In this document: positions 1-64,000 of the stretch, one piece after another
Numbering within the stretch: position 1 is the stretch's first letter
Layout of the letters: each line of letters starts with the position of its first letter
Assembly: GCA_030697165.1 (NCBI GenBank)
Contig: JAUYQQ010000011.1
Span: 62,001-126,000, forward strand
DNA length: 64,000 nucleotides
Direction of reading: 5' to 3'
Origin: Acidobacteriota bacterium
Lineage (GTDB): Bacteria; Acidobacteriota; Vicinamibacteria; Vicinamibacterales; UBA2999
Notes under the pieces: generated by a model
The model's database searches: none
Told to the model about the DNA's origin: nothing
What the model saw: the letters and a program-made list of their open reading frames with translations, nothing else
Position numbers and translations under genes: made by a program

Positions 1-2
1 CG

Positions 3-707
3 TTGGCGCGGCGGTATTGGCCAGGCCAGGATCCAATCGGCAAGCGATTCAAGTTCACCGCAGATGGCTCGTGGGTCAGCGTGGTCGGGGTCTCCGGCGA
101 TGTGCTCCACAACTGGGCCACGCGGCGCCCTGAAACGGTCTACCGCCCGATCAGCCAGGACGTGCCCTACGGCGGCGCCTTCACGATTCGGACGGTCGGT
201 GATCCCGAGGCGGTCGCCGGAGACCTGCGCCGCGCAGTATCCGCCATGGACCCGGACCAGCCGCTCGCGTCGTTGACATCGCTCGAGCACCTGGTCGCGG
301 ATCGCGCGGCCGGTTTTACCTTCATCGCCAGGGCGCTCAGCGTCGTGGCCCTGATTGCCCTGGTGTTGTCGATGCTTGGCATCTACAGCCTGATGGCGTA
401 CCTCACCACTCAGCGCACGCAGGAGATTGGGGTGCGCATGGCGCTGGGCGCCGGGCGCTGGCAGGTTGTCCGGCTGACCACGGCGCAGGCGGTTCGGATC
501 ACGCTGGTCGGAATAGCGATCGGCGGGGCCATGGCGTATGGCCTTGGCACACTGATGCAAGGTCTGCTGTTCGGAACGGTCTCGATGAGCCTGTGGCAGT
601 TGGCCGCGCTGATGCTCGCTTTGGCGTCGGCGGCGTTGCTGGCGGCCTACCTGCCGGCCCGGCGCGCCTCGCGCATCGATCCCATGAACGCGTTGCGAGA
701 GACGTAA
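3..707 (+). CDS. ABC transporter permease, MacB/ADOP type, C-terminal part (5' end outside window)
   Basis: C-terminal 234 residues of an inner-membrane MacB/FtsX-family permease. What is visible: the end of the periplasmic MacB_PCD domain, starting with the typical WPGQDPIGKRFK, then three hydrophobic helices near residues 108-130, 160-185 and 198-222. The first cytoplasmic loop carries TQEIGVRMALGA, which couples to the ATPase, and the protein ends PARRASRIDPMNALRET, the usual FtsX terminus. The frame is open to the window edge, so the TTG at position 3 is not the real start. Acidobacterial duplicated orphan permeases (ADOP) of this kind normally exceed 800 residues. No ATPase is in view. 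Substrate unknown. Confidence 0.9.
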   Translation: MARRYWPGQDPIGKRFKFTADGSWVSVVGVSGDVLHNWATRRPETVYRPISQDVPYGGAFTIRTVGDPEAVAGDLRRAVSAMDPDQPLASLTSLEHLVADRAAGFTFIARALSVVALIALVLSMLGIYSLMAYLTTQRTQEIGVRMALGAGRWQVVRLTTAQAVRITLVGIAIGGAMAYGLGTLMQGLLFGTVSMSLWQLAALMLALASAALLAAYLPARRASRIDPMNALRET

Positions 708-708
708 A

Positions 709-748
709 GGGTTCACGGGTTCAGGGGTTCAAGGGGCCAGGGGCCGCT
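709..748. repeat. 8-bp-period degenerate tandem tract
   Basis: Five consecutive 8-mers (GGGTTCAC, GGGTTCAG, GGGTTCAA, GGGGCCAG, GGGCCGCT) directly follow the permease stop. A second short run (TTGAACTG, TTGAGCTC, TTGTTTGC) lies at 773-796. The tract is read through on the minus strand as the last residues of the LysR protein. Similar tracts occur at 2204, 12191, 33293, 39255 and 54768. Confidence 0.7.
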
Positions 749-1701
749 CGGGCGCTCCTTTGAGACTTCTCTTGAACTGTTGAGCTCTTGTTTGCCATGG
801 AGCGTAAGACCTTTTCGGCATGCGCGACGCAATGCCCGAGAAACAGCTCCACGACTCGGGAAGGGTGACGCCTGGAGAGATAGTACGCGGACAAATCCAC
901 CTCCTCGAACCGCCAGTCCGCCAGCACGGGCACCAGATGTCCGGCGGCCAGTTCACGTTGGCACACGATGGATGGCATCTCGGCGACTCCCATTCCGGCG
1001 ACGGCCGCGCGGATCACGCCCGCGTAGTCGTTGATGCCTAACCCGAGTTTGGTCGCTAGGCGTTCGGTGCGACTGCCGTTCGACAGCGTCCACGTCGTCT
1101 CGTCGAACCACTTGGTGAAACCGAGAAGTCGGTGGCGCGCGAGGTCTGCGGGTTCGTCGAGGGCCTCTGCGCCGGCGAGATACGCCGGCGCGGCCACCAG
1201 GATGTGCCGGTAGCTCAAGAGCCGTCGAAACACCAGGCTGCTGGCAGGCTGAGGCCCAACCCTCAGCGAAATGTCGATCTCGTCTTGCACCAGGTCCAGA
1301 TGCCGATCGGTCACGAGGACCTTGACCGCAACGTTCGAGTACCGCCGAAGGAACCCATCGACCAAGGGGACGAGCAGGACGTCTGACAGACTCGGCGGCG
1401 CTGCGAGCCGGAGCGTCCCCGCCACCTCGACCTGCCGTTTCTCGAGCGCTGCCTGGGCGCCGTCCAGCGCATCGACGATTTGTTCACAGTACAGAAAGTA
1501 TTCGCGGCCGCTGTCGGTCGGAGTGACGGCCCGGGTGGTCCGTTCCAGGAGTCGCACGCCGAGCTGGCGCTCCAGCGCGCTGACCTTCCGACTGAGGGTG
1601 GAGACGGGAGTGCCCGTGCGTCGCGCGGCTTCCGAGAAGCTGCCGTGCTGAAGCACGCGCGCAAACAGCACCATCGCATTGAGGTCAGGAGGCTGATTCA
1701 T
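721..1701 (-). CDS. LysR-family transcriptional regulator
   Basis: 326-residue LysR-type regulator. The N-terminal winged helix-turn-helix is clear at about residues 8-66 (LNAMVLFARVLQHGSFSEAA, then STLSRKVSALE and LGVRLLERTTR). The rest is the type 2 periplasmic-binding-like effector domain. It is divergent from the SnoaL-like gene at 1811, the usual arrangement for a LysR regulator and its target. The last roughly 20 residues (SSTVQEKSQRSARAAPGPLNP) are encoded by the 8-bp-period tract at 709-796 and look like read-through beyond the ancestral stop. The ATG at 1701 has only a weak ribosome site. Effector unknown. Confidence 0.9.
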   Translation of the reverse strand: MNQPPDLNAMVLFARVLQHGSFSEAARRTGTPVSTLSRKVSALERQLGVRLLERTTRAVTPTDSGREYFLYCEQIVDALDGAQAALEKRQVEVAGTLRLAAPPSLSDVLLVPLVDGFLRRYSNVAVKVLVTDRHLDLVQDEIDISLRVGPQPASSLVFRRLLSYRHILVAAPAYLAGAEALDEPADLARHRLLGFTKWFDETTWTLSNGSRTERLATKLGLGINDYAGVIRAAVAGMGVAEMPSIVCQRELAAGHLVPVLADWRFEEVDLSAYYLSRRHPSRVVELFLGHCVAHAEKVLRSMANKSSTVQEKSQRSARAAPGPLNP

Positions 1702-1756
1702 TGTCCCATTTTAGCAATAATGATTCCCAATGCTGTCTATTGTCCCAAGAGTGGGA
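1700..1756. promoter_or_regulatory. Divergent LysR/SnoaL control region with candidate operator repeats
   Basis: The motif ATTGTCCCA occurs twice in the same orientation (1700-1708 and 1739-1747), with a related ATTCCCA at 1723. The second copy is the left arm of an inverted repeat, TCCCA-N4-TGGGA, at 1743-1756. LysR regulators bind inverted repeats between divergent genes, so these are candidate operator sites; binding is inferred. The spacer between the copies is A+T-rich compared with the flanks. Confidence 0.45.
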
Positions 1757-1810
1757 TGGCGCGACACTGTTGCGTCAGCTGCCCGGACGGCAGCGAAGGG
1801 AGTCAACGGC

Positions 1811-2215
1811 ATGTCTATCGAAACCATTCTCAAGAGTTATGAAACCGCACTCAACGCCAACGACATCGAAGCGATCCTGGGCCTGTACGGCGGCGACCCC
1901 GTGTTCATGCCGCAGCATGCGCCTGCGCTCGTCGGGCGCGACGCCGTGCGTGCCGGCTACAAGCAGGTGTTCGACACGATCAAGCTGACGATCCGCTTCG
2001 ACATTCACGAGGTCCAGGAGGCGGACGATTGGGCCTGGGCCCGCACGAGCTCGGCCGGTCGCACGCGGATTCTGTCGAACGGCGCGGAGACCGCAGAAGG
2101 CAACAACGAGCTGTTCGTGTTCCGGCGCGAGCAGGGCGCCTGGAAGATCCATCGCTACCTGTTCTCGACCAACCAGCCGCTCCGCGCACAACCTCCCAAC
2201 TTCTTAGACTCTTGA
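1811..2215 (+). CDS. SnoaL-like / DUF4440-type NTF2-fold protein
   Basis: 134-residue small protein of the NTF2/SnoaL ketosteroid-isomerase-like fold. It has the N-terminal helix pattern IETILKSYETALNANDIEAIL, the central QHAPALVGRDAVRAGYKQVF typical of the family, and a C-terminal strand (LFVFRREQGAWKIHRYLFS) as in DUF4440 proteins. An open frame extends to 1730, but the ATG at 1811 is preceded by AAGGGAG at good spacing and gives the family N-terminus. It probably belongs to the regulon of the divergent LysR gene. Substrate and enzymatic role are unknown; many members bind small hydrophobic molecules or are not catalytic. Confidence 0.85.
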   Translation: MSIETILKSYETALNANDIEAILGLYGGDPVFMPQHAPALVGRDAVRAGYKQVFDTIKLTIRFDIHEVQEADDWAWARTSSAGRTRILSNGAETAEGNNELFVFRREQGAWKIHRYLFSTNQPLRAQPPNFLDS

Positions 2216-2235
2216 ACTCCTGGTCTCCTGTTTCG
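2204..2235. repeat. 8-bp-period degenerate tandem tract
   Basis: Four 8-mers (TTAGACTC, TTGAACTC, CTGGTCTC, CTGTTTCG) begin inside the last codons of the SnoaL-like gene and run toward the lactate permease promoter. Same class as the tract at 709. Confidence 0.6.
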
Positions 2236-2238
2236 TAT

Positions 2239-2267
2239 TTGGCCCACGCCCCAAGTCCCGTTATATA
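2239..2267 (+). promoter_or_regulatory. Candidate sigma-70 promoter of the lactate permease gene
   Basis: TTGGCC at 2239-2244, a 17-bp spacer and TATATA at 2262-2267. The predicted transcript start would leave about 15 nt before the TTG start at 2289, with GAGG at 2277-2280 as ribosome site. The -35 box is weak; the -10 region stands out as A+T-rich in GC-rich surroundings. Confidence 0.4.
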
Positions 2268-2288
2268 GTTTCGGCCGAGGTTCCCAAC

Positions 2289-4091
2289 TTGGCCGAACTG
2301 TTTCAACAGACTTACAGTCCCGTAGCCGGCAGCATCCTGCTGTCGGCCCTCGTTGCGTCGATCCCGCCGATCCTGCTGGCGATCTGCCTGGCCGGGCTGC
2401 GCATTGCGCCCTGGAAGTCGGCGATCGTCGGCGCGGGCAGCGCTTTCGTGCTGGCCTGGATGGTCTGGGGCATGCCGCTCGGGCTGACGATGGCGGCCGC
2501 CACGCACGGCATGGCCTTCGGACTGTGGCCGATCTGCTGGATCGTCTTCTGCTCGGTGATGTTCTACAACCTGTCGGTCGAGAGCGGCGACTTCGACGTG
2601 ATCCGCCGTTCGCTGGCGCGGCTGACGAGCGACCGCCGCATCCAGATCCTGCTGGTCGCCTTCTGCTTCGGCGCGCTCATCGAGGGCATCGCCGGGTTCG
2701 GTGCCCCGGTGGCCATTACCGCGGCGATGCTGGCGGGCCTCGGCTTCGAGCCGATCATGGCCGCGGTGCTGGCCCTGATCGCCAATACCGCGCCGGTGGC
2801 CTTCGGCTCGCTCGGCATTCCGGTCACGACCCTCGGCGGCCTGCTCGCGCCCATGCTCGGCGAAGACGTCCAGACGACGACTCGCGCCCTGTCGGCCATG
2901 GTCGGCCGGCAACTCCCCTTCTTCTCGCTGATCATCCCGGCGTACCTGATCGTCTTGTATGCCGGATGGAGCCGGATGCTGGCGGTCTTCCCGGCCGTGC
3001 TGGTCACGGGTCTCTCGTTTGCGATCGGCCAGTTCGCCGTCTCGAATTACGTCGGCCCCGAGCTGACCGACACGCTGGCGGCGCTCTTCTCGCTGGCCTC
3101 GGTCGCGCTGCTGTTGAAGTTCTGGCAACCGCGCGACACCTACAACGATGGCACCAAGCCGGTGGTGGAGACGACGACCGACGTGCCCAAACGCGTCTGG
3201 CGCGCCTATGCCACCTACGGCATCCTGATCGTGACCGTGCTGATCGGCCAGGTCGGCAACTTCGCCGGCATGTCGCAGTTGCAGCCGCCGGCCAATGTCA
3301 CCGCCCTGCTCCGCTGCGGACAGATCGGCAATCGGCTGTGCCCGGAGCCGTGGATCGGCGAGCCGGCCTCGGTGAATCCGCAGGGCTTCCGCTTCCCGGT
3401 GTGGGAGTTCAGCTGGCCGGGCGCGTACAACATGGTTGATGGCAGGCCGCAGCCGCTCGTGCAACGCCAGCCGCCGGTGGTGGAAGCAGTGTCACCGTAC
3501 GCGCTGACCTACCGGCTCGACCTGCTGGCCACGGCCGGCACGCTGGTGCTGTTTGCCACCTTCATCGCGCTCATTCCCATGGTGTTGGCAGGGTCGCGTC
3601 CCGGCATTCTCGGCGTCGCGTTCAGGAAGACCGCGGCGCAGCTACGCCTGCCGATCATCACCATCGCCTTCATCCTGTCGATTGCCACCGTCATGAACTA
3701 CTCGGGAATGACCTCGTCCATGGCGTTGGCATTGGCGCAGACCGGCTGGCTGTTCCCGTTCTTCTCGGCGTGGCTCGGCATGCTCGGCGTGTTCCTCACC
3801 GGCAGCGACACCTCGTCCAATACCCTGTTTGGCCCGCTGCAGGCAACGACCGCCAAGGTGTCGGGGCTTGATCCCATCCTGATGGGCGCTACCAACAGTT
3901 CGGCGGGCGTGATGGGCAAGATGATCAGCCCGCAGAACCTGTCGGTCGGCGCAGCGGGCGTTGGTGCGGTGGGCCGGGAAGGTGAGATCTTCTCGAAGGT
4001 GATCGTCCACAGCCTCGTGCTGACCACGCTGATGGGCATCCTCGCCATGCTGCAGCAATACGTCTTCCCGTGGATGATTCCGAAGCTGTAG
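2289..4091 (+). CDS. lldP: L-lactate permease (LctP family)
   Basis: 600-residue polytopic inner-membrane transporter of the lactate permease family, expected to import L-lactate or glycolate with protons. About a dozen hydrophobic helices are visible. Family hallmarks are the GALIEGIAGFGAPVAI block near residues 130-145, FGSLGIPVTTLGG near 180, and the C-terminal TGSDTSSNTLFGPLQ and TNSSAGVMGKMISPQN blocks. A long polar segment between helices, about residues 335-405, carries two cysteines (LLRCGQIGNRLCPEPW). The TTG start is supported by GAGG eight bases upstream. No lactate dehydrogenase is adjacent, so the exact substrate is inferred from the family. Confidence 0.92.
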   Translation: MAELFQQTYSPVAGSILLSALVASIPPILLAICLAGLRIAPWKSAIVGAGSAFVLAWMVWGMPLGLTMAAATHGMAFGLWPICWIVFCSVMFYNLSVESGDFDVIRRSLARLTSDRRIQILLVAFCFGALIEGIAGFGAPVAITAAMLAGLGFEPIMAAVLALIANTAPVAFGSLGIPVTTLGGLLAPMLGEDVQTTTRALSAMVGRQLPFFSLIIPAYLIVLYAGWSRMLAVFPAVLVTGLSFAIGQFAVSNYVGPELTDTLAALFSLASVALLLKFWQPRDTYNDGTKPVVETTTDVPKRVWRAYATYGILIVTVLIGQVGNFAGMSQLQPPANVTALLRCGQIGNRLCPEPWIGEPASVNPQGFRFPVWEFSWPGAYNMVDGRPQPLVQRQPPVVEAVSPYALTYRLDLLATAGTLVLFATFIALIPMVLAGSRPGILGVAFRKTAAQLRLPIITIAFILSIATVMNYSGMTSSMALALAQTGWLFPFFSAWLGMLGVFLTGSDTSSNTLFGPLQATTAKVSGLDPILMGATNSSAGVMGKMISPQNLSVGAAGVGAVGREGEIFSKVIVHSLVLTTLMGILAMLQQYVFPWMIPKL

Positions 4092-4170
4092 GCTGCGTAG
4101 GGCGGGCAGGGCTGGTGCGGCAGGTCGGGAACGCTTCACCCGCCCCACCCGCCTCACCCTGCCCACCAGC
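4092..4170. other. Short intergenic region with 9-bp-period GC-rich tract
   Basis: Between the convergent lactate permease and CDGSH genes. It contains about three 9-mers of the form ACCCGCCYC (around 4137-4162), partly complementary to GGGCAGGG at about 4106. It could form a GC-rich hairpin but has no T-run, so it is not called as a terminator. Confidence 0.4.
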
Positions 4171-4404
4171 TTAAGGCTGTGGCGTCGGCGGGTTGGCCTT
4201 GGGGCCGGGTGCGCACTCGTTGCCGACAAAGCCGCAGGTCTTGTGCGCGCCGTCGCAGAACGGCTTCTGCTTCGACTGTCCGCAGCGGCAGAGCGCAAAG
4301 GGCTTCTTCGGCACTACATACTCGGCGCCGGTCCAGTCGATCAACTTCACGTCCTCGCCCTCGACCAGCAGCGAGCCGTTTTCTCGAACCTTGATTGTGA
4401 TCAT
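4171..4404 (-). CDS. CDGSH iron-sulfur domain protein
   Basis: 77-residue protein with one CDGSH-type zinc finger-like domain: CRCGQSKQKPFCDGAH gives the three Cys and one His that ligate a [2Fe-2S] cluster. The start is placed at the ATG giving MITIKVRENGSLLVEG, which begins the family's beta-strand; the longer frame to 4473 runs through the REP-like hairpin at 4414 and is rejected. The proline-rich tail (APGPKANPPTPQP) is probably disordered. Bacterial members are soluble electron-transfer or Fe-S proteins, with function here unknown. It lies downstream of rho on the same strand. Confidence 0.88.
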   Translation of the reverse strand: MITIKVRENGSLLVEGEDVKLIDWTGAEYVVPKKPFALCRCGQSKQKPFCDGAHKTCGFVGNECAPGPKANPPTPQP

Positions 4405-4413
4405 GTGTTCTCC

Positions 4414-4470
4414 GGGCACACTAAAGTGTGCCCCTACGGCTTCAGAACGTAGGGGCGTCTTTAGCGCGCC
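4414..4470. repeat. REP-like hairpin doublet (CTAC/GTAG type)
   Basis: Perfect hairpin GGGCACAC-TAAA-GTGTGCCC (4414-4433) followed by CTACG, then an inverted partner with CGTAGGGG and a TTTA-loop hairpin (4448-4470). CCCCTACG (4431-4438) and CGTAGGGG (4448-4455) are themselves complementary. The layout is the same as the doublet at 10472, with different stem sequence but conserved loop and CTAC/GTAG flank. Confidence 0.75.
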
Positions 4471-4472
4471 CA

Positions 4473-5840
<1,368 letters not shown>

Positions 5841-5979
5841 GCAGGTTATTCCAAGAGAAGCTGGCTCGGGTTGTCAGGTTCGGGAAAGGAGCGGAGCGGG
5901 TCCGCAGGTGACGCGTCTCGAACGCGGACGGAACGAAACAGAGGCAAAACCGGGAGAAACTGCCGTTAGTATACCAGAA
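5841..5979. promoter_or_regulatory. rho 5' leader / divergent control region
   Basis: Intergenic region between rho (minus) and GT39 (plus). On the minus strand TATACT at 5968-5973 is a good -10 box but no convincing -35 is seen. It would give a rho leader of about 125 nt, and rho genes are often autoregulated through a leader. GTATAC is palindromic, so a plus-strand TAGTAT reading is also possible. Confidence 0.35.
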
Positions 5980-7647
5980 GTGCATCGCATCACGCTCCCC
6001 CTGCTGCTGCTCGCGGCGGTCACGTTCTTCGCCGGCCTCGGCCGGGGGGCCATTACCGATTCAGACGAGGCGTTTTACGCCGACGCGGCCCGAGAAATGG
6101 TGGCGTCTGGCGACTGGATCACCCCCTATTACAACTACGAACCGCGGTTCCAGAAGCCGGTCTTGTATTACTGGCTGACGGCGGCCGCGTCGCTCGTGCT
6201 TGGCGCGAACGAGATGGCCGCCCGCTTCTGGGCCGCCATGGCCGGGCTGGGTCTCGTGCTCGTGACGGCCGCGGCCGGCCGCCGCTGGTACGACGAATCG
6301 ACGGGCCTGCTGGCCGGCGCGATTGTCGCCACCAACTTCGGCTACTTCTCGATCGGCCGCATGGCGCTGCCCGACCTGCCGCTGGCCTTCTGCATCTCGC
6401 TGGCGATCTGGGCGGCGCTCGTGGCCACGCTGGAGCAGGAACGGTCGCCCCGCAAGTTCGTGTTGCTGGCGGCGCTGGCGCTCGGCCTGGGGTTCCTGAC
6501 CAAGGGGCCGGTGGGACTGATCATCCCGATCATCGTGATTGTGCCGGTGCTGATGATCGAGCGGCGCTCGATCGCGCTGTCGCCCGGCGACCTCCTCCTC
6601 GGTTTCATCGTCACGGTCGGCGTGGCCGCGCCGTGGTACGTGGTGATGTGGTTCCGCCACGGGAACGAGTACCTGCAGGGGTTCTTCATCGGCGACAACT
6701 TCGAGCGGTTCGCGACCGATCGCTTCAACGATCCGCGGCCGTGGTGGTTCTATCTCCCGATTCTGGCCGGCGGCCTGCTGCCGTGGACGCCGCTGGCGCT
6801 GGTGTGGCTGGGACCGCTGACGCAGTTCGTGAGGCGCCGGCGCGATATCGGCACAATCGATCTGCGGCTGATGCTGTGGGCGGCGTTGCCCCTGGTGTTC
6901 TTCTCGTTGTCGGTCGGCAAGCAGCCGCGCTACATCCTGCCGGTGCTGCCGCCGCTCGCGCTACTCCTCGCCTCGTCCATCGTCGAACGCACCCAGGAGT
7001 GGCGCGGGTTCGACGGGGCGCGCTCGCGCCCGCGCCGTGCCACCGGCGTGGTGGTCGGCTCGCTCCTGAGCGGGGCGTTCTTCATCGCGCTCGGCGCGTT
7101 GCTGTACCGCGTGGAGCCCCTGCTGATCAACGTGGCGCCGATGTTCACCCAGGTCGCGGCCGGCGTGATCGCCACGGCCGGCGTCGTGATCGTGCTGGTC
7201 GCGTTGTCGGGTCGGTGGCGGATCGCGCCGGCGGTGATTGCGCTGGCCGCCGCCGTGACGCTGCCGGCGTTGCAGTTCGGCGGCCTGTCGAGCGGCCGTG
7301 AAGACACGGTCGAGCAAATGGCGCGGCTGGTCCAGGCCGAGCGGACCTCACACGAGGCGGTGGGCACCTACCGGGTGTTCGTGCGCAACCTGGTGTTCTA
7401 CGCGCACACCAAGACCACCGACATCATCACCGACGATCAGGCCTTGGACTTCATGTCACAGCCCGACAGGGCCCTGATGGTGGCGCCGGCCGATGTGATC
7501 GACCGACTCGAGCGCGAGCGGAACCTGCGGATGGTGCGGATCGCGGAACTACCCTACTTCAACGAAGCCGGTGTGCGGGTGCGGACGCTGTTGTGGCCCG
7601 ACCCGTCACGAGACCTGACGCGCGTGGTGCTGGTGGCCAACCGTTAG
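5980..7647 (+). CDS. Glycosyltransferase family 39-like (ArnT/PMT) membrane protein
   Basis: About 555-residue integral membrane glycosyltransferase of the GT-C, PMT/ArnT group, which transfers sugar from a polyprenyl-phosphate donor on the periplasmic face. The first helix is followed by TDSDEAFYADAAREM, the acidic motif of ArnT-like enzymes (Asp-Glu at about residues 29-30), then QKPVLYYWL and about ten further hydrophobic helices. A soluble tail of about 130 residues follows. The GTG at 5980 is chosen because it begins right before the first membrane segment; the frame stays open to 5839 but that part encodes no family sequence and overlaps the rho start. Ribosome site weak. Acceptor unknown. 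Confidence 0.85.
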   Translation: MHRITLPLLLLAAVTFFAGLGRGAITDSDEAFYADAAREMVASGDWITPYYNYEPRFQKPVLYYWLTAAASLVLGANEMAARFWAAMAGLGLVLVTAAAGRRWYDESTGLLAGAIVATNFGYFSIGRMALPDLPLAFCISLAIWAALVATLEQERSPRKFVLLAALALGLGFLTKGPVGLIIPIIVIVPVLMIERRSIALSPGDLLLGFIVTVGVAAPWYVVMWFRHGNEYLQGFFIGDNFERFATDRFNDPRPWWFYLPILAGGLLPWTPLALVWLGPLTQFVRRRRDIGTIDLRLMLWAALPLVFFSLSVGKQPRYILPVLPPLALLLASSIVERTQEWRGFDGARSRPRRATGVVVGSLLSGAFFIALGALLYRVEPLLINVAPMFTQVAAGVIATAGVVIVLVALSGRWRIAPAVIALAAAVTLPALQFGGLSSGREDTVEQMARLVQAERTSHEAVGTYRVFVRNLVFYAHTKTTDIITDDQALDFMSQPDRALMVAPADVIDRLERERNLRMVRIAELPYFNEAGVRVRTLLWPDPSRDLTRVVLVANR

Positions 7648-7739
7648 GTCCAGCTAAAGCCGGACGCTACATCGATCGGGTCCGCCTAAAGGCGGACGGT
7701 ACATCGTCGCCAATGTGGCGTCCGGCTTTAGCCGGACCA
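7648..7739. repeat. REP-like cluster, three hairpins
   Basis: Three hairpins between convergent genes: GTCCAGC-TAAA-GCCGGAC followed by GCTACATCG, GTCCGCC-TAAA-GGCGGAC followed by GGTACATCG, and an inverted copy with loop TTTA (GTCCGGC-TTTA-GCCGGAC) preceded by ATGTGGC. Stem sequence differs between copies with mostly compensatory changes, while the TAAA loop and the CTAC/GTAC flank stay the same. This is a BIME-like arrangement. Confidence 0.8.
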
Positions 7740-7740
7740 T

Positions 7741-8130
7741 TCAGGACCGTTTGATCCACGCGTCAATCGTGTTGCGGACCGACAGCAGGTCGTTGCCGGT
7801 GCCGGGCATCAGGAGCCATCCGCCGTCTTTTCGTCGAAGGGCGACCACCCCGCGCTCGACCTTGGCATACAGAAAATCCGCTCGCGCGAACGTTCGACGC
7901 TTCATCAGGCTGTTGACGTGCATGGTGTCGCCGTCGAGCACGATGCGCGAGAACAGCGCGTCGGCGGTGGCGGCCAGCGCGAAGGCGGCCGCGGCCATGC
8001 CGGCGTAGCGCAGCAGGTACGAGTCGCCGTAGAAGAAGAAGTACGACGACATGCCGAGAAACGCGGCGGCCGACGCGCCAATGGCGGTCAGCACCCACGG
8101 CGCCATGCGAATGGTGGTTGGTTTGGACAT
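7741..8130 (-). CDS. Small membrane protein with PH-like cytoplasmic domain
   Basis: 129-residue protein: two hydrophobic helices (about residues 10-32 and 38-60), then a soluble domain with strands such as IVLDGDTMHVNSLMKRRTF and VVALRRKDGGWLLMPG resembling bacterial PH-like domains. The ATG at 8130 is the only start giving a sensible N-terminus; the frame open to 8661 runs antisense to the aminotransferase. It sits between two REP-like clusters and downstream of the aminotransferase on the same strand. Function unknown. Confidence 0.7.
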   Translation of the reverse strand: MSKPTTIRMAPWVLTAIGASAAAFLGMSSYFFFYGDSYLLRYAGMAAAAFALAATADALFSRIVLDGDTMHVNSLMKRRTFARADFLYAKVERGVVALRRKDGGWLLMPGTGNDLLSVRNTIDAWIKRS

Positions 8131-8137
8131 GGGCACA

Positions 8138-8178
8138 GGCGGGTCTAAAGACCCGCCTCTACTTTCCTTCAGACCCGC
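8138..8178. repeat. REP-like hairpin with partial second copy
   Basis: GCGGGTC-TAAA-GACCCGC followed by CTCTAC, then a truncated TTCAGACCCGCCTCTACC. Same class as the other REP-like elements (hairpin, TAAA loop, CTAC 3'). Confidence 0.65.
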
Positions 8179-8180
8179 CT

Positions 8181-9395
8181 CTACCTGGTAGCGGCAGAAG
8201 GAATCTTGCCGCTCTTTTCCATGGCCGCGACGAACGCGAACATCCGGTCGACCCCTTCCCGCAGCCGGTCGATCGAGGTGGCGTACGACAGCCGGAAGAA
8301 GCCGGGCGCGTCGAACCCCTCGCCCGGCGTCACGGCGACGGACACGTCTTTCAAGAGGGCCTCGGCGAGTTCGCCGGTGGTCTTGATGCCCCCGGGCGAC
8401 AGCAGGTCGGCAACGTACGGGAACAGGTAAAACGCCCCCGAGGGCTTGACGCACACAAACCGGGGATCGGCGGTCAACCAGCCATGCACCGCGTCGCGGC
8501 GCTTGCGGTATTCGTCGAGCATCATCGTGAGGCCGTCCTGGGGGCCGGTGAGCGCGGCAATGCCGGCTTTCTGTGTGATCGAGTTGATGTTCGACGTCGC
8601 GTGCCCCTGGATGACGTTGCACTGGGCGATCATCGCCTTGGGCCCGATGGCCCAGCCGCATCGCCAGCCGGTCATGGCGTAGCTCTTCGATGCCGAACTG
8701 CAGATGACGGTCCGGTCGGGCATGCGGTCGAACAGGATCTTGACCAGGTTGTGCGGCACCGGGTCGTAGATCAGGTGTTCGTAAGTGATGTCGACGATCA
8801 CCCAGATGCCGCGGGCCGCGGCCGCATCGGCGATCGCGGTCATCTCGGCTTCGGAAATCAACGCACCGGTCGGGTTGCAGGGCGAGTTGATGATGATGGC
8901 CTTGGTCTTCGGCGTGACCGCGGCGATGATGGCGGCGGCCTTGATGGCAAAGCCGTCCTCGCGGTGCGTTTGCACCATCACCGGGGTCGCATCGGCCAGC
9001 TTGATCTGATCGGCGATGGTCGGCCAGAACGGGCTGTGCGAAATCACCTCGTCACCCTGGTCGAACAACACCATGGCGGCGTTGTAGAGGGCCTGCTTGG
9101 CGCCGGCGGAGATGATTACTTCGTCCGGCTTGAGCGTGACGCCGTAGCGCGCGCTGTAGTCGTGGGCGACCGCGTCCCGGAACTCGAGGACGCCCGCCGA
9201 CGGCGTGTATTTGGTGAAGTTGGCGGTCAGCGCCGCGTGGCCGGCGTCTTTCACGTGCTCAGGCGTGCCGAAGTCCGGTTCGCCCGCGCCCAGGTCGACC
9301 ACGTCCACGCCCTGGCGGCGCAGGCGATCGGCTTCTGCCGACACCTTCAAGGTGGGTGACACGGTAACGCGGCTCATACGGCGTGCGAAAGTCAT
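8181..9395 (-). CDS. Pyridoxal-phosphate aminotransferase, class I (aspartate aminotransferase type)
   Basis: 404-residue fold-type I aminotransferase, closest to subgroup Ib aspartate/prephenate aminotransferases. Visible blocks: LGAGEPDFGTPEHVK near residues 37-51, YTPSAGVLEFRDA, the cofactor-binding SAGAKQAL, NSPCNPTG, and the catalytic lysine in SSASKSYAMTGWRCGW. The substrate-carboxylate arginine is in the C-terminal FFRLSYA. It transfers amino groups between aspartate or other amino acids and 2-oxoacids, in the cytoplasm. The start at 9395 has an earlier Met at codon 1 and a second at codon 7. coaD follows upstream with an 18-bp gap. Specificity cannot be set by eye. Confidence 0.92.
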   Translation of the reverse strand: MTFARRMSRVTVSPTLKVSAEADRLRRQGVDVVDLGAGEPDFGTPEHVKDAGHAALTANFTKYTPSAGVLEFRDAVAHDYSARYGVTLKPDEVIISAGAKQALYNAAMVLFDQGDEVISHSPFWPTIADQIKLADATPVMVQTHREDGFAIKAAAIIAAVTPKTKAIIINSPCNPTGALISEAEMTAIADAAAARGIWVIVDITYEHLIYDPVPHNLVKILFDRMPDRTVICSSASKSYAMTGWRCGWAIGPKAMIAQCNVIQGHATSNINSITQKAGIAALTGPQDGLTMMLDEYRKRRDAVHGWLTADPRFVCVKPSGAFYLFPYVADLLSPGGIKTTGELAEALLKDVSVAVTPGEGFDAPGFFRLSYATSIDRLREGVDRMFAFVAAMEKSGKIPSAATR

Positions 9396-9413
9396 CGGTC
9401 TGATCCTTGCAAA

Positions 9414-9929
9414 TTAGTCCTGCGCCTTGGGCCGGCCCGCCCGTTTGGCGTGCAGGCGCTCTTCGACAATCGGCGGCACCAGGCCATCGATCTTGCCGTT
9501 CAACATGAACACTTCCTTGATCAACCGCGAGCTGATGTAGGTGTACTGCTCGGCCGGCATCATGAAGACCGTCTCGATCTCGGGCGCCAGGTGGCGATTC
9601 ATCAGCGCCATCTGGAACTCGTACTCGAAGTCCGACACAGCGCGCAGGCCGCGCACCAGCACCGACGCGTTCTTGCGGTGGGCGTAGTCGACCAGCAGGC
9701 CGTCGAAGGTCTCGACCTGCACGTTGGGCCGCCCCTTGAACACATCCTCGATCAACGCCACGCGCTCCGATTCCGAGAACAGCGGCGTCTTCTCGGCATT
9801 GGCCAGGATTGCGACGATGATCCGGTCGAAGATCCGCGCCCCACGATCGATGATGTCGACGTGCCCGTTGGTCAGCGGATCGAACGACCCCGGGTAGATG
9901 GCGATGCGTGGCGAGTGCTGGATGGTCAT
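9414..9929 (-). CDS. coaD: Pantetheine-phosphate adenylyltransferase
   Basis: 171-residue enzyme that adds AMP from ATP to 4'-phosphopantetheine, the penultimate step of coenzyme A synthesis. The nucleotidyltransferase signature YPGSFDPLTNGHVDII lies at residues 12-27, VRGLRAVSDFEYE near 92-104, and the C-terminal YISSRLIKEV near 127-136 matches the ISST/S-x-I-R/K motif. Normal length is about 160; the Lys/Arg-rich tail is slightly long. Its start overlaps the end of rsmD by 4 bp (9926-9929), so the two are translationally coupled, a common pairing in bacteria. Confidence 0.97.
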   Translation of the reverse strand: MTIQHSPRIAIYPGSFDPLTNGHVDIIDRGARIFDRIIVAILANAEKTPLFSESERVALIEDVFKGRPNVQVETFDGLLVDYAHRKNASVLVRGLRAVSDFEYEFQMALMNRHLAPEIETVFMMPAEQYTYISSRLIKEVFMLNGKIDGLVPPIVEERLHAKRAGRPKAQD

Positions 9930-10459
9930 GAGTAGAAGCTCAAGGCGCTGTCGCCCGATTTAACGGTGCGGGTCACGGTCAATCCGTCCGGAGCCGGCGG
10001 CGTGACGCGCGCGGCATGCTCGAGGATCAGCACCGCGCCCGGCTGGCGCTGGCTGGCCGCGTCGCGAACCGCGCTGGCGAGCGCCGGGTAGTCGTACGGC
10101 GGATCGAGCACGATGATGTCGAACGGGCCACCGGGCAGCGGCTGCGCCAGTGCGCGCGCTACGGAATCGCGGATGATAGCACAGCGCTTTTCCTCGCCGC
10201 AGCGCGCGCGATTCTCTTCGATCAGCTGAACCGCCCGGCGATCCTGTTCCACGCAGGTCGCCGCCGCCGCGCCACGGCTGAGCGCCTCGAGCGCAATCGC
10301 GCCGGTGCCGGCGAACACGTCGAGCACCCGGGCGTCCACGACATGGGGCGCGATGATATTGAACAAGGTCTCTCGCAGCTTATCCGAAGTCGGGCGCAGG
10401 CCGTCCCACTTTGGTGCCTTGAGTCCCCTGCCCTTGTTCGTGCCGGCGATGATCCGCAT
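9926..10459 (-). CDS. rsmD: 16S rRNA (guanine(966)-N2)-methyltransferase
   Basis: 177-residue SAM-dependent methyltransferase for G966 of 16S rRNA. Begins MRIIAGTNKGRGL, has RPTSDKLRETLFNI near residues 22-35, the SAM-binding VLDVFAGTGAIALEALSRGA near 44-63, and the catalytic LDPPYDYP near 118-125. Length is normal. It overlaps coaD by 4 bp and lies just downstream of recG, separated by a REP-like doublet. Confidence 0.96.
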   Translation of the reverse strand: MRIIAGTNKGRGLKAPKWDGLRPTSDKLRETLFNIIAPHVVDARVLDVFAGTGAIALEALSRGAAAATCVEQDRRAVQLIEENRARCGEEKRCAIIRDSVARALAQPLPGGPFDIIVLDPPYDYPALASAVRDAASQRQPGAVLILEHAARVTPPAPDGLTVTRTVKSGDSALSFYS

Positions 10460-10471
10460 TCCTCAATCCAT

Positions 10472-10523
10472 GGTCGCACTAAAGTGCGACCCTACGGTCG
10501 TAGGGGCGTGCTTTAGCGCGCCC
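10472..10523. repeat. REP-like hairpin doublet (CTAC/GTAG type)
   Basis: GGTCGCAC-TAAA-GTGCGACC (10472-10491) followed by CTACGG, then CGTAG and the inverted hairpin GGGCGTGC-TTTA-GCGCGCCC (10504-10523, one G-T pair). Head-to-head arrangement, same design as 4414-4470. It fills the space between recG and rsmD. Confidence 0.8.
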
Positions 10524-10524
10524 G

Positions 10525-12657
10525 TCAGCCAACGGTGATCAGTCCGAACTGGCGCTGCCAGACGCTGCGCACATACTCCTGCTGCGCCTCCGTCAGGGTG
10601 CCCCCGTCAACGCGGACGCGGGCCTCTTCGTACGCCCGCTCCAGCAAGTCGACATCACGCGTCAGGTCGCCCGCGCGCAACGTCGGCAAGCCGGACTGGC
10701 GCGTGCCGAAGAAATCTCCTGGACCGCGCAACTGCAAGTCGCGCTCGGCAATCACGAACCCGTCCGACGTGTCCGCCATCGCCTTCAGCCGCGCCCGCGC
10801 TTCGTCCGTCCACGGCGCCTGGTATAGCAGGACGCAGGTCGAGGCGTGCTCGCCGCGGCCGATCCGCCCACGCAACTGGTGGAGTTGCGACAGCCCGAAT
10901 CTCTCGGCGTGCTCCACCACTATCAGCGTGGCGTTGGCGACGTCCACGCCGACCTCGACGACGGTGGTCGAGACCAGCAACTGGAGGGCGCCGCTGGTGA
11001 AGGCGTGCATGACCCGTTCCTTCTCGTCGCCCTTCATGCGTCCATGCAGCAGCGATACCGTGAACTCCGGGAACACCCGGGTGAGTTCCTCGGCCATCGC
11101 GGTGGCGGCCTTCAAATCGATCTTCTCCGACTCCTCGACCAGCGGGTAGATCACGTAGACCTGGCGTCCCCGCCGGATCTCGTCGCGGATCATCTGGTAC
11201 ACCTCGTCTCGACGCGAGTCGGCCTTGACGAGGGTGCGCACCGGCTGTCGGCCCGGCGGCAGGCCGCGGATCACCGACACTTCCATGTCGCCGCACTCGG
11301 TGAGCGCCAGCGTCCGTGGAATCGGCGTCGCGGTCATCACCAGCACGTCGGGGTTCAGTCCCTTGGCGGCCAGGGTGCCGCGCTGGACGACGCCGAAGCG
11401 ATGCTGCTCGTCGATCACCGCCAGCGCCAGGGCCTTGAACTTGACGTGGTCCTGGACCAGGGCCTGCGTCCCGACCACCAGGTTGATCTCGCCGCGCTCG
11501 ATCGCCGGCAACAAGTCGCGCCGCGTGGCGGCGGTGACGCGGCCGGTGAGCAGGGCGGTGCGGTACGGCCGGCCGTCAAGCACCTTCACGATCGTCCGGT
11601 AGTGCTGCTCGGCCAGAATCTCGGTGGGCGCCATCACGGCCACCTGGAACCCGTTCTCCATCGCCACCACCGCCGCGAGCACGGCGACAATGGTCTTGCC
11701 CGCGCCGACGTCGCCCTGCAGCAGCCGCTGCATCGGCCACGGGCGCTGCAGGTCGGTGACGATTTCGAGCAAGGCATCGCGCTGGCCCGGCGTGAGCTTG
11801 AACGGCAGCACCGCGCGCGCGCACTCGCGAATGCGGTCGTCCACCACGCACACCAGCCCCTTGCGGACCTGCGCGTTCTCGTGGCGCCGCAGGGCCAGGC
11901 CCGTCTGGAACACGAAGAAGTCTTCAAAGATCAGCCGGCGCTGCGCCGGCGTCGCGAAGGCATTGAGCGCGTCAACCGGCGTGCTCGCGTCGGGAAAATG
12001 CGCCTGCCACAACGCGTCGCGCCGCGACGGCCACTGCTCTTTCGCCAAAATATCCAGGGGCACGGGATCGAACCCGTCCGGCGTCATTTGCTCGAGCGCC
12101 TGCCACACGAAGCGGCGCTGCATGTTGGGCGTGACGCTGCCGGTGCGCTCGTAGACGGGGACGATGCGCCCGGTATGCAGCGTGTCAATATCCCGACTCC
12201 CGACTCCCGGTTCCCGACTCCCGTCAGGCTCTGCCGTGTCCTTGATGATCTCGAACTCGGGGTCGGTGATCTGCAACCCGCGCGAGCCCCAGAACTCCAC
12301 CTTGCCGAACAACACCAGGCGCTGGTGAGGCCGAATCACGTCCTTGAGGAATGCCTGGTTCGGCCAGACCACCTGGATCTGCCCGCTCGGATCCTGCACG
12401 AGCGCCTGGAACAGCCGGAAGCCGGGCCGGCGGGTCTGGGCCAGGCCGGCGTTCAGCACTTCCCCGCTGATCGCCGCGGTCATGCCCGGGCGTAACGAGA
12501 TGATGGCCTGGAGCTTGCTGCGGTCTTCGTAGCGGCGGGGAAAGCGGAACAGCAGGTCCTCGACGGTGTGCAGGCCCGCCTTCTTCAAGTCGGCGGCCTT
12601 GCGCGGGCCGACGCCCTTCAGGAACTGCAGGGGCAGCTGGAGGACATCCTCGGCCAC
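10525..12657 (-). CDS. recG: ATP-dependent DNA helicase RecG
   Basis: 710-residue branched-DNA helicase that regresses stalled forks and processes Holliday junctions. Residues 5-55 hold a helix-hairpin-helix-like start (FLKGVGPRKAADLKKAGL), 60-150 the OB-fold wedge, about 265-460 the first motor domain with Walker A GDVGAGKT and the RecG-specific box DEQHRFG, and about 470-650 the second motor domain with QLRGRIGRG. Between the wedge and LHTGRIVPVY lies a segment PDGSREPGVGSRDIDT encoded by a 7-bp tandem tract (12191-12225), absent from typical RecG. GTG start five bases after the preceding gene, so the two form an operon. Confidence 0.97.
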   Translation of the reverse strand: MAEDVLQLPLQFLKGVGPRKAADLKKAGLHTVEDLLFRFPRRYEDRSKLQAIISLRPGMTAAISGEVLNAGLAQTRRPGFRLFQALVQDPSGQIQVVWPNQAFLKDVIRPHQRLVLFGKVEFWGSRGLQITDPEFEIIKDTAEPDGSREPGVGSRDIDTLHTGRIVPVYERTGSVTPNMQRRFVWQALEQMTPDGFDPVPLDILAKEQWPSRRDALWQAHFPDASTPVDALNAFATPAQRRLIFEDFFVFQTGLALRRHENAQVRKGLVCVVDDRIRECARAVLPFKLTPGQRDALLEIVTDLQRPWPMQRLLQGDVGAGKTIVAVLAAVVAMENGFQVAVMAPTEILAEQHYRTIVKVLDGRPYRTALLTGRVTAATRRDLLPAIERGEINLVVGTQALVQDHVKFKALALAVIDEQHRFGVVQRGTLAAKGLNPDVLVMTATPIPRTLALTECGDMEVSVIRGLPPGRQPVRTLVKADSRRDEVYQMIRDEIRRGRQVYVIYPLVEESEKIDLKAATAMAEELTRVFPEFTVSLLHGRMKGDEKERVMHAFTSGALQLLVSTTVVEVGVDVANATLIVVEHAERFGLSQLHQLRGRIGRGEHASTCVLLYQAPWTDEARARLKAMADTSDGFVIAERDLQLRGPGDFFGTRQSGLPTLRAGDLTRDVDLLERAYEEARVRVDGGTLTEAQQEYVRSVWQRQFGLITVG
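12191..12225. repeat. 7-bp tandem tract inside recG
   Basis: Five 7-mers in a row (TCCCGAC, TCCCGAC, TCCCGGT, TCCCGAC, TCCCGTC). Five units total 35 bp, so the reading frame is kept only together with flanking changes. The tract resembles intergenic ones elsewhere in the window and encodes an apparently unstructured loop in RecG. Confidence 0.8.
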
Positions 12658-12662
12658 AAGCG

Positions 12663-13253
12663 CTATTGCACGACGGTGAAACGGCCGGCCGCGACGTCGA
12701 TGCGCCGGATCTCGGCCGGCAGTTCGAACGTGTCGTCGATCGACGACCCCTGCGGATTGTCTTTGGTGCGGGTGAAGTAGTTGACCATCTGCGCGAGCAG
12801 CGACTTGGGCACCGGAATGCCGCTGACGTCGGCGCGCTCGAGCTCGAAGCGGCCCTTGCCATCGGCGGTGACAATGCGGCCGACCGCGCTCACGGGCAGC
12901 TTGCCGGTGAGGTAACTGGTCGGATCGAACCAGCCGCCGCTGCTCTGCGTCTTACGCACGACATCCAGATCGACCACCGCGGTGCCAGTGACCCGGCCCT
13001 GGCCGTGCATGGTGATGACCGGCTCGGCCAGCCCGATCGGCAGCAGCGGCCCGGACTTGAACCTGAGGTACGAATTGGTTTCGTCCTGGGTGAACTGCGT
13101 GGGACGCGGCGCCTTCGCCTTCGTGTCGGCGTTCGCCTGCACGGTGACGATCTTCTTCTCAAACGACTCGGCAAGCCGGGGCGTCAAGGAAGCGGCGGCA
13201 ATCAGCGTGGTGCCTGCGACCACGCACCCACCAAGAATCAGTCGCGCGCGCAT
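12663..13253 (-). CDS. Conserved secreted protein of unknown function
   Basis: 196-residue protein not assigned to a family. An N-terminal signal-like segment (RLILGGCVVAGTTLIAAASL, residues 4-23) is followed by a soluble domain with beta-strand repeats such as GPLLPIGLAEPVITMHGQG and a C-terminal strand IRRIDVAAGRFTVVQ. The layout resembles lipid-binding or LmeA-like proteins, but that is a guess. Its stop lies five bases before the recG GTG, so it is probably co-transcribed with recG. A cysteine at position 10 is not in a good lipobox. Confidence 0.7.
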   Translation of the reverse strand: MRARLILGGCVVAGTTLIAAASLTPRLAESFEKKIVTVQANADTKAKAPRPTQFTQDETNSYLRFKSGPLLPIGLAEPVITMHGQGRVTGTAVVDLDVVRKTQSSGGWFDPTSYLTGKLPVSAVGRIVTADGKGRFELERADVSGIPVPKSLLAQMVNYFTRTKDNPQGSSIDDTFELPAEIRRIDVAAGRFTVVQ

Positions 13254-13346
13254 GCTCTATTCTACCCGCCTTCGCGACCCAATGGTCGCTACGGCGCGGC
13301 AGGCCCGCCTTCCCGCCGGGATTTGTCGCGCCGAAGCTCGACCCGG
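13254..13346. other. Intergenic region with degenerate REP-like sequence
   Basis: Contains GCGACC-CAAT-GGTCGC followed by CTACGGCG at about 13274-13297, a hairpin followed by CTAC like the REP-like family but with a CAAT loop, then GC-rich sequence without a T-run. No gene is seen. Confidence 0.5.
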
Positions 13347-13928
13347 TCAGTTGAGCGGAGGCGGACGCCGAACCGGCGGATTTCCTGGCTGAGCATTGGG
13401 ACGGTTCTGCTGGCGGGCCCGCATCAGCAGCTCGATCTTGCGGCGCTCGATCTGCTCCTCGAAGATGCGGAAGCGCGCCTGTTGCCGGATGTCGAGCACT
13501 TCGTCGAGCGCGGTGTACGCCTTGCGCAGCTCGGCCGCGGTGCGCGACTCGAGTTCCTGCAGCGCGGCCAGCCGCTCCGTGATCATCGCGTCCTCGCTGC
13601 GCACGGGCTGCTGGCGCGGGTTGGTCAGGCGCTGCAGTTCGCCCATCAAGCGAAAGCGCTCCTGCTGATTGCTGCGGCGGGTCTCCTGCAGCGCCCGCAG
13701 GCGCGTCAGGAACCGCGGATACTGCTCGTCGGTGAGCGACAGCGCCTGCTGCGCCTCCATCACCAGGTACGCGTCGAACAGCTTCTGGATCTCGCCCGGC
13801 GTCATGTCGCTGTGGTCGAGTCCGGGCAGCGGTTGGCGGCCCGGCTGGGCCTGGTACTCCTGCGCCGACGCGCTGGTCGACAGCGCAGTCAGCAACACGA
13901 CGGCGAGCACGATTCGTGGGGTGTTCAT
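13347..13928 (-). CDS. CpxP/Spy-like periplasmic protein
   Basis: 193-residue secreted protein: signal peptide at residues 1-23 (cleavage near STSASAQEY), then an all-helical domain with LSLTDEQYPRFLTRLRALQE (the LTxxQ motif of the Spy/CpxP fold) and a long charged helix ending RRKIELLMRARQQNR. The Pro-rich tail is probably disordered. It overlaps the anti-sigma gene by 4 bp (ATGA), making it the third gene of an ECF operon, which suggests a periplasmic sensor or chaperone in an envelope-stress circuit. Role inferred from fold and context. Confidence 0.75.
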   Translation of the reverse strand: MNTPRIVLAVVLLTALSTSASAQEYQAQPGRQPLPGLDHSDMTPGEIQKLFDAYLVMEAQQALSLTDEQYPRFLTRLRALQETRRSNQQERFRLMGELQRLTNPRQQPVRSEDAMITERLAALQELESRTAAELRKAYTALDEVLDIRQQARFRIFEEQIERRKIELLMRARQQNRPNAQPGNPPVRRPPPLN

Positions 13929-14494
13929 GACTTGGCTCGCGTCAGTTCCGCCATCAATAGACGGGTGAGTTCCTGTTGTTCGGTGGCAGTCAGATCGAGC
14001 ACCGCGAGGTCGGCAGCGCCCGGGGCGACCCCCAGTCCGGCCAACATGGCGGTGTCCCAGTCGAGGTCGCCGACCAGGTCGGCGACGAGGGCGAACCCCT
14101 CGTCTACCCGGTCGGTGCTGTCGGTCTCGGCAGGTTCGGTCGCGATCGCGACGGCCGCAGGCATTGCCTGCGGCCGCGGCAAGGCCACGCCGAGCGTCAG
14201 CACGAGCAGGGCGAGGGCGCCGATTGGCGCGAGCACGGGCCAGCGCATCCACTGGCGCCAGCCGCCGGCCACCTGCGGCTCGGCGTCGATCGCGGTCCGC
14301 ACGCGCTCGGACAGGTGCGACCAGAAGAGCGGCGACGGCTCGGGCACGGCCACGGCGAGCGCCTCGCCCAGCACGGTGGCGAGGTCGGCCGCTTGCTGCC
14401 GGCAGGCGTCGCAGGTGTCGAGGTGCTGCTGACGCGCCGGGTCGAGCGTCCCTTCGGCGGCGTCGAGCAGTTCGTCGGAAGTCAGATGGTTCAT
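13925..14494 (-). CDS. Zinc-finger anti-sigma factor
   Basis: 189-residue single-pass membrane anti-sigma factor. The N-terminal cytoplasmic domain carries the ZAS motif H-x3-C-x2-C (HLDTCDACRQQA, about residues 25-36), a membrane helix lies near residues 88-108 (VLAPIGALALLVLTLGVAL), and the rest is an acidic periplasmic tail. It overlaps the sigma gene upstream and the CpxP-like gene downstream by 4 bp each. Expected to hold the ECF sigma factor inactive until an envelope signal is sensed. Confidence 0.9.
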   Translation of the reverse strand: MNHLTSDELLDAAEGTLDPARQQHLDTCDACRQQAADLATVLGEALAVAVPEPSPLFWSHLSERVRTAIDAEPQVAGGWRQWMRWPVLAPIGALALLVLTLGVALPRPQAMPAAVAIATEPAETDSTDRVDEGFALVADLVGDLDWDTAMLAGLGVAPGAADLAVLDLTATEQQELTRLLMAELTRAKS

Positions 14495-15144
14495 GGTTCG
14501 TTCCCGAGAATCTTCTTCAAGTTGGCCAACGCGTGAAAGAAGTTGGCCTTGGTGGCGCCGACTGAGCTGCCGAGGATATCGGCGATCTGCTGGTGCGACA
14601 ACTCGTGGTACGCCCGCAGGATTAACGTGGCGCGCTGCTTCTTCGGCAGCGAAGCAATCGCCTTGCGAACCGCCGTCGCGCGCTCTTCGCGCAGCAGCGC
14701 CGACTGCGCGCCTTCGATGCGGGTGTCTTCGAAGTGATCGGTCGACTCGATCGGATCGGTGGCCGGGGCCTTCGCGCTCACGCGGTTCAAGCACACATTC
14801 ACCGCGATGCGATAGAGCCACGTCGGCAGCGCCGACTGGCCCTTGAAGGTCTTGATGCCGCGCCACGCGCGCACGAACGATTCCTGCGCGAGGTCGCTGG
14901 CATCCTCGTGATTGCCCGCGAACCGGTAGCAGACCTGGTAGACGGTCCGGCGGTGGCGCTCGACGATCACGTCGAACGCGCCGCACTGGCCCTCGGCCGA
15001 CGCCGTCACCAGCGCCCCATCGTCCAGGGCGCTGTACTCGGTGGCGACGACGGTGATGGCGTCAGCGGGGGTCACCACCGTGACCGTCCACCGGGTGTCA
15101 GCCGCCGGGGGCCATGCGTTACGAACAGCCGATCCATGTGTCAT
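14491..15144 (-). CDS. ECF-family RNA polymerase sigma factor
   Basis: 217-residue ECF sigma factor. Region 2 is clear at about residues 55-125 (AFDVIVERHRRTVYQVCYRF, DASDLAQESFVRAW, TWLYRIAVNVCLNR) and region 4 at about 155-210 (LPKKQRATLILRAYHELSHQ, IADILGSSVGATKANFFHAL). The ATG at 15144 has AGAGGA eight bases upstream, supporting a roughly 40-residue N-terminal extension before region 2. First gene of the sigma/anti-sigma/CpxP-like operon, transcribed away from lexA. Likely autoregulated. Confidence 0.94.
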   Translation of the reverse strand: MTHGSAVRNAWPPAADTRWTVTVVTPADAITVVATEYSALDDGALVTASAEGQCGAFDVIVERHRRTVYQVCYRFAGNHEDASDLAQESFVRAWRGIKTFKGQSALPTWLYRIAVNVCLNRVSAKAPATDPIESTDHFEDTRIEGAQSALLREERATAVRKAIASLPKKQRATLILRAYHELSHQQIADILGSSVGATKANFFHALANLKKILGNEP

Positions 15145-15236
15145 GACCGCGGTCCTCTGCTGTAGGAATTAGACCGGCAGCGGGGCGGAAGGTTGAATCA
15201 GTATGCGGCAAGCCGCCCGTGCGTGACCGCACCGGG

Positions 15237-15265
15237 TTGACTTTCGCCTCCTGTTTGCTTACGCT
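15237..15265 (+). promoter_or_regulatory. Candidate lexA promoter
   Basis: TTGACT (15237-15242), 17-bp spacer, TACGCT (15260-15265). A short palindrome CCTG-TT-CAGG at 15267-15276 overlaps the expected start of transcription and could be part of an operator, but no known LexA box consensus is recognised. The leader to the ATG at 15316 would be about 45 nt. Confidence 0.55.
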
Positions 15266-15315
15266 TCCTGTTCAGGGCGAAGAAACGGAGCAACCCGACA
15301 CCCGGGAGTGCATTT

Positions 15316-15924
15316 ATGCAACCACTCACCAAACGCCAGCGCGAAATTCTCGACTACCTCAACGAGTTCATCCAGCAGCACGGGTACGCCCCGAGCCTGG
15401 AGGAAATCGGCGAACGGTTCAGCCTGTCATCACTGGCCACCGTCCACAAGCACCTCACCAACCTGCAGGAGAAGGGGTTCATCCGCCGCGCGTGGAATCG
15501 CAGCCGGTCGGTTGAGCTCTTGCCCAGCCGATCGGGCGGCCGCGCTGTCGAGCTGCCCATGCTGGGTTACGTGGCGGCTGGTATGCCCATCGAGGCCGTG
15601 GCCGGCACCGAGACGGTGAGCGTGCCCGACTCGCTCATTGCCGGCAAGCGCGACACCTACGTGCTGCGCGTGCGGGGCGAATCCATGATCGACGAGCAGA
15701 TTCGCGACGGCGACTGGGTGGTGGTCGAAGACCGCAAGACCGCCGACAACGGCGACATGGTGATTGCGCTGGTCGATGGCCAGGACGTGACGCTCAAGAA
15801 GTTCTACAAGGAAAGCAACCGCATTCGCTTGCAGCCGGCGAACCCGTCGATGCAGCCGATTTACGTCGACCTCGACGGCGTGCAGATCCAGGGCGTCGTC
15901 GTCGGCGTGATGCGAAAATACTAG
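15316..15924 (+). CDS. lexA: LexA repressor (SOS response)
   Basis: 202-residue SOS repressor/autopeptidase. The N-terminal winged helix (residues 1-65) begins LTKRQREILDYLNEFI and has SLATVHKHLTNLQEKGFI. The self-cleavage Ala-Gly bond is in YVAAGMPIEA (about 91-92), the catalytic Ser is in RGESMIDEQI (about 124-133) and the catalytic Lys in VTLKKFYKE (about 160). Length is standard. GGGAG lies just upstream of the ATG. Binds its own and SOS promoters; cleaved when RecA filaments form. Confidence 0.97.
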   Translation: MQPLTKRQREILDYLNEFIQQHGYAPSLEEIGERFSLSSLATVHKHLTNLQEKGFIRRAWNRSRSVELLPSRSGGRAVELPMLGYVAAGMPIEAVAGTETVSVPDSLIAGKRDTYVLRVRGESMIDEQIRDGDWVVVEDRKTADNGDMVIALVDGQDVTLKKFYKESNRIRLQPANPSMQPIYVDLDGVQIQGVVVGVMRKY

Positions 15925-15930
15925 TTGCTT

Positions 15931-15990
15931 GCCGGGGCGGCACTTCTTGACGGGGTGGCACCTCTTGACGGGGTTGCACGCCTTGCGGGG
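15931..15990. repeat. 18-bp direct repeat cluster
   Basis: Three complete 18-bp units and the start of a fourth directly after lexA: GCCGGGGCGGCACTTCTT, GACGGGGTGGCACCTCTT, GACGGGGTTGCACGCCTT, then GCGGGG. A second cluster with the same unit lies at 27747-27801. No hairpin or coding role is seen. Confidence 0.8.
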
Positions 15991-16026
15991 AGCGAGTGAT
16001 AGCCTATTGCTCAAGCAGGCCCCAAT

Positions 16027-16350
16027 ATGAGCGACCGCAAACAGATCAATTTCACCATCGTTCCCGAAGACGGTGGTTCCGAGCCGCGCACGTACGCCAA
16101 CTTCTGCGCGGTAAATCACACCCCGTTCGACTTCACCCTCACCTTCTGCGAAGTGCAGCCGCTGTCGGAGAAGGAGATTCGCGAGGCCGAGGCCGAGCAC
16201 GTGGTCCGCGCGCCGGTGCGCGCCAAGATCGTGCTGCCGGTGCAGTTCATTCCGACGCTGATCGCGGCGTTGACGGAGAACATGCGCGTCTATTCCGAGT
16301 CGCATCAGCCACCGCCGCCCGTGCCGCCCGGCAAGGGACCAATCCACTAG
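16027..16350 (+). CDS. DUF3467 family protein
   Basis: 107-residue cytoplasmic protein of the DUF3467 family: ending strands QINFTIVPEDGG, YANFCAVNHTPFDFTLTFCEV, and VVLPVQFIPTLIAALTENM-type C-terminal helix are typical. Members are short, single-domain and of unknown function. The tail is proline-rich. Followed 15 bp later by nth, so probably in the same transcript. Two cysteines are visible, but no metal motif. Confidence 0.85.
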   Translation: MSDRKQINFTIVPEDGGSEPRTYANFCAVNHTPFDFTLTFCEVQPLSEKEIREAEAEHVVRAPVRAKIVLPVQFIPTLIAALTENMRVYSESHQPPPPVPPGKGPIH

Positions 16351-16365
16351 CCGCGGCTTCTCCCG

Positions 16366-17127
16366 ATGAAAACAGCCGCTGCGGTCAGTCGTGTGTTCGA
16401 CGGTCTCGACCGGCACTACCCAGACGCGGATACGGAACTGGCCCATCGCAACGCCTTCGAGCTGCTGGTGGCGACCATGCTGTCGGCGCAGTCGACCGAT
16501 GCCCGCGTCAACCTCGTCACGCCGGCGCTGTTCACGCGCTTCCCCGACGCCAGGTCGCTGGCGGCCGCCGGCACGGCGGAGCTCGAGACCCTGATCCACG
16601 CCACCGGCTTCTTCCGCCAGAAGGCCAAGTCGCTGCTTGGCATGGCCGCGATACTGGTCGAGCAACACAAGGGCAAGGTTCCGGCCTCAATGGAGGCGCT
16701 CACGGCCCTGCCCGGCGTCGGGCGCAAGACCGCCAACGTGGTGTTGGGGCACGCCCTCGGCGTCCCCGGACTGCCGGTCGATCGTCACGTGCTGCGGGTC
16801 GCCAACCGGATTGGCCTCGCCCACGGTGATGATCCCGTGAAGGTCGAGGCGCAACTGTGCGAGCAACTGCCGCCGAAGCGGTGGACGCGCGCGTCGGACG
16901 ACTTGATCCTGCACGGCCGCCGCATCTGCAAGCCGAAGCCCAACTGCCCGATCTGCAACGTGCGTAGTGACTGCGACTTCTTTATGTCGGGGGTCGTGAC
17001 CAAGCCTAAGGTCCGCCTAACCACCTCCGCCAAGGCTTCGGCGGTCAAGAAGGCGGACGCCACATCGTCGCCGAAGGTCCGGCTGAAGCCGGACGCTACA
17101 TCGGTGAAGAAGAAGGCGCGGCGATGA
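16366..17127 (+). CDS. nth: Endonuclease III with repeat-encoded C-terminal tail
   Basis: 253-residue DNA glycosylase/AP lyase for oxidised pyrimidines in base-excision repair. Catalytic Lys lies in the helix-hairpin-helix LPGVGRKTANVVL (about residues 114-126), catalytic Asp in LPVDRHVLRV (about 134-143), and the [4Fe-4S] cluster cysteines in CKPKPNCPICNVRSDC (C-x6-C-x2-C-x5-C). The core ends at about residue 205 as in E. coli Nth (211 residues). The extra roughly 45 residues, Lys/Ala-rich and containing KVRLTTSAK and KVRLKPDATS, are encoded by the REP-like elements at 17010-17103. Overlaps the zincin gene by 4 bp. Confidence 0.96.
   Translation: MKTAAAVSRVFDGLDRHYPDADTELAHRNAFELLVATMLSAQSTDARVNLVTPALFTRFPDARSLAAAGTAELETLIHATGFFRQKAKSLLGMAAILVEQHKGKVPASMEALTALPGVGRKTANVVLGHALGVPGLPVDRHVLRVANRIGLAHGDDPVKVEAQLCEQLPPKRWTRASDDLILHGRRICKPKPNCPICNVRSDCDFFMSGVVTKPKVRLTTSAKASAVKKADATSSPKVRLKPDATSVKKKARR
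17010..17103. repeat. Two REP-like elements inside the nth 3' end
   Basis: Element 1: GGTCCGCC (17010) pairs with GGCGGAC (17052-17058), followed by GCCACATCG; its loop is filled by a second hairpin (CCGCC/GGCGG). Element 2: GTCCGGC-TGAA-GCCGGAC followed by GCTACATCG (17077-17103). These match the intergenic elements at 7648 and are read in frame as the Nth tail. Confidence 0.75.
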
Positions 17128-17540
17128 CCCGCGAGCATTTCAGGGAGCTGGTCCAGGAAGCCATCGACCAGATCCCGCGCCGCTTCGCGCGCGCCATTCA
17201 TAACGTGGCAATCGTGGTCGAAGACGAGCCCTCGGACGAGTTGCTCGACGACCGGGACATCGATGACGGCGGAACCCTCTTTGGGCTCTACGAGGGCACG
17301 CCGCTCACGGAACGATCGGGTTACGGCAACACCCTGCCGGACCGGATCACGTTGTTCCAGGGCCCAATCGAAGACGAGTGCGATAACGACGAGGACGAGA
17401 TCTTCGTTGAGATTGGTCTCACCCTGATCCATGAGCTCGGCCACTACTTCGGTATGTCCGAGGAGGACATCGCGCCGCACGAGGAACGCTGGTTGCGCGG
17501 CGAAGACGACTCGGACGATGACGAGGAGCCGCAGGCATGA
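17124..17540 (+). CDS. Zincin-like metallopeptidase (PF06262 type)
   Basis: 138-residue acidic protein with the zinc-binding HELGHYFGMSEEDI (His-Glu-x2-His followed by an acidic third ligand region, about residues 107-120), characteristic of the Zincin_1/DUF1025 family. It has the family N-terminus (EAIDQIPRRFARAIHNVAIVVED) and the central GLYEGTPLTERS. The C-terminus is a run of Asp/Glu. Overlaps nth and rsmA by 4 bp each, so translation is coupled across repair and rRNA-methylation genes. Proteolytic activity is not established for this family. Confidence 0.88.
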   Translation: MTREHFRELVQEAIDQIPRRFARAIHNVAIVVEDEPSDELLDDRDIDDGGTLFGLYEGTPLTERSGYGNTLPDRITLFQGPIEDECDNDEDEIFVEIGLTLIHELGHYFGMSEEDIAPHEERWLRGEDDSDDDEEPQA

Positions 17541-18355
17541 GGGCACGCAAGCGGTTCGCGCAGCATTTTCTCGAGCCGGCCTGGGTCGTCAAGGTGGTGA
17601 AGGCGGTGGACGCCAGGGCCGACCAAAGCATTCTCGAGATTGGCCCGGGCCGCGCCGCCATTACCCGGCCGCTGGCGGAACAGTGCGGCCGCCTGCTGGC
17701 GGTGGAGGTCGATCGCGACCTCGCCGGCGAGTTGGAGGCCACCAAGCCCGCCAACGTCACCGTGATCGTCGGCGACGTGCTCGAGCTGGACCTGGCGGCG
17801 TCGCTGTCGGACTGGCTGGGAGCGCCGCTCGGGCCCGGGCACGCGGTGCGGGTGGTCGGCAACCTCCCTTACAACATCTCGTCCCCGATCCTGTTCTCGC
17901 TGCTTGAACTCGCCGCCACGACCGGTGGGGTCCGCGACGCCATCCTGATGCTCCAGAAGGAAGTGGCCGATCGGCTGGTGGCCCGGGTGGGCACCGGCGA
18001 CTACGGCGTGCTGACGGTGCTGACCGCCGTGCATGCCGACGTGACGCGGTTGCTGTCGCTGCCGCCGGGCGCGTTTCGGCCACCGCCACAGGTGCAATCG
18101 GCCGTGGTCCGGCTCACCTTTCGACCGCCGGCCGTGGACATTCCCGACATGCCGGGCTTTGTCCGGATGGTCCGGACCATGTTCACCCAGCGGCGCAAGA
18201 CCCTGTCGAACGCGCTGAAGCCGTTCGGCCTCGAACGGTCGGTGGCGCCAACCGAGGCGCTGGCGCGGGCGGGGATCGAGGGCCAGCGGCGACCCGAGAC
18301 GCTGGACATGGCCGAGATGGCGGCCCTCTCCCGCGCCTTCGCGGCCACCGATTAG
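17537..18355 (+). CDS. rsmA: 16S rRNA dimethyladenosine transferase
   Basis: 272-residue KsgA-type enzyme that dimethylates two adjacent adenines of helix 45 in 16S rRNA during 30S maturation. The N-terminus is the family's (KRFAQHFLEPAWVVKVV), the SAM site is ILEIGPGRAAITRPLAEQ (about 33-50), and the catalytic NLPYNISSPIL lies near residues 112-122. The C-terminal helical domain has FTQRRKTLSNALK. ATG overlaps the upstream stop by 4 bp. Confidence 0.95.
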   Translation: MRARKRFAQHFLEPAWVVKVVKAVDARADQSILEIGPGRAAITRPLAEQCGRLLAVEVDRDLAGELEATKPANVTVIVGDVLELDLAASLSDWLGAPLGPGHAVRVVGNLPYNISSPILFSLLELAATTGGVRDAILMLQKEVADRLVARVGTGDYGVLTVLTAVHADVTRLLSLPPGAFRPPPQVQSAVVRLTFRPPAVDIPDMPGFVRMVRTMFTQRRKTLSNALKPFGLERSVAPTEALARAGIEGQRRPETLDMAEMAALSRAFAATD

Positions 18356-18410
18356 GCACCGATCAAGCACAGACGGTGAGAACCGGTCGGGCCGGAAGTT
18401 GAAGCTGTGC

Positions 18411-18548
18411 TATAGTTTCCGACGAAACCCGCCTCGTTTTCCAGGCGCTCCCAGCGGCCTGAACGGGTGACCTTGCCGGCTCGCCAGAGTCCTCGGTTGC
18501 CTTGCTAGTTTTCCCTGGGCGTGTGAGCACGCCTGGCTGGGATATCGC
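18411..18548 (+). promoter_or_regulatory. RNase J gene leader
   Basis: TATAGT at 18411-18416 is a candidate -10 box (no clear -35), giving an mRNA leader of roughly 125 nt. Near the end a hairpin GGCGTG-TGAG-CACGCC (18518-18533) sits just ahead of the weak ribosome site. RNase J could act on its own leader, but nothing here proves it. Confidence 0.35.
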
Positions 18549-20240
18549 ATGAGTGTGTCCGTGCCCGTGGCTCCGGCCGCGGCGCTTGCAGTCGACGTGG
18601 TGCCGCTTGGCGGCCTCGGCGAGTTCGGCCTCAACATGATGGCCATCTCGTGTGGGGATACCACTATCGTTGTCGACGCCGGTGCGATGTTCCCCGAAGC
18701 CGATCAACTCGGCGTCGACCTGATCATTCCCGACATGGCCTACCTCGAAAGCCGCAAGGGCCAGGTCAAGGCGCTGGTGCTCACGCACGGTCACGAGGAT
18801 CACATGGGCGCCGTGCCCTACGTGTTGCCGCATCTCGACGGTCCGATCTACGGCACCCCGCTGGCACTGGCGTTTGCGGGCAAGAAGCTCGAAGAGCACG
18901 AGCTCGACCCCAAGACCGTCGCTGTCAAGCCCGGCGACGTGATCCCCATCGGTCCGTTCACGCTCGAGTTCCTGCGCGTCACGCACAGCATGCCCGACTG
19001 CGTCGCCGTGGTGATTCGCACGCCGCAGGGCGTGTTGCTGCATACCGGCGACTTCAAGGTCGATCAGACGCCGATGGACGGCGAGGCGTTCGATCTGCAT
19101 GGCTTCGCGCGGCTCGGTGCTGAAGGCGTGCTCGCGATGTTCTGCGACAGCACCAACATCGATCGCCGCGGCTACACCGGCTCGGAGAAGGACGTCGAAG
19201 ACGGCTTCGAGGAGGTCTTCACCAGCACCGAGGGCAAGATCGTCGTCGCCTCGTTCTCGTCAAGCCTGTACCGGCTGCAGATCGTAGCCGACCTGGCCGC
19301 CCAGTTCGACCGCAAGCTGGCGTTCATCGGCCGCGGCATGACCACCAACTCGCAGATCGCGCAGCGGCTGGGCCACCTGCACCTGCAATCCGGTGTCGTC
19401 ATCAAGGACAGCGACGTCGGGGTGTTTCCCTCGCAGGACGTGGTGTGCCTGGTGACCGGCTCGCAGGGCGAGGCCAACGCCGCGTTGTCGCGCATCGCCA
19501 TCAACGACCACCGCCACGTGAAGCTGGGCGAAGGCGACCGGGTCGTGCTGTCGGCGCGGGCTATCCCCGGCAACGAGAAGTCGATTGGCCGGGTGATGGA
19601 CCACCTGGCGCGCCGCGGCGTCGACGTGGTCACGGAGTCGACCAAGCATGTCCACGTGTCGGGGCACGGCGCCGAGGAAGAGATCAAGCTGGTGCTGTCG
19701 CTGGTCCGGCCGAAGTACCTGATTCCCGTTCACGGCGAGTTCCGCCACCTGGCGCGGCATGCGAAAGTGGCCCGCTTCGTGACCCGCGGCTTGCCGACGG
19801 CGGTCGAGGTCATCACCGCCGAAGACGGCGACGTGGTTCGCTTCGACGCGGAGGGTGGCCGGATCGCGGACAAGGCGCCGGCCGGCCGGGTGTTGATCGA
19901 CGGCACGCGCATCGGTGAGGTAGACGATGAAGTGCTGCGCGACCGGCGGCACATCTCGATCGACGGCATCATCATGCCGGTGGTGGCGATCAACGCCCGC
20001 ACCGGGATCGTCGAAGGCGTACCGGAACTGGTGGCGCGCGGGTTCGTGAGCGACGACACCACCGCTGCCCTGCTGCTCGAAGGCGCGCGCGTCGTCAGCA
20101 GCGCGATTACCGAATGCAGTGTCGAGGAACGGACCGATCCGGGCTTGATGAAGGAGCGCATTCGCACGGAAGTGCGGCGCTTCCTGAAGAAACGTACGGG
20201 CCGGCGGCCCATGGTGCTGCCGGTCGTGATTGAGATTTGA
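18549..20240 (+). CDS. rnj: Ribonuclease J
   Basis: 563-residue metallo-beta-lactamase/beta-CASP ribonuclease with 5'-3' exonuclease and endonuclease activity in mRNA decay and RNA maturation. After a 14-residue Ala/Pro-rich start come PLGGLGEFGLNMM (about 18-30), the zinc site THGHEDHMGA (about 78-87), CDSTN (about 199) and the beta-CASP domain, with the final metal/His blocks SGHGAEEEIKL and PVHGEFRHLARHA (about 370-405). The C-terminal domain ends RTEVRRFLKKRTGRRPM. Followed by ftsK 12 bp downstream. Confidence 0.96.
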   Translation: MSVSVPVAPAAALAVDVVPLGGLGEFGLNMMAISCGDTTIVVDAGAMFPEADQLGVDLIIPDMAYLESRKGQVKALVLTHGHEDHMGAVPYVLPHLDGPIYGTPLALAFAGKKLEEHELDPKTVAVKPGDVIPIGPFTLEFLRVTHSMPDCVAVVIRTPQGVLLHTGDFKVDQTPMDGEAFDLHGFARLGAEGVLAMFCDSTNIDRRGYTGSEKDVEDGFEEVFTSTEGKIVVASFSSSLYRLQIVADLAAQFDRKLAFIGRGMTTNSQIAQRLGHLHLQSGVVIKDSDVGVFPSQDVVCLVTGSQGEANAALSRIAINDHRHVKLGEGDRVVLSARAIPGNEKSIGRVMDHLARRGVDVVTESTKHVHVSGHGAEEEIKLVLSLVRPKYLIPVHGEFRHLARHAKVARFVTRGLPTAVEVITAEDGDVVRFDAEGGRIADKAPAGRVLIDGTRIGEVDDEVLRDRRHISIDGIIMPVVAINARTGIVEGVPELVARGFVSDDTTAALLLEGARVVSSAITECSVEERTDPGLMKERIRTEVRRFLKKRTGRRPMVLPVVIEI

Positions 20241-20252
20241 GGAGAGACGCCA

Positions 20253-22577
20253 GTGGCTGCATCCGGATCCGCCTTGTCGCGCCGCGTCAGCGAAGTGGTT
20301 GGGGTCGCGCTGTTCGCGGTGACGCTGATCTGGTTGATCGCGCTGGCGACCTACGACCCGAACGACCCGGCCTGGTTCTTCAGCACGGGCACCCACGACG
20401 TGCCGGCCAACTTCGCCGGCCGGGTCGGAGCGTTCCTCGCTGAGCTGTCGTACCAGCTCCTCGGCTACGCGTCGTACCTGCTGCCCGCGGCGGTGGCGGT
20501 GGCCGGCTGGCATTACTTCTGGTGCACGAAGATCGATGCCGCCTACACGAAGATGATCGGCGCCACCATGTTGCTCACGTGCGGCAGCGCCTTCCTGGGC
20601 CTGACGCTCGGCCGGGTCGACTTCGGGCCGCGCCCGTTCCGCGCCGGCGGCTACCTGGGCGAATGGGTTGGCGGCGTCATGGCCGAGTACCTGAGCCGCA
20701 CCGGGTCGGTGATCGTCATCCTCGCCTTGATCGTCGCCGCGGTGATCATCTCGACGCAGGTCTCGTTCGGGCGGCTCTTTAGCGCGGTGTTCGTGGCCCT
20801 GCAGGGGGTAGCCGCCCAGGGCGGCGAGTCGTTCCGGCTGTGGCGCGAAGAGCGCCGCAAGGCCAAGCAGCGCCGCGAGGTCCTGGTCAAGTACGGCAAG
20901 AAGGACGCCGCGGCCGCCAAGGCTGACACACCCGAGAAGAAGACGGCCCGAATCGACCGGCCCGAACCGGTGGTGCCCGCGCGCGCCGCCGCGCGGGTGG
21001 TCGAGGACGAGCCAGTCGCCGCCGCCAGGGCCCTGCCGGTCGTCAAGAAGGCGCCGGTACGGACGCCGATGGCGTCGCCGCTGCCGCTGCCGGAGCCCGA
21101 CCGCAATGTCGAACGCCGCCTCGGGTCGTACACCCTGCCGCCGGTGTCACTGCTCGACGCGGCGAAGGCCGAGACCAAGATCGACGAGCGCGAGTTGATG
21201 GAATCGGCGCGCCTGCTCGAAGAGAAGTGCCGCGAGTTCTCGGTCGAAGGGTCGGTGGTGCAGATTCACCCGGGCCCGGTCGTGACCACGTTCGAGTTCA
21301 AGCCCGACGCCGGTGTCAAGTATTCGAAGGTCACGGGCCTGTCAGACGACTTGTGCCTGGCCATGCAGGCCGAATCGGTGCTGATCGACCGCATCCCCGG
21401 CAAGGCGACGGTCGGCATCCAGATTCCCAATCCCAACCGCGAAGCGATCTCGCTGCGCGAGTTGCTCGAGGCTGACGCGTATACGCGCTCCGCGTCGAAG
21501 CTCACGTTCGCGCTGGGGAAGACCATTCACGGCGAGCCCTACATGGCCGACCTGGCCACCATGCCCCACCTGCTGATCGCCGGATCGACCGGCTCGGGCA
21601 AGTCGGTCGGGCTGAACGCGATCCTCACCAGCATCCTCTATCGCGCCACGCCGGACGATGTGCGGATGATCATGGTGGACCCGAAGCGCCTCGAACTCGG
21701 CATGTACGAGGACATTCCGCACCTGATGACCCCGGTCGTGGTCGAGCCGAAGAAGGCCGCCAACGCGCTGCGCTGGGCCGTGCGCGAAATGGAGGAACGC
21801 TACAAGACGCTGGCGTCGTACGGCGTGCGCAACATCGAGCAGTTCAACCGCAATGTCCGCGCGGTGATCGAGTCGGGCGAGGTGCCGGAGGAAGGCAAGC
21901 CGACCCGTCCCCTGCCCTTCATCATGGTGGTGGTCGACGAATTGGCCGACCTGATGATGGTGGCCGGCAACGAGGTGGAAGAGTCGATCTGCCGGCTCGC
22001 GCAAATGGCGCGCGCCGTCGGCATCCACCTGATCCTGGCCACCCAGCGGCCGTCGGTGGACGTCATCACCGGCTTGATCAAGGCGAACCTGCCGGCGCGC
22101 ATTTCGTTCCGGGTCTCGTCGAAGATCGACTCGCGCACCATTCTCGACAGCAACGGCGCCGAGCAGCTGCTGGGCAAGGGCGACATGCTCTTCCTGCCGC
22201 CGGCCTCGTCGCGGCACATCCGCCTGCACGGGCCCTATATTTCAGAGCAGGAATCGGCGCGCGTCGCCAGCTTCCTGCGCAAGCAGGGCAAGCCCGTCTA
22301 CGACGAATCGATCACCGAGGAAGAGCGGACCAACAACCAGGAACTGCTCTACGAGAAGGACGACTTGTACGACGAAGCCGCCCGCATTGTGGTGCAGGCC
22401 GGCCAGGTCTCGATCTCGTACCTGCAGCGCAAGATGCGGATCGGCTTCAGCCGCGCCGCTCGTCTGGTCGACATGATGGAGGCCGAAGGCCTCGTCTCGC
22501 CGGCCACCGGCGGCAAGCCGCGCGAGGTGCTGGTCGGCCGTGAGTACTTCGAGGAGGTCGATGCTCAGCTTCGGTAG
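20253..22577 (+). CDS. ftsK: DNA translocase FtsK/SpoIIIE
   Basis: 774-residue septum-located dsDNA pump that clears and aligns chromosomes at division. Four hydrophobic helices lie in residues 1-175, an Ala/Arg/Lys-rich linker spans about 195-290, the motor follows with Walker A IAGSTGSGKSVGLNAIL (about 445-461) and Walker B MVVVDELADLMM. The C-terminal gamma winged-helix domain (about 710-770, ISYLQRKMRIGFSRAARLVD) reads KOPS-like sites. GTG start with GGAGAG 7 bases upstream. Overlaps the amidase start by 17 bp, linking translocation with septal wall splitting. Confidence 0.96.
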   Translation: MAASGSALSRRVSEVVGVALFAVTLIWLIALATYDPNDPAWFFSTGTHDVPANFAGRVGAFLAELSYQLLGYASYLLPAAVAVAGWHYFWCTKIDAAYTKMIGATMLLTCGSAFLGLTLGRVDFGPRPFRAGGYLGEWVGGVMAEYLSRTGSVIVILALIVAAVIISTQVSFGRLFSAVFVALQGVAAQGGESFRLWREERRKAKQRREVLVKYGKKDAAAAKADTPEKKTARIDRPEPVVPARAAARVVEDEPVAAARALPVVKKAPVRTPMASPLPLPEPDRNVERRLGSYTLPPVSLLDAAKAETKIDERELMESARLLEEKCREFSVEGSVVQIHPGPVVTTFEFKPDAGVKYSKVTGLSDDLCLAMQAESVLIDRIPGKATVGIQIPNPNREAISLRELLEADAYTRSASKLTFALGKTIHGEPYMADLATMPHLLIAGSTGSGKSVGLNAILTSILYRATPDDVRMIMVDPKRLELGMYEDIPHLMTPVVVEPKKAANALRWAVREMEERYKTLASYGVRNIEQFNRNVRAVIESGEVPEEGKPTRPLPFIMVVVDELADLMMVAGNEVEESICRLAQMARAVGIHLILATQRPSVDVITGLIKANLPARISFRVSSKIDSRTILDSNGAEQLLGKGDMLFLPPASSRHIRLHGPYISEQESARVASFLRKQGKPVYDESITEEERTNNQELLYEKDDLYDEAARIVVQAGQVSISYLQRKMRIGFSRAARLVDMMEAEGLVSPATGGKPREVLVGREYFEEVDAQLR

Positions 22578-24309
22578 GGCTCATCTCGTTCGCGCCAGCG
22601 TGGCATTTGCCATCGCGCTCGTGGTGTCGGTGCCGGCCGTGGCGCAGACCGCGCGGCAACGGTATGAGTCGGCGCTCGAACGCGACCAGAAGGTCCGGGT
22701 GGTACTGGCCGGCGGTGAGGTCCAGGCCCGTGAGGCGAAGGCCGAGGTCGCGAAGGTGATTGCGGCGTTCGAGGCGGTGGTGCGGCGCTATCCGACCAGC
22801 GGCTACTCCGACAACGCGCTCTGGCAGGCCGCCAGCCTGGCGGATGCGGCCTATCAGCGGTTCAACCACGCCGACGATCAGGCGCAGGCCATTCGGCTGT
22901 ATCGCTGGCTGGTGGCGGAGTATCCGACCAGTTCGTTGGTGCGGCGGGCGAACCAGCAGTTGGCGCAGCTCGCGAAGCCGGCGCCGGTCGCGGCGCCGCT
23001 GCTGGCAGCGTCACGGCCCGCGCCAACGGCCGCAGCCAGCCCCGCAGCCACCCTGCTCTCCATTGATCGCACGGTGCTGCCCGACACCGTGCGCATCACC
23101 CTCGAACTCGACCGCGAGGTGACGTACCGCGAAGAACGCATTGCTGGTCCGGCGCGGCTGTTCTTCGACCTCAAGGGGGTGCAGTTGACGCCGGCCCTGT
23201 TGGACAAGGTCCTGACCTACCCCGGCGACATCGTCAGCAAGATCCGCGTCGGCCGTCATCCCGATTCCACCGTGCGGGTGGTCTTGGACCTCGAAGCGGT
23301 GTCGCGGTACAGCGTCTTCACGCTGTACAACCCTTACCGGCTGGTGATCGATGCCGAACGCTCGGTTCGCCGCACGGTGGCGACCCCGTCCACGGTCGCG
23401 CCGACATCCATTTCGCCTGAACCACCGCTGGCGATCGCGCTGTCCCAGCCCGAGGTTGCGCGGCCGACCGAGTTCCCGCGGCCGGTAGCGCCGCCATCGC
23501 CCACCTTGCCGTCAGCGCCCACGACGACGGCGTCAGTGCCGCTTGCGTCCCCCTCTGCGGCCGCGGCCAATGTTGCCGGCGGCTTCTCGATGGCCCGGCA
23601 ACTCGGCCTGGGCGTCTCTCGTATCGTGATCGACCCGGGCCACGGCGGCCACGATCCCGGCGTGCTCGGCCGGGGCTTGACCGAGGCCGCCCTCGTGCTC
23701 GACGTGGCCCTTCGGCTCGAGAAACTGCTGCAGAAAGAACCCGGCCTGGAGGTCGTGCTGACGCGGCGCACCGACGTCTACATTCCGCTGGAGGAGCGCA
23801 CCGAACTGGCCAACCGCGAAAGCGCCGACCTGTTCCTGTCGATTCACGCCAACGCCAGCCGCAACGTGGCGGCGAAGGGGATCGAGACCTACTACCTGAG
23901 CTTCGCTTCGTCTCCGGAAGCCGAGGCCGTGGCGGCGCGCGAGAACTCGGCGTCGAACCGCGAGATGCACCAGTTGCCCGACATCATCAAGGCGATCACC
24001 CTCAACAACAAGCTGGACGAGTCGCGCGACCTGGCGAACATGGTGCAGGAGTCGCTGGTGACGTCGCTGCGCAAGACCAACAAGGAAGTACGCAGCCGCG
24101 GCGTGAAGAAGGCGCCGTTCGTCGTGCTGATTGGCGCGGCCATGCCGAGCGTGCTGGCCGAGATCTCGTTTGTCAGCAACCGGCAGGAGCTGGCACTGCT
24201 CAAGACCAACGCCTACAAGCAGAGGATCGCAGAGTCGCTGTTCAACGCGGTGATGCGGTATCGCAAGTCGCTGAAGGGCCAGCCGGCCATTGCGTCCCAG
24301 GAAGACTAA
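22561..24309 (+). CDS. N-acetylmuramoyl-L-alanine amidase (AmiC type) with N-terminal TPR-like region
   Basis: 582-residue periplasmic amidase that cuts the stem peptide from muramic acid. Signal peptide 1-29 (ends PAVAQTA), two TPR-like repeats about 38-115 (RYPTSGYSDNALWQAASLAD, AEYPTSSLVRRANQQLAQ), an AMIN domain about 160-265, a Pro/Ala/Thr linker to about 350, then the amidase_3 catalytic domain with zinc ligands in VIDPGHGGHDPGV, the Glu-Arg segment PLEERTELANRE, DLFLSIHANAS and the catalytic Glu in VLAEISFVSNRQE. The ATG at 22561 is chosen for its signal peptide and GAGGAGG upstream. The TPR plus AMIN combination is unusual among E. coli-type amidases. Confidence 0.92.
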   Translation: MLSFGRAHLVRASVAFAIALVVSVPAVAQTARQRYESALERDQKVRVVLAGGEVQAREAKAEVAKVIAAFEAVVRRYPTSGYSDNALWQAASLADAAYQRFNHADDQAQAIRLYRWLVAEYPTSSLVRRANQQLAQLAKPAPVAAPLLAASRPAPTAAASPAATLLSIDRTVLPDTVRITLELDREVTYREERIAGPARLFFDLKGVQLTPALLDKVLTYPGDIVSKIRVGRHPDSTVRVVLDLEAVSRYSVFTLYNPYRLVIDAERSVRRTVATPSTVAPTSISPEPPLAIALSQPEVARPTEFPRPVAPPSPTLPSAPTTTASVPLASPSAAAANVAGGFSMARQLGLGVSRIVIDPGHGGHDPGVLGRGLTEAALVLDVALRLEKLLQKEPGLEVVLTRRTDVYIPLEERTELANRESADLFLSIHANASRNVAAKGIETYYLSFASSPEAEAVAARENSASNREMHQLPDIIKAITLNNKLDESRDLANMVQESLVTSLRKTNKEVRSRGVKKAPFVVLIGAAMPSVLAEISFVSNRQELALLKTNAYKQRIAESLFNAVMRYRKSLKGQPAIASQED

Positions 24310-24563
24310 GCGCGGAACAGGTTGTGCTGGTTGCCGCGCGCCTCGATGATCGTGATCGGGCGGCGTGATCGATACCAGATGTACAGTCCGCCTGCGAGCG
24401 GTCCCGCCACGAGCGCCGCCGCCATAATCACGCCGGTGAGGCCAAACGCCGCCACCGACACATCGATCATGCCGAGTTCCTTCGCCGGGTCGTCCGTGAC
24501 GACCTGGACGATGGTGAGCGTCGGCGCCGTCTGCGTCGGCGTTGGCGGCTGGGGGTCCTGCAT
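24306..24563 (-). CDS. Small single-pass membrane protein, unknown function
   Basis: 85-residue protein: a Pro/Thr-rich polar start, an acidic stretch (VVTDDPAKELGMID), a hydrophobic helix at about residues 38-65 (FGLTGVIMAAALVAGPLAGG) and a basic cytoplasmic tail YRSRRPITIIEARG. It ends tail-to-tail with the amidase, overlapping by 4 bp. Base composition fits a real gene but no family is recognised. Confidence 0.55.
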   Translation of the reverse strand: MQDPQPPTPTQTAPTLTIVQVVTDDPAKELGMIDVSVAAFGLTGVIMAAALVAGPLAGGLYIWYRSRRPITIIEARGNQHNLFRA

Positions 24564-24570
24564 GTCTTGA

Positions 24571-24660
24571 TTATCCGCCTAAAGGCGCCCGCCTGCGCGG
24601 CCCATGGCCGCTACGGCGAGGCCTCGCCGTAGCTCGAAGAGCGTAGGCGGGGATGCTACA
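24571..24660. repeat. REP-like cluster with perfect 22-bp palindrome
   Basis: CGCC-TAAA-GGCG (24576-24587), a GGCC/GGCC hairpin followed by GCTACGG, then a perfect palindrome at 24611-24632 whose half-site is CTACGGCGAGG, then GCGTAGGCGGG. CTAC and GTAG flank each hairpin as elsewhere in the window. It lies between the small membrane protein and leucyl aminopeptidase genes. Confidence 0.7.
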
Positions 24661-24664
24661 ACGG

Positions 24665-26170
24665 TTAGACACCGGGAAGGCCGCCGCGGGCGACATCCAC
24701 GAGCGTCCGAATCATGGTGCCCGTCGCGCCCTTCGGCTGCCACGGCTTGCTCTCTTCAGCCCAGGCCGTGCCGGCAATATCGAGGTGGGCCCAGGCGCCG
24801 TCGCCGGCAAATTCCTTCAGGAACATCGCCGCGGTGATCGAGCCAGCCGGCCGGCCCGGGCTGTTCAGCATGTCGGCAATCTCGCTCTTCAGCTGCTCGC
24901 GATAGTCATCAAACAGCGGCAGCGGCCACACCTTCTCCCCCGCTCGACCCGCGGCCGCGCGCACGTGCTCGACCCACGGCTCCGGTGTACCGAACAGCCC
25001 GGTCGTGATCTTGCCCAGCGCGACCACCACGGCGCCGGTCAGGGTGGCGACGTCGACCACATGCGTTGCGCCGAGCTTGCGCGCGTACCAGAGCGCATCG
25101 CCCAGGATCAGCCGTCCTTCGGCATCCGTGTTGTTCACTTCGACCGTGAGACCCGAGGCGGCGCGGAGAATGTCGCCGGGCTTGGTCGCCTTCCCACCGG
25201 GCATGTTCTCGACCATGGGCACGATCGCCATCGCGCGAATCGGCAGTTGCTGGAGCGCAATCGACCGCAGCGCGGCCACGACCGTTGCGCCGCCGGCCAT
25301 GTCGTCCTTCATGCGCTCCATGCCGTCTGCGGGCTTGAGCGAAATGCCACCGGTGTCGAAGGTGACGCCCTTGCCGACCAGGCCCAGGGTCGCGCCGGCG
25401 GGCGCGTCGGCCGGCGCATAGCGCAGCACCAGCAGCCGCGGCGGCTCCATGCTGCCGCGCGCGACGCCGAGCAGCATCCCCATGCCGAGTGCCTCAATCG
25501 CGCGCTCGTCGAGCACTTCCGCGGTGATGCCAGGCACCGAGGCGAGCTGCTGCGCCTTCTCGGCCAGGATGCGCGGCGTCAGGAAGTTGCCGGGTTCGTT
25601 GATCAGGACCCGGGCGGCGTTGATCGATTCGCCCGTGGCACGGCCCGTCGCGGCGGCCGCGGCGGCGTCGGGACCGGTCAGGATGACCACGTCCTTCAGG
25701 AAGAACTCGCGGTCGCCCCGGCTCTTGTGCACGCCGTTGTCGAAGTTCGCGATCGTCACGCCCTCGGCAATCAGCTCCACGCGAGCGGTCGTCGCCAGCG
25801 TCCCCGGCTCGACGTCGGCCCAGGCAATGCGGCCGTGGTGCTGATGACGCGCCGCGTGCGCGGCCGTCGCGGCCATGCGCCGCATGCGTTCGGCGTGAAT
25901 CTCGGCGCGAGGCCCGCCGCCGACGAAGATCACCCGCGTCGCGCGCCAGTCCTTGCCCGGCGTCCGGGGCACGAACAGTTCACAGGGTTTGGCTCGGAAC
26001 TCCCCGCGCTCGAGGGCGGATCCCAGGTCGCCGCCGAAGACGGCGTCGTAGGCGCCAATGGCTGAGGCGGTGTGATCCTGCGCGATGGGAATGATGATCA
26101 GGTCAACGTCGGCGGCGCCAAGCGCGGCGCTACTGACGGACAGGCGTGGCACTTCGTAGGGGGGAGGCAT
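24665..26170 (-). CDS. pepA: Leucyl aminopeptidase (M17 family)
   Basis: 501-residue cytosolic metallo-aminopeptidase that removes N-terminal residues in peptide turnover. An N-terminal macro-like domain (about 1-165) precedes the catalytic domain. The metal and active-site blocks are GLVGKGVTFDTGGISLKP (about 260-277), DMAGGATVVAAL, and the M17 signature NNTDAEGRLILGDAL (about 342-356). Length is typical. The start at 26170 has only a distant AAAGGA. Divergent from the secreted PKD-like protein gene with 45 bp between them. Confidence 0.95.
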   Translation of the reverse strand: MPPPYEVPRLSVSSAALGAADVDLIIIPIAQDHTASAIGAYDAVFGGDLGSALERGEFRAKPCELFVPRTPGKDWRATRVIFVGGGPRAEIHAERMRRMAATAAHAARHQHHGRIAWADVEPGTLATTARVELIAEGVTIANFDNGVHKSRGDREFFLKDVVILTGPDAAAAAATGRATGESINAARVLINEPGNFLTPRILAEKAQQLASVPGITAEVLDERAIEALGMGMLLGVARGSMEPPRLLVLRYAPADAPAGATLGLVGKGVTFDTGGISLKPADGMERMKDDMAGGATVVAALRSIALQQLPIRAMAIVPMVENMPGGKATKPGDILRAASGLTVEVNNTDAEGRLILGDALWYARKLGATHVVDVATLTGAVVVALGKITTGLFGTPEPWVEHVRAAAGRAGEKVWPLPLFDDYREQLKSEIADMLNSPGRPAGSITAAMFLKEFAGDGAWAHLDIAGTAWAEESKPWQPKGATGTMIRTLVDVARGGLPGV

Positions 26171-26215
26171 GTTAGGTTAGAATTCCTTTGCGCCCCGCCT
26201 GCAGGGGACCTTGCC

Positions 26216-26662
26216 ATGCAATTACACACAGGCGTCGCTCAGTTCACAGTCCTGGCAGTCAGCGCGCTGCTCGTGATCCCGCACGCCGCGCAGGCCCGCG
26301 CCCAGGGCAGCAACAAGAAGCCTAGCTTATCACTCAAGGCGACACCGGCCGTGTCGTTCGCTCCGGCGCGCGTAGTGGTGGTCGCGGAGGTCAAGGGCGG
26401 GGCTGACGACAACGAGGAGTTCTACTGCCCCACCGTGGAATGGGAGTGGGGCGACTTGACGACGTCAACGGTCGAAGCCGACTGCGAACCCTACGAGGCC
26501 GGCAAGAGCCAGATCAAGCGGCGCTACACCGTTGAACACCGCTACCGGAATGCCGGCAGCTTCCGGATTCGGCTGCTGCTCAAGAAAGGGACGAAGGTTA
26601 TTGGCAGCTCGAATGCCCTCGTCCAGGTCCGTCCGGGTCTCGGTCACACCGGCGATCAGTAG
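26216..26662 (+). CDS. Secreted PKD-like domain protein
   Basis: 148-residue secreted protein: signal peptide about 1-28 (ends HAAQARAQG), then one immunoglobulin-like domain of PKD type with FYCPTVEWEWGDLTTSTVEADC (two cysteines likely a disulfide), YEAGKSQIKRRYTVEHRY and a final strand SFRIRLLLKKGTKVIGSS. The WEWGD and HRYRNAGSF blocks are the recognisable PKD features. GGGGA seven bases upstream of the ATG at 26216 decides the start. It ends overlapping the convergent membrane protein by 7 bp. Partner unknown. Confidence 0.75.
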   Translation: MQLHTGVAQFTVLAVSALLVIPHAAQARAQGSNKKPSLSLKATPAVSFAPARVVVVAEVKGGADDNEEFYCPTVEWEWGDLTTSTVEADCEPYEAGKSQIKRRYTVEHRYRNAGSFRIRLLLKKGTKVIGSSNALVQVRPGLGHTGDQ

Positions 26663-27663
26663 GCCGCGCTCTGAACCGGCGGCGGCATGCTCGGTGGGGG
26701 CGCAATCGGCGGAGGCACTGTGTGCCAGCGGCCGAGGCCGGTCAGAATGGTGCCGCCCAGCCCGATCGTCCACGCTGCAAACTCCACTGACAGGCCCACC
26801 ACCAGCAAGGCGAACGCCACTGGGCGCAGCGCCTCGGGGCCAACCCCAATCAGCCGCGCCGCAATCGTCGGGCCCATGATCAGGACAAAGCCGATCGTGG
26901 TGGCGATGAAGGCGTTACCCGGCTGCCATCCCAGTCGATCTTCCACCCACTCACCCAGGCGGCAGGCCAGCGACGTGAACCCCAGCACGAGCGCAAAGAC
27001 CGCGATCACGATCGCGATCGGCACCAGCAAGGCCACGAACGGAATACCGACGATGGTGATGGCGAGGCCAATCGAGGCGGCGATCAGGAACGGCACGAAG
27101 AAGATCTCCGCGGCCAGGCCCACGAGGCCCGCGCGTACGGGTTCGGCGACAGCGGCGCGGCCACTGCGGGCCACCGCCGGCCGGGCCACCACCAGCACCA
27201 CCAGCATCAGCACCGCGAGCAACGAGACGCGTGCGAACGTGCCGGCGAGACTCAGCCAGCGGCCGTAGTCGCCAAAGTCAAACGTCGGGAAGAACCCAAG
27301 GGTGCGACGGGACCAGTCGCCGAACGAAATGTAGTTGACGCTGCCCGCGTGCCGGGCGCCCTCGTCTCGCTGCAGGCGGCCGTCGACCAGCACGATGTCG
27401 CCGCGCACGTCGGCCGTCCCGGTCAGCCGCAGGTCGCCGCCGACGACGACAATGCCGTCGCGGACGCGTCCATCGACCACCAGCGAGCCGCCGACGACCA
27501 CCGCGACGTCGGTGACCTCTTCATCGCGTTCGATGTGAACGTCCTGGGCCAGGGCCACCCGTGTGCCGGTGAGCCGGTAGGTCGTGGGCTCGGTGACCTG
27601 TGCGGCCACCGCGCCTTGCGACAGAACCCCGGCCAAGACGATTGTCAGCAGCGCTTTTCGCAT
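26656..27663 (-). CDS. Bactofilin-like / polymer-forming membrane protein
   Basis: 335-residue envelope protein: signal peptide 1-21, then a short beta-helix of repeated V/G strands at about residues 30-110 (VAVVVGGSLVVDGRVRDGIV, VVGGDLRLTGTADVRGDIVL) as in bactofilin-type polymer-forming proteins, followed by five hydrophobic helices between about 140 and 310 and a Pro-rich tail. The beta-helix would face the periplasm if the signal peptide is cleaved. Exact role unknown; related proteins in Acidobacteriota combine the same modules. Confidence 0.75.
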   Translation of the reverse strand: MRKALLTIVLAGVLSQGAVAAQVTEPTTYRLTGTRVALAQDVHIERDEEVTDVAVVVGGSLVVDGRVRDGIVVVGGDLRLTGTADVRGDIVLVDGRLQRDEGARHAGSVNYISFGDWSRRTLGFFPTFDFGDYGRWLSLAGTFARVSLLAVLMLVVLVVARPAVARSGRAAVAEPVRAGLVGLAAEIFFVPFLIAASIGLAITIVGIPFVALLVPIAIVIAVFALVLGFTSLACRLGEWVEDRLGWQPGNAFIATTIGFVLIMGPTIAARLIGVGPEALRPVAFALLVVGLSVEFAAWTIGLGGTILTGLGRWHTVPPPIAPPPSMPPPVQSAAY

Positions 27664-27675
27664 CAAGGACCCCTC

Positions 27676-27708
27676 GAATGTGGAGTCCGGCTTTAGCCGG
27701 ATTGAACC
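27676..27708. repeat. REP-like hairpin
   Basis: ATGTGGAGTCCGGC-TTTA-GCCGGATT, an inverted copy of the element at 7739 with one stem end decayed. Located upstream of the bactofilin-like gene. Confidence 0.65.
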
Positions 27709-27746
27709 CACTCGTACGGACGAGGGTAAACCACAGTAAGTTCCCC

Positions 27747-27801
27747 GCCGGGGTGACACTGTTGGCCGGGGTTGACGCCTCTTGACGGGGCAGAACCATC
27801 G
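27747..27801. repeat. 18-bp direct repeat cluster
   Basis: Units GCCGGGGTGACACTGTTG (27747), GCCGGGGTTGACGCCTCTT (27765, 19 bp), GACGGGGCAGAACCATCG (27784), then GCCGGGGG. Same unit as the cluster after lexA at 15931. Ends just before scoB. Confidence 0.75.
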
Positions 27802-27811
27802 GCCGGGGGCG

Positions 27812-28459
27812 CTAGAAGCGTCCCAGCGGCTCGGCGACCTGCAGCTTTGCGCCGGTGGCGGCAATCACGGCCTCGAGGGTCGTGTCGCTGGCGATCTCTT
27901 TCAGCAGCAATCCATCCGGCGTAACGTCGATCACCGCCAGCTCGGTCACGATCTGGTTGACCACTTTCACGCCCGTCAGCGGCAGCGTGCATGCGGGCAG
28001 GATCTTGTGGCCGCCGTCCTTCGTGGTGTGTTCCATCGCGATCACCACGCGCTTGGCGCCGGCCACCAGGTCCATGGCGCCGCCCATGCCCTTGACCATC
28101 TTGCCGGGGATCATCCAGTTGGCGAGGTTGCCCGCTTCGTCCACCTCGAGCGCGCCCAGCACGGTGAGGTCAATGTGTCCGCCGCGCACCATGGCGAACG
28201 AATCGGCGCTGCTGAAGTACGACGTGCCCGGCAGTTCCGTCACCGTCTCCTTGCCGGCGTTGATCAGGTCGGCATCGACCTCGTCTTCGCCCGGGTACGG
28301 TCCCACGCCCAGCATGCCGTTCTCGGAGTGCAGCGTGATCTCCACACCCGGAGGCACACAGTTGGCGACGAGCGTCGGCATGCCGATCCCCAGGTTCACG
28401 TAGTCGCCGTCCCTGAGGTCCTGGGCGATGCGGCGAACAATGCGATCGCGTTTATCCAT
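27812..28459 (-). CDS. scoB: 3-oxoacid CoA-transferase, subunit B
   Basis: 215-residue beta subunit of a heterodimeric 3-oxoacid (succinyl- or acetyl-) CoA-transferase. The catalytic Glu is in the [10 protein letters not shown] motif (about residues 45-54), preceded by the family's [32 protein letters not shown] and [17 protein letters not shown] are also family blocks. It overlaps scoA by 8 bp. Moves CoA between succinate or acetate and acetoacetate; which donor is used cannot be read from sequence. Confidence 0.94.
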
Positions 28460-29147
28460 TGCGGACCGTCCGTTTCTCGATGCGCTTGACGTAGGAGGGT
28501 CCCTGCAGCAACCGCTTCACGAAGATCCCTGGTGTGTGGATGCCATCCGGTTCGAGCGCCCCGGCCTCGACCAGCTCCTCGACTTCGGCAATGGTGTGGC
28601 GCGCCGCGGTGGCCATCACGGGATTAAAATTGCGCGCGGTCTTGCGGTAAATCAGGTTGCCGACGCGGTCGCCCTTCCACGCCTTGACGAACGCGAAGTC
28701 GGCGGCCAGCGGCGCCTCGAGAATGTAGGTGCGGCCGTCGATCACGCGGCTCTCCTTGCCTTCCGCGATCAACGTCCCGGCGCCGGTCGGCGTGAAGAAC
28801 CCGCCAATGCCGGCGCCCGCGGCGCGCATTCGTTCCGAGAAGGTGCCCTGCGGCACCAGCTCCACCTCGATTTCCTTCTGGAGGAACTGCCGCTCGAACT
28901 CCTTGTTCTCGCCGACGTAGGTCGAGATCATCTTGCGCACCTGGCGCGACTTGAGCAGCGGTCCCACTCCGTAGTCGTCGATGCCGGCGTTGTTACTGAT
29001 GATGGTCAGGTTCTTGGTGCCGCGGCGGTGCAGGGCCGCGATCAGGTGTTCGGGAATGCCGCAGAGCCCGAAGCCGCCCATCATGATGCTGGCGCCATCG
29101 GGAATCGCGGCGACTGCCTCGTCCGCAGTTGCCAGGACCTTATTCAT
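28452..29147 (-). CDS. scoA: 3-oxoacid CoA-transferase, subunit A
   Basis: 231-residue alpha subunit. The CoA-binding glycine loop is [15 protein letters not shown] (about residues 21-35), followed by [18 protein letters not shown] and [15 protein letters not shown], all characteristic. It begins 7 bp after the tyrA stop, in the same direction, so it may be transcribed as the tail of the aromatic supraoperon. Confidence 0.94.
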
Positions 29148-29154
29148 CCGACGA

Positions 29155-29946
29155 TTATAGGCAGGAAGACTTGGTGCGCGCCGCTTCGGCGAAGAACTTT
29201 CGGATCGCCTCGCGATCTTCGAGTCGATCGGACAGAGCCACCAGTTCGGCGGCCATGGCGCGCAGCAGCGGTTTGATCTCGGCGCTGTTCGACGCCAGCA
29301 CGCTCTCCCAGACGCTGGCTTGGCTGCTGGCGAGCCGCGTCGTGTCGCGCAGTCCCTTCCCCGCCCACTTCAGGTTGTCCTCGCCGACCGCCCGCGCCGC
29401 GGTCACCATCAAGGCGCTCGCAACCAGTTGCGGCAGGTGACTGACGGCCGCCATGAGCCGATCGTGCTCCTCGCCGCGATCGGGCAGCACCACCGGGCGG
29501 GCGCCAAGCGCCTCGACGAACCTCACGGCGCGACGGACGGCGTCTGGGGCGTCGGGATTGGTCAGGAACCACGCCCGGCCGTCGAACAGGTCGGCGCGGG
29601 CTTCCGATGGCCCCGTGCTGGTGCCCCCCGCCATGGGATGGCCGCCGACAAACTGTGGCAGCCGGGCCGCCGCGGCAGCGGCCATGATCGCGCGCTTGGT
29701 GCTGCCGGTGTCGATCACGAGCGCCTGCGGATGCATGACCGCGCTGAGGCGCGGCAGCACCCGGATGATCACATCCACCGGCATGGCCAGCACCACGACC
29801 AGCGAGTCGCGGATCGACTCGAGGGGGTCACCCCGGTCGACGGTGCGGACCTCGAGCCCTGGCCACCGCCGGGCGGCCGCCAGCGCCACGGAGGTGCCGA
29901 TCAGACCGGGACCGACGATGGCGAGCCGGGGCTGCGTGTCAGGCAA
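29155..29946 (-). CDS. tyrA: Prephenate dehydrogenase
   Basis: 263-residue NAD(P)-dependent dehydrogenase converting prephenate to 4-hydroxyphenylpyruvate in tyrosine synthesis. Rossmann start LAIVGPGLIGTSVALAAARR (residues 8-27), VVLAMPVDVI, TGSTKRAI, and the active-site VGGHPMAGG (about 98-106). No C-terminal ACT domain, so feedback control must lie elsewhere. The start codon is a TTG that directly follows the TGA of the DAHP synthase gene, so reinitiation is likely. Confidence 0.92.
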   Translation of the reverse strand: MPDTQPRLAIVGPGLIGTSVALAAARRWPGLEVRTVDRGDPLESIRDSLVVVLAMPVDVIIRVLPRLSAVMHPQALVIDTGSTKRAIMAAAAAARLPQFVGGHPMAGGTSTGPSEARADLFDGRAWFLTNPDAPDAVRRAVRFVEALGARPVVLPDRGEEHDRLMAAVSHLPQLVASALMVTAARAVGEDNLKWAGKGLRDTTRLASSQASVWESVLASNSAEIKPLLRAMAAELVALSDRLEDREAIRKFFAEAARTKSSCL

Positions 29947-30993
29947 TCAGCGAGCCCATCCCCTTCGCGCGACCGGCTCGAGACAGATGCTGCGGCCGAT
30001 GGCCGGGGCAATGATCCGCAGTTCCGCCATCAGTCGATCGAACTGTGACGGGAACATCGACTGCGCGCCGTCGCTCATGGCGTGGTCGGGGTCGTTGTGC
30101 ACCTCGATGATCAGGCCGTCGGCGCCGGCCGCGACCGCCGCGCGCGCCATTGGCGCCACCTTGTCGCGCCGGCCCATGCCGTGGCTCGGGTCCACGAAGA
30201 TCGGCAGGTGCGACAGTTCCTTCACGATCGGGATGGCCGACAGGTCGAGCGTGTTGCGGGTGAACGTCTCGAAGGTGCGGATGCCGCGCTCGCACAGGAT
30301 CACGTCGGTGTTGCCGCCGGCCAGGATGTACTCCGCCGACAACAGCCACTCCTCCATCGTCGCGGCGATGCCGCGCTTCAACAGGATCGGCTTGCGCGTG
30401 CGTCCGAGTTCGCGCAGCAGGGTGAAGTTCTGCATGTTGCGGGCGCCGACCTGGTAGATGTCGGCGTACTTGCCGATCACTTCGATCTGGCTGGCGTCCA
30501 TGACCTCGGTCACGAGCTTCAGGTCGTGGGCGTTGGCGCCCGAGCGCAGCAACTGTAGCCCGGCTTCGCCCATGCCCTGGAAGCTGTAGGGCGACGAGCG
30601 CGGCTTGAAGGCGCCGCCACGCAGGATCTTGGCGCCCGCGCGCTTGACCGCAGCGGCGGTGGCGTGGACCTGCTCTTCACTCTCGGCGGAGCAGGGGCCG
30701 GCGATCACGATCACTTCGTCGCCGCCAATGCGGAGATCGCCAATGGTGATGATCGTGTCTTCGGGCTTGAAGGTGCGGCTGGCCAGCTTGTACGGCTGGG
30801 TGATGCGCAGCACTTCGTGCACGCCGGCCATCAGCTCGATCAGCCGAGGGTCGGCCTTGCCACCACCGACCACGCCCAGCACGATGCGCTCGGCGCCGGT
30901 GGACCGGTGCACGTCCATCCCCATCCCGACGAGGCTCGCGATGACGGCTTCGACCTCACCATCACTCGCCCGCTCTTTCATTACGACAACCAT
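29947..30993 (-). CDS. aroF: 3-deoxy-7-phosphoheptulonate synthase (type I-beta, with N-terminal regulatory domain)
   Basis: 348-residue DAHP synthase, the first step of the shikimate pathway (PEP plus erythrose 4-phosphate). The first 75 residues are a ferredoxin-like, ACT-type domain (MVVVMKERASDGEVEAV) as in the Tyr/Phe-regulated Thermotoga enzyme. The barrel has VIAGPCSAES (about 97-106), RGGAFKPRSSPYSFQG (about 122-137), KRGIAATMEEWL and PIFVDPSHGMGRRD. Here it is grouped with chorismate mutase and tyrA, two enzymes acting after the branch point. Confidence 0.94.
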   Translation of the reverse strand: MVVVMKERASDGEVEAVIASLVGMGMDVHRSTGAERIVLGVVGGGKADPRLIELMAGVHEVLRITQPYKLASRTFKPEDTIITIGDLRIGGDEVIVIAGPCSAESEEQVHATAAAVKRAGAKILRGGAFKPRSSPYSFQGMGEAGLQLLRSGANAHDLKLVTEVMDASQIEVIGKYADIYQVGARNMQNFTLLRELGRTRKPILLKRGIAATMEEWLLSAEYILAGGNTDVILCERGIRTFETFTRNTLDLSAIPIVKELSHLPIFVDPSHGMGRRDKVAPMARAAVAAGADGLIIEVHNDPDHAMSDGAQSMFPSQFDRLMAELRIIAPAIGRSICLEPVARRGWAR

Positions 30994-30995
30994 GA

Positions 30996-31313
30996 CTATT
31001 CCTTTTCCTTCTTCTCGCGCGCATCCCGTTCGGCTTCGAGGCGCTGAATGCGCCGGGCCTCGTCCATGATGCGTTCATACAACCGGGCCACGGCGTCGCC
31101 GTCGAGCGGCCCGCCGAGCTCCTCGTTCACCTTCCGCACGTGGGCAATCACCGCCGCCTCGCGCGCCGGCTCGTAGATCGGGCGTCCCAGTTCGTGCTTC
31201 AGCCGGCCGACCGTATACGCGCACCGCGCCCGGCTGTCGAGGAGGCGCACGATCACCTCGTCGATCTTGTCGATCTCGTCCCGCAGCGCTTCGAGGTTCA
31301 ATTCCGCAGCCAT
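30996..31313 (-). CDS. aroQ: Chorismate mutase, AroQ type
   Basis: 105-residue all-helical chorismate mutase (chorismate to prephenate). N-terminal helix LEALRDEIDKIDEVIVRLLDSR with the active-site arginine, the lysine in VGRLKHELGRPIY, and the third helix ending IMDEARRIQRLE. Start set at the ATG at 31313, which overlaps the trpA end by 16 bp; the longer frame is antisense-like extension into trpA. Ends in a Lys/Glu tail. Two bases separate it from the DAHP synthase start; DAHP synthase and chorismate mutase often form complexes. Confidence 0.93.
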   Translation of the reverse strand: MAAELNLEALRDEIDKIDEVIVRLLDSRARCAYTVGRLKHELGRPIYEPAREAAVIAHVRKVNEELGGPLDGDAVARLYERIMDEARRIQRLEAERDAREKKEKE

Positions 31314-32083
31314 CGCACGTACCGCTCCACCTCGTCCAGCAGGCCCGGGGCCTGTCCGTGCTCGGCAATGACTTTCACCAAGGCGCTCCCCACCACCGCG
31401 GCGTCGGCCCATTGGCCGACGGCCTTCACGTGCTCTGGCCGCGACAGGCCAAATCCCAGGGCCAGCGGCAGGTTGGTCTCGGCCTTGACCCGCTCCGCCA
31501 ACTCCCGCGCCGAATCATCCACCGTATCGCGGACGCCGGTGACCCCGAGGCGCGAAATGCCATACAGGAAGCCGCTGCCCAGGGCCGCCGCCTTGCGAAT
31601 CCTCTCGACCGTGGTCGTCGGGCTCAGCAGAAAAATTGTATCAATCCCGGCGCCGGCAAAGGCGGTCCGAAAGGCCTCGCCCTCCTCGGGCGGCATGTCC
31701 AGGGTCAGCACCCCGTCCACCCCGGCCGTTCGGGCCTGGCTCACGAACTCGTCCAACCCCATGCGAAGTATCGGATTGGCGTAGCTGAAGATCACGACCG
31801 GCGCCGAAATAGAGGCGCGGGTGGCTGCCAGCATGGTCAGCACCTTCGGCAAGGTCGCACCGGCCGCCAGGGCCCGCTCGGTGGCCCGCTGGATGACCGG
31901 ACCGTCGGCCAGCGGATCCGAGAACGGCACCCCCAGCTCGATTACGTCGGCCCCGGCCCGGTCGAGCCGTTTCAGGATCTCGGCGGTCTGCTCGAGGCTG
32001 GGATCGCCGGCCGTGATGTAGGTCACGAGGCCGGTTTCGCCCTTGGCGCCGAGCGCCGCGAAGCGGTCGCTAATGCGCCCCAC
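31298..32083 (-). CDS. trpA: Tryptophan synthase alpha subunit
   Basis: 261-residue TIM-barrel subunit that splits indole-3-glycerol phosphate. Catalytic Glu is in [15 protein letters not shown] (about residues 47-61) and catalytic Asp in [28 protein letters not shown] is the family N-terminus. Length is standard. GTG start, overlapping trpB by 14 bp, which keeps alpha and beta subunits stoichiometric. Confidence 0.97.
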
Positions 32084-33323
32084 GGCCGGCCTCCTTCAGG
32101 ATCTGTTCGACGGTCTGCACGTCCTTGTCGCCGCGACCAGACAGGTTGATGACCAGTACGGCACCAGGTCCGAAGTCTTTCCCGTGCTTGAGCACGTAGG
32201 CGATGGCGTGTGCGGACTCGAGCGCCGGAATTATCCCCTCGAGCCGCGCCAGTTCCTGGAACGCCGCCAGGGCCTCGGCATCTGAGGCGTAGTGATACTC
32301 GGCGCGACCGGTCTCTTGCAGGAACGCATGCTCGGGACCCACGGCCGCGTAGTCGAGGCCGGCCGACACCGAGTGGGTCGCCTCGATGTTGCCGTGCGCA
32401 TCCTGCAGCACGAAGGTGCGCGTGCCCTGCAGCACTCCTGGAGCCCCGCCCGCGAAGCGCGCGGCGTGCCGTCCGGAATCGATTGCTTCCCCGCCGGCCT
32501 CCACCCCAATCAGCTTCACCCCCGCATCGTCGATGAACGCGTCGAAGATCCCGATGGCGTTGCTGCCGCCGCCGACGCACGCAATCACCGCATCGGGCAG
32601 CCGTCCCACTTGCGCCAGGCATTGCGCGCGGGCTTCCTTGCCGATCACCGACTGGAATTCGCGCACCATCAGCGGATACGGGTGCGGGCCGAGCGCCGAC
32701 CCCAGCAGGTAGTGCGTGTCGTCCGGGCGCGCGACCCAGTCGCGCATCGCCTCGTTGATCGCGTCCTTCAAGGTGCAGCTGCCGGAATCCACGCCGCACA
32801 CGGTGGCGCCGAGCAGCCGCATGCGGAACACGTTCAGCGCCTGGCGGCGCATGTCTTCGGTGCCCATGTAGACGACGCACTCGAGGCCGAGCAGCGCGCA
32901 CGCGGTGGCGCTGGCCACGCCGTGTTGCCCGGCGCCGGTCTCGGCGACAATGCGCGTCTTGCCCATGCGCTTGGCGAGCAGCGCCTGCCCCAGGGCGTTG
33001 TTGATCTTGTGGGCGCCGGTGTGGGTCAGGTCCTCGCGCTTCAGCAGGATGCGCGCGCCGCCGCAGGCCTCGCTCAACCGACGGGCGTCCCACAGTGGCG
33101 TTTCACGGCCCACGTAGTGCTGCAGCAGCCGCTGTAGCTCTTCGCTGAACGCCGGGTCGCGCCTGGCCTCGAAGTACGCCGCCTCCAATCCCTCGATGGC
33201 GGCGACCAGCGTCTCGGGCACGAAGCGCCCGCCGAACGCGCCGTAGTAGCCGCGCGCGTCGGGATCGCGCCGGCCAAACCATGAATAAGGTGCCAAGGGT
33301 GCCATAGGTGCCTGGGGTGCCAT
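32070..33323 (-). CDS. trpB: Tryptophan synthase beta subunit
   Basis: 417-residue PLP enzyme joining indole and serine. PLP lysine in [13 protein letters not shown] (about residues 94-106), phosphate loop [13 protein letters not shown] (about 240-252), [10 protein letters not shown]. The first 12 residues ([12 protein letters not shown]) are encoded by a 9-bp repeat (33293-33335); the family N-terminus starts after them. Either ATG, at 33323 or 33305, could be used. Follows trpF with 4 bp between. Confidence 0.97.
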
Positions 33324-33335
33324 AGGGTTAAGTGC
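33293..33335. repeat. 9-bp tandem tract at the trpF/trpB junction
   Basis: Units of 9 bp on the plus strand: AAGGGTGCC, ATAGGTGCC, TGGGGTGCC, ATAGGGTTA, ending AGTGCC. Because 9 is a multiple of three it reads as the tripeptide pattern Ala-Pro-X at the start of TrpB. Confidence 0.7.
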
Positions 33336-33930
33336 CTGTTACTCTTACTGCGTCGATGAATGCGCGGAGTTTAAGAAGATCCTTGATGCCCGGTTCGGTC
33401 TCGACACCCGACGCGACATCCACCGCGTAAGGCTCTACCGTCTTGATGGCGTCGGACACGTTCTCTGCGGTCAGTCCGCCGGCCAACACAATCCGCCGCT
33501 TCGCCGCGATCGCGCGCGCTCGCGTCCAATCGACCGTCTGCCCCGTGCCGCCGTGCCGCACGGGGTCGTGCGCATCGAGCAACACCGTCTCATCGTCCAC
33601 CGCGGGCTCAATGCCGTCGGTCGACGCCGCCAAATGCACCGCGCGCAGCACCGGCAGCGCCAGACGGCCAGGCGGGAGCGCGCCATGCACCTGCGCCAGC
33701 CGCAGCCCCGCCTGGGCCGCTTGCGCAATGTCGTCGGCGGACGGGTTCACGAACACGCCAACGGGAGTAATGAACGGTGGCAGGCCATCAACGATTGTCG
33801 CGACGGCTTCAAGGTTCGCATGACGAGGGCTGGCAGGCCATAGCACGAAGCCAACCGCATTGGCGCCGAAAGCGACGGCCGCCTCTGCGTCTTCGCGCCG
33901 CGTCAGGCCGCAAATCTTGACGGCGGTCAC
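33328..33930 (-). CDS. trpF: Phosphoribosylanthranilate isomerase
   Basis: 200-residue TIM barrel catalysing the Amadori rearrangement in tryptophan synthesis. Catalytic Cys is in [12 protein letters not shown] (residues 4-15), the catalytic Asp in [17 protein letters not shown], and the phosphate site in [12 protein letters not shown] and [18 protein letters not shown] start overlapping the trpC stop (GTGA). Confidence 0.95.
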
Positions 33931-34739
33931 GCGGTGGCTCCCATCGTCTCGATCAAGCCGGCCAGGGCCGCGCCCGGATCAGGATCAACCATGAAGCGCT
34001 CGCCCACCAGGAATGCCTGGTAGCCGAGTGCTGTCATTGCCTGCAAATCCTCGCGGGTCTTCAAGCCGCTCTCACTGACGCCGATGACCCCCTGGGGAAT
34101 CCGCCCGGCAATGGTTCGCGAGGCGTCGAGGTCCACTTGAAGCGTGCGCAGGTTGCGGTTGTTCACGCCGATGATCGACGCGCCTGCGGCAAGTGCCCGA
34201 TCGCATTCCACCAGGTCGTGCACTTCGACGAGGGCGGCCAGGCCGAGGGAACGGGCGGCAGCCGAGAAGTCGCGCAGCTCGGCGTCGCTCAGCGCGGCCA
34301 CGATCAACAGGATCGCGTCGGCGCCGGCGGCGCGGGCCTCGAGCAGTTGGTATTCGTGGACCATGAAGTCCTTGCGCAACAGCGGCACCTTCACCGCAGC
34401 TCGCACGGCGACCAGGTGTTCCTGCGAGCCGTCGAAGAACCCCGGCTCCGTCAGCACCGAAATCGCGGCGGCACCGGCCCGCTCGTATCCGGCGGCGATG
34501 GCGACCGGGTCGTACGCCGACCGCAGCACGCCACGCGACGGCGAGCGGCGCTTGCACTCCGCGATGATGTTCACCGCGTTCGGGCGCGACAGACGCGCGG
34601 TGAACTCGTCGCCGGCCGGCGTGGCGGCCATCGCGCGCCGTTCGAGCTGGGCCCGCGGTTCGCGCGCGATCGCCGACGTCACCCGTGACCGGGTGGCGGC
34701 AACAATGGCCTCCAGCAGGTCGGGCGTCGCTGCGCTCAC
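33927..34739 (-). CDS. trpC: Indole-3-glycerol phosphate synthase
   Basis: 270-residue TIM barrel that closes the indole ring. Catalytic Lys/Glu segments: IIAECKRRSPSRGVL (about residues 58-72), VLTEPGFFDGS, PLLRKDFMVHEYQ (about 118-130), and IIGVNNRNLRTL, SESGLKTREDL. Separate from trpF, unlike the E. coli fusion. GTG start overlaps trpD stop by 4 bp. Confidence 0.96.
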   Translation of the reverse strand: MSAATPDLLEAIVAATRSRVTSAIAREPRAQLERRAMAATPAGDEFTARLSRPNAVNIIAECKRRSPSRGVLRSAYDPVAIAAGYERAGAAAISVLTEPGFFDGSQEHLVAVRAAVKVPLLRKDFMVHEYQLLEARAAGADAILLIVAALSDAELRDFSAAARSLGLAALVEVHDLVECDRALAAGASIIGVNNRNLRTLQVDLDASRTIAGRIPQGVIGVSESGLKTREDLQAMTALGYQAFLVGERFMVDPDPGAALAGLIETMGATA

Positions 34740-35755
34740 GCGCCGGCTCCGTTCGAGACGCGAATGAGACGGTCGAGAACCGCGGCCGCCTCGCCGCTAT
34801 CGATGGCGGTCGCCGCGCGGGCGACCCCGGCCCGCACGGTCTCGACGGCGCCCGCGATGAACAGCGCCGCGCCGGCGTTCAGCAACACGACGTCGCGTGG
34901 CGCGCCCTTGGCGCCGGTCAGCACCGAGCGAACAATCACGGCGTTGGTGGTGGCATCACCGCCCTTCAGGGACTCGGGGGTGGCCTTGGCGAGACCGAAG
35001 TCCGCGGGGTGCACATAGAACGTCTGCACCGCGTTGTTCCGGCACTCCGACACCTTGGTGTAGCCCGTCGTCGACAGCTCGTCGAGGCCATCGGCGCCGT
35101 GCACGACCCAGGCGCGTTCGGAGCCAAGCAGCGCCAGCGACCGCGCGATCAACTCGGTGAGGTCGGGCCGCGGGACGCCGACGATCTGCCGGGTCGGGCG
35201 CGCCGGGTTCGTGAGCGGCCCCAGCAGGTTGAAGGCCGTGCGCACGCCGAGGTCCTTGCGTGCCTGGGCCGCGTGCTTCATGGCGGGATGGAACGTCGGG
35301 GCGAAGAAGAACGCGATGCCGACCTCGGCCAGGCAGCGTGCCGCCACATCGGGCGTGGCCTGGATGTTGACGCCGAGGGATTCGAGCACGTCGGCGCTGC
35401 CGCACTGGCTCGAAACGGATCGGTTGCCATGCTTGGCCACCGGCGTGCCGCACGCGGCCATCACGATCGCGGCCGCCGTGGAGATGTTGAAGCTGCCGGA
35501 GCGATCGCCACCGGTGCCGCACGTGTCGAACACCGGACCTGGTTGCGCCGGCACGGCCACTGCATTGGCCCGCATCGTCTGCGCCAGGCCCACCAGTTCG
35601 CTGGGCCGCTCGCCTTTCATGGCGAGACCGACCAGCAGCCCGGCGATCTGCGCGGGTGCGGCCTCTCCACGCATGATGGCGGCCATCGCGGCCGCGGCCT
35701 CTTCGGTGCTCAGGTCTTCCTGCCGGCGCAGTTTCTCGATCAGGGCTGGGAACAT
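34736..35755 (-). CDS. trpD: Anthranilate phosphoribosyltransferase
   Basis: 339-residue transferase adding phosphoribose from PRPP to anthranilate. PRPP/metal motif FDTCGTGGDRSGSFNIST (about residues 77-94), KHGNRSVSSQCGSADVLE (about 106-123), and the acidic metal site SECRN region. ATG at 35755 follows the trpG stop by two bases; the frame upstream to 36091 is an out-of-family shadow of trpG. Cytosolic, second step of the Trp branch. Confidence 0.96.
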   Translation of the reverse strand: MFPALIEKLRRQEDLSTEEAAAAMAAIMRGEAAPAQIAGLLVGLAMKGERPSELVGLAQTMRANAVAVPAQPGPVFDTCGTGGDRSGSFNISTAAAIVMAACGTPVAKHGNRSVSSQCGSADVLESLGVNIQATPDVAARCLAEVGIAFFFAPTFHPAMKHAAQARKDLGVRTAFNLLGPLTNPARPTRQIVGVPRPDLTELIARSLALLGSERAWVVHGADGLDELSTTGYTKVSECRNNAVQTFYVHPADFGLAKATPESLKGGDATTNAVIVRSVLTGAKGAPRDVVLLNAGAALFIAGAVETVRAGVARAATAIDSGEAAAVLDRLIRVSNGAGA

Positions 35756-35757
35756 GG

Positions 35758-36324
35758 TCACATCTCGAGGAAGTTGCGCAGAATGCGGCGGCCTTCGTTG
35801 GTCAGCACCGATTCGGGGTGAAACTGCACGCCGTGAATCGGCAACGTCCGATGGCGAATGCCCATGACGAGGTTGTCTTCCTTGGTTCGCGCGGTGATCT
35901 CCAGGTCTTGCGGCATGCTCGATTCGGCCACGATCAGCGAGTGGTAGCGGCCGGCCTGGAACGACGTGGAGATGCCGGCGAACACTCCCTGGCCGTTGTG
36001 CTCGACGGTGGAGGTCTTGCCGTGAATGGGCTGAGGCGCGCGCCTGACTTCCCCGCCAAACGCCAATCCGATCGCCTGGTGGCCGAGGCACACGCCCAGC
36101 ACCGGCATCCGCGGCCCGAACTCCTTGATGGCGTCGAGCGAGACGCCCGCTTGTTCGGGGCGGCCTGGGCCAGGCGAGATCACCACACGGTCGTGGCCAA
36201 GCGAGCGCAGCGTGTCGAGCGACACCTCGTCGTTGCGCCTGACGACCAGTTGCGCGCCAAGTTCACCCAGGTACTGCACCAGGTTGTAGGTGAACGAATC
36301 GTAGTTATCGATGACCAGGACCAT
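35758..36324 (-). CDS. trpG: Anthranilate synthase glutaminase subunit
   Basis: 188-residue class I glutamine amidotransferase that feeds ammonia to TrpE. Nucleophile Cys in PVLGVCLGHQAIG (about residues 77-89), His-Glu of the triad in VQFHPESVLT (about 169-178). It begins MVLVIDNYDSFTYNLVQYL, the family start. May also serve para-aminobenzoate synthase, as no separate pabA is seen here. Lies 6 bp after trpE. Confidence 0.96.
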   Translation of the reverse strand: MVLVIDNYDSFTYNLVQYLGELGAQLVVRRNDEVSLDTLRSLGHDRVVISPGPGRPEQAGVSLDAIKEFGPRMPVLGVCLGHQAIGLAFGGEVRRAPQPIHGKTSTVEHNGQGVFAGISTSFQAGRYHSLIVAESSMPQDLEITARTKEDNLVMGIRHRTLPIHGVQFHPESVLTNEGRRILRNFLEM

Positions 36325-36330
36325 GAATGC

Positions 36331-37803
36331 CTACAGTCCGGTCTGCGCCAGTTCCAGCGCCCGCAACATGGCGCGCGCCTTGTCCTTGGTCTCTTCGTAC
36401 TCCGCGGTCGGGTTCGAGTCGGCGACGATGCCGGCGCCGGCTTGGATGTAGGCCTTGCCGCCTTCCATCAAGATGGAGCGGATGGCGATGCAGAAGTCGA
36501 GGTTGCCGGCAAAGTCGAGATAGCCGACGGCGCCTGCGTACAGCCCGCGGCGGTCCGGTTCGAGCTCGTTGATGATCTGCATGGCGCGCACCTTGGGCGC
36601 CCCCGAGACCGTGCCGGCCGGGAAGCAGGACACCAGCGCGTCGAGCCGGTCGTTGCCCTCAGCGAGCTGTCCTTCGACCACCGATACCAGGTGCATCACG
36701 TGCGAATAACGCTCGAGCGCCATGAAGGTCGGCACGCGGACGGTGCCGTAGTCGCAGACGCGGCCAATGTCGTTGCGGCCCAGGTCCACCAGCATCACGT
36801 GCTCGGCCTTCTCCTTCTCGCTGCGCTTGAGTTCCTCGGCCAGCCGCACATCCTCTTCGTCGGTCTTGCCGCGCGGCCGGGTGCCGGCAATGGGATGCGT
36901 GACGGCGTGACGGCCCTCGACCCGCACCAGCATTTCCGGTGACGAACCGACGATCGAGCGGTCGCCCATGCGAATGAAGAACATGTAGGGCGACGGGTTG
37001 ACATGGCGCAGCGCCCGGTAGACCGTGAACGCATCGACGCCGACCTCGGCCTCGAAGCGCTGCGACAACACGACCTGGTAGACGTCGCCGGCGGCAATGT
37101 ATTCCTTCGCTTGCTTGACGATCGACTCGTAGGCTTCCTGGGTGAAGTTCGACACCAGCTTCAGCGCGTCGCCGCCGGCCGTGCGTTTGAGCGACAGCGC
37201 GCGATCGAGCTCGCCCTCGAGAAATTCGATCTTGGCGCACGCGAACTGGTACAGCGACTTCAGGTCTTCGTCGCCCGAGATGCGGGCGTTGGCGATCAAC
37301 AGGATGCGATGCTGCACGTGGTCGAACGCGAGCACCGTGTCGAAGAGCATGAAGCCGGCGTCATCGCGCTCCGACGTGCCCGCATCGGCGCGCGCCGTGG
37401 TCGGCTCGAACCACGCGGCGGTGTCGTAGCCCAGGTAGCCGACCGCCCCGCCGGTGAAGCGTGGCAGGCCCGGCACAAACGGCGACTGGAAGCTGTTCAT
37501 CAGGCCCCGCAGGGTCTCGATGAACGGTTGTTCGCTCTTGCTGGTGACCCCCGCCTTCTCGATCTCGGTCTCGCCATTCTTGCCGCGCAGGATCAGGAAC
37601 GGATCCTTGCCGAGGAACGAATAGCGCCCAACATGCTCGCCGCCCTCAACGCTCTCCAACAGGAACGCATAGTCGGAATGCTCGGCAATCTTCAGGAAGG
37701 CCGACACCGGCGTCAGCAGGTCGGCCACCAGTTCCTTGCACACCGGCACAAACGTGGCCCGCTTCGCGAGATCCACGAACTCTTCGAACGTCGTCTGCTT
37801 CAT
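36331..37803 (-). CDS. trpE: Anthranilate synthase component I
   Basis: 490-residue chorismate-using enzyme that commits chorismate to tryptophan. The tryptophan feedback motif LLES is present in YAFLLESVEGGEH (about residues 47-59). Catalytic blocks: GAVGYLGYD, VVLSQRFE, PIAGTRPRGKT (about 330-340), LVDLGRNDIGRV, and the C-terminal GTVSGAPKVRAMQII and QAGAGIVADSNPTAEYEET. The ATG at 37803 overlaps the aroDE stop by 4 bp. Activity is probably limited by Trp at the enzyme level as well as by the leader upstream. Confidence 0.96.
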   Translation of the reverse strand: MKQTTFEEFVDLAKRATFVPVCKELVADLLTPVSAFLKIAEHSDYAFLLESVEGGEHVGRYSFLGKDPFLILRGKNGETEIEKAGVTSKSEQPFIETLRGLMNSFQSPFVPGLPRFTGGAVGYLGYDTAAWFEPTTARADAGTSERDDAGFMLFDTVLAFDHVQHRILLIANARISGDEDLKSLYQFACAKIEFLEGELDRALSLKRTAGGDALKLVSNFTQEAYESIVKQAKEYIAAGDVYQVVLSQRFEAEVGVDAFTVYRALRHVNPSPYMFFIRMGDRSIVGSSPEMLVRVEGRHAVTHPIAGTRPRGKTDEEDVRLAEELKRSEKEKAEHVMLVDLGRNDIGRVCDYGTVRVPTFMALERYSHVMHLVSVVEGQLAEGNDRLDALVSCFPAGTVSGAPKVRAMQIINELEPDRRGLYAGAVGYLDFAGNLDFCIAIRSILMEGGKAYIQAGAGIVADSNPTAEYEETKDKARAMLRALELAQTGL

Positions 37804-39251
37804 TGCTTCTCCAATATGCCAAGCCTTGCGGCCGCGGCGTCTCGCATCACGCGATCGGCCGGCCGCTGCTCGGTCCACCACTCAAACTGGGCTTGCGCCT
37901 GCGCCACCAGCATGTCGAGGCCGCCAATCGTCCGGCAGCCCGCGGCGGCAGCGTCGCGCAGCAGCCGGGTTTGCGGCGGGTTGTAGACGAGGTCGTAGAC
38001 CAACTCACCGTCAAGCGAATGGCCGGCCGGCAGCGGCGACCGCTCAGTGTCGGGCGCGGTGCCCACGGGAGTGGCGTTCACGAGCAGGTCCCAGGAACCT
38101 GGCGCGGGTGGCCATTCACCGATGGCGGCACTGGTCAGGGCGGAAATCTCCCGGGCCTGCTCCGGCCGGCGGGCGCACAAGGTCACGTGGACCCCGGCCG
38201 CAGCCAGGGCGATCGCCACCGACCGGGCGGCGCCGCCGGCGCCGAGCACGGTCGCGCGCTTGTTGGGCAGCCGCATGGCCGATTCGAGGGGCGACAGGAA
38301 ACCGGCGACGTCGGTGTTGCAGCCCAGCCATTTCTTGCCGACCCGCCGCAACGTGTTCACCGACTGGATGCGGCGGCTGACCGGGTCGCATTCGTCGGCC
38401 CGCTCGAACGCCTGCACCTTGAACGGGGCCGTCACGCTGGCACCGGCGAGATTCACCACCTCGGCAAACGCCGTGAAGTCGTCGTAGTCGTGGGCTGCCA
38501 GGGGCAGGTACACCGCGTCGAGGTTGGCGGCGCGAAAAGCGGCGTTGTGCATCGACGGCGACACCGAGTGCGTCACGGGCTTGCCGACGACGCCGTAGAT
38601 GGCGGTGTGGCTGCCGATGCGCCGGAAGCGGAACTCATTCAGCATGCGCGGCAGATCGATCTGGCCGGGCGCGACCTGGTCGCCGGCGTAGGTCCAGCAC
38701 GACCCGAACCAACTCGCCAGGACGCGCGTGGCGATGCCCGCATCCCCCATGGCAATCAGGGCCATGGGCACCCGGGTCGCAAGGCCGATCGATCGCAGCG
38801 TGAGACAGTCGGCCAACCGCTGTGCCGTCACCGCCAGCTTGACCACCTCGGCGCCGCTGGCGAGCATGGCCTGCGCCTTGTCGTGCACATCCGCCGGCGT
38901 CCCCTCGAAATCGTGATGCGAGAGCACGATTCGCCGGCCGCCGGTCTGCGCCATCAAGTCGGCGCAACTGCCGTTCCACTCGAGGTCCACGAACTCGGCG
39001 CCGAGGGTGAGCGCCTCGGCGAGAATGCGCCGGCGCTCTTCTTCGCTGCCGGCGAAATGCCCGCCCTCGGACTTGGGGCGGCAGGTGACGATGACGGGCT
39101 TGCGGCGGCCGGCCAGGGCCGCGGCCGCACTGGGGTCGCGAACGGAGTCGAGCCGCAACTCCACCAGGTCGGCCTCGCCCGCCTGGTCACGGCGCGTACG
39201 CAGCTCGGCCATGGTGTCGGCCGTCACGGTCGCGCAGAGTTTCGCCTTCAT
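37800..39251 (-). CDS. aroDE: Bifunctional 3-dehydroquinate dehydratase / shikimate dehydrogenase
   Basis: 483-residue fusion doing steps 3 and 4 of the shikimate pathway. Residues about 1-215 are type I dehydroquinase: KLCATVTADT, VELRLDSV, catalytic His in IVLSHHDFEGTP and Schiff-base Lys in EVVKLAVTAQ. Residues about 220-480 are shikimate dehydrogenase: YGVVGKPVTHSVSPSMHN, the Lys of VTAPFKVQAF, GCNTDVAGF and the NADPH loop LGAGGAARSVAIAL. The fusion is best known from plants and some bacteria. First structural gene after the leader; its ribosome site (GGGGA, 7 bp upstream) is contributed by the 8-bp-period tract. Confidence 0.95.
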   Translation of the reverse strand: MKAKLCATVTADTMAELRTRRDQAGEADLVELRLDSVRDPSAAAALAGRRKPVIVTCRPKSEGGHFAGSEEERRRILAEALTLGAEFVDLEWNGSCADLMAQTGGRRIVLSHHDFEGTPADVHDKAQAMLASGAEVVKLAVTAQRLADCLTLRSIGLATRVPMALIAMGDAGIATRVLASWFGSCWTYAGDQVAPGQIDLPRMLNEFRFRRIGSHTAIYGVVGKPVTHSVSPSMHNAAFRAANLDAVYLPLAAHDYDDFTAFAEVVNLAGASVTAPFKVQAFERADECDPVSRRIQSVNTLRRVGKKWLGCNTDVAGFLSPLESAMRLPNKRATVLGAGGAARSVAIALAAAGVHVTLCARRPEQAREISALTSAAIGEWPPAPGSWDLLVNATPVGTAPDTERSPLPAGHSLDGELVYDLVYNPPQTRLLRDAAAAGCRTIGGLDMLVAQAQAQFEWWTEQRPADRVMRDAAAARLGILEKQ

Positions 39252-39254
39252 TCC

Positions 39255-39334
39255 AAAATCCCCAAGTCCCAAAATCCCTAAATCCCTAAATCCAGCATCC
39301 CAAAGCACCAGATCGCCAAATCACCAATCCACCA
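39255..39334. repeat. 8-bp-period tract between the attenuator and aroDE
   Basis: Ten consecutive 8-bp units on the plus strand, from AAAATCCC, CAAGTCCC, AAAATCCC, TAAATCCC, TAAATCCA to AAGCACCA, GATCGCCA, AATCACCA, ATCCACCA. On the mRNA strand the units read GGGATTTN and TGGTGANN. It lies in the transcribed leader and supplies the aroDE ribosome site. Confidence 0.8.
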
Positions 39335-39376
39335 AATAAAAAAGCGCCTCTTCCCTATCGGGTTGAAGAGGCGCTT
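39334..39376 (-). terminator. Intrinsic terminator of the trp/aro attenuator
   Basis: Perfect 12-bp stem AAGCGCCTCTTC / GAAGAGGCGCTT (39342-39353 and 39365-39376) with an 11-nt loop. On the minus strand it is followed by TTTTTTATTT, so it terminates leftward transcription heading into aroDE. It lies about 85 bp before the aroDE start and no complete gene ends there, which fits attenuation rather than the end of an operon. Confidence 0.85.
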
Positions 39377-39404
39377 CGGTCGAGCGTCGTATTACGCGTC
39401 GTGG

Positions 39405-39458
39405 TTATACGGACCGGCTAGCCTCTCCTGCTGGGCACCAATACCACCACGTACGCAC
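39405..39458 (-). CDS. trpL: Trp operon leader peptide
   Basis: Seventeen-codon ORF, predicted product MRTWWYWCPAGEASRSV, with GTG start and GGGAG (39463-39467) four bases upstream. Three Trp codons (TGG TGG TAT TGG, 39438-39449) and one Tyr codon sit together, as in ribosome-mediated attenuators. The start-plus-first-Trp segment (39446-39458) can pair with ACCACGACGCG just after the stop (39395-39405, one bulge). GGAGAGGC within the ORF (39421-39428) is complementary over 8 bp, one G-U, to the 5' arm of the terminator (39365-39372), a candidate antiterminator. Ribosome stalling when Trp-tRNA is scarce would then let transcription continue into aroDE-trp. The pairing scheme is by eye. Confidence 0.8.
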   Translation of the reverse strand: MRTWWYWCPAGEASRSV

Positions 39459-39533
39459 ACCGCTCCCGATCTGGTCGAAAGACCGGTTCCGAGGGGCGGT
39501 GAACAAGACTCGCGAGCGCATGTGAACGTCGAA

Positions 39534-39563
39534 AGGCTAACAGACCCAGTGTGTTGGCGTCAA
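39534..39563 (-). promoter_or_regulatory. Candidate promoter of the aroDE-trp-tyrA supraoperon
   Basis: On the minus strand TTGACG (39558-39563), an 18-bp spacer and TAGCCT (39534-39539). Start of transcription would be near 39527, giving about 70 nt before the leader ORF and roughly 190 nt to the terminator. Confidence 0.55.
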
Positions 39564-39606
39564 ACCGCGGAGGTGGCTGGGGCACTTGAGGCATCCCGTT
39601 CCGAGC

Positions 39607-39635
39607 TTGCTTCACCCGGGGGAACACCGTATAAC
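39607..39635 (+). promoter_or_regulatory. Candidate promoter of the S55-like gene
   Basis: TTGCTT (39607-39612), 17-bp spacer, TATAAC (39630-39635). Predicted transcript start near 39642, which excludes the ATG at 39638 and supports the ATG at 39668. Divergent from the trp/aro promoter, about 70 bp away. Confidence 0.55.
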
Positions 39636-39667
39636 CAATGTCAGCCGCCTTTTCATCAGAAACTTGC

Positions 39668-41524
39668 ATGTATTCACGCATTTTCGCGCTCATCGCCCTC
39701 GTGATCGGTTCCTTGGTCGCCGCGCCGCAGGCGCAGCTGGCCACGATGCCGCTTGATGAGGTCCGCCCTGGCATGGTCGGCGTCGGCCGCACCGTGTTTT
39801 CGGGCACCACCCTCGAGGATTTCAAGGTCCACGTCCTGGGCGTGCTGCGCAACGTGCTTGCCCCCAAGCGGAGCCTGATCCTGGCGCGGCTCGAAGGCGG
39901 GCCCCTGGCCAAGACCGGCGTGATCGCCGGCATGAGCGGCAGCCCGGTCTACATCGATGGGCGGCTGATCGGCGCCGTGTCGTATTCGCTCGGCCAGTTC
40001 TCGACAGAGCCGATTGCCGGGATCACGCCGATTGCCGAGATGATCGACGCGACCATGATGCCGGCGGCCGCGCGGGGTTCGCGGCCGGTGGCCATCGCCT
40101 GGCCGGCCACGCCCGCGCAGCTGATCAGCATCTGGTCCCAGGACCTGGGTCGATCGCGATCGTTCGTGGATGACCCGTCGCAAGCACTGGTCCTGTCGGG
40201 CGTGGCAGGCGAGGTCGGCCGCCTGGGATCGATGCTGAGGCCGATTGCGGTGCCCATGGTCGCCGCGGGCTTTGACCAGTCGGTCATGGATCCGATCTCG
40301 CCGGCGCTGGCCGCCGCCGGCTTCGTGCCGGTCTCTGGGGCGGGGCTGTCGAGTGCTGCGCAATCGCCGGGCACCACGACGGCCGGTGGCAACGACCGCC
40401 GGCTCGCGCCTGGAGACGCGGTGGGCGTGGCGCTGATGACCGGCGACTTCGAACTGGGCGCGACCGGCACGGTCACTCACGTCGATGGCGATCGCGTCTA
40501 TGCCTTCGGGCACCCGCTGTACAACCTGGGGCCGACCGAGTTCCCGATGACCAAGGCCCAGGTGCAGGTTGTGCTGCCCAGCTTGATGGCGTCGAGCAAG
40601 CTGGCTAGCTTTGGCGAGATTGTCGGCACGGTGCAGCAGGACCGCGCGACCGCGATTGCCGGACGCCTTGGCGCCGGCCCGTCGCTGATTCCCGTGTCGA
40701 TTACGCTGAACTCCGACCGGGGGCCGTCGCGGTCGTTCAACTTCGGCGTGGTCCGCGACTTCACCTTCACGCCGCTCCTCACGTATCTGACCGTCGCCAA
40801 CGTCCTCACGTCGTACGAACGCGGCGCCGGTCCTGCATCGTTTGCCATTCGCGGCACCGCGTCCATCAGGACGCAGGGCGATATCGCGTTCGAGGACATG
40901 TTCTCGGGCGAGCAACCTGCCGGGGGCGCCGCCGCCTACGTGGCTGGCCCGCTGACGGCGTTGTTGAAGAACGCCTCCGAAACCGTGGACGTCGATCGCA
41001 TCGACCTCGTGATCGATGCCAGCGAGCAGCAGCGCAGCGCCCGCATCGAGCGGGTCTGGCTCGACACGACCCGGCCCCGTGCCGGCCGTGATGCGGTGGT
41101 GAATGTCGCGATGCGCAACGCGCGCGGCGACGAAGTGATCAAGCAGGTGCCGATTCAGCTGCCGGCCAACGCTACCGGTTCGCTGCAGCTGATCGTGGCT
41201 GATGCCGCCCGAACGACCGCCGACGACCGCCGCGATACCCGCGGCGCCGACATGCAGCGCGTGTCGCAGTTGATGCGCACCTTCAACCGCGCCCGCCGCA
41301 ACAACCGTCTTTACGTCCGCCTCACCTCCCCCGACTCCGGCGCCGTCGTCAACGGCGAGCCCATGGCGGCGCTGCCGCCGTCGGTGCTGTCGGTGCTCGA
41401 AGCCGACCGCAACAGCGGCACGGTCGGTGTCCTGCGAACGACCACGCGCGGCGAGTGGGAATTGCCCCTCGATTTCGCCGTGACCGGTTCGCGCCAGTTG
41501 ACCCTCAACCTCGATCAACCTTAA
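39668..41524 (+). CDS. Secreted SpoIVB-type (S55) peptidase-like protein with reversed Ser/His order
   Basis: 618-residue exported protein. Signal peptide about 1-22. Residues 50-130 match the C-terminal part of the SpoIVB S55 peptidase domain, including GVIAGMSGSPVYIDGRLIGAV with the catalytic-type GxSGSP (Ser90/Ser92). Residues about 262-370 match the N-terminal part of that domain (GTVTHVDGDRVYAFGHPLYN, His282). In SpoIVB the His precedes the Ser, so the blocks are swapped here. The C-terminal 250 residues look like beta-rich domains. The next gene starts directly after its stop. Peptidase activity and substrate are unproven. Confidence 0.8.
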   Translation: MYSRIFALIALVIGSLVAAPQAQLATMPLDEVRPGMVGVGRTVFSGTTLEDFKVHVLGVLRNVLAPKRSLILARLEGGPLAKTGVIAGMSGSPVYIDGRLIGAVSYSLGQFSTEPIAGITPIAEMIDATMMPAAARGSRPVAIAWPATPAQLISIWSQDLGRSRSFVDDPSQALVLSGVAGEVGRLGSMLRPIAVPMVAAGFDQSVMDPISPALAAAGFVPVSGAGLSSAAQSPGTTTAGGNDRRLAPGDAVGVALMTGDFELGATGTVTHVDGDRVYAFGHPLYNLGPTEFPMTKAQVQVVLPSLMASSKLASFGEIVGTVQQDRATAIAGRLGAGPSLIPVSITLNSDRGPSRSFNFGVVRDFTFTPLLTYLTVANVLTSYERGAGPASFAIRGTASIRTQGDIAFEDMFSGEQPAGGAAAYVAGPLTALLKNASETVDVDRIDLVIDASEQQRSARIERVWLDTTRPRAGRDAVVNVAMRNARGDEVIKQVPIQLPANATGSLQLIVADAARTTADDRRDTRGADMQRVSQLMRTFNRARRNNRLYVRLTSPDSGAVVNGEPMAALPPSVLSVLEADRNSGTVGVLRTTTRGEWELPLDFAVTGSRQLTLNLDQP

Positions 41525-43729
41525 ATGACTCGTCGAACCCTGTTTGGCGCGGCCCTGGCCGCGGGCCTGCTCGCGGTGTCCACGCTGTCGGCCGCGCCGG
41601 GTTTCTGGCAGGCCGCGACCCAGGCCGATTTTCTCCGTGGCGAGGTCGACCAGTTGTCGATCGACGAGCACGGCCGGCTGACGCTCGGACCTGAACTCAC
41701 CCCGGTTCACGACCCCGGGGTGCCGTTCGTGTGGACCATGCTCACCACCGCCGATGGCTCGGTGTATCTCGGCACCGGCAACGACGGCAAAGTGATTCGC
41801 GTCGATGCCAAGGGCCAAGGCACCGTGTTCTTCGACAGCAACGAGATGGAAGTCCACGCGCTGGCGGCCGCACCGGGCGGCGGCCTGTACGTGGCCACGT
41901 CACCGGACGGCCGCATCTACAAGGTGGACGCCAAGGGCCAGGCCACGACCTTTTTCGACCCGGACGACAAGTACATCTGGTCGCTGGCCGTGGACCGCCA
42001 GGGCACCGTGTTCGCGGGTACCGGCGACAAGGGCACCGTCTATCGCATCAACAGCGACGGCAAGGGCGAGACGTTCTTTTCCACCAAGGCGACGCATGCC
42101 GTGTCGCTGGCGTTCGACGCCAGCAACCAGCTGCTCGTCGGCACCGGTTCCCCGGGGCGGGTCTTTCGAGTCGATAGCACCGGCAAGGGCTTTCTCCTGC
42201 TGGACACGCCCCTGCAGGAAATCCGCGCCCTGCGGGTGGATGCGAAGGGCGTGATTTACGCCGGCGCGCAGAGCAGCCGCGGTGCCGGCGGCGGCGATAC
42301 GTTAGCCGAGCCCGCAGTGGCGCCGCCAACGGTCACCCCCTCGATCCCGAACGTCTCGACCGAGATCACCTCCATCGCGGTGGTTGACATGCCGGCCGCA
42401 GCTCAGTCACCCACGGGCGACCGTCGCAACCAGACCGGCGCGATTTTCCGCGTGCAGCCCGATGGCCTCTGGGATCAGATCTGGGCGCCGGCCGAGGACG
42501 CCCCCTATGACATCGTCATCGAGCCCGATGGCGCCCTGCTCGTCGCCACCGGCGGCAAGGGCAAGCTCTATCGGCTCAGCGGAGACCCTGTTCGCGCGGT
42601 GCTCGTGACGCGCGTGCCGGCGCAGCAAGCGACCCAGCTGATTCGGACGGCCGACCGCACGCTGATTGCGACCTCGAATCCCGGACGGCTGATGGCCATC
42701 TCGTCGGCGCGCGCGGCGCGCGGCACGTTCGAATCGGACGTGAAAGACGCCCGCCTGGTATCGAGTTGGGGCGTGGTGGCCTGGAAGGCCGTGACGCCGG
42801 CAGGCGCCAAGGTGGAGGTCTTCACCCGCTCCGGCAACACCCGCACCCCGGACGAGGCGTGGAGTGCCTGGGCCGGCCCCTACGCCAGCGCCGACGGTTC
42901 CGCCATCACCAGCCCGAAGGCTCGCTATCTCCAGTGGCGTGCCGTGCTCACCGCTACCACCGCCAGTCCGGTGCTGACCTCGATCACCTCCGCATACCTG
43001 CCGCGCAACGTCAGGCCGCAAGTGGCCTCGATCACCGTGCACCCTCCCGGCACCGTGTTCCAGAAGCCCTTCTCGAGCGGAGAAACCGAGATCGCCGGTC
43101 TGGAAGACGAGGTGAGCGAGCGCCGCTCGGCGGCGGTCGGCACGCCCGGCCCCGGCGGCCCGGCGCTGGGCCGGCGCATTTACCAGAAGGGCCTGCAGAC
43201 CTTTGTCTGGAAGGCCGACGATGAGAATGGCGATGAACTGACCTACGACGTGTTTTACCGCCGCGAGGGAGAGACGGCCTGGCTGCCGCTCAAGCGCGAC
43301 CTGCGCGACACGCTGCTGGTGTGGGACACGTCATCGGTGCCGAACGGCACGTACGTCCTGAAGGTGGCCGCGTCTGATGCGCGGGCCAACCCGGCGGAGT
43401 CGGCGCTCGTCGGCGAACTGGAAAGCACCAGCTTCGAGATCGACAACGTCGCGCCGACGGTGCAAGCCGGCGCCGTGCGTCGCGATGGCACCGGATTCAT
43501 CGTGCCGGCCGAGATTCGCGACACCGACTCCGCCATCACCCGGGTGGAGTTCTCGGTCGACGCCCAGCGCTGGCAGCCGGCTTTTCCGCGCGACGGCATT
43601 CTCGACGCCCGCCAGGAGTTGTTCGAGATTCGGCTGGACGCCGGCGCGGCCGGGCGCACGCTGGTAATTCGCGCGATCGATGCGTTGGGAAATGTCGGGA
43701 CCGGGCAGGTCGTGATTCGCCTGCCCTGA
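41525..43729 (+). CDS. Secreted beta-propeller protein with C-terminal Ig-like domains
   Basis: 734-residue exported protein. Signal peptide about 1-24. Residues about 60-260 are at least five beta-propeller blades with the pattern GxVYxGTGDxGxVYRIxxxGKG (for example AGTGDKGTVYRINSDGKG, VGTGSPGRVFRVDSTGKG), continuing to about 400. The last 250 residues include FVWKADDENGDELTYDVFYR and SFEIDNVAPTV, fibronectin/Ig-like strands. ATG abuts the S55-like stop (TAAATG), so the two are translated together and may act as a pair at the cell surface. Ligand unknown. Confidence 0.8.
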   Translation: MTRRTLFGAALAAGLLAVSTLSAAPGFWQAATQADFLRGEVDQLSIDEHGRLTLGPELTPVHDPGVPFVWTMLTTADGSVYLGTGNDGKVIRVDAKGQGTVFFDSNEMEVHALAAAPGGGLYVATSPDGRIYKVDAKGQATTFFDPDDKYIWSLAVDRQGTVFAGTGDKGTVYRINSDGKGETFFSTKATHAVSLAFDASNQLLVGTGSPGRVFRVDSTGKGFLLLDTPLQEIRALRVDAKGVIYAGAQSSRGAGGGDTLAEPAVAPPTVTPSIPNVSTEITSIAVVDMPAAAQSPTGDRRNQTGAIFRVQPDGLWDQIWAPAEDAPYDIVIEPDGALLVATGGKGKLYRLSGDPVRAVLVTRVPAQQATQLIRTADRTLIATSNPGRLMAISSARAARGTFESDVKDARLVSSWGVVAWKAVTPAGAKVEVFTRSGNTRTPDEAWSAWAGPYASADGSAITSPKARYLQWRAVLTATTASPVLTSITSAYLPRNVRPQVASITVHPPGTVFQKPFSSGETEIAGLEDEVSERRSAAVGTPGPGGPALGRRIYQKGLQTFVWKADDENGDELTYDVFYRREGETAWLPLKRDLRDTLLVWDTSSVPNGTYVLKVAASDARANPAESALVGELESTSFEIDNVAPTVQAGAVRRDGTGFIVPAEIRDTDSAITRVEFSVDAQRWQPAFPRDGILDARQELFEIRLDAGAAGRTLVIRAIDALGNVGTGQVVIRLP

Positions 43730-43745
43730 GCGAGGAGTCGAAGGG

Positions 43746-44513
43746 CTAGCGCAACAACACGAGGTCGTCGTCGTGGCGGCCCTTGACCGTGGTGTTGGCG
43801 ACGAGCCACACCATCTTCACCGCGACCGCATCGCCGGTGCGGGCCTGGGCCGGCGCGAACTGCACGCGATACGCTTCATTCAACATCGCATTGACCACCG
43901 CTCGCTCTGCGAGGGGGCGCGCATCGTTGATGACTTCAATCCCCTGCACGCGCCCCTCGCGGGAGACCACCGCCGACAACGCGTATTCGGCATCCTCTTC
44001 CGACATCTGGATGGCCGGATCGGTCATGGCGCGCGGCGCCATCATGTCGTAGTTGAGCCGCACCGGGTTGGCGTTGGAGCCGGGATTGGCGAGCAGCGAG
44101 ATGACGGCCGCAAGCGAGTCGGGACGCTCCTGGTTGGCGGCATGCAGCACGCTGGCCGAGCCGACCACGCAAATCAGCGTGGCGACCGTGGCGCCAAGGC
44201 CCGCCCACACCAGGTGCATGTCCTGGAACAACGTGACGATCCGCGTCTGCGCCGAGAGCTGCTCTTCGACGCCGAGTTGCTCGACCACTTGTTCCGACAG
44301 GCGCAGGGGCTCGATCGCCGCCTGCTCGCCGACTTCGGCGGCCATGCCGCGCAGCGTCGCCCCAAGCGCAAAGATCTGCTCCGTCTCGAGGCTGCAGGCG
44401 ACGCATTCGGTGAGATGGTTCTGAATGGCGAGGCGCTCGGGAAACGGCACTTCGCCGTCATAGAACGCTTCGAGCCGTCCGCGCACGTCGGCGCACGAAT
44501 GTTCGTGCATCAT
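43746..44513 (-). CDS. Zinc-finger anti-sigma factor with TonB-like C-terminal domain
   Basis: 255-residue membrane protein. Cytoplasmic ZAS motif HLTECVACS (H-x3-C-x2-C, about residues 29-37), membrane helix near 105-125 (VWAGLGATVATLICVVGSAS), then a periplasmic part whose last 90 residues (YALSAVVSREGRVQGIEVIN, AERAVVNAMLNEAYRVQFAP, AVAVKMVWLV) resemble the TonB C-terminal fold. ATG overlaps the sigma gene stop by 4 bp. Expected to restrain the sigma factor encoded next to it; a TonB-like sensor end is unusual. Confidence 0.82.
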   Translation of the reverse strand: MMHEHSCADVRGRLEAFYDGEVPFPERLAIQNHLTECVACSLETEQIFALGATLRGMAAEVGEQAAIEPLRLSEQVVEQLGVEEQLSAQTRIVTLFQDMHLVWAGLGATVATLICVVGSASVLHAANQERPDSLAAVISLLANPGSNANPVRLNYDMMAPRAMTDPAIQMSEEDAEYALSAVVSREGRVQGIEVINDARPLAERAVVNAMLNEAYRVQFAPAQARTGDAVAVKMVWLVANTTVKGRHDDDLVLLR

Positions 44514-45145
44514 ACGCGCACCCCCTGGAGTTGCTGGCGCAGCGTCTGACGGGCCCGCGTCAGGCGAGACTTGACCGTGCCGACCGCGACGCCGAGCGAG
44601 AAGGCGATGTCGTCGTAGCTCAGGCCGTCGATCTCGCGCAGCACGATCACGGTGCGCTGGTCGAACGGTAGTTGATCGAGGGCGGTCCACAGCCGTTCGG
44701 CCAGCTCCTTGCGCGCGTAGGCGCGGTCGGGCGACGTGTGTTCGCCGGGCTGGCGCAGGTCACCATGCGCGGCCACGTGTTGATCGAGGGAGACCTGGTC
44801 GGACTGGTGGCGACGCCGCCACCAGCGCTGGCGGTTCCGGGCCTGGTTGATCGCGATGCGATAGATCCAGGTCTTGAGCGCCGATTGGCCGCGGAAGCTG
44901 CCAATAGTGCGGAACACGTTGAAGAAGACTTCCTGGGAGAGGTCGAGGGCCTCGTCACGGTCTCCGAGCAGGTGCAGGGCCAGTTGATAGACCATGCGCT
45001 CGTGGCCGGATACCAACTCGGCACACGCGGCCTGTTCCCCCGCGGCACAACGCTCGATAAGCGCCGCTTCGTGGTGGCCGACCTCAGCCCAACCGAGTGC
45101 CCCGGCGTCTTTCATGACGGAATCGGTGACAAATCGAATGCCCAT
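44510..45145 (-). CDS. ECF-family RNA polymerase sigma factor
   Basis: 211-residue ECF sigma factor. Region 2: CAELVSGHERMVYQLALHLL, DEALDLSQEVFFNVFRTIGS, TWIYRIAINQARNRQRWWRR (about residues 40-112). Region 4: LPFDQRTVIVLREIDGLSYD, IAFSLGVAVGTVKSRLTRAR (about 155-205). The linker is long (about 40 residues) and His/Asp/Gln-rich. Paired with its own anti-sigma gene downstream, transcribed away from the TPR gene. Target genes unknown. Confidence 0.94.
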   Translation of the reverse strand: MGIRFVTDSVMKDAGALGWAEVGHHEAALIERCAAGEQAACAELVSGHERMVYQLALHLLGDRDEALDLSQEVFFNVFRTIGSFRGQSALKTWIYRIAINQARNRQRWWRRRHQSDQVSLDQHVAAHGDLRQPGEHTSPDRAYARKELAERLWTALDQLPFDQRTVIVLREIDGLSYDDIAFSLGVAVGTVKSRLTRARQTLRQQLQGVRV

Positions 45146-45212
45146 GGTCAGTCTATCAGCTTAGAAACCACCGGGGCCCGAAAGTTCCCTCCCATTTGCT
45201 ACCATCGTCTCC

Positions 45213-46607
45213 GTGCGCCCGACCCTGGTTGTTGTCGTACTCGTGGCCATCACGGGGGTGGCGGGGGCGCTCGCCTATTCTGCGCTGGCCAACGAGCGGG
45301 CGTTCGAGCGCCGGATTAGCGAGGGCGACCAGGCCGTGGCCGCGGAACGCCATTTCGAGGCCATCGAGGCATTTTCGGGCGCGATCGCGCTCAAGCCAGA
45401 CTCGATGCTGGCCCATCTCAAGCGGGGTGCTGTTTACCTGAACCAGAACGAACTCGACGCCGCACTGCGCGACTTGCGCGAAGCCGTCGAACTTGACCCG
45501 AGCGCCCTGCTGGCCATTGAACTGCTGGGCGACGTCAACGCCTCGCTGAACCGGGCCGAACGCGCGATCGAGCGCTACGAGACGTATCTCAACCTCGACG
45601 AACGCAGCGCGCGGGTCCAGTACAAGCTGGGCCTGTCCCGTTATCGAGCGGGGCACCTTGAGCCGGCGGCGGCGGCCCTGCACCAGGCGCTTAAACTGGA
45701 CCCGGCACTCGGCGACGCGCATTACGTGCTGGGTTTGGTCCTGCGCGACCAGAACCAGCTGCCGGCGGCCCGTCGTTCGCTCGAAGAGGCCGCGCGCCGG
45801 TTGCCGGCCGGCCAGACGGCGCCGCGCGAGGCGCTGGCCGAGGTCTACGCTCTCGCGGGCGAGCACACCCGGGCGATCAACGAACTGGAAGCGCTCGCCG
45901 CGCTCGACGTGGCGCGGGCCGATCGACTGGTGGCGGTGGGCCTGGCCCAGGCGCGGGCCGGGCGCGAGGAGGCGGCGGTCGTGACCCTGAGCCGGGCGCT
46001 CGAGCGCTTTCCCGATGCCCCGGCGGCGTACGCGGCGCTTGGCCACGTCTGGTTGACCAGCGCCGAACGGCGCGGCGATCGGGTCGCGCTCAACAAGGCG
46101 CTCGAAGCGCTGCAGCAGGCCGCGGGCCGGTCCGACGCGACGAGCGACACCCTTGCGGAACTGGGCCGGGCCTGGTTGCTGGCGGGCGACCGGCCGGCCG
46201 CAGAGCGGGCCTTGCGCCAGGCTGTGGCGCGGGTCCCGGTGCCGCCTGACGCCTACCTGCAACTCGCCGAGGTCACGGGCCGCGACGGCCGTATCCAGGA
46301 TGCGCGCGATGCGTTGCTGAGGTACGCGACGCTCGTCGGTGACGACAAGCCGCTCGCCGCGATCAGCTCGCGGATCGCGGACATGTCGCTGCGGCTCGGC
46401 GAACCAGCCCTCGCCGTCCGCTGGCTCGAGCGGGCAATTAACGAAGCCGGACCGAGCACGACACTCCAGATCCGCCTGGCTGACGCCGCACTACGAGGCG
46501 GTGACCGCGAGCGGGCGCGTCACGTGATTGACGAAGCCCTGGCCGCCGAGCCGGGCAATCGCCAATTGCTGCAGTTCAAGCAGCGGCTCGCGGCGCAACA
46601 GCCGTAG
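45213..46607 (+). CDS. TPR-repeat protein with N-terminal membrane anchor
   Basis: 464-residue protein with one hydrophobic helix (residues 4-26) and about eleven tetratricopeptide repeats filling the rest (for example AIEAFSGAIALKPDSMLAHL, LHQALKLDPALGDAHYVLGL, VTLSRALERFPDAPAAYAAL). The TPR array most likely lies in the periplasm and binds protein partners. Start is GTG at 45213, directly before the anchor. Divergent from the ECF sigma gene with 67 bp between. The layout resembles PEP-CTERM/exopolysaccharide TPR proteins, but no such system is in view. Confidence 0.8.
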   Translation: MRPTLVVVVLVAITGVAGALAYSALANERAFERRISEGDQAVAAERHFEAIEAFSGAIALKPDSMLAHLKRGAVYLNQNELDAALRDLREAVELDPSALLAIELLGDVNASLNRAERAIERYETYLNLDERSARVQYKLGLSRYRAGHLEPAAAALHQALKLDPALGDAHYVLGLVLRDQNQLPAARRSLEEAARRLPAGQTAPREALAEVYALAGEHTRAINELEALAALDVARADRLVAVGLAQARAGREEAAVVTLSRALERFPDAPAAYAALGHVWLTSAERRGDRVALNKALEALQQAAGRSDATSDTLAELGRAWLLAGDRPAAERALRQAVARVPVPPDAYLQLAEVTGRDGRIQDARDALLRYATLVGDDKPLAAISSRIADMSLRLGEPALAVRWLERAINEAGPSTTLQIRLADAALRGGDRERARHVIDEALAAEPGNRQLLQFKQRLAAQQP

Positions 46608-46624
46608 GCGCTGCTGCGGAGAGG

Positions 46625-47419
46625 TCAACCCCCTTTTTTCGGATCGATCGCGTCGCGCAGGCCGTCGCCGAGGAAGTTGAAGCCCAGCACGACGATCGCC
46701 AGGAACAACCCCGGGAAAATGGTGAGGTGGGGCGCGTCGAGCAGGTGCACCCGGCCGCCGTTGATCATGGTGCCCCAACTGGGCGTCGGCGGTTGAACGC
46801 CCAGCCCGAGAAAGCTCAACGCCGCCTCAGCCAGCATGGCCCCGGCCATGCCGAGTGTGGCCTGCACCATGACGGGCGGCAGCGCCGTTGGCAGGACGTG
46901 CCGCGCGAGGATCCGCACCGTGCTGGCGCCCAAGGCCCGGGCGGCGACTACGTATTCGAACTCGCGCGCGCGCAGCACCTGGCCCCGCACCAGGCGCGCG
47001 TAGCCCACCCACCCGATCACGGCCAGCGCCAGCACCACGTTGGTGAGGCTGGGACCGAGCACCGCCACCAGCGCAATCGCCAGCAACATGCCGGGAAAGG
47101 CCATCAACACGTCCATGATGCGGCCAATGACCTGGTCGATGCGGCCGCCGTAGTATCCCGAGACGGCGCCCACCGCCATGCCGACCACCGCCGACACGCC
47201 GACCACCACCACGCCAACCAGCAGCGAGACGCGGGCGCCGAGCAGCACGCGCGCGAGGATGTCGCGGCCCAGTTCATCCAGTCCGAACCAGTGCTGCCAA
47301 CTTGGGCCTTCGAGACGGCTGGCCAATACCTGGGTGTTTGCGTCCCACGGCAAGACCCACGGCGCCAACAATGCCGACAGCACCACCACCGAGACGATGA
47401 CGAGACCAAGGCGCATCAT
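46625..47419 (-). CDS. Peptide/nickel-type ABC transporter permease (DppC-like)
   Basis: 264-residue inner-membrane permease with five to six helices. The N-terminal DppC/OppC part is LGLVIVSVVVLSALLAPWVL and the following HWFGLDELGRDILARVL is the OppC_N signature. The ATPase-coupling EAA loop is EYVVAARALGASTVRIL (about residues 155-171). Overlaps its partner DppB gene by 4 bp. No ATPase or binding-protein gene is adjacent, so the transported substrate is unknown. Confidence 0.93.
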   Translation of the reverse strand: MMRLGLVIVSVVVLSALLAPWVLPWDANTQVLASRLEGPSWQHWFGLDELGRDILARVLLGARVSLLVGVVVVGVSAVVGMAVGAVSGYYGGRIDQVIGRIMDVLMAFPGMLLAIALVAVLGPSLTNVVLALAVIGWVGYARLVRGQVLRAREFEYVVAARALGASTVRILARHVLPTALPPVMVQATLGMAGAMLAEAALSFLGLGVQPPTPSWGTMINGGRVHLLDAPHLTIFPGLFLAIVVLGFNFLGDGLRDAIDPKKGG

Positions 47420-48345
47420 TCGAGTCGAATCCGCGGATCAAGGACGCCGTACAGGATGTCGGTCAGCAGGTTGACCGACACGTAGGTGACGGCGATCAGC
47501 AGGATGCAGCCCTGTACCATCGGGTAGTCGCGGAACCCGATCGACTGGATCAACAGCCGGCCGATGCCTGGCCATGCGAAAATGGTCTCGGTAATCACGG
47601 CCCCGGTCAGCACCGCGCCAAACTGCAGCGCGACGATCGTCACCAGGGGGATCAGGCTGTTGCGCAGGGCGTGCCCGAGAACGGCCGCCGCCGGCGACAC
47701 GCCGCGTGAGCGCGCCGCGCGGACGTACAGCTCGCCCAGTTCCTCGAGCAGGCTCGCCCGCGTCATGCGCGCCAGAATCGCCGAGAGCGCCAGCCCCAGC
47801 GACACGGCAGGCAACACCAGGTGCGCGAGTGTCCCCCGCCCCGACACCGGCAGCCAGCCGAGCTCCACGGCGAAGACAATGGCCAGCAGCGGCCCCAGCC
47901 AGAAGTTCGGAATGGAAATGCCGGCCAGCGAGAACGTCATGGCCGCATGGTCGGCCCACGTGTTCTTCCACACCGCGGCGACGATGCCGAGCGGGATGGC
48001 CAGCACGATGGCGACCGTCATCGCCGCCAAGGCGAGTTCGGCGGTGGCCGGCACGCGCTCCGCGATCATCTGCGTCACGGGCTGGCCCGTGCGAAACGAC
48101 CGGCCCAAATCACCGGTGACGGCGCTTTTCATGAAGGCGACGTACTGCGACGGCAGCGGCCGGTCGAGTCCGAGGCTGGTCCGCAGTTCCGCAATGTCCT
48201 GCGGCGATGCGCCGTCCCCCAGCATCGCTTGCGCGGGGTCGCCCGGCACCAGGTGAATCAGCGAGAAGACAAGGGTGGCCACCCCGAGCAGCACCGGGAC
48301 CGTCAGCAATATCCGCCGGACGAGAAAACCAACCACCGCGCTCAT
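47416..48345 (-). CDS. Peptide/nickel-type ABC transporter permease (DppB-like)
   Basis: 309-residue permease with six helices. N-terminus FLVRRILLTVPVLLGVATLV and LVPGDPAQAMLG are the DppB/OppB signatures; the EAA loop is LYVRAARSRGVSPAAAVLGH (about 212-231). Overlaps the sigma-54 activator gene upstream by 4 bp, so activator and permeases form one transcription unit on the minus strand. Confidence 0.94.
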   Translation of the reverse strand: MSAVVGFLVRRILLTVPVLLGVATLVFSLIHLVPGDPAQAMLGDGASPQDIAELRTSLGLDRPLPSQYVAFMKSAVTGDLGRSFRTGQPVTQMIAERVPATAELALAAMTVAIVLAIPLGIVAAVWKNTWADHAAMTFSLAGISIPNFWLGPLLAIVFAVELGWLPVSGRGTLAHLVLPAVSLGLALSAILARMTRASLLEELGELYVRAARSRGVSPAAAVLGHALRNSLIPLVTIVALQFGAVLTGAVITETIFAWPGIGRLLIQSIGFRDYPMVQGCILLIAVTYVSVNLLTDILYGVLDPRIRLE

Positions 48346-50648
48346 TCTAATGCGTTGGCCGGTCGCGCCCGGTCGATCGGTGGCAGGTCGAGCCGCGCCA
48401 CCAGCTTGGCCAGTCCTTGTCGCGAGAGGCCGAGCTCGCGCGCGGCCGCAATCGAGCGGCCGCCGGCGCGGGCCAGCGCGGCGCGCACGAAATGCACCTC
48501 GAAGCTGCGGCGCGCCTCAGCCAGCGTCGCCCGGCTGCTGATGGCGGTGGTTCGCGTGATGTGGCTCGGCAGGCCATTGGCGCCAATCACGCCCCTGGCG
48601 GGCCCCGCCACCATCACCGATGCCAGCACGTTCTGCAGTTCGCGCACGTTGCCGGGCCAGTCGTACGCGCCAAGCGCCGTGAGCGCCGACGGCGACAGCA
48701 CGGCCCGGCTCCCGGTGCGGGCGGCGAGCACGGCCCACAGGTGGCGCACGAGCGGCGGGAGGTCCTCGAGCCGATCGCGCAGCGGTGGCACCACGATGCG
48801 AAGCACGTCGAGGCGGTAGCGAAGATCGGCGCGGAACTGCTCGGCCGAGACCGCCGCCGCCAGCGGCCGATTGGTGGCGGCCACAATGCGGGCGTCGACC
48901 TTGCGCAGGTGCGATTCACCCAGTCGGCGCACCTCGCCTTCCTGGAGCGTCCGCAGCAGCTTGGCCTGCACTCGCGGGCCGAGCTCAGCGACTTCGTCCA
49001 GGAAGAGCGTGCCGCCCTGCGCATCCTCGAACAGGCCGACACGTTCGGCCACAGCCCCGGTGAAGGCACCGCGCGAGTGGCCAAACAGCTCGGCTTCCAC
49101 CAGGTCGTCGGTCAGCGCCGCGCAATTGAGCGCGCAGAAGCGGCGGGCGCGACGCGGGCTGCCAGCGTGCACCGCGCGCGCCACCAGTTCCTTGCCGGCG
49201 CCGCTCTCGCCTTCGATCAGGACGGGGAACGGCGACGCGGCGGCGCGAATCACCGCCTGTCGGACGTGCTGCATGGCCTGGCTGTCGCCGACCAGATCGG
49301 GCACCAGCCCGTTCGCAGCGGCCGGCACGCGGGATCGCTCCGCGAGTTCATAGACCGCCGGTGCCGACGCCGTCGCCGCCAGGCGCAGGATCACCGCGCT
49401 ATCCGCCGCGACGACTGGCGCGCCAATGGCCCAGTGGCACCACAGGGCGCCGGTCACCGACGCGCCGTAGCGCACGGGCCACGCGGCCTCGACGGCGGGT
49501 CCGCGGTCGGTGGGACCCACGGCGACGCCGGTATCGAGCACGCGCAGCGCGATCTCCAGTTGCGCCGTGCGCGGCGCCTGGGCGCCGCTATGCGCTACCG
49601 GCAGGGGCTGCTGATGGTGCCGCGTCACGAAGGCGACCGATGACGCCGCCAGCCGTTCCTGCACCAACGCCGCCACGCGCGTGAGCGTCACGGTGCCATC
49701 GTCCACCTCCTGGCATGCGCGCAGGATCTCCATGAAGGTCTCGACCATCGCGGGTTCGTTGCGCGGGTCGGTGGGCCCGGCGAGGATCTCCCGTCGCAAG
49801 TCGTCGGCCTCGGCGCCATCGGCCGACAGCAATGCCGCCCGCGCCTCGAGCAGCCGGCGTTGGGTGATGAGGCACCGCGCCAGCGCGCAGCGGGCCGCGG
49901 TGTGCTCGGGGCCGGGCTCGGTCAGCAGCACACTCCACCGTGCCGTGGCTTCCGCATCCACGAGACGGCCGTCGGCCTGGAGGCCGCGGGCGCGCTCGAT
50001 CAGGCCGTCCGCTCCGGCCACCAGGTCGTCGACGCCGCCCTCGTGCACGCGAAAGGCCGCCGGCGCCATCCGTGGCCGCCAGGCGCAGTCGCTCGTCGCC
50101 GCCCGGACCACCAGGTGTGGTCGCGCGTCCTTGGTGGCGAGGCGGAACAACGCCAGCGACGCGTCTGGCGACAAGCGGGCGTCGGTCGCGAACACGACGA
50201 TCGACCGATCCCGTAACCACGACGGCCACCGCCATCGGCCCTGGGCGAGCACGGCGCCGAGCGCATCGGCCGCGAGCGGCACGAAGCCGGCGAGGCGCGC
50301 CTCGCGCGCCAGCAGGCGATGCGTGCGCGCCCAACTGGCCAGCGAGGGCTCCACCAGGTCGAGCGCTCGCGGCCGTCCGTCGCGCGCGTCGCCGAGCGCG
50401 GCGCGAAAGGCCTCGAGGGTGGCACCGTGCTCTGGTTCGCGGCCTGCGCCATCGCCGACCCGTTCCCAGATCTCCATTCGCGAGTGGCCGCGCAGATCGA
50501 AGTCAATCAACCACGCGCGGGCCCGTGTCGTGAACAGCGCCGGCATGGGCCTGGTCGAGCTGCGCCGCAGGTGCCAGCGGATGCCGACGCCGGTGGCGAG
50601 GTCGAGCGCGCGTCCGCCGGAGACGAGATAGCGATCGAGCATCAACAT
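48342..50648 (-). CDS. Sigma-54-dependent transcriptional activator with Fis-type HTH
   Basis: 768-residue enhancer-binding protein. Residues 1-300 are an unassigned sensory region, about 330-490 look GAF-like (EILRACQEVDDGTVTLTRVA). The AAA+ domain (about 505-735) has Walker A GESGAGKELVARAV, the sigma-54 contact loop GAFTGA intact in HSRGAFTGAVAERVG, Walker B GGTLFLDEVAEL and the sensor arginine region. The C-terminal Fis helix-turn-helix is SIAAARELGLSRQGLAKLVA. The ATG at 50648 follows CCGGGG; upstream frame to 50855 is antisense to aroC. Located with two DppBC-like permeases. Signal unknown; it is not a response regulator, as no receiver domain is seen. Confidence 0.9.
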   Translation of the reverse strand: MLMLDRYLVSGGRALDLATGVGIRWHLRRSSTRPMPALFTTRARAWLIDFDLRGHSRMEIWERVGDGAGREPEHGATLEAFRAALGDARDGRPRALDLVEPSLASWARTHRLLAREARLAGFVPLAADALGAVLAQGRWRWPSWLRDRSIVVFATDARLSPDASLALFRLATKDARPHLVVRAATSDCAWRPRMAPAAFRVHEGGVDDLVAGADGLIERARGLQADGRLVDAEATARWSVLLTEPGPEHTAARCALARCLITQRRLLEARAALLSADGAEADDLRREILAGPTDPRNEPAMVETFMEILRACQEVDDGTVTLTRVAALVQERLAASSVAFVTRHHQQPLPVAHSGAQAPRTAQLEIALRVLDTGVAVGPTDRGPAVEAAWPVRYGASVTGALWCHWAIGAPVVAADSAVILRLAATASAPAVYELAERSRVPAAANGLVPDLVGDSQAMQHVRQAVIRAAASPFPVLIEGESGAGKELVARAVHAGSPRRARRFCALNCAALTDDLVEAELFGHSRGAFTGAVAERVGLFEDAQGGTLFLDEVAELGPRVQAKLLRTLQEGEVRRLGESHLRKVDARIVAATNRPLAAAVSAEQFRADLRYRLDVLRIVVPPLRDRLEDLPPLVRHLWAVLAARTGSRAVLSPSALTALGAYDWPGNVRELQNVLASVMVAGPARGVIGANGLPSHITRTTAISSRATLAEARRSFEVHFVRAALARAGGRSIAAARELGLSRQGLAKLVARLDLPPIDRARPANALE

Positions 50649-50740
50649 GCCCCGGGTAGTGCAAACGGGTTGCCGAGCGCGATTCGACGATTCGCGGAGA
50701 GATCCGCGTTGCGGGCCGCCAGGGGATCGCAATTTATTCG

Positions 50741-50757
50741 TATAGAATGCTCGTCGG
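50741..50757 (+). promoter_or_regulatory. -10-like box close to the aroC start
   Basis: TATAGAAT (50741-50748) lies only 12 bp before the aroC ATG at 50758. If used, the mRNA would have a 5' end within a few bases of the ATG (nearly leaderless). No good -35 is seen and no ribosome site precedes the ATG except CGG. Confidence 0.35.
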
Positions 50758-51981
50758 ATGCTGCGTTTTTTGACTGCCGGGGAATCCCACGGGCAAGGCC
50801 TCGTCGCGATTGTCGAGGGCCTGCCGGCCGGACTCGCGATTGACACCGACGCCATGACGGTCGAGCTGCGGCGACGCCAGGGTGGTTATGGCCGCGGGCG
50901 CCGCATGGCGATCGAGTCGGATCGCGCCGAGGTCCTGTCAGGCGTGCGGCGCGGCCGCACGACCGGCGCCCCCGTCGCGCTGCTGGTCCGCAACAAGGAC
51001 TGGGAGAACTGGCAGAACACCATGCACGTCGAGCCGCAAGCGCCGGCCGGGGCGACCGGCGCCAACCGCGCGGCCGTCGTGCGTCCGCGGCCCGGCCACG
51101 CCGACCTGGCGGGCGCGCTCAAGTACGACCACGACGACATTCGGGATGTGCTGGAGCGCGCGAGCGCGCGCGAGACCGCGGCGCGGGTGGCCGCGGGTGC
51201 GATTGCGCGCCAGCTGCTCGCCGCCATCGGCTGCGAACTGACCAGCCACATCACCGGCATCGGCGCCGTAACGGCTCCGGCCGGCGCGCCCGTCACGTTC
51301 GAGACCGCGGCGGCCCTGGAGCTCGACGCGCCGCTGCGATGCACCGACCCCGCGCTCGAGCAGCAGATGATCGCGGCGATCGACGCGGCCAAGCACGCCG
51401 GCGATACGCTGGGCGGCTCCTTCGAGGTGATTGCCCGCAACGTGCCGGTTGGCCTTGGCAGCTACGTGCAATGGGACCGCAAGCTGGACGGACGCCTGGC
51501 GCAAGCGTTGATGTCCATCCCCGCCATCAAGGCGGTGGCCGTTGGCGACGGCGTCGAGGGGGCGCGGCGTCCCGGCTCACAAGTGCACGACGAGATTGTG
51601 GCCGATGCGGCGGCGGTCGCGGGCGAGTCCGTGCTGCGCCGACCCACCAACCGGGCCGGCGGCCTCGAGGGCGGTGTCACCAACGGCGAGGAGGTGCGGG
51701 TGACCGGCTTCATGAAGCCGATCGCGACGTTGATGAAGCCGCTGCGCTCGGTCGATCTCACCTCGCTCGAAGAAGCGCCGGCCGCCATCGAACGCAGCGA
51801 CGTGTGCGCGGTGCCGGCGGCCGCGGTGGTCGCCGAAGCGATGGTCGCGCTGGTGCTCGCCGACGCGCTGCTCGATCGGTTTGGCGGCGACTCGATGACC
51901 GACCTGTTGGCGCGGGTCGCGGCGGCCGGCGTCAAGATCCGCGGCCGGCTGTCGCGCCGCCCTGCCGCGGTCCGGGCCTGA
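50758..51981 (+). CDS. aroC: Chorismate synthase
   Basis: 407-residue FMN-dependent enzyme for the last shikimate-pathway step. Conserved blocks: FLTAGESHGQGLVAIVEGLP (residues 4-23), RRQGGYGRGRRM, RPGHADLAGALKYDHDDIRD (about 114-133), ERASARETAARVAAGAIAR (about 136-154), and the C-terminal VDLTSLEEAPAAIERSDVCA. It needs reduced flavin without net redox change. It is not part of the aroDE-trp supraoperon 11 kb away but lies upstream of def and fmt on the plus strand. Confidence 0.97.
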   Translation: MLRFLTAGESHGQGLVAIVEGLPAGLAIDTDAMTVELRRRQGGYGRGRRMAIESDRAEVLSGVRRGRTTGAPVALLVRNKDWENWQNTMHVEPQAPAGATGANRAAVVRPRPGHADLAGALKYDHDDIRDVLERASARETAARVAAGAIARQLLAAIGCELTSHITGIGAVTAPAGAPVTFETAAALELDAPLRCTDPALEQQMIAAIDAAKHAGDTLGGSFEVIARNVPVGLGSYVQWDRKLDGRLAQALMSIPAIKAVAVGDGVEGARRPGSQVHDEIVADAAAVAGESVLRRPTNRAGGLEGGVTNGEEVRVTGFMKPIATLMKPLRSVDLTSLEEAPAAIERSDVCAVPAAAVVAEAMVALVLADALLDRFGGDSMTDLLARVAAAGVKIRGRLSRRPAAVRA

Positions 51982-51984
51982 TTC

Positions 51985-52494
51985 GTGCTGCGTCCCATCT
52001 TGCGGCTCGGGGACTCGATCCTGACCGAGCCGGCCAAGCCGGTCGAAGCGTTCACCCCTGAGATCGACGCGCTCGTCAACGACATGATCGAAACCATGTA
52101 CGCGGCGCCCGGCATCGGCCTGGCCGCGCCACAGGTGGGCGTGTCGCTGCGCGTGTTTGTGGTCGACCTGTCGGTCGGACGCGACCCCGCCGCGCTGAAA
52201 GTGATGATCAACCCCGAGTTCGTCGAGCGTGAAGGCATGCAGCTCGAGGAGGAGGGGTGCCTCAGCATTCCCGGCTTCACGGCGACGGTCGCGCGTCCGA
52301 AGCGGGTCGTGGTGAAGGGCCTCGACCGCGAGGGTACCGAGTACCGAATTGAGGGCACGGGGCTGCTGGCACGCGCCCTGCAGCATGAGATGGACCATCT
52401 GCAATCGTGCTTGTTCGTCGATCGCCTGCGCGGCATCTCGCGCGACCTGATCCTGCGCAAGGTCAAGAAGTTGTCGAAGGCCGGCAAGTGGTAA
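51985..52494 (+). CDS. def: Peptide deformylase
   Basis: 169-residue metalloprotease removing the N-formyl group from nascent proteins. All three motifs are present: GIGLAAPQVG (motif 1, about residues 44-53), EEEGCLSIPG (motif 2, about 88-97) with the metal Cys, and LQHEMDHLQSCLFVD (motif 3, about 131-145) with the two His ligands. GTG start 3 bp after aroC. Pairs with fmt. Confidence 0.97.
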   Translation: MLRPILRLGDSILTEPAKPVEAFTPEIDALVNDMIETMYAAPGIGLAAPQVGVSLRVFVVDLSVGRDPAALKVMINPEFVEREGMQLEEEGCLSIPGFTATVARPKRVVVKGLDREGTEYRIEGTGLLARALQHEMDHLQSCLFVDRLRGISRDLILRKVKKLSKAGKW

Positions 52495-52501
52495 TCCGCT
52501 G

Positions 52502-53446
52502 ATGGGCCTGCGCGTCGCATTTTTTGGCACGCCGTCGTTCGCAGTGCCCACACTGGAGCATCTGCACCACTCCTCGCACACGGTGGCCGGCGTGGTCACC
52601 CAGCCGGACCGCCCGCGCGGCCGCGGCCAACAGATCACCGAGGGGGCCGTCAAGTCGCTGGCCGTGTCTCTACAATTGCCGGTGCTGCAGCCCGAACGTC
52701 TCGCCCGCGAGAACTTCGAGGAGGCGTTCACGGCGCTCGGCGCCGACATCGGCGTGGTCGCGGCTTACGGCAAGATTCTGCCCGACTGGCTGCTGGCCAC
52801 GCCCCGCCTGGGCCTGATTAACGTGCACGCCTCGCTGCTGCCCCGCTATCGCGGCGCCTCACCCGTTCATCGCGCCGTTATCAGTGGCGATACTGAAACC
52901 GGCGTCACGATCATGCGCGTCGTGAAGGCGCTCGACGCCGGTCCGATGCTGTCGCGCGTTCAGGTCCCCATCGGCGAGGCCGACACGACCACGATGATCG
53001 AGGCGAAATTGGCGGTGCGTGGCGCGGCACTTCTGGTCGCCACGCTCGACGACATCGAACACGGGCGGGCCGCCGAGACGCCGCAGGACGAGTCGCTCGT
53101 GACCTACGCGCCCAAGTTGACCAAGGCGGAAGGCGCGATCGACTGGCGGCGGCCGGCCCGCGAACTCCACAACCTGATCCGCGGCCTGTGGCCCTGGCCG
53201 CACGCGTATGCGTTCCTGGATGGGACGCGCTTCATCCTCCACCGATCGCGGTTGTCGTCGCACCTGTCGTCCGCGCCGCCCGGAACCATTCTCGCCGCGT
53301 CGGCAGCCGACGGCCTGCATGTGGCGTGCGGCGACGCCGCACTCGAAATCATCGACCTGCAACTCGAAGGCAAGCGCGTGATGAGCGCGCGTGATGCGAT
53401 GGCCAGTCCCCTGCTGAAATCCGGCGCGCGATTCTCGACGCCATGA
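52502..53446 (+). CDS. fmt: Methionyl-tRNA formyltransferase
   Basis: 314-residue enzyme formylating initiator Met-tRNA. N-terminus RVAFFGTPSFAVPTLEHL (residues 4-21), the catalytic NVHASLLPRYRGASP (about 107-121) with Asn-His, the downstream Asp in MRVVKALDAGPM, and the C-terminal OB-like tRNA-binding region. Starts 7 bp after def, overlapping rsmB by 4 bp. Usual genomic order def-fmt-rsmB. Confidence 0.97.
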   Translation: MGLRVAFFGTPSFAVPTLEHLHHSSHTVAGVVTQPDRPRGRGQQITEGAVKSLAVSLQLPVLQPERLARENFEEAFTALGADIGVVAAYGKILPDWLLATPRLGLINVHASLLPRYRGASPVHRAVISGDTETGVTIMRVVKALDAGPMLSRVQVPIGEADTTTMIEAKLAVRGAALLVATLDDIEHGRAAETPQDESLVTYAPKLTKAEGAIDWRRPARELHNLIRGLWPWPHAYAFLDGTRFILHRSRLSSHLSSAPPGTILAASAADGLHVACGDAALEIIDLQLEGKRVMSARDAMASPLLKSGARFSTP

Positions 53447-54753
53447 TTGCCCCTGCGCGTGTTGCCGCGCTCGACGCGCTTCGCCAGATCGACGACGAGC
53501 GGCTCGATCTGGGCGAGGCCGTCGACCGGGTCCGCAAGCCGTTGACCGACGAACGCGACCGGGCCCTGCTGCTCGAGATCGTGACCGGCACGCTGCGCAT
53601 GCGCGCGGCCCTCGACCACCAGCTGTCGTTGCGATTGACGCGACCGCTCGCCAAGCTGGATGCCATCGTCCGCGACATCCTGCGGATGAGCGCGTTCCAA
53701 CTGATCTACCTGACGCGGACGCCCTCGTCTGCCGTCATCAACGACGCCGTGGATCTGACTCGCCGCGGCGGCAAGACGAGCGCGACCGGCCTGGTGAATG
53801 CGGTGCTGCGCGCGCTCAACCGCGAGCGGCAACGGCTGACGTGGCCCGCGCGGCCCGGCGAGGCCGGCGGCCTGGCGGGGATGGCCAGCTATTTCGCGAT
53901 CGTGCATTCGCATCCCGAGTGGCTGATCGAGCGATGGCTGCGCCGCTACGGCATCGCCGACACGGAACGCTGGCTCGAGTTCAACAACCGCGCCGCGGCG
54001 GTGTGCCTGGTGCCCAACCGGACGCTCGCGTCCCGGGAGGCCCTCGCCGCCGAACTGGCAGCCGATGGCGTGGAGACGCAGCCAACCACGCACGCCACCC
54101 ACGGGTTGCTCGTCACCGCAGGCCCGGCCCTGGCCACGCGCGCGTTTCGCGAAGGCCGCTGCCTGGTCCAGGACGAGGCCTCGCAACTGATCGGCGAACT
54201 GGTGGCTGCCAAGCGAGGCGATCGCATTCTCGATTTGTGCGCCTCGCCCGGCGGCAAGACCGTGCTGCTCGCGGCCGACGCGGGATCGACGGGCCTGGTG
54301 GTGGCAACGGACGTCCGCCGCCATCGACTGCGGGTGCTGACCGAAACGCTGTCGCGATGCCGCCTGGCGCGCGTCCGTGTCGTTCAGGTGCCCGTCTCGG
54401 GGCCACTCCCATTCACGGACGAGAGCTTCGACCGCATCCTGGTGGACGCGCCATGCTCGGGCCTCGGCACCGTGAGGCGTGATCCTGACATCCGGTGGCG
54501 CATCTCAGAGACCGATCTGCCGGCGCTGGCGGCCACACAAGTGCTGCTCCTGCAGCGCACCGCGGCGCTGGTGCGCCGGGGCGGGTCGATCGTGTACAGC
54601 ACGTGTTCGAGCGAGCCGGACGAGAACCAGCAGGTGGTGGCGGCGTTTCTGGCCACCTGTCCTGAATTTTCTGAAACCCGCGTGCACCAGACGTGGCCCT
54701 TCCGCGACGGGCTCGAGGCCTTCTTCGGGTCGGTCCTGACCCGCCGCGCATAA
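53443..54753 (+). CDS. rsmB: 16S rRNA (cytosine(967)-C5)-methyltransferase
   Basis: 436-residue Fmu/Sun protein. N-terminal NusB-like helical domain (about 1-130) and a C-terminal m5C methyltransferase with LDLCASPGGKTVLLA (about 263-277) for SAM, the cysteine of DAPCSGLGTVRRDP, and the catalytic cysteine of IVYSTCSSEPDENQ (about 384-397). Length is normal. Overlaps fmt by 4 bp. Confidence 0.96.
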   Translation: MIAPARVAALDALRQIDDERLDLGEAVDRVRKPLTDERDRALLLEIVTGTLRMRAALDHQLSLRLTRPLAKLDAIVRDILRMSAFQLIYLTRTPSSAVINDAVDLTRRGGKTSATGLVNAVLRALNRERQRLTWPARPGEAGGLAGMASYFAIVHSHPEWLIERWLRRYGIADTERWLEFNNRAAAVCLVPNRTLASREALAAELAADGVETQPTTHATHGLLVTAGPALATRAFREGRCLVQDEASQLIGELVAAKRGDRILDLCASPGGKTVLLAADAGSTGLVVATDVRRHRLRVLTETLSRCRLARVRVVQVPVSGPLPFTDESFDRILVDAPCSGLGTVRRDPDIRWRISETDLPALAATQVLLLQRTAALVRRGGSIVYSTCSSEPDENQQVVAAFLATCPEFSETRVHQTWPFRDGLEAFFGSVLTRRA

Positions 54754-54767
54754 ACATCGCGTTCGGT

Positions 54768-54807
54768 AGCACTTAAGCACTTCAGCACCCAAGCACCCGA
54801 GCACTTC
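54768..54807. repeat. 8-bp tandem tract, AGCACNNN x5
   Basis: Five perfect-period 8-mers: AGCACTTA, AGCACTTC, AGCACCCA, AGCACCCG, AGCACTTC, between rsmB and the PASTA gene. Same class as 709 and 39255. Confidence 0.85.
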
Positions 54808-54832
54808 CCTGTAGTACCATGGAGTGTTGTCC

Positions 54833-55555
54833 ATGCCGCTTGGAACCAGAGTCTGGGGCTTCGGCAAGGTCCTGCTGCTGGCAGGGGCCCTTGCGATGAC
54901 CTTTCTCGTCTTTGCTGCCATCGCCATGCGCGTGGCAGTGCGCGCCAGGCAGGTCACGGTGCCCAACCTCGTGGGCGTGTCGCTGGCCGATGCCACCGCC
55001 CTGGCGGCCCCCCTCGACTTGAGCCTGCGGATCGACCCGCTCAAGCGACCCGACCCGAAAGTGCCCGCGGGACACGTGCTGCTGCAGGATCCCGCCGCGG
55101 GTGCCGCCGCGCGCCGCCAGCGAAGCATCCGGGTGGTGCTGAGCGACGGTGCGCGCATTGCGCGCGCCCCGAGCCTGCTCGGCGAGACCCAGCGGTCGGC
55201 CGAGATTCGCGTGGCGCAGGACGGGTTGTTGATTGGCGCCGTCACGGAAATTCGCTCCGCGCTCTACCCGCCCGACGTGGTCGTGGCGCAAGACCCGCCG
55301 CCCGCGACCGAAACTGCTGAAGTTCGCTTGCTGGTCAACCGCGGCGAGGATCGCGCGGCGTACGTGATGCCCGACTTGATCGGCCTGAACGGCGACCGTG
55401 CGGCCGACGTCATGCGCATGCGCGGTTTCCGCGTCTCCATCACCGCGCAGTCGGCGGCATCGTCCATTCCACCGGGCGTGGTCGTGCGGCAGGCGCCGGC
55501 GGGTGGCTACCAGGTTCACCCCGGTGACCCCATTGCCCTCGAGGTCAGCCGGTGA
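54833..55555 (+). CDS. PASTA-domain membrane protein without kinase domain
   Basis: 240-residue protein: one membrane helix (about residues 12-34) and three PASTA domains outside the membrane (about 38-105, [20 protein letters not shown]; 108-170; 172-240, [20 protein letters not shown]). PASTA domains bind peptidoglycan fragments and are usually attached to Ser/Thr kinases or PBPs; here there is no catalytic domain. ATG at 54833 has GGAG eight bases upstream, which decides against the GTG at 54824. It occupies the place between rsmB and rpe where Firmicutes have prpC-prkC-rsgA. Confidence 0.88.
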
Positions 55556-55589
55556 TCCTTCGACCCGCTGTCACGCTCCCGAGGCTCAC

Positions 55590-56291
55590 ATGACATCTCG
55601 CTCAGGACCTGCGGTCCGCCTTGCGCCGTCCATCCTGTCGGCCGACTTCGCGGCCCTCGGCCGTGACATCGAGGCCGTCACGCGCGGCGGCGCCGACCAG
55701 ATCCACGTGGACGTCATGGACGGGCACTTTGTGCCGAATCTCACCATCGGCGTGCCCGTGGTGAAGTCGTTGCGCAAGGCGACCACGCTGCCGCTTGACG
55801 TGCACCTGATGATTACCGACCCGGATCGGTTCATCGAGCCGTTCATCGAGGCCGGCGCCAACATGGTGTCGGTGCATGTGGAAGTGCTGCCGCACCTCCA
55901 CCGAACCATCAGCCAGATCAAGAAGCTTGGCGCCAAGGCGGGCGTGGTGCTGAACCCGTCGACGCCGGTGTCGGCGATCGAGGAGGTTGCGGCTGATGTC
56001 GACTTCGTTTTGGTGATGTCGGTCAATCCCGGCTTCGGCGGCCAGGTCTTTATTCCGCGCAGCGTGGCCAAGATTCGCGCCGTGCGGGCGCTGCTCGACC
56101 GGGCGGGCAACACGGCGGCCCCTATTGAAGTGGATGGCGGCGTGGATCTGAGCACGGTGGCGGCGGTGGTTGAGGCCGGCGCCGAGTGGCTGGTCGCGGG
56201 CCAGGCCATTTTCGGCAGCGGCGATCCGGCGACTGCGGCGCGCGCGCTCAAGGACGCCGCCGAACACGCCGCTCGTGGCGGCGGCCGGTGA
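55590..56291 (+). CDS. rpe: Ribulose-phosphate 3-epimerase
   Basis: 233-residue TIM barrel of the pentose phosphate pathway interconverting ribulose 5-phosphate and xylulose 5-phosphate. [17 protein letters not shown] (residues 11-27), the metal site [16 protein letters not shown] (about 39-54), [19 protein letters not shown] (about 145-155) and the final Asp in [11 protein letters not shown] at 55590 is preceded by GAGG; the frame open further upstream (to 55398) overlaps the PASTA gene and is not used. Confidence 0.96.
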
Positions 56292-56689
56292 CGGCCCGCA
56301 CCAGCGCGTCGCTCGTGCGTGTGCGCTATGCCGAAACCGACCAGATGGGCGTGGTCTATTACGCCAATTACCTGGTGTGGTTTGAAGTCGGCCGCACCGA
56401 CTGGCTGCGCGACACCGGGTGGACGTACCGGGCCATGGAAGCCGACGGCTTTCAGCTGCCCGTGATCCAGGCGCACTGCGAGTACCAGCAGAGCGCGCGA
56501 TACGACGATGAGCTGGAGATTCGGACGCGGGCGAGCCTGGTGTCGCCGGTTCGCATCCAGTTCGATTACGAGGTGGTACGGCCGGTCGATGGCACGACGC
56601 TTGCTCTGGGTCATACGGTCCACGCCACCATCGGTCCGGCGGGGCGCCCGGCACGCCTGCCGGATCGGATGAAGGATTTATTCGTATGA
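56288..56689 (+). CDS. Acyl-CoA thioesterase, YbgC/4-hydroxybenzoyl-CoA thioesterase family
   Basis: 133-residue hot-dog-fold thioesterase. [20 protein letters not shown] (about residues 11-30) has the catalytic Asp and is the YbgC signature, followed by [20 protein letters not shown] and strands [23 protein letters not shown] start overlaps the rpe stop (GTGA). YbgC proteins are often near Tol-Pal genes; here it sits between rpe and an epimerase. Acyl substrate unknown. Confidence 0.92.
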
Positions 56690-57627
56690 AAGCACTGGTC
56701 ACCGGCGGAGCGGGTTTCATCGGTTCGACCCTGAGCGAGCGCTTGCTCGAACAGGGGGCAAGCGTGCGCGCCATCGACGCGTTTACGGACTTCTATCCGC
56801 GTCCACTCAAGGAACGCAACCTCGAGAACCTGCGCGGCCGCGCCGGCTACGACTTCATTGAAGGCGACCTGCGCGAAGTCGATCTGAACGCCGCGCTCGA
56901 CGGCATCACCCACGTGTTCCACCTCGCGGCCCAGGCCGGCGTGCGCCGGAGTTGGGGCAAGGAGTTCCAGGTCTACACCGGCCTGAACGTGGACGCGACG
57001 CAGGCGTTGCTCGAGGCCTGTGCGACCAAGCCCATCGCGCGCCTGGTCTATGCGTCGAGTTCTTCGGTGTACGGAGACGATGTGGCGATTCCGATGACCG
57101 AGACGGCGCTGCCCCAGCCGGTGTCGCCGTACGGGGTCACCAAGCTGGCGGCCGAGCAACTGTGCCACTTGTATTTCGTGAACTACGGTGTGCCGGCGGT
57201 CTCGCTGCGCTACTTCACCGTCTACGGTCCCCGGCAGCGGCCCGACATGGGTTTTAACCGCTTCTTTACCGCCATTTTGAACGGCCAGCCGCTGATCCAG
57301 TTCGGCGACGGCCTGCAGACCCGCGATTTCACGTTTGTGGCCGATGCGGCAGCGGCGACCGCCGCCGCCGCCGTCCGCGGAGTGCCCGGGCGCGTCTACA
57401 ATATTGGCGGGGGTTCGCGCGTGTCCCTGAAGGAAGTGTTCGACCTGCTGGCCAAGGTATCCGGCCGCAAGGTCACGATCGATCACCAAGGCCCCCAGAA
57501 GGGCGATATGCGCGATACCTACGCCGACACGACACGGGCCAGGCAGGACCTGGCGTTTGCGCCGTCGGTGACGCTCGAAGAAGGTCTTCGGGCGATGTGG
57601 CGCTGGATGGAAGCGACGAAAGCATGA
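56686..57627 (+). CDS. NAD-dependent sugar-nucleotide epimerase (extended SDR)
   Basis: 313-residue extended short-chain dehydrogenase. NAD loop LVTGGAGFIGSTLSERL (residues 4-20), HVFHLAAQAGVRRSW, catalytic Ser in YASSSSVYGDD, Tyr-x3-Lys in PYGVTKLAAEQL, and the substrate loop RYFTVYGPRQRPDM. This pattern is closest to UDP-glucuronate/UDP-glucose 4-epimerases. Overlaps the thioesterase and bamD genes by 4 bp. Probably supplies a sugar nucleotide for envelope polysaccharide. Confidence 0.9.
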   Translation: MKALVTGGAGFIGSTLSERLLEQGASVRAIDAFTDFYPRPLKERNLENLRGRAGYDFIEGDLREVDLNAALDGITHVFHLAAQAGVRRSWGKEFQVYTGLNVDATQALLEACATKPIARLVYASSSSVYGDDVAIPMTETALPQPVSPYGVTKLAAEQLCHLYFVNYGVPAVSLRYFTVYGPRQRPDMGFNRFFTAILNGQPLIQFGDGLQTRDFTFVADAAAATAAAAVRGVPGRVYNIGGGSRVSLKEVFDLLAKVSGRKVTIDHQGPQKGDMRDTYADTTRARQDLAFAPSVTLEEGLRAMWRWMEATKA

Positions 57628-58412
57628 GTGCAATGCGACTAGTGACAGCGCTGGCGCTGGCGGCCGCGCTGGCGGGCGGATGCGCGGCGAAGCAAGGCGA
57701 CCTGCCACCCGGAACGGTGGACGCCGACAAGTTCCTGTACGAACGCGGCGTTGAGGCGGCCAAGGAACGCAAGTGGCTGAACTCGCGCGAATACCTGCGC
57801 AACCTGGTCGACAACTATCCGCAGAGCCCGTTTCGCCCCGACGCGAAGCTGGCTCTCGGCGACACCTATATCGGAGAGGACACCACCGAATCGCTGCTGC
57901 TCGCCGCCAACGAATTCCGCGAATTCCTCACCTTTTACCCCACTCACGCGCGCGCCGACTACGCACAATTGCAGATCGCCAAGTCGTTCATGGAGCAGAT
58001 GCTGGCGCCCGAGCGCGACCAGTCCGCGACCAAGGACGCCATCAAGGAGATTGAGATCTTCCTGCAACGATTCCCGAACAGCTCGCTCATGTCCGAAGCG
58101 CGCATCATGGAGCGCGAGGCCCGCGACCGGTTGAGCGAAGCCGAGTACCGGGTCGGGTTCTACTATTTCCGGGTCAAATGGGACCCGGGTGCCATCGATC
58201 GGTTCAAGGAATTGCTCAAGAACGACCCGGCCTTCAGTAACCGGGATGCGGTCTATTACCATCTAGCGGAATCGCTGTATCGAACCGAGAAGAAAGCAGA
58301 AGCGCTCCCCTACTATGAACGCTTGCTCCTGGAGTTCGAGAAGAGCCAGTTTCTCGAATTGGCGCAGAAACGCGTCGCGGAGCTCAAAGGCGGGCCACCC
58401 GCCGGAAAGTAG
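57624..58412 (+). CDS. bamD: Outer-membrane assembly lipoprotein BamD
   Basis: 262-residue lipoprotein of the BAM complex. The lipobox is LAAALAGGC, cleaved before Cys20. The mature protein is about five TPR-type repeats: FLYERGVEAAKERKWLNSRE, LVDNYPQSPFRPDAKLALGD, FREFLTFYPTHARADYAQLQ, IEIFLQRFPNSSLMSEARIM, DRFKELLKNDPAFSNRDAVY, ending PYYERLLLEFEKSQFLELAQ. ATG overlaps the epimerase stop; a second ATG three codons on is possible. It supports a Gram-negative (diderm) envelope. Confidence 0.92.
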   Translation: MSAMRLVTALALAAALAGGCAAKQGDLPPGTVDADKFLYERGVEAAKERKWLNSREYLRNLVDNYPQSPFRPDAKLALGDTYIGEDTTESLLLAANEFREFLTFYPTHARADYAQLQIAKSFMEQMLAPERDQSATKDAIKEIEIFLQRFPNSSLMSEARIMEREARDRLSEAEYRVGFYYFRVKWDPGAIDRFKELLKNDPAFSNRDAVYYHLAESLYRTEKKAEALPYYERLLLEFEKSQFLELAQKRVAELKGGPPAGK

Positions 58413-58419
58413 GCCAGTT

Positions 58420-59172
58420 ATGCGCGTCCGCGTCGTGTTTGCTGCCGCCATCGCCGTGATGACGGCGGCACCAGCCTGGGCCCAATCGAAGCCCATCCTC
58501 GCCCCGCGAACCACGCTGCCCTCACACGTGATGTGCGCAGATATGCTCGTGCCGGCGCTGCCGACGCCGGCCCTGCACATTGCCGGCGCCCATCACGCCG
58601 AGATTCGGCTCGCGCTCAATCGCAGCGATGTCGCGGTCGTCTCCCGCCGGCCCGAAGACGGCCTGGCAGTCGGCCAGCGCTACCTGGTCCGCCGGCTCCC
58701 CTGGGGCCAGCAGGCAATCCTGCCGAAAGAAGGCGGCTACGTGCCGATCAGGACCGTGGGCTGGATCACGATCACGGCTCTCGACGAGTACAACGCCCTG
58801 GCCAATGTCGACCACTCGTGCGACGCGATCGAACCGAACGACTACCTGGTGCCTTATGTCGAACCGGTGCTGCCCTCGCCGGACGCGATCCTGCTCGCGC
58901 CAGACTTCACCGAGCGGGTGCAGATTCTTCCCGGCTTGGAAGGCCGCCAAATCTTTGCCGGCGGCGACACGCTGTCGATTGCCCGTGGTACCGACGACGG
59001 CGTGGCCGTCGGCGCGCGCTATGCGATTTATCGCGACCGCAAGGACGGCAAGCCCCTCGTTCACATCGCCGAGGCGATCGTGACCGATCCCTCATCGGCC
59101 TCAGCGAAGTTGATTGTGACGACCACGCGGGACGTGGTCCAGGTGACCGATATCGCGGTCCCGCGGCGGTGA
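58420..59172 (+). CDS. Exported protein of unknown function
   Basis: 250-residue protein not recognised. Signal peptide about 1-21 (ends PAWAQSKP). The mature part is strand-rich, with HVMCADMLVPALPTPALHIAG, two paired blocks GLAVGQRYLVRR and GVAVGARYAIYRD about 165 residues apart, and DVVQVTDIAVPR at the end. Two cysteines may pair. Begins 7 bp after bamD, so it is probably co-transcribed with it and acts in the periplasm or outer membrane. The VG-x-RY repeats recall LPS/peptidoglycan-binding strand pairs, but this is only a guess. Confidence 0.7.
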   Translation: MRVRVVFAAAIAVMTAAPAWAQSKPILAPRTTLPSHVMCADMLVPALPTPALHIAGAHHAEIRLALNRSDVAVVSRRPEDGLAVGQRYLVRRLPWGQQAILPKEGGYVPIRTVGWITITALDEYNALANVDHSCDAIEPNDYLVPYVEPVLPSPDAILLAPDFTERVQILPGLEGRQIFAGGDTLSIARGTDDGVAVGARYAIYRDRKDGKPLVHIAEAIVTDPSSASAKLIVTTTRDVVQVTDIAVPRR

Positions 59173-59184
59173 GGCTGCGCGAGC

Positions 59185-59811
59185 CTAGCTGACCTTCTTT
59201 TCCTGTTCTTTTTGCCTGGCCGACTTCGCCGCCGCGAAGTCGGTCACTTTCGCGGCGCGAATGCCCATGGCGCGCTGGAAGTCGCGGTAGTAATCCAGCC
59301 CAGAGACCACGGCAGTCAGCAACACCACCCACAGCGCGGCCTGCCCCAGCCACAGCAACAAGGGCCACCGTTCCCAGCCCAGGATCAGCAGCAGGATGGC
59401 CGTGACCTGCGACGCCATCTTCAACTTACCCATCCCGGACGCCGGCATGGCCAGCCCGCGGGAATACGCCACATTGCGCAGCGCCGTGACCGCGATCTCG
59501 CGGCCGATGATCACGCCCACCATCCAGGCCGATGCCAGGTCGAGCTGGACGAGCGAGATGAGCGTGGCCGAGATCAGCAGTTTGTCGGCAAGGGGATCGA
59601 GAATCTGGCCGAGGGGGGTGACCTGATCGCGCCGGCGTGCGAGGTAGCCATCCAGCCAGTCGGTAAGCGACGCGAGGCCGAAAATGGCAGCCGCGACCAG
59701 CTCGACCGGAAGGCCAGCGACGAGCCGGCCCTCAAATTTCGTCAGCAGGACCGAAACCAGCACCGGCACCAGGAATATGCGTGCGATCGTTAGGCTGTTC
59801 GGGAGGTTCAT
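59185..59811 (-). CDS. pgsA: CDP-diacylglycerol-glycerol-3-phosphate phosphatidyltransferase
   Basis: 208-residue integral membrane CDP-alcohol phosphatidyltransferase making phosphatidylglycerol phosphate. The family motif D-G-x2-A-R-x8-G-x3-D-x3-D is complete: DGYLARRRDQVTPLGQILDP and LADK (about residues 56-79). Four to six helices follow. The N-terminus MNLPNSLTIARIFLVPVLV is the standard PgsA start. The tail is Lys/Ala/Glu-rich. Convergent with the exported-protein gene and divergent from the pyrophosphorylase. Confidence 0.94.
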   Translation of the reverse strand: MNLPNSLTIARIFLVPVLVSVLLTKFEGRLVAGLPVELVAAAIFGLASLTDWLDGYLARRRDQVTPLGQILDPLADKLLISATLISLVQLDLASAWMVGVIIGREIAVTALRNVAYSRGLAMPASGMGKLKMASQVTAILLLILGWERWPLLLWLGQAALWVVLLTAVVSGLDYYRDFQRAMGIRAAKVTDFAAAKSARQKEQEKKVS

Positions 59812-59861
59812 GTCTACCCGCGGCCATTCTACCCCTCGCTCGTGTAACATGGAAGTTTGTC

Positions 59862-60920
59862 ATGAAGGCCATCCTCCTTGCCGGGGGCAAGGGCACGCGG
59901 CTGCGCCCGCTCACCCTGCACACCCCCAAGCCCGTTGTCCCAATCTTCGACCGAGCCTTTCTCCACTACCAGATTGACCAGCTCAAGCAGGTCCCGGAGA
60001 TCGACGAGGTCATCCTGAGCCTCAACTACCAGCCCCGCCGCATTGAAGAGGTTTTCGGCGACGGCACGGGCACCGGCGTGCACATCCGGTATGTGGTCGA
60101 GCCGGCGCCGCTTGGCACCGGCGGCGCCATTCGCTATGCCGCCCAGAACGTCACCGACACGATCGTGGTCTTCAACGGCGACGTCATGACCAGTGTCGAC
60201 GTCAACGCCGTGCTCCGGCTGCACCGCGAGCGCAAGGCCAAGGCCACCATCGTGCTGACACCGGTGGAGAACCCGACCGCCTACGGCCTGGTCGAGACCG
60301 AGAGCGACGGCCGCGTGCGGCGCTTCCTCGAGAAGCCCAATCCCGACGAGATTACCTGCGACACGATCAACGCCGGCATCTACGTGCTCGAACCGGACAC
60401 GTTCGACCGCATCCCGAAGGATGTCTCGTATTCGATCGAGCGCACGTATTTCCCGTCGCTGATTGAGCGGCAGGACATGTTCGTGGCGTACATCGATCGC
60501 GGCTACTGGATCGACATCGGCACGCCGGAGAAGTACATCCAGGTACACCACGACATGTTCGACGGCAAGTTTGCCGGCGGCGTGTTCGCCACGGCCGATC
60601 GCACCCAGCCGATCGTGTCGCCCGACGCGCGGATTGAGGATGGCGTGACCCTGGTTGGTCCGTGCTTCATCGATGCCGGCGTGCACGTCAAGAGCGGCGC
60701 CCGCATCGGCCCCTACTCCGTGCTCGGCCGGTCGGTGCTGGTCGAGGAATCGGCCGACGTCGAGAACACCATCGTGTGGCCGAACACGCGCATCGGGCAG
60801 AGCGCGGTCGTGCACGGCCCGATCGTCGGCCGCAACTGTCACATCGGCCGCAACGCCGTGCTGAAATCCGCCTCCGTGATCGGCGACAAGACGCAACTGA
60901 CTGACTACACCACGCTATGA
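59862..60920 (+). CDS. Sugar-nucleotide pyrophosphorylase (mannose-1-phosphate guanylyltransferase type)
   Basis: 352-residue two-domain enzyme. Residues 1-235 are a nucleotidyltransferase: LLAGGKGTRLRPLTLHTPKP (6-25) is the NTP loop, with FNGDVMTSVD and EKPNPDEI, and YWIDIGTPEKYI. Residues about 255-352 are a left-handed beta-helix of hexapeptide repeats (VGPCFIDAGVHVKSGARIGP, IGQSAVVHGPIVGRNCHIGR). The overlap with the phosphohexomutase gene (4 bp) points to a sugar-1-phosphate route, probably GDP-mannose or a similar donor; the sugar cannot be fixed by eye. Confidence 0.9.
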   Translation: MKAILLAGGKGTRLRPLTLHTPKPVVPIFDRAFLHYQIDQLKQVPEIDEVILSLNYQPRRIEEVFGDGTGTGVHIRYVVEPAPLGTGGAIRYAAQNVTDTIVVFNGDVMTSVDVNAVLRLHRERKAKATIVLTPVENPTAYGLVETESDGRVRRFLEKPNPDEITCDTINAGIYVLEPDTFDRIPKDVSYSIERTYFPSLIERQDMFVAYIDRGYWIDIGTPEKYIQVHHDMFDGKFAGGVFATADRTQPIVSPDARIEDGVTLVGPCFIDAGVHVKSGARIGPYSVLGRSVLVEESADVENTIVWPNTRIGQSAVVHGPIVGRNCHIGRNAVLKSASVIGDKTQLTDYTTL

Positions 60921-62269
60921 TCAATCCATCCGTTTTCAAGGCCTACGACGTTCGCGGTCTCTACCCGTCAGAGGTCACCGAGGAATTGTTCCACCAGTTG
61001 GGCCGGGCGTTCATCGCCTACCTGGGCCCCGGCAAGTACGCGGTGACGCGGGACATGCGCCTGTCGTCGCCGTCGCTGACGGCGGCGTTCATCGACGGCG
61101 CCACGCTGCAGGGCGGCACGATCTTCGACTACGGCCTGCTCGGCACCGACCAGATGTACTACGCGGTGGCGGCCGACGGGCTCGACGGGGGCGCGCAGAT
61201 TACCGCGTCGCACAATCCCGGCGAGTACAACGGCTGCAAGATGGTGCGCGCCGAGGCGTTCCCGCTGAGCGGCGAGTCGGGCATCAAGGAAATGAAGGAG
61301 ATGATCCTGGCCGGCACCATTCCCGCGCCGCCGGCGATCCGCGGCACGGTCGAGAAGCGCGAGATCATGGACCGCTATATCGAGCACGTCCTGTCGTTCG
61401 TGGACGAGGCGTCGCTCAAGCCGTTCAACGTGGTGCTCGACGCCGGCAGCGGCGTCGCCGGGCTGGTGGCGCCGCGCCTGTTCGACCGCCTGCCCTGTAA
61501 GACCACCCGCCTGTGCTTCGAGGTGGACGGCACCTTCCCCAACCACGAAGCGAACCCGCTGATCGAGGAGAACCGCGCCGACATCACCGCCGCCGTGATC
61601 GCGCAGAAGGCCGACATCGGCATTGCCTGGGACGGTGACGCCGATCGGGTGTTCTTCATCGACGGCAGCGGCGAGTTCATTGCCGGCGACTTCATCACGG
61701 CACTGCTGGCCGAAGCGTTCCTGCTCAAGAAACCCGGCCAGACGGTGATCTACGACGTGCGCGCCAGCTACGCGGTGAAGGACATCGTCGCGAAGTACCA
61801 GGGCACGGCCCTGATGAACCGCGTCGGCCACGCCTTCATCAAGCGCCGCATGCGCGAGGAGGACGCGGTGTTCGGCGGCGAGGTCACCGGCCACTACTAC
61901 TTCCGCGACAACTTCTTCGCCGACAACGGGTTCATTCCGGCCTTGATGATCCTCGACCTGATGTCCAAGAAGGGCCTGTCGCTGCGCGACCTGTTGCAGC
62001 CGCTGCGCGAGAAGTATTTCATCTCGGGCGAGATCAACACCAAGGTCGCCAACATGGGAATCGCCGAGGTAACAATCCAGGAGTTGGCGAAGCGCTACGC
62101 CCACGGCAACGTCTACACGCTTGACGGCGTATCGGCGGAGTTCGACGACTGGCACTTCAACGTCCGCCAGTCGAACACCGAGCCGCTGCTCCGCCTGAAT
62201 CTCGAAGGCCTGACGCCCGAAATCATGGAGCAGCGCCGCGACGAGATTCTTGGGATTATTCGAGGATAG
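60917..62269 (+). CDS. manB: Phosphomannomutase/phosphoglucomutase
   Basis: 450-residue phosphohexose mutase of the alpha-D-phosphohexomutase superfamily. Active-site phosphoserine in AQITASHNPGEYNGCKM (about residues 93-109), metal loop IAWDGDADRVFFID (about 235-248), sugar loop GGEVTGHYYFRDN (about 318-330) and phosphate loop RQSNTEPLLRLNLEG (about 419-433). Converts mannose or glucose 6-phosphate to the 1-phosphate used by the enzyme encoded just upstream. ATG overlaps it by 4 bp. Confidence 0.94.
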   Translation: MINPSVFKAYDVRGLYPSEVTEELFHQLGRAFIAYLGPGKYAVTRDMRLSSPSLTAAFIDGATLQGGTIFDYGLLGTDQMYYAVAADGLDGGAQITASHNPGEYNGCKMVRAEAFPLSGESGIKEMKEMILAGTIPAPPAIRGTVEKREIMDRYIEHVLSFVDEASLKPFNVVLDAGSGVAGLVAPRLFDRLPCKTTRLCFEVDGTFPNHEANPLIEENRADITAAVIAQKADIGIAWDGDADRVFFIDGSGEFIAGDFITALLAEAFLLKKPGQTVIYDVRASYAVKDIVAKYQGTALMNRVGHAFIKRRMREEDAVFGGEVTGHYYFRDNFFADNGFIPALMILDLMSKKGLSLRDLLQPLREKYFISGEINTKVANMGIAEVTIQELAKRYAHGNVYTLDGVSAEFDDWHFNVRQSNTEPLLRLNLEGLTPEIMEQRRDEILGIIRG

Positions 62270-62368
62270 CGCGCCCTTCGACTCGCTACGCTCGCTCAGG
62301 GCATTCGACGGTTGGCTTGCCATGAGCGAACCTGTCGGTTCGCAAAGCGAACGGACAGGTGAGTCGAA
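62270..62368. repeat. Intergenic hairpins, one large
   Basis: Two inverted repeats between manB and the tRNA. GCCCT...AGGGC (around 62273-62302), rich in GCTC/GAGC. A strong hairpin at 62330-62360: ACCTGTC-G-GTTCGC, loop AAA, GCGAAC-G-GACAGGT (13 pairs, one internal G-G mismatch). No T-run, so factor-dependent ending or a repeat element is more likely than an intrinsic terminator. Confidence 0.65.
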
Positions 62369-62443
62369 TGGAGCGGGAGACGGGGATCGAACCCGCGACA
62401 TCGAGCTTGGGAAGCTCGCGTTCTACCGCTGAACTACTCCCGC
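62369..62443 (-). tRNA. tRNA-Gly (anticodon CCC)
   Basis: Full cloverleaf on the minus strand: acceptor GCGGGAG/CTCCCGC, D-arm GTTC...GAAC, anticodon stem CGAGC/GCTCG with loop TTCCCAA giving anticodon CCC, variable ATGTC, T-arm GCGGG-TTCGATC-CCCGT. Discriminator T and an encoded CCA follow (62369-62371 on plus as TGG). The body is 72 nt. It decodes GGG, fitting a GC-rich genome. Confidence 0.95.
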
Positions 62444-62499
62444 TCAGCGAAGCTATTCTAGCAGACCCTATCGGCCCCACGTGCAGCCTTGGGCGGCGA

Positions 62500-62571
62500 G
62501 CCCTACGACGGGCGAAGCCCGAGCCCCAGGAAGTGAGCGAAGCGAACAACCCCTACGAGGCTGAAAGCCTC
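62500..62571. repeat. Short hairpins flanked by CTAC
   Basis: CCCTACGAC then GGGC-GAA-GCCC (62510-62520), and CCCCTAC then GAGGCT-GAA-AGCCTC (62557-62571). Both hairpins have a GAA loop and CTACG on the left, related to the REP-like elements. They lie between the tRNA and the outer-membrane-type gene; nothing else is seen in this gap. Confidence 0.6.
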
Positions 62572-62579
62572 GCCCTCAC

Positions 62580-63248
62580 CTACTGGATCGAAATTCCCAC
62601 GCTAATCGTCACCATCTGCGTCCGCTTGGCCGAGGGCAGCGTCTCGGTGGCGCCGCGCGAGCCCAGCTTGGTGAAGCGCACGTCAAAGCCGGCGCCCAGG
62701 TGCGGTTTCATGAACCACCGGGCTCCCCCGCCGAAGTTGATGGCGCCGTTCCACGCCTCGGGCACCGCCTGGGCCGGCTGCGTGCCGAACGCCTCGGCGC
62801 TGCTCGCCACTTTTGAGCGGCCATACCCGGCACTGAGATAACTCCACCCGAGCTTGTGCCCGAAGTTGATCGAGACTTGCGGCAGCAGGCTCGTAATCTG
62901 CGTCGTCACGATCGTCGTGGTCGGCACCGTCGTCTCGGTGGTGCCGCTCGTGGTGGTCGAGGTGAGGGCGTCGCTCGTGCTCTTGCCCGTGTGCATCGAC
63001 ACGCCCAGGCCGAGGGTCATGATGCCCAGCTTCAGGGGATACACGGTGGCGCCGCCGGCCACGCCCCAGGCCCGGCCGGGCAGGGGTGTCACCTCGGGAA
63101 CCGTGGGCACCCAGCCCTCGGCGGTCGGCAGGCCCACCAGGCCGCCGTGAAGATCAATCGCGAACCACGGCAGCCGTTCAGGGGTTTGGGCCGCTGCCGG
63201 GGCCGACACGAGCAGCGCCAGCAGGCACATTGCGCCGAGCCGCATCAA
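62580..63248 (-). CDS. Outer-membrane beta-barrel-type protein, unknown function
   Basis: 222-residue exported protein: signal peptide about 1-20 (ends SAPAAAQTP), then alternating strands such as [71 protein letters not shown] and the C-terminal strand [11 protein letters not shown], typical of a small beta-barrel. A Ser/Thr-rich loop (about residues 92-118) is likely surface exposed. It overlaps deoC by 4 bp, but a functional link is not evident. Confidence 0.72.
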
Positions 63249-64000
63249 TAGCCGCTCGCCTTTCCTGCCCCGGCTTCACCGCGGGACTCCTTGACGATCC
63301 GGACGCCGGCGCTCGCGCCGATGCGCGTGGCGCCGGCCGCTACCATCGCCTTCATCTGTTCCAGGTCGCGGACGCCGCCCGACGCCTTCACGCCCATGTC
63401 GTCGCCGACAATGCGGCGCATCAGGGCCACATCCGCGGCGGTGGCGCCGCCGGGGCCAAAGCCGGTCGAGGTCTTGACGAAGTCGGCGCCGGCGGCCTTC
63501 GACAGCGTGCAGGCCGTGATCTTCTCTTCGTCCGTGAGCAGCGCCGTCTCGATGATCACCTTGCTGCCTGCGCCGGCGGCATGGCAGGCCGAGACCACCC
63601 CCCGTATGTCGTCGCTGACGAGCCGGATGTCTCCAGACTTGAGCGCGCCGACGTTGATGACCATGTCGATTTCGGACGCGCCATCGAAAATCGCCCGCCG
63701 GGCCTCGAACTGCTTCACGTCCGGCGTGGTCGCGCCGAGCGGGAACCCCACCACCGAGCACACCGCCACGCCAGACCCGCGCAGCAGGCTGGCCGACAGC
63801 GCCACCCACGTCGGATTGACACACACCGTGGCGAACTTCCACTCGGCCGCTTCCTTGCAGAGCTGTTCGATCTCCTTCGCCGTGGCGTCGGGCTTCAGCA
63901 AGGTGTGGTCAATCAGTCCCGGCAGCCCCTGCGCGCCGCCGTCGGCCGCATGCAAACCCAGCCGGGTGGCGCCGGCGTCGAGAACGTGCTGCACCCGATC
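63245..64000 (-). CDS. deoC: Deoxyribose-phosphate aldolase (5' end probably outside window)
   Basis: At least 249 residues of the class I aldolase that splits 2-deoxyribose 5-phosphate in deoxynucleoside breakdown. Family start [42 protein letters not shown], the Asp of [14 protein letters not shown], catalytic Schiff-base Lys in [15 protein letters not shown] and the Lys of [14 protein letters not shown]. The frame remains open to the window edge; a GTG at 63994 could start it, but the family block lies 28 residues in, so the true start may be upstream. Confidence 0.92.

What the first reader, a model, noticed from the sequence alone, without database searches (positions are those of the whole stretch)
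39334..39563. Trp leader peptide and attenuator controlling a shikimate-to-aromatic supraoperon
The minus strand of the 416-bp gap before aroDE reads as a complete ribosome-mediated attenuator. Seen directly: TTGACG-18-TAGCCT promoter-like boxes, GGGAG, a GTG ORF with three Trp codons and one Tyr (MRTWWYWCPAGEASRSV), an 8-bp antiterminator complement (39421-39428 with 39365-39372), and a perfect 12-bp terminator stem followed by TTTTTTATTT, all within about 230 bp upstream of aroDE. Attenuation of this type is well known for trpE in Proteobacteria and Actinobacteria. Here it would control aroDE, all seven trp genes, chorismate mutase, DAHP synthase and tyrA, so tryptophan scarcity would raise supply of chorismate and also the tyrosine branch. 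Function is inferred.
Basis: partly seen in the sequence, partly recalled or inferred. Interest (0 to 1): 0.9.

Follow-up and report, generated by a model that had tools for sequence, protein, structure and literature searches.

The report
Amino-acid-sensing RNA switch before aromatic operon
In this uncultured Acidobacteriota bacterium a short RNA segment appears to sense, through a stalling ribosome, whether tryptophan (and probably tyrosine) is scarce and only then lets the cell copy the gene row that makes these amino acids; comparison with relatives strongly supports the switch, but nobody has tested it in the laboratory.

Summary
Upstream of aroDE lie a promoter, a Trp-codon ORF, an antiterminator and a strong terminator, the only terminator with a Trp-rich ORF in the 64-kb window at the stringency used. 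In 75 of 75 non-redundant aroDE upstream regions of the order an aromatic-rich ORF precedes a terminator, in 74 with an antiterminator complement; both helices covary. A ribosome-footprint folding model behaves as it does for E. coli trpL. Best reading: a ribosome-mediated transcription attenuator of aroDE-trpEGDCFBA-aroQ-aroF-tyrA.

Corrections: the leader more likely starts at ATG 39521 (38 codons, near-leaderless) than at GTG 39458, and the sensor is not Trp alone: Tyr is 16.6% of sensor codons against 1.2% upstream. In a sister family the same position, before an aroDE-his-trp operon, carries a His+Trp leader, mostly with Tyr/Phe. Leader codons thus seem to track what the operon makes. Classical attenuation is known; mixed aromatic and His/aromatic sensing over a supraoperon looks like a new variant. 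Tyr and His sensing are inferred, not tested.

The parts
39534..39563 (-). sigma-70-type promoter, TTGACG 39563-39558, 18-nt spacer, TAGCCT 39539-39534; predicted transcript start near 39527
   Evidence: promoter score 8 here; score 9 or more in 51 of 75 relatives against 1.5% of shuffles; start site inferred
39405..39521 (-). leader peptide ORF, ATG 39521 to TAA 39407-39405, 38 aa MRSRVLFTAPRNRSFDQIGSGVRTWWYWCPAGEASRSV
   Evidence: ATG 11-12 nt after the -10 box in 9 of 9 genus sequences
39438..39449 (-). sensor codons TGG TGG TAT TGG (Trp Trp Tyr Trp)
   Evidence: Trp and Tyr enriched at this place in 75 relatives
39421..39428 (-). antiterminator strand 2, GGAGAGGC, 9 nt after the last sensor codon
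   Evidence: covariation
39365..39372 (-). strand 3, GCCTCTTC, shared by antiterminator and terminator
39334..39376 (-). intrinsic terminator: 12-bp stem 39376-39365 / 39353-39342, 11-nt loop, T tract 39341-39334
   Evidence: covariation
37800..39251 (-). aroDE, fused 3-dehydroquinate dehydratase and shikimate dehydrogenase, first gene of the operon
   Evidence: NCBIfam and Pfam
31298..37803 (-). trpE, trpG, trpD, trpC, trpF, trpB, trpA
   Evidence: NCBIfam (trpF below curated cut-off); order conserved
29155..31307 (-). chorismate mutase aroQ, DAHP synthase aroF, tyrA
   Evidence: NCBIfam (tyrA below curated cut-offs); order conserved
27812..29147 (-). 3-oxoacid CoA-transferase subunits A and B, possibly in the same transcript
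   Evidence: NCBIfam; next to tyrA also in relatives; co-transcription inferred

Best explanation
It is a ribosome-mediated transcription attenuator that controls the aroDE-trpEGDCFBA-aroQ-aroF-tyrA supraoperon in response to charged tRNA-Trp and probably tRNA-Tyr. RNA polymerase starts a few nucleotides before ATG 39521 and a ribosome translates the leader. If Trp- or Tyr-tRNA is short, the ribosome stops on TGG TGG TAT TGG; strand 2 (39428-39421) stays free and pairs with strand 3 (39372-39365) as soon as that emerges, so the terminator cannot form and the operon is transcribed. If the codons are read quickly the ribosome covers strand 2 and moves to the stop codon, strand 3 pairs with strand 4 and transcription ends before aroDE. 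Shown by sequence and comparison: promoter, ORF, sensor codons, both competing helices, operon. Inferred: that it works so in the cell, the start of transcription, and that Tyr is sensed.
For: 75 of 75 aroDE upstream regions of the order have an aromatic-rich ORF plus terminator, 74 an antiterminator complement of 6 bp or more; 0 of 39 aroDE regions outside the order, same pipeline, have 3 Trp in 7 codons with a strong terminator. Terminator: 72 cells changed on both sides, 23.5 by shuffling; antiterminator: 29 against 15.2; 0 of 500 shuffles as high in each. Operon order conserved. Folding with a ribosome footprint, transcript cut before strand 4: antiterminator 0.005 free, 0.83-1.00 on the four sensor codons, 0.27 one codon on, 0.00 at the stop; E. 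coli K-12 trpL: 0.0 free, 0.45 and 0.96 on its Trp codons, 0.0 at the stop. In relatives 67 of 68 are below 0.2 at the stop and 56 of 68 above 0.5 on some Trp codon. Tyr 87 of 525 sensor codons against 12 of 974 upstream. The terminator has no gene upstream on its strand: the neighbour is divergent.
Against: No expression data. With the complete transcript the terminator wins in every ribosome state (own leader; 0 of 68 relatives favour the antiterminator), so the choice must be kinetic; the proven E. coli leader behaves alike. The low value at the stop follows largely from the assumed footprint covering strand 2. 12 of 68 relatives do not pass 0.5 on any Trp codon. No 1:2 hairpin is conserved in the order. 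For the antiterminator two of five covariation measures are less clear (62 and 20 of 500 shuffles as high), and shuffles do not correct for relatedness. Phe is not enriched in the sensor (5.0% against 8.9%).
Confidence: 0.9

Rival explanations
1. The same attenuator, but it senses tryptophan only; the Tyr (and Phe) codons are passengers fixed by RNA sequence constraints or by the chemistry of the nascent peptide.
For: Known trp leaders are described with runs of UGG (PMC1262725, passages). Some leaders have no Tyr in the window: 7 of 75. L272 (FWWWC), L257 and L267 belong to operons with tyrA and have Phe but no Tyr. TAA and TAG being stops, TAT/TAC variation alone does not prove selection for Tyr.
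Against: Tyr is about 14 times commoner in the sensor window than upstream and sits at different places in the run (WWYW, WYWYW, YWWWY, WRYRF). The last aromatic codon is more evenly spaced from strand 2 (median 9 nt, sd 2.5) than the last Trp codon (median 12, sd 4.3), although taking the last of several codons narrows a spread by itself. Some leaders have 1 Trp and several Tyr/Phe (L071, L073). The Tyr-less WWWW sensor of G017 belongs to the one operon read that lacks tyrA.
Confidence: 0.3
2. A plain partial terminator that lowers operon expression without sensing translation; the short ORF is untranslated.
For: A strong terminator lies before the first gene; the free own leader already disfavours the antiterminator. 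No evidence of translation exists.
Against: Trp/Tyr codons, their distance to strand 2 and the three-way pairing are conserved across the order; a plain terminator needs none of these.
Confidence: 0.03
3. The terminated leader RNA or its peptide has a further task in trans, as for S. meliloti rnTrpL and peTrpL, besides or instead of attenuation.
For: rnTrpL starts with the ATG of trpL, destabilises trpDC mRNA, and its peptide acts in trans (PMC7298713, passages); the leader here is also near-leaderless.
Against: The conserved parts are those needed for sensing and pairing; the N-terminal half of the peptide varies outside the genus. Not exclusive with attenuation and not tested.
Confidence: 0.07

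Closest known systems
trp leader (trpL) attenuator of E. coli
   Same: Leader ORF with Trp codons 9-14 nt before strand 2, antiterminator and intrinsic terminator sharing strand 3, trp genes downstream; same behaviour in the footprint folding model.
   Different: First gene is aroDE and the operon includes aroQ, aroF and tyrA; Tyr codons in the sensor; leader near-leaderless; no conserved 1:2 hairpin in the order; no match to Rfam, Pfam or NCBIfam models.
S. meliloti trpLE(G) attenuator, rnTrpL/peTrpL (PMC7298713, passages)
   Same: Leader ORF at the transcript's 5' end, Trp codons, attenuator.
   Different: 14-codon leader before trpE(G) only; here about 38 codons, Trp plus Tyr, before a supraoperon.
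Predicted trp attenuators of Corynebacterium and Streptomyces (PMC1262725, passages)
   Same: Leader peptide, antiterminator and terminator with a shared conserved triple pairing.
   Different: Described with double or triple UGG repeats and ahead of trp operons or trpS, not an aro-trp-tyr supraoperon.
Attenuators proposed ahead of tyrA-containing supraoperons (PMC1173090, section 36)
   Same: Idea that large aromatic supraoperons, some next to trp genes (Desulfovibrio vulgaris), are under attenuation.
   Different: From a database screen in other phyla; the section names no leader peptide or sensor codon, and the paper holds no occurrence of Acidobacteria.
Leaders with codons for several amino acids (thr, ilv operons; recalled)
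   Same: One leader read by more than one kind of charged tRNA, matching the products of the operon.
   Different: Branched-chain or Thr/Ile there; Trp/Tyr here and His/Trp/Tyr/Phe in the sister family.

Membership tests
Ribosome-mediated transcription attenuator (trpL type) | Short leader ORF with clustered codons of the regulated amino acid | tested here: met
   75 of 75 relatives; Trp 212 of 525 sensor codons
Ribosome-mediated transcription attenuator (trpL type) | Intrinsic terminator between leader ORF and first gene | tested here: met
   covariation
Ribosome-mediated transcription attenuator (trpL type) | Antiterminator exclusive with the terminator, free when the ribosome stalls, covered when it reaches the stop | tested here: met
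   covariation; folding with footprints (56 of 68 above 0.5 on a Trp codon, 67 of 68 below 0.2 at the stop); a model, not an experiment
Ribosome-mediated transcription attenuator (trpL type) | Genes for synthesis of the sensed amino acid downstream | tested here: met
Ribosome-mediated transcription attenuator (trpL type) | Conserved 1:2 (pause, anti-antiterminator) hairpin | tested here: inconclusive
   RNAalifold gives only the terminator in the order; the own free leader nevertheless hides strand 2 (0.005) and 27 of 68 relatives do so
Ribosome-mediated transcription attenuator (trpL type) | Read-through rises when the amino acid is limiting | not testable with these tools
   needs reporter or RNA-seq
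Multi-amino-acid attenuator (thr/ilv type) | Codons of two or more regulated amino acids within the stall window | tested here: met
   Tyr in 68 of 75 leaders, Tyr or Phe in 71 of 75
Multi-amino-acid attenuator (thr/ilv type) | Each of these amino acids, when short, raises expression | not testable with these tools
   needs separate Trp, Tyr and His starvation
Curated leader families (Rfam; Pfam and NCBIfam leader peptides) | Match at the curated threshold | tested here: not met
   Rfam: window, six relatives' loci; leader peptides, three given: NCBIfam and Pfam no match
T-box or riboswitch | Match to a curated fold | tested here: not met
   only a tRNA in the window at gathering score; no credible match at E up to 10 in 39240-39640

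The most novel reading that the evidence does not exclude
In the class Vicinamibacteria the attenuator in front of aroDE is a multi-amino-acid sensor whose codons follow the gene content of the supraoperon behind it: Trp+Tyr (at times Phe) where aroDE-trp-aroQ-aroF-tyrA follow, His+Trp, mostly with Tyr/Phe, where a his cluster lies between aroDE and trp, and Trp without Tyr in the one genome read that has lost tyrA. One RNA switch would then set the common chorismate supply for all the amino acids it reads.
Probability: 0.55. Interest if true: 0.75.

Novelty: new variant of a known kind. Interest (0 to 1): 0.6.

Why it matters
[quoted passage not shown] Here an order-wide, covarying switch with a clear target helps to fill that gap. 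If Tyr and His are really read, one leader would integrate several end products over a row of about 11 to 20 genes, and two sister lineages give a natural experiment on how sensor codons and operon content evolve together. The leaders are short and ready for reporter tests.

Tried and rejected
GTG 39458 as leader start: less likely, not conserved in the genus. T-box, riboswitch or catalogued leader: no match. Terminator of an upstream gene: the neighbour is divergent. A conserved 1:2 hairpin: none found in the order. A first folding model that began 60 nt before the sensor gave 0.97 antiterminator for the free own leader; from the predicted start it gives 0.005; I use the latter. For the sister family the same model does not separate stall from stop (mean antiterminator 0.55 at the stop, 0.77 over sensor codons, 5 of 11 below 0.35 at the stop), so its switching steps are unresolved. 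Of the covariance-model hits outside the class (about 45 of the 76 genomes matched) most are weak; of 21 hits read by eye several are terminators or other leaders. That every Tyr-less leader goes with loss of tyrA: not so, 3 of 42 tyrA operons have Phe instead.

The T count asked of a terminator was relaxed from 5 to 4 of 8 after the script stopped at L039. The 39 outside loci are those of 55 whose match reaches the AroD part. In one search, L243 was left out because its leader was cut by the stretch, and loci whose contig ends before tyrA were left out; 'Tyr present' there includes L240, whose Tyr stands three codons before the Trp run. Many loci are also among the 75.

Full report
Observation. 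On both strands of the 64-kb window only two terminators reach the score used, and only this one has a Trp-rich ORF. The operon is aroDE, trpE, trpG, trpD, trpC, trpF, trpB, trpA, chorismate mutase, DAHP synthase and a prephenate-dehydrogenase-like tyrA, followed by 3-oxoacid CoA-transferase subunits (trpF and tyrA below NCBIfam's curated cut-offs).

Where it comes from. The window lies in a 5.39-Mb genome. The nearest named relatives are Acidobacteriota metagenome assemblies, a few of them named Vicinamibacterales, Vicinamibacteraceae or Vicinamibacteria.

Conservation in the order. AroDE was found in 59 of 60 relatives. With named loci added and duplicates removed, 75 upstream regions were read: 75 of 75 have an aromatic-rich ORF followed by a terminator, and 74 of 75 an antiterminator complement of at least 6 bp (rows left out are listed under Tried and rejected). 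Of 39 aroDE loci outside the order, read with the same pipeline, none has 3 or more Trp codons in 7 together with a strong terminator. A covariance model of the 75 matched 123 of 149 genomes of a class sample, 111 of them own or order-mates. Two of these 111 matches are weak (E about 0.005) in genomes without the aroDE start. Seven listed order-mates had no match: six have no aroDE match at E 1e-10 and one only its 3' end. Six more unmatched genomes of that sample were not listed, and I did not check the place of every one of the 111 matches; 40 such loci fetched afterwards all have the leader before aroDE.

Structure. On the 75-row alignment the terminator helix is 92.6% paired, with 72 cells changed on both sides (23.5 by shuffling, 0 of 500 as high). 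The antiterminator is 85.7% paired, with 29 such cells (15.2, 0 of 500); its number of pairs with a change on both sides is less telling (6 against 4.5, 62 of 500), and it exceeds the slid versions in covariation score. One strand thus covaries with two partners. Shuffles do not correct for relatedness. RNAalifold finds no further conserved hairpin in the order.

Promoter and start codon. A promoter score of 9 or more occurs in 51 of 75 relatives and 1.5% of shuffles. In 65 of 75 the first in-frame start codon counted (5 nt or more after the box) stands 6-26 nt after the best -10 box; in the own genus it is ATG, 11-12 nt after it, in 9 of 9. With a usual distance to the start of transcription the 5' UTR of the own leader would be about 5 nt. 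The leader is then near-leaderless, much as described for S. meliloti trpL (PMC7298713, passages).

How it works. I assumed a ribosome footprint from 18 nt before to 12 nt after the first base of the A-site codon, and a transcript cut before strand 4 emerges. The own leader then forms the antiterminator with probability 0.005 when free, 0.98, 0.99, 1.00 and 0.83 on W, W, Y and W, 0.27 one codon further and 0.00 at the stop. E. coli K-12 trpL, fetched and run with a shorter helix minimum, gives 0.0 free, 0.45 and 0.96 on its two Trp codons and 0.0 at the stop. With the complete transcript both leaders prefer the terminator in every state, so the choice must be made before strand 4 is copied. 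Of 68 relatives with a promoter score of at least 8, 67 are below 0.2 at the stop, 56 exceed 0.5 on some Trp codon and 54 on some Tyr or Phe codon; 27 are below 0.2 when free; none favours the antiterminator in the full transcript. The low values at the stop follow largely from the footprint covering strand 2.

What it senses. Codons -3 to -9 before strand 2 hold 212 Trp, 87 Tyr, 26 Phe and 5 His among 525; codons -13 to -25 hold 3, 12, 87 and 23 among 974. Tyr is enriched about 14-fold; Phe and His are not. 68 of 75 leaders have Tyr in the window and 71 Tyr or Phe. TAT and TAC are both used (66 and 38 in the last 12 codons). The last aromatic codon keeps a narrower distance to strand 2 (median 9 nt, sd 2.5) than the last Trp codon (median 12, sd 4.3). 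Of 42 tyrA-containing operons taken, 39 have Tyr in the sensor and the other three Phe. G017, rated 98% complete, has no tyrA match in its genome, no aroQ-aroF-tyrA behind trpA, and the sensor WWWW; its congeners G032 and G036 have tyrA and WWYW. That is one event and proves nothing alone. These counts treat related sequences as separate.

The sister family. In family f17 (same class, another order) 11 of 11 genomes with an assembled aroDE start have a leader ending in His/aromatic codons, such as VRRWRTVFHYHWHP*, and a terminator before aroDE. All 11 have Trp and two or more His; 9 have Tyr or Phe. A TTGAC promoter with a matching -10 was found in 10 of the 11. In 8 of 8 stretches long enough, his genes and then trpE follow aroDE; usual order thiF-like, hisZ, G, D, C, B, H, A, F, IE, with thiF, or thiF, hisZ and hisG, not detected in three (families by NCBIfam for one genome). 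aroQ, aroF and tyrA come further on in the two genomes read that far (L232, L233). In the own genome hisD is on another contig. His is 35 of about 166 codons there, in a window of about 15 codons, against 5 of 525 in the order. The f17 antiterminator is 93.8% paired but with almost no covariation, an anti-antiterminator overlapping it is predicted, and the footprint model does not give a clean switch. So function there is less secure than in the order.

Elsewhere. In family f41, outside the class, three genomes have Trp-rich ORFs before aroDE-trpE (LWWWPSSE*, NWWWYC*, SWWFLRS*). By eye I saw no such leader before aroDE in the seven f16 and f18 loci read, whose aroDE is not followed by trp or his genes in the stretches read.

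Comparison with what is known. Mechanically this is classical trp attenuation. It matches no curated RNA or leader-peptide model. Published trp attenuators of Actinobacteria are described with double or triple UGG (PMC1262725, passages). Attenuation of tyrA supraoperons was proposed from a database screen (PMC1173090, section 36). My ten library searches listed no paper on this leader, on trp attenuation in Vicinamibacteria or on leaders with mixed Trp/Tyr or His/Trp codons. Most subscription papers are not in that library, so this does not prove absence.

Verdict. A ribosome-mediated attenuator of an aromatic supraoperon, present wherever I could read the aroDE start in the order (0.9). That it also reads Tyr is likely but unproved; that sensor codons follow operon content across lineages is the boldest reading that the evidence allows (0.55).

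Noticed in passing
39251-39333 (minus strand): Between terminator and aroDE start lies GGGATTTAGGGATTTTGGGACTTGGGG, a G-quadruplex-like repeat; it is not shared by the other eight genus sequences, whose spacers are shorter or different.
   Followed up: partly
L295, L204 (G078, family f19): aroDE-thiF-hisZ-hisG-hisD-hisC are linked, with a short ORF containing HPVHPVHP behind TTGACG-18-TAGCCT but no visible terminator: perhaps a leader acting in another way.
   Followed up: partly
L153, L154 (G356, G264, family f58): Leu/Val-rich short ORF MTRPAILLLLVLVLVLVTQGAN* (and a near copy) followed by a strong terminator: looks like a branched-chain leader.
   Followed up: no
L156, L157 (G408, G373, family f26): Ile/Val-rich short ORF ending VRIVIGIRVICIAMEANGTA* (and a near copy) followed by a terminator.
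   Followed up: no
L151 (G391) and L160 (G281): Trp-rich short ORFs with terminators before a trpB-like gene (trpB-aroF in G391), in other families of the phylum.
   Followed up: partly
L241 (G017): No tyrA match in a genome rated 98% complete, and trpA is followed directly by the CoA-transferase genes: possible tyrosine auxotroph.
   Followed up: partly
G119, G143 (whole genomes): Two order-mates rated 97-98% complete show no aroDE match at E 1e-10; possible loss of the pathway.
   Followed up: no
39638-41524 (plus strand): The divergent neighbour matches Pfam Peptidase_S55 (SpoIVB) and stays divergent from aroDE in relatives of the order and in family f19.
   Followed up: partly
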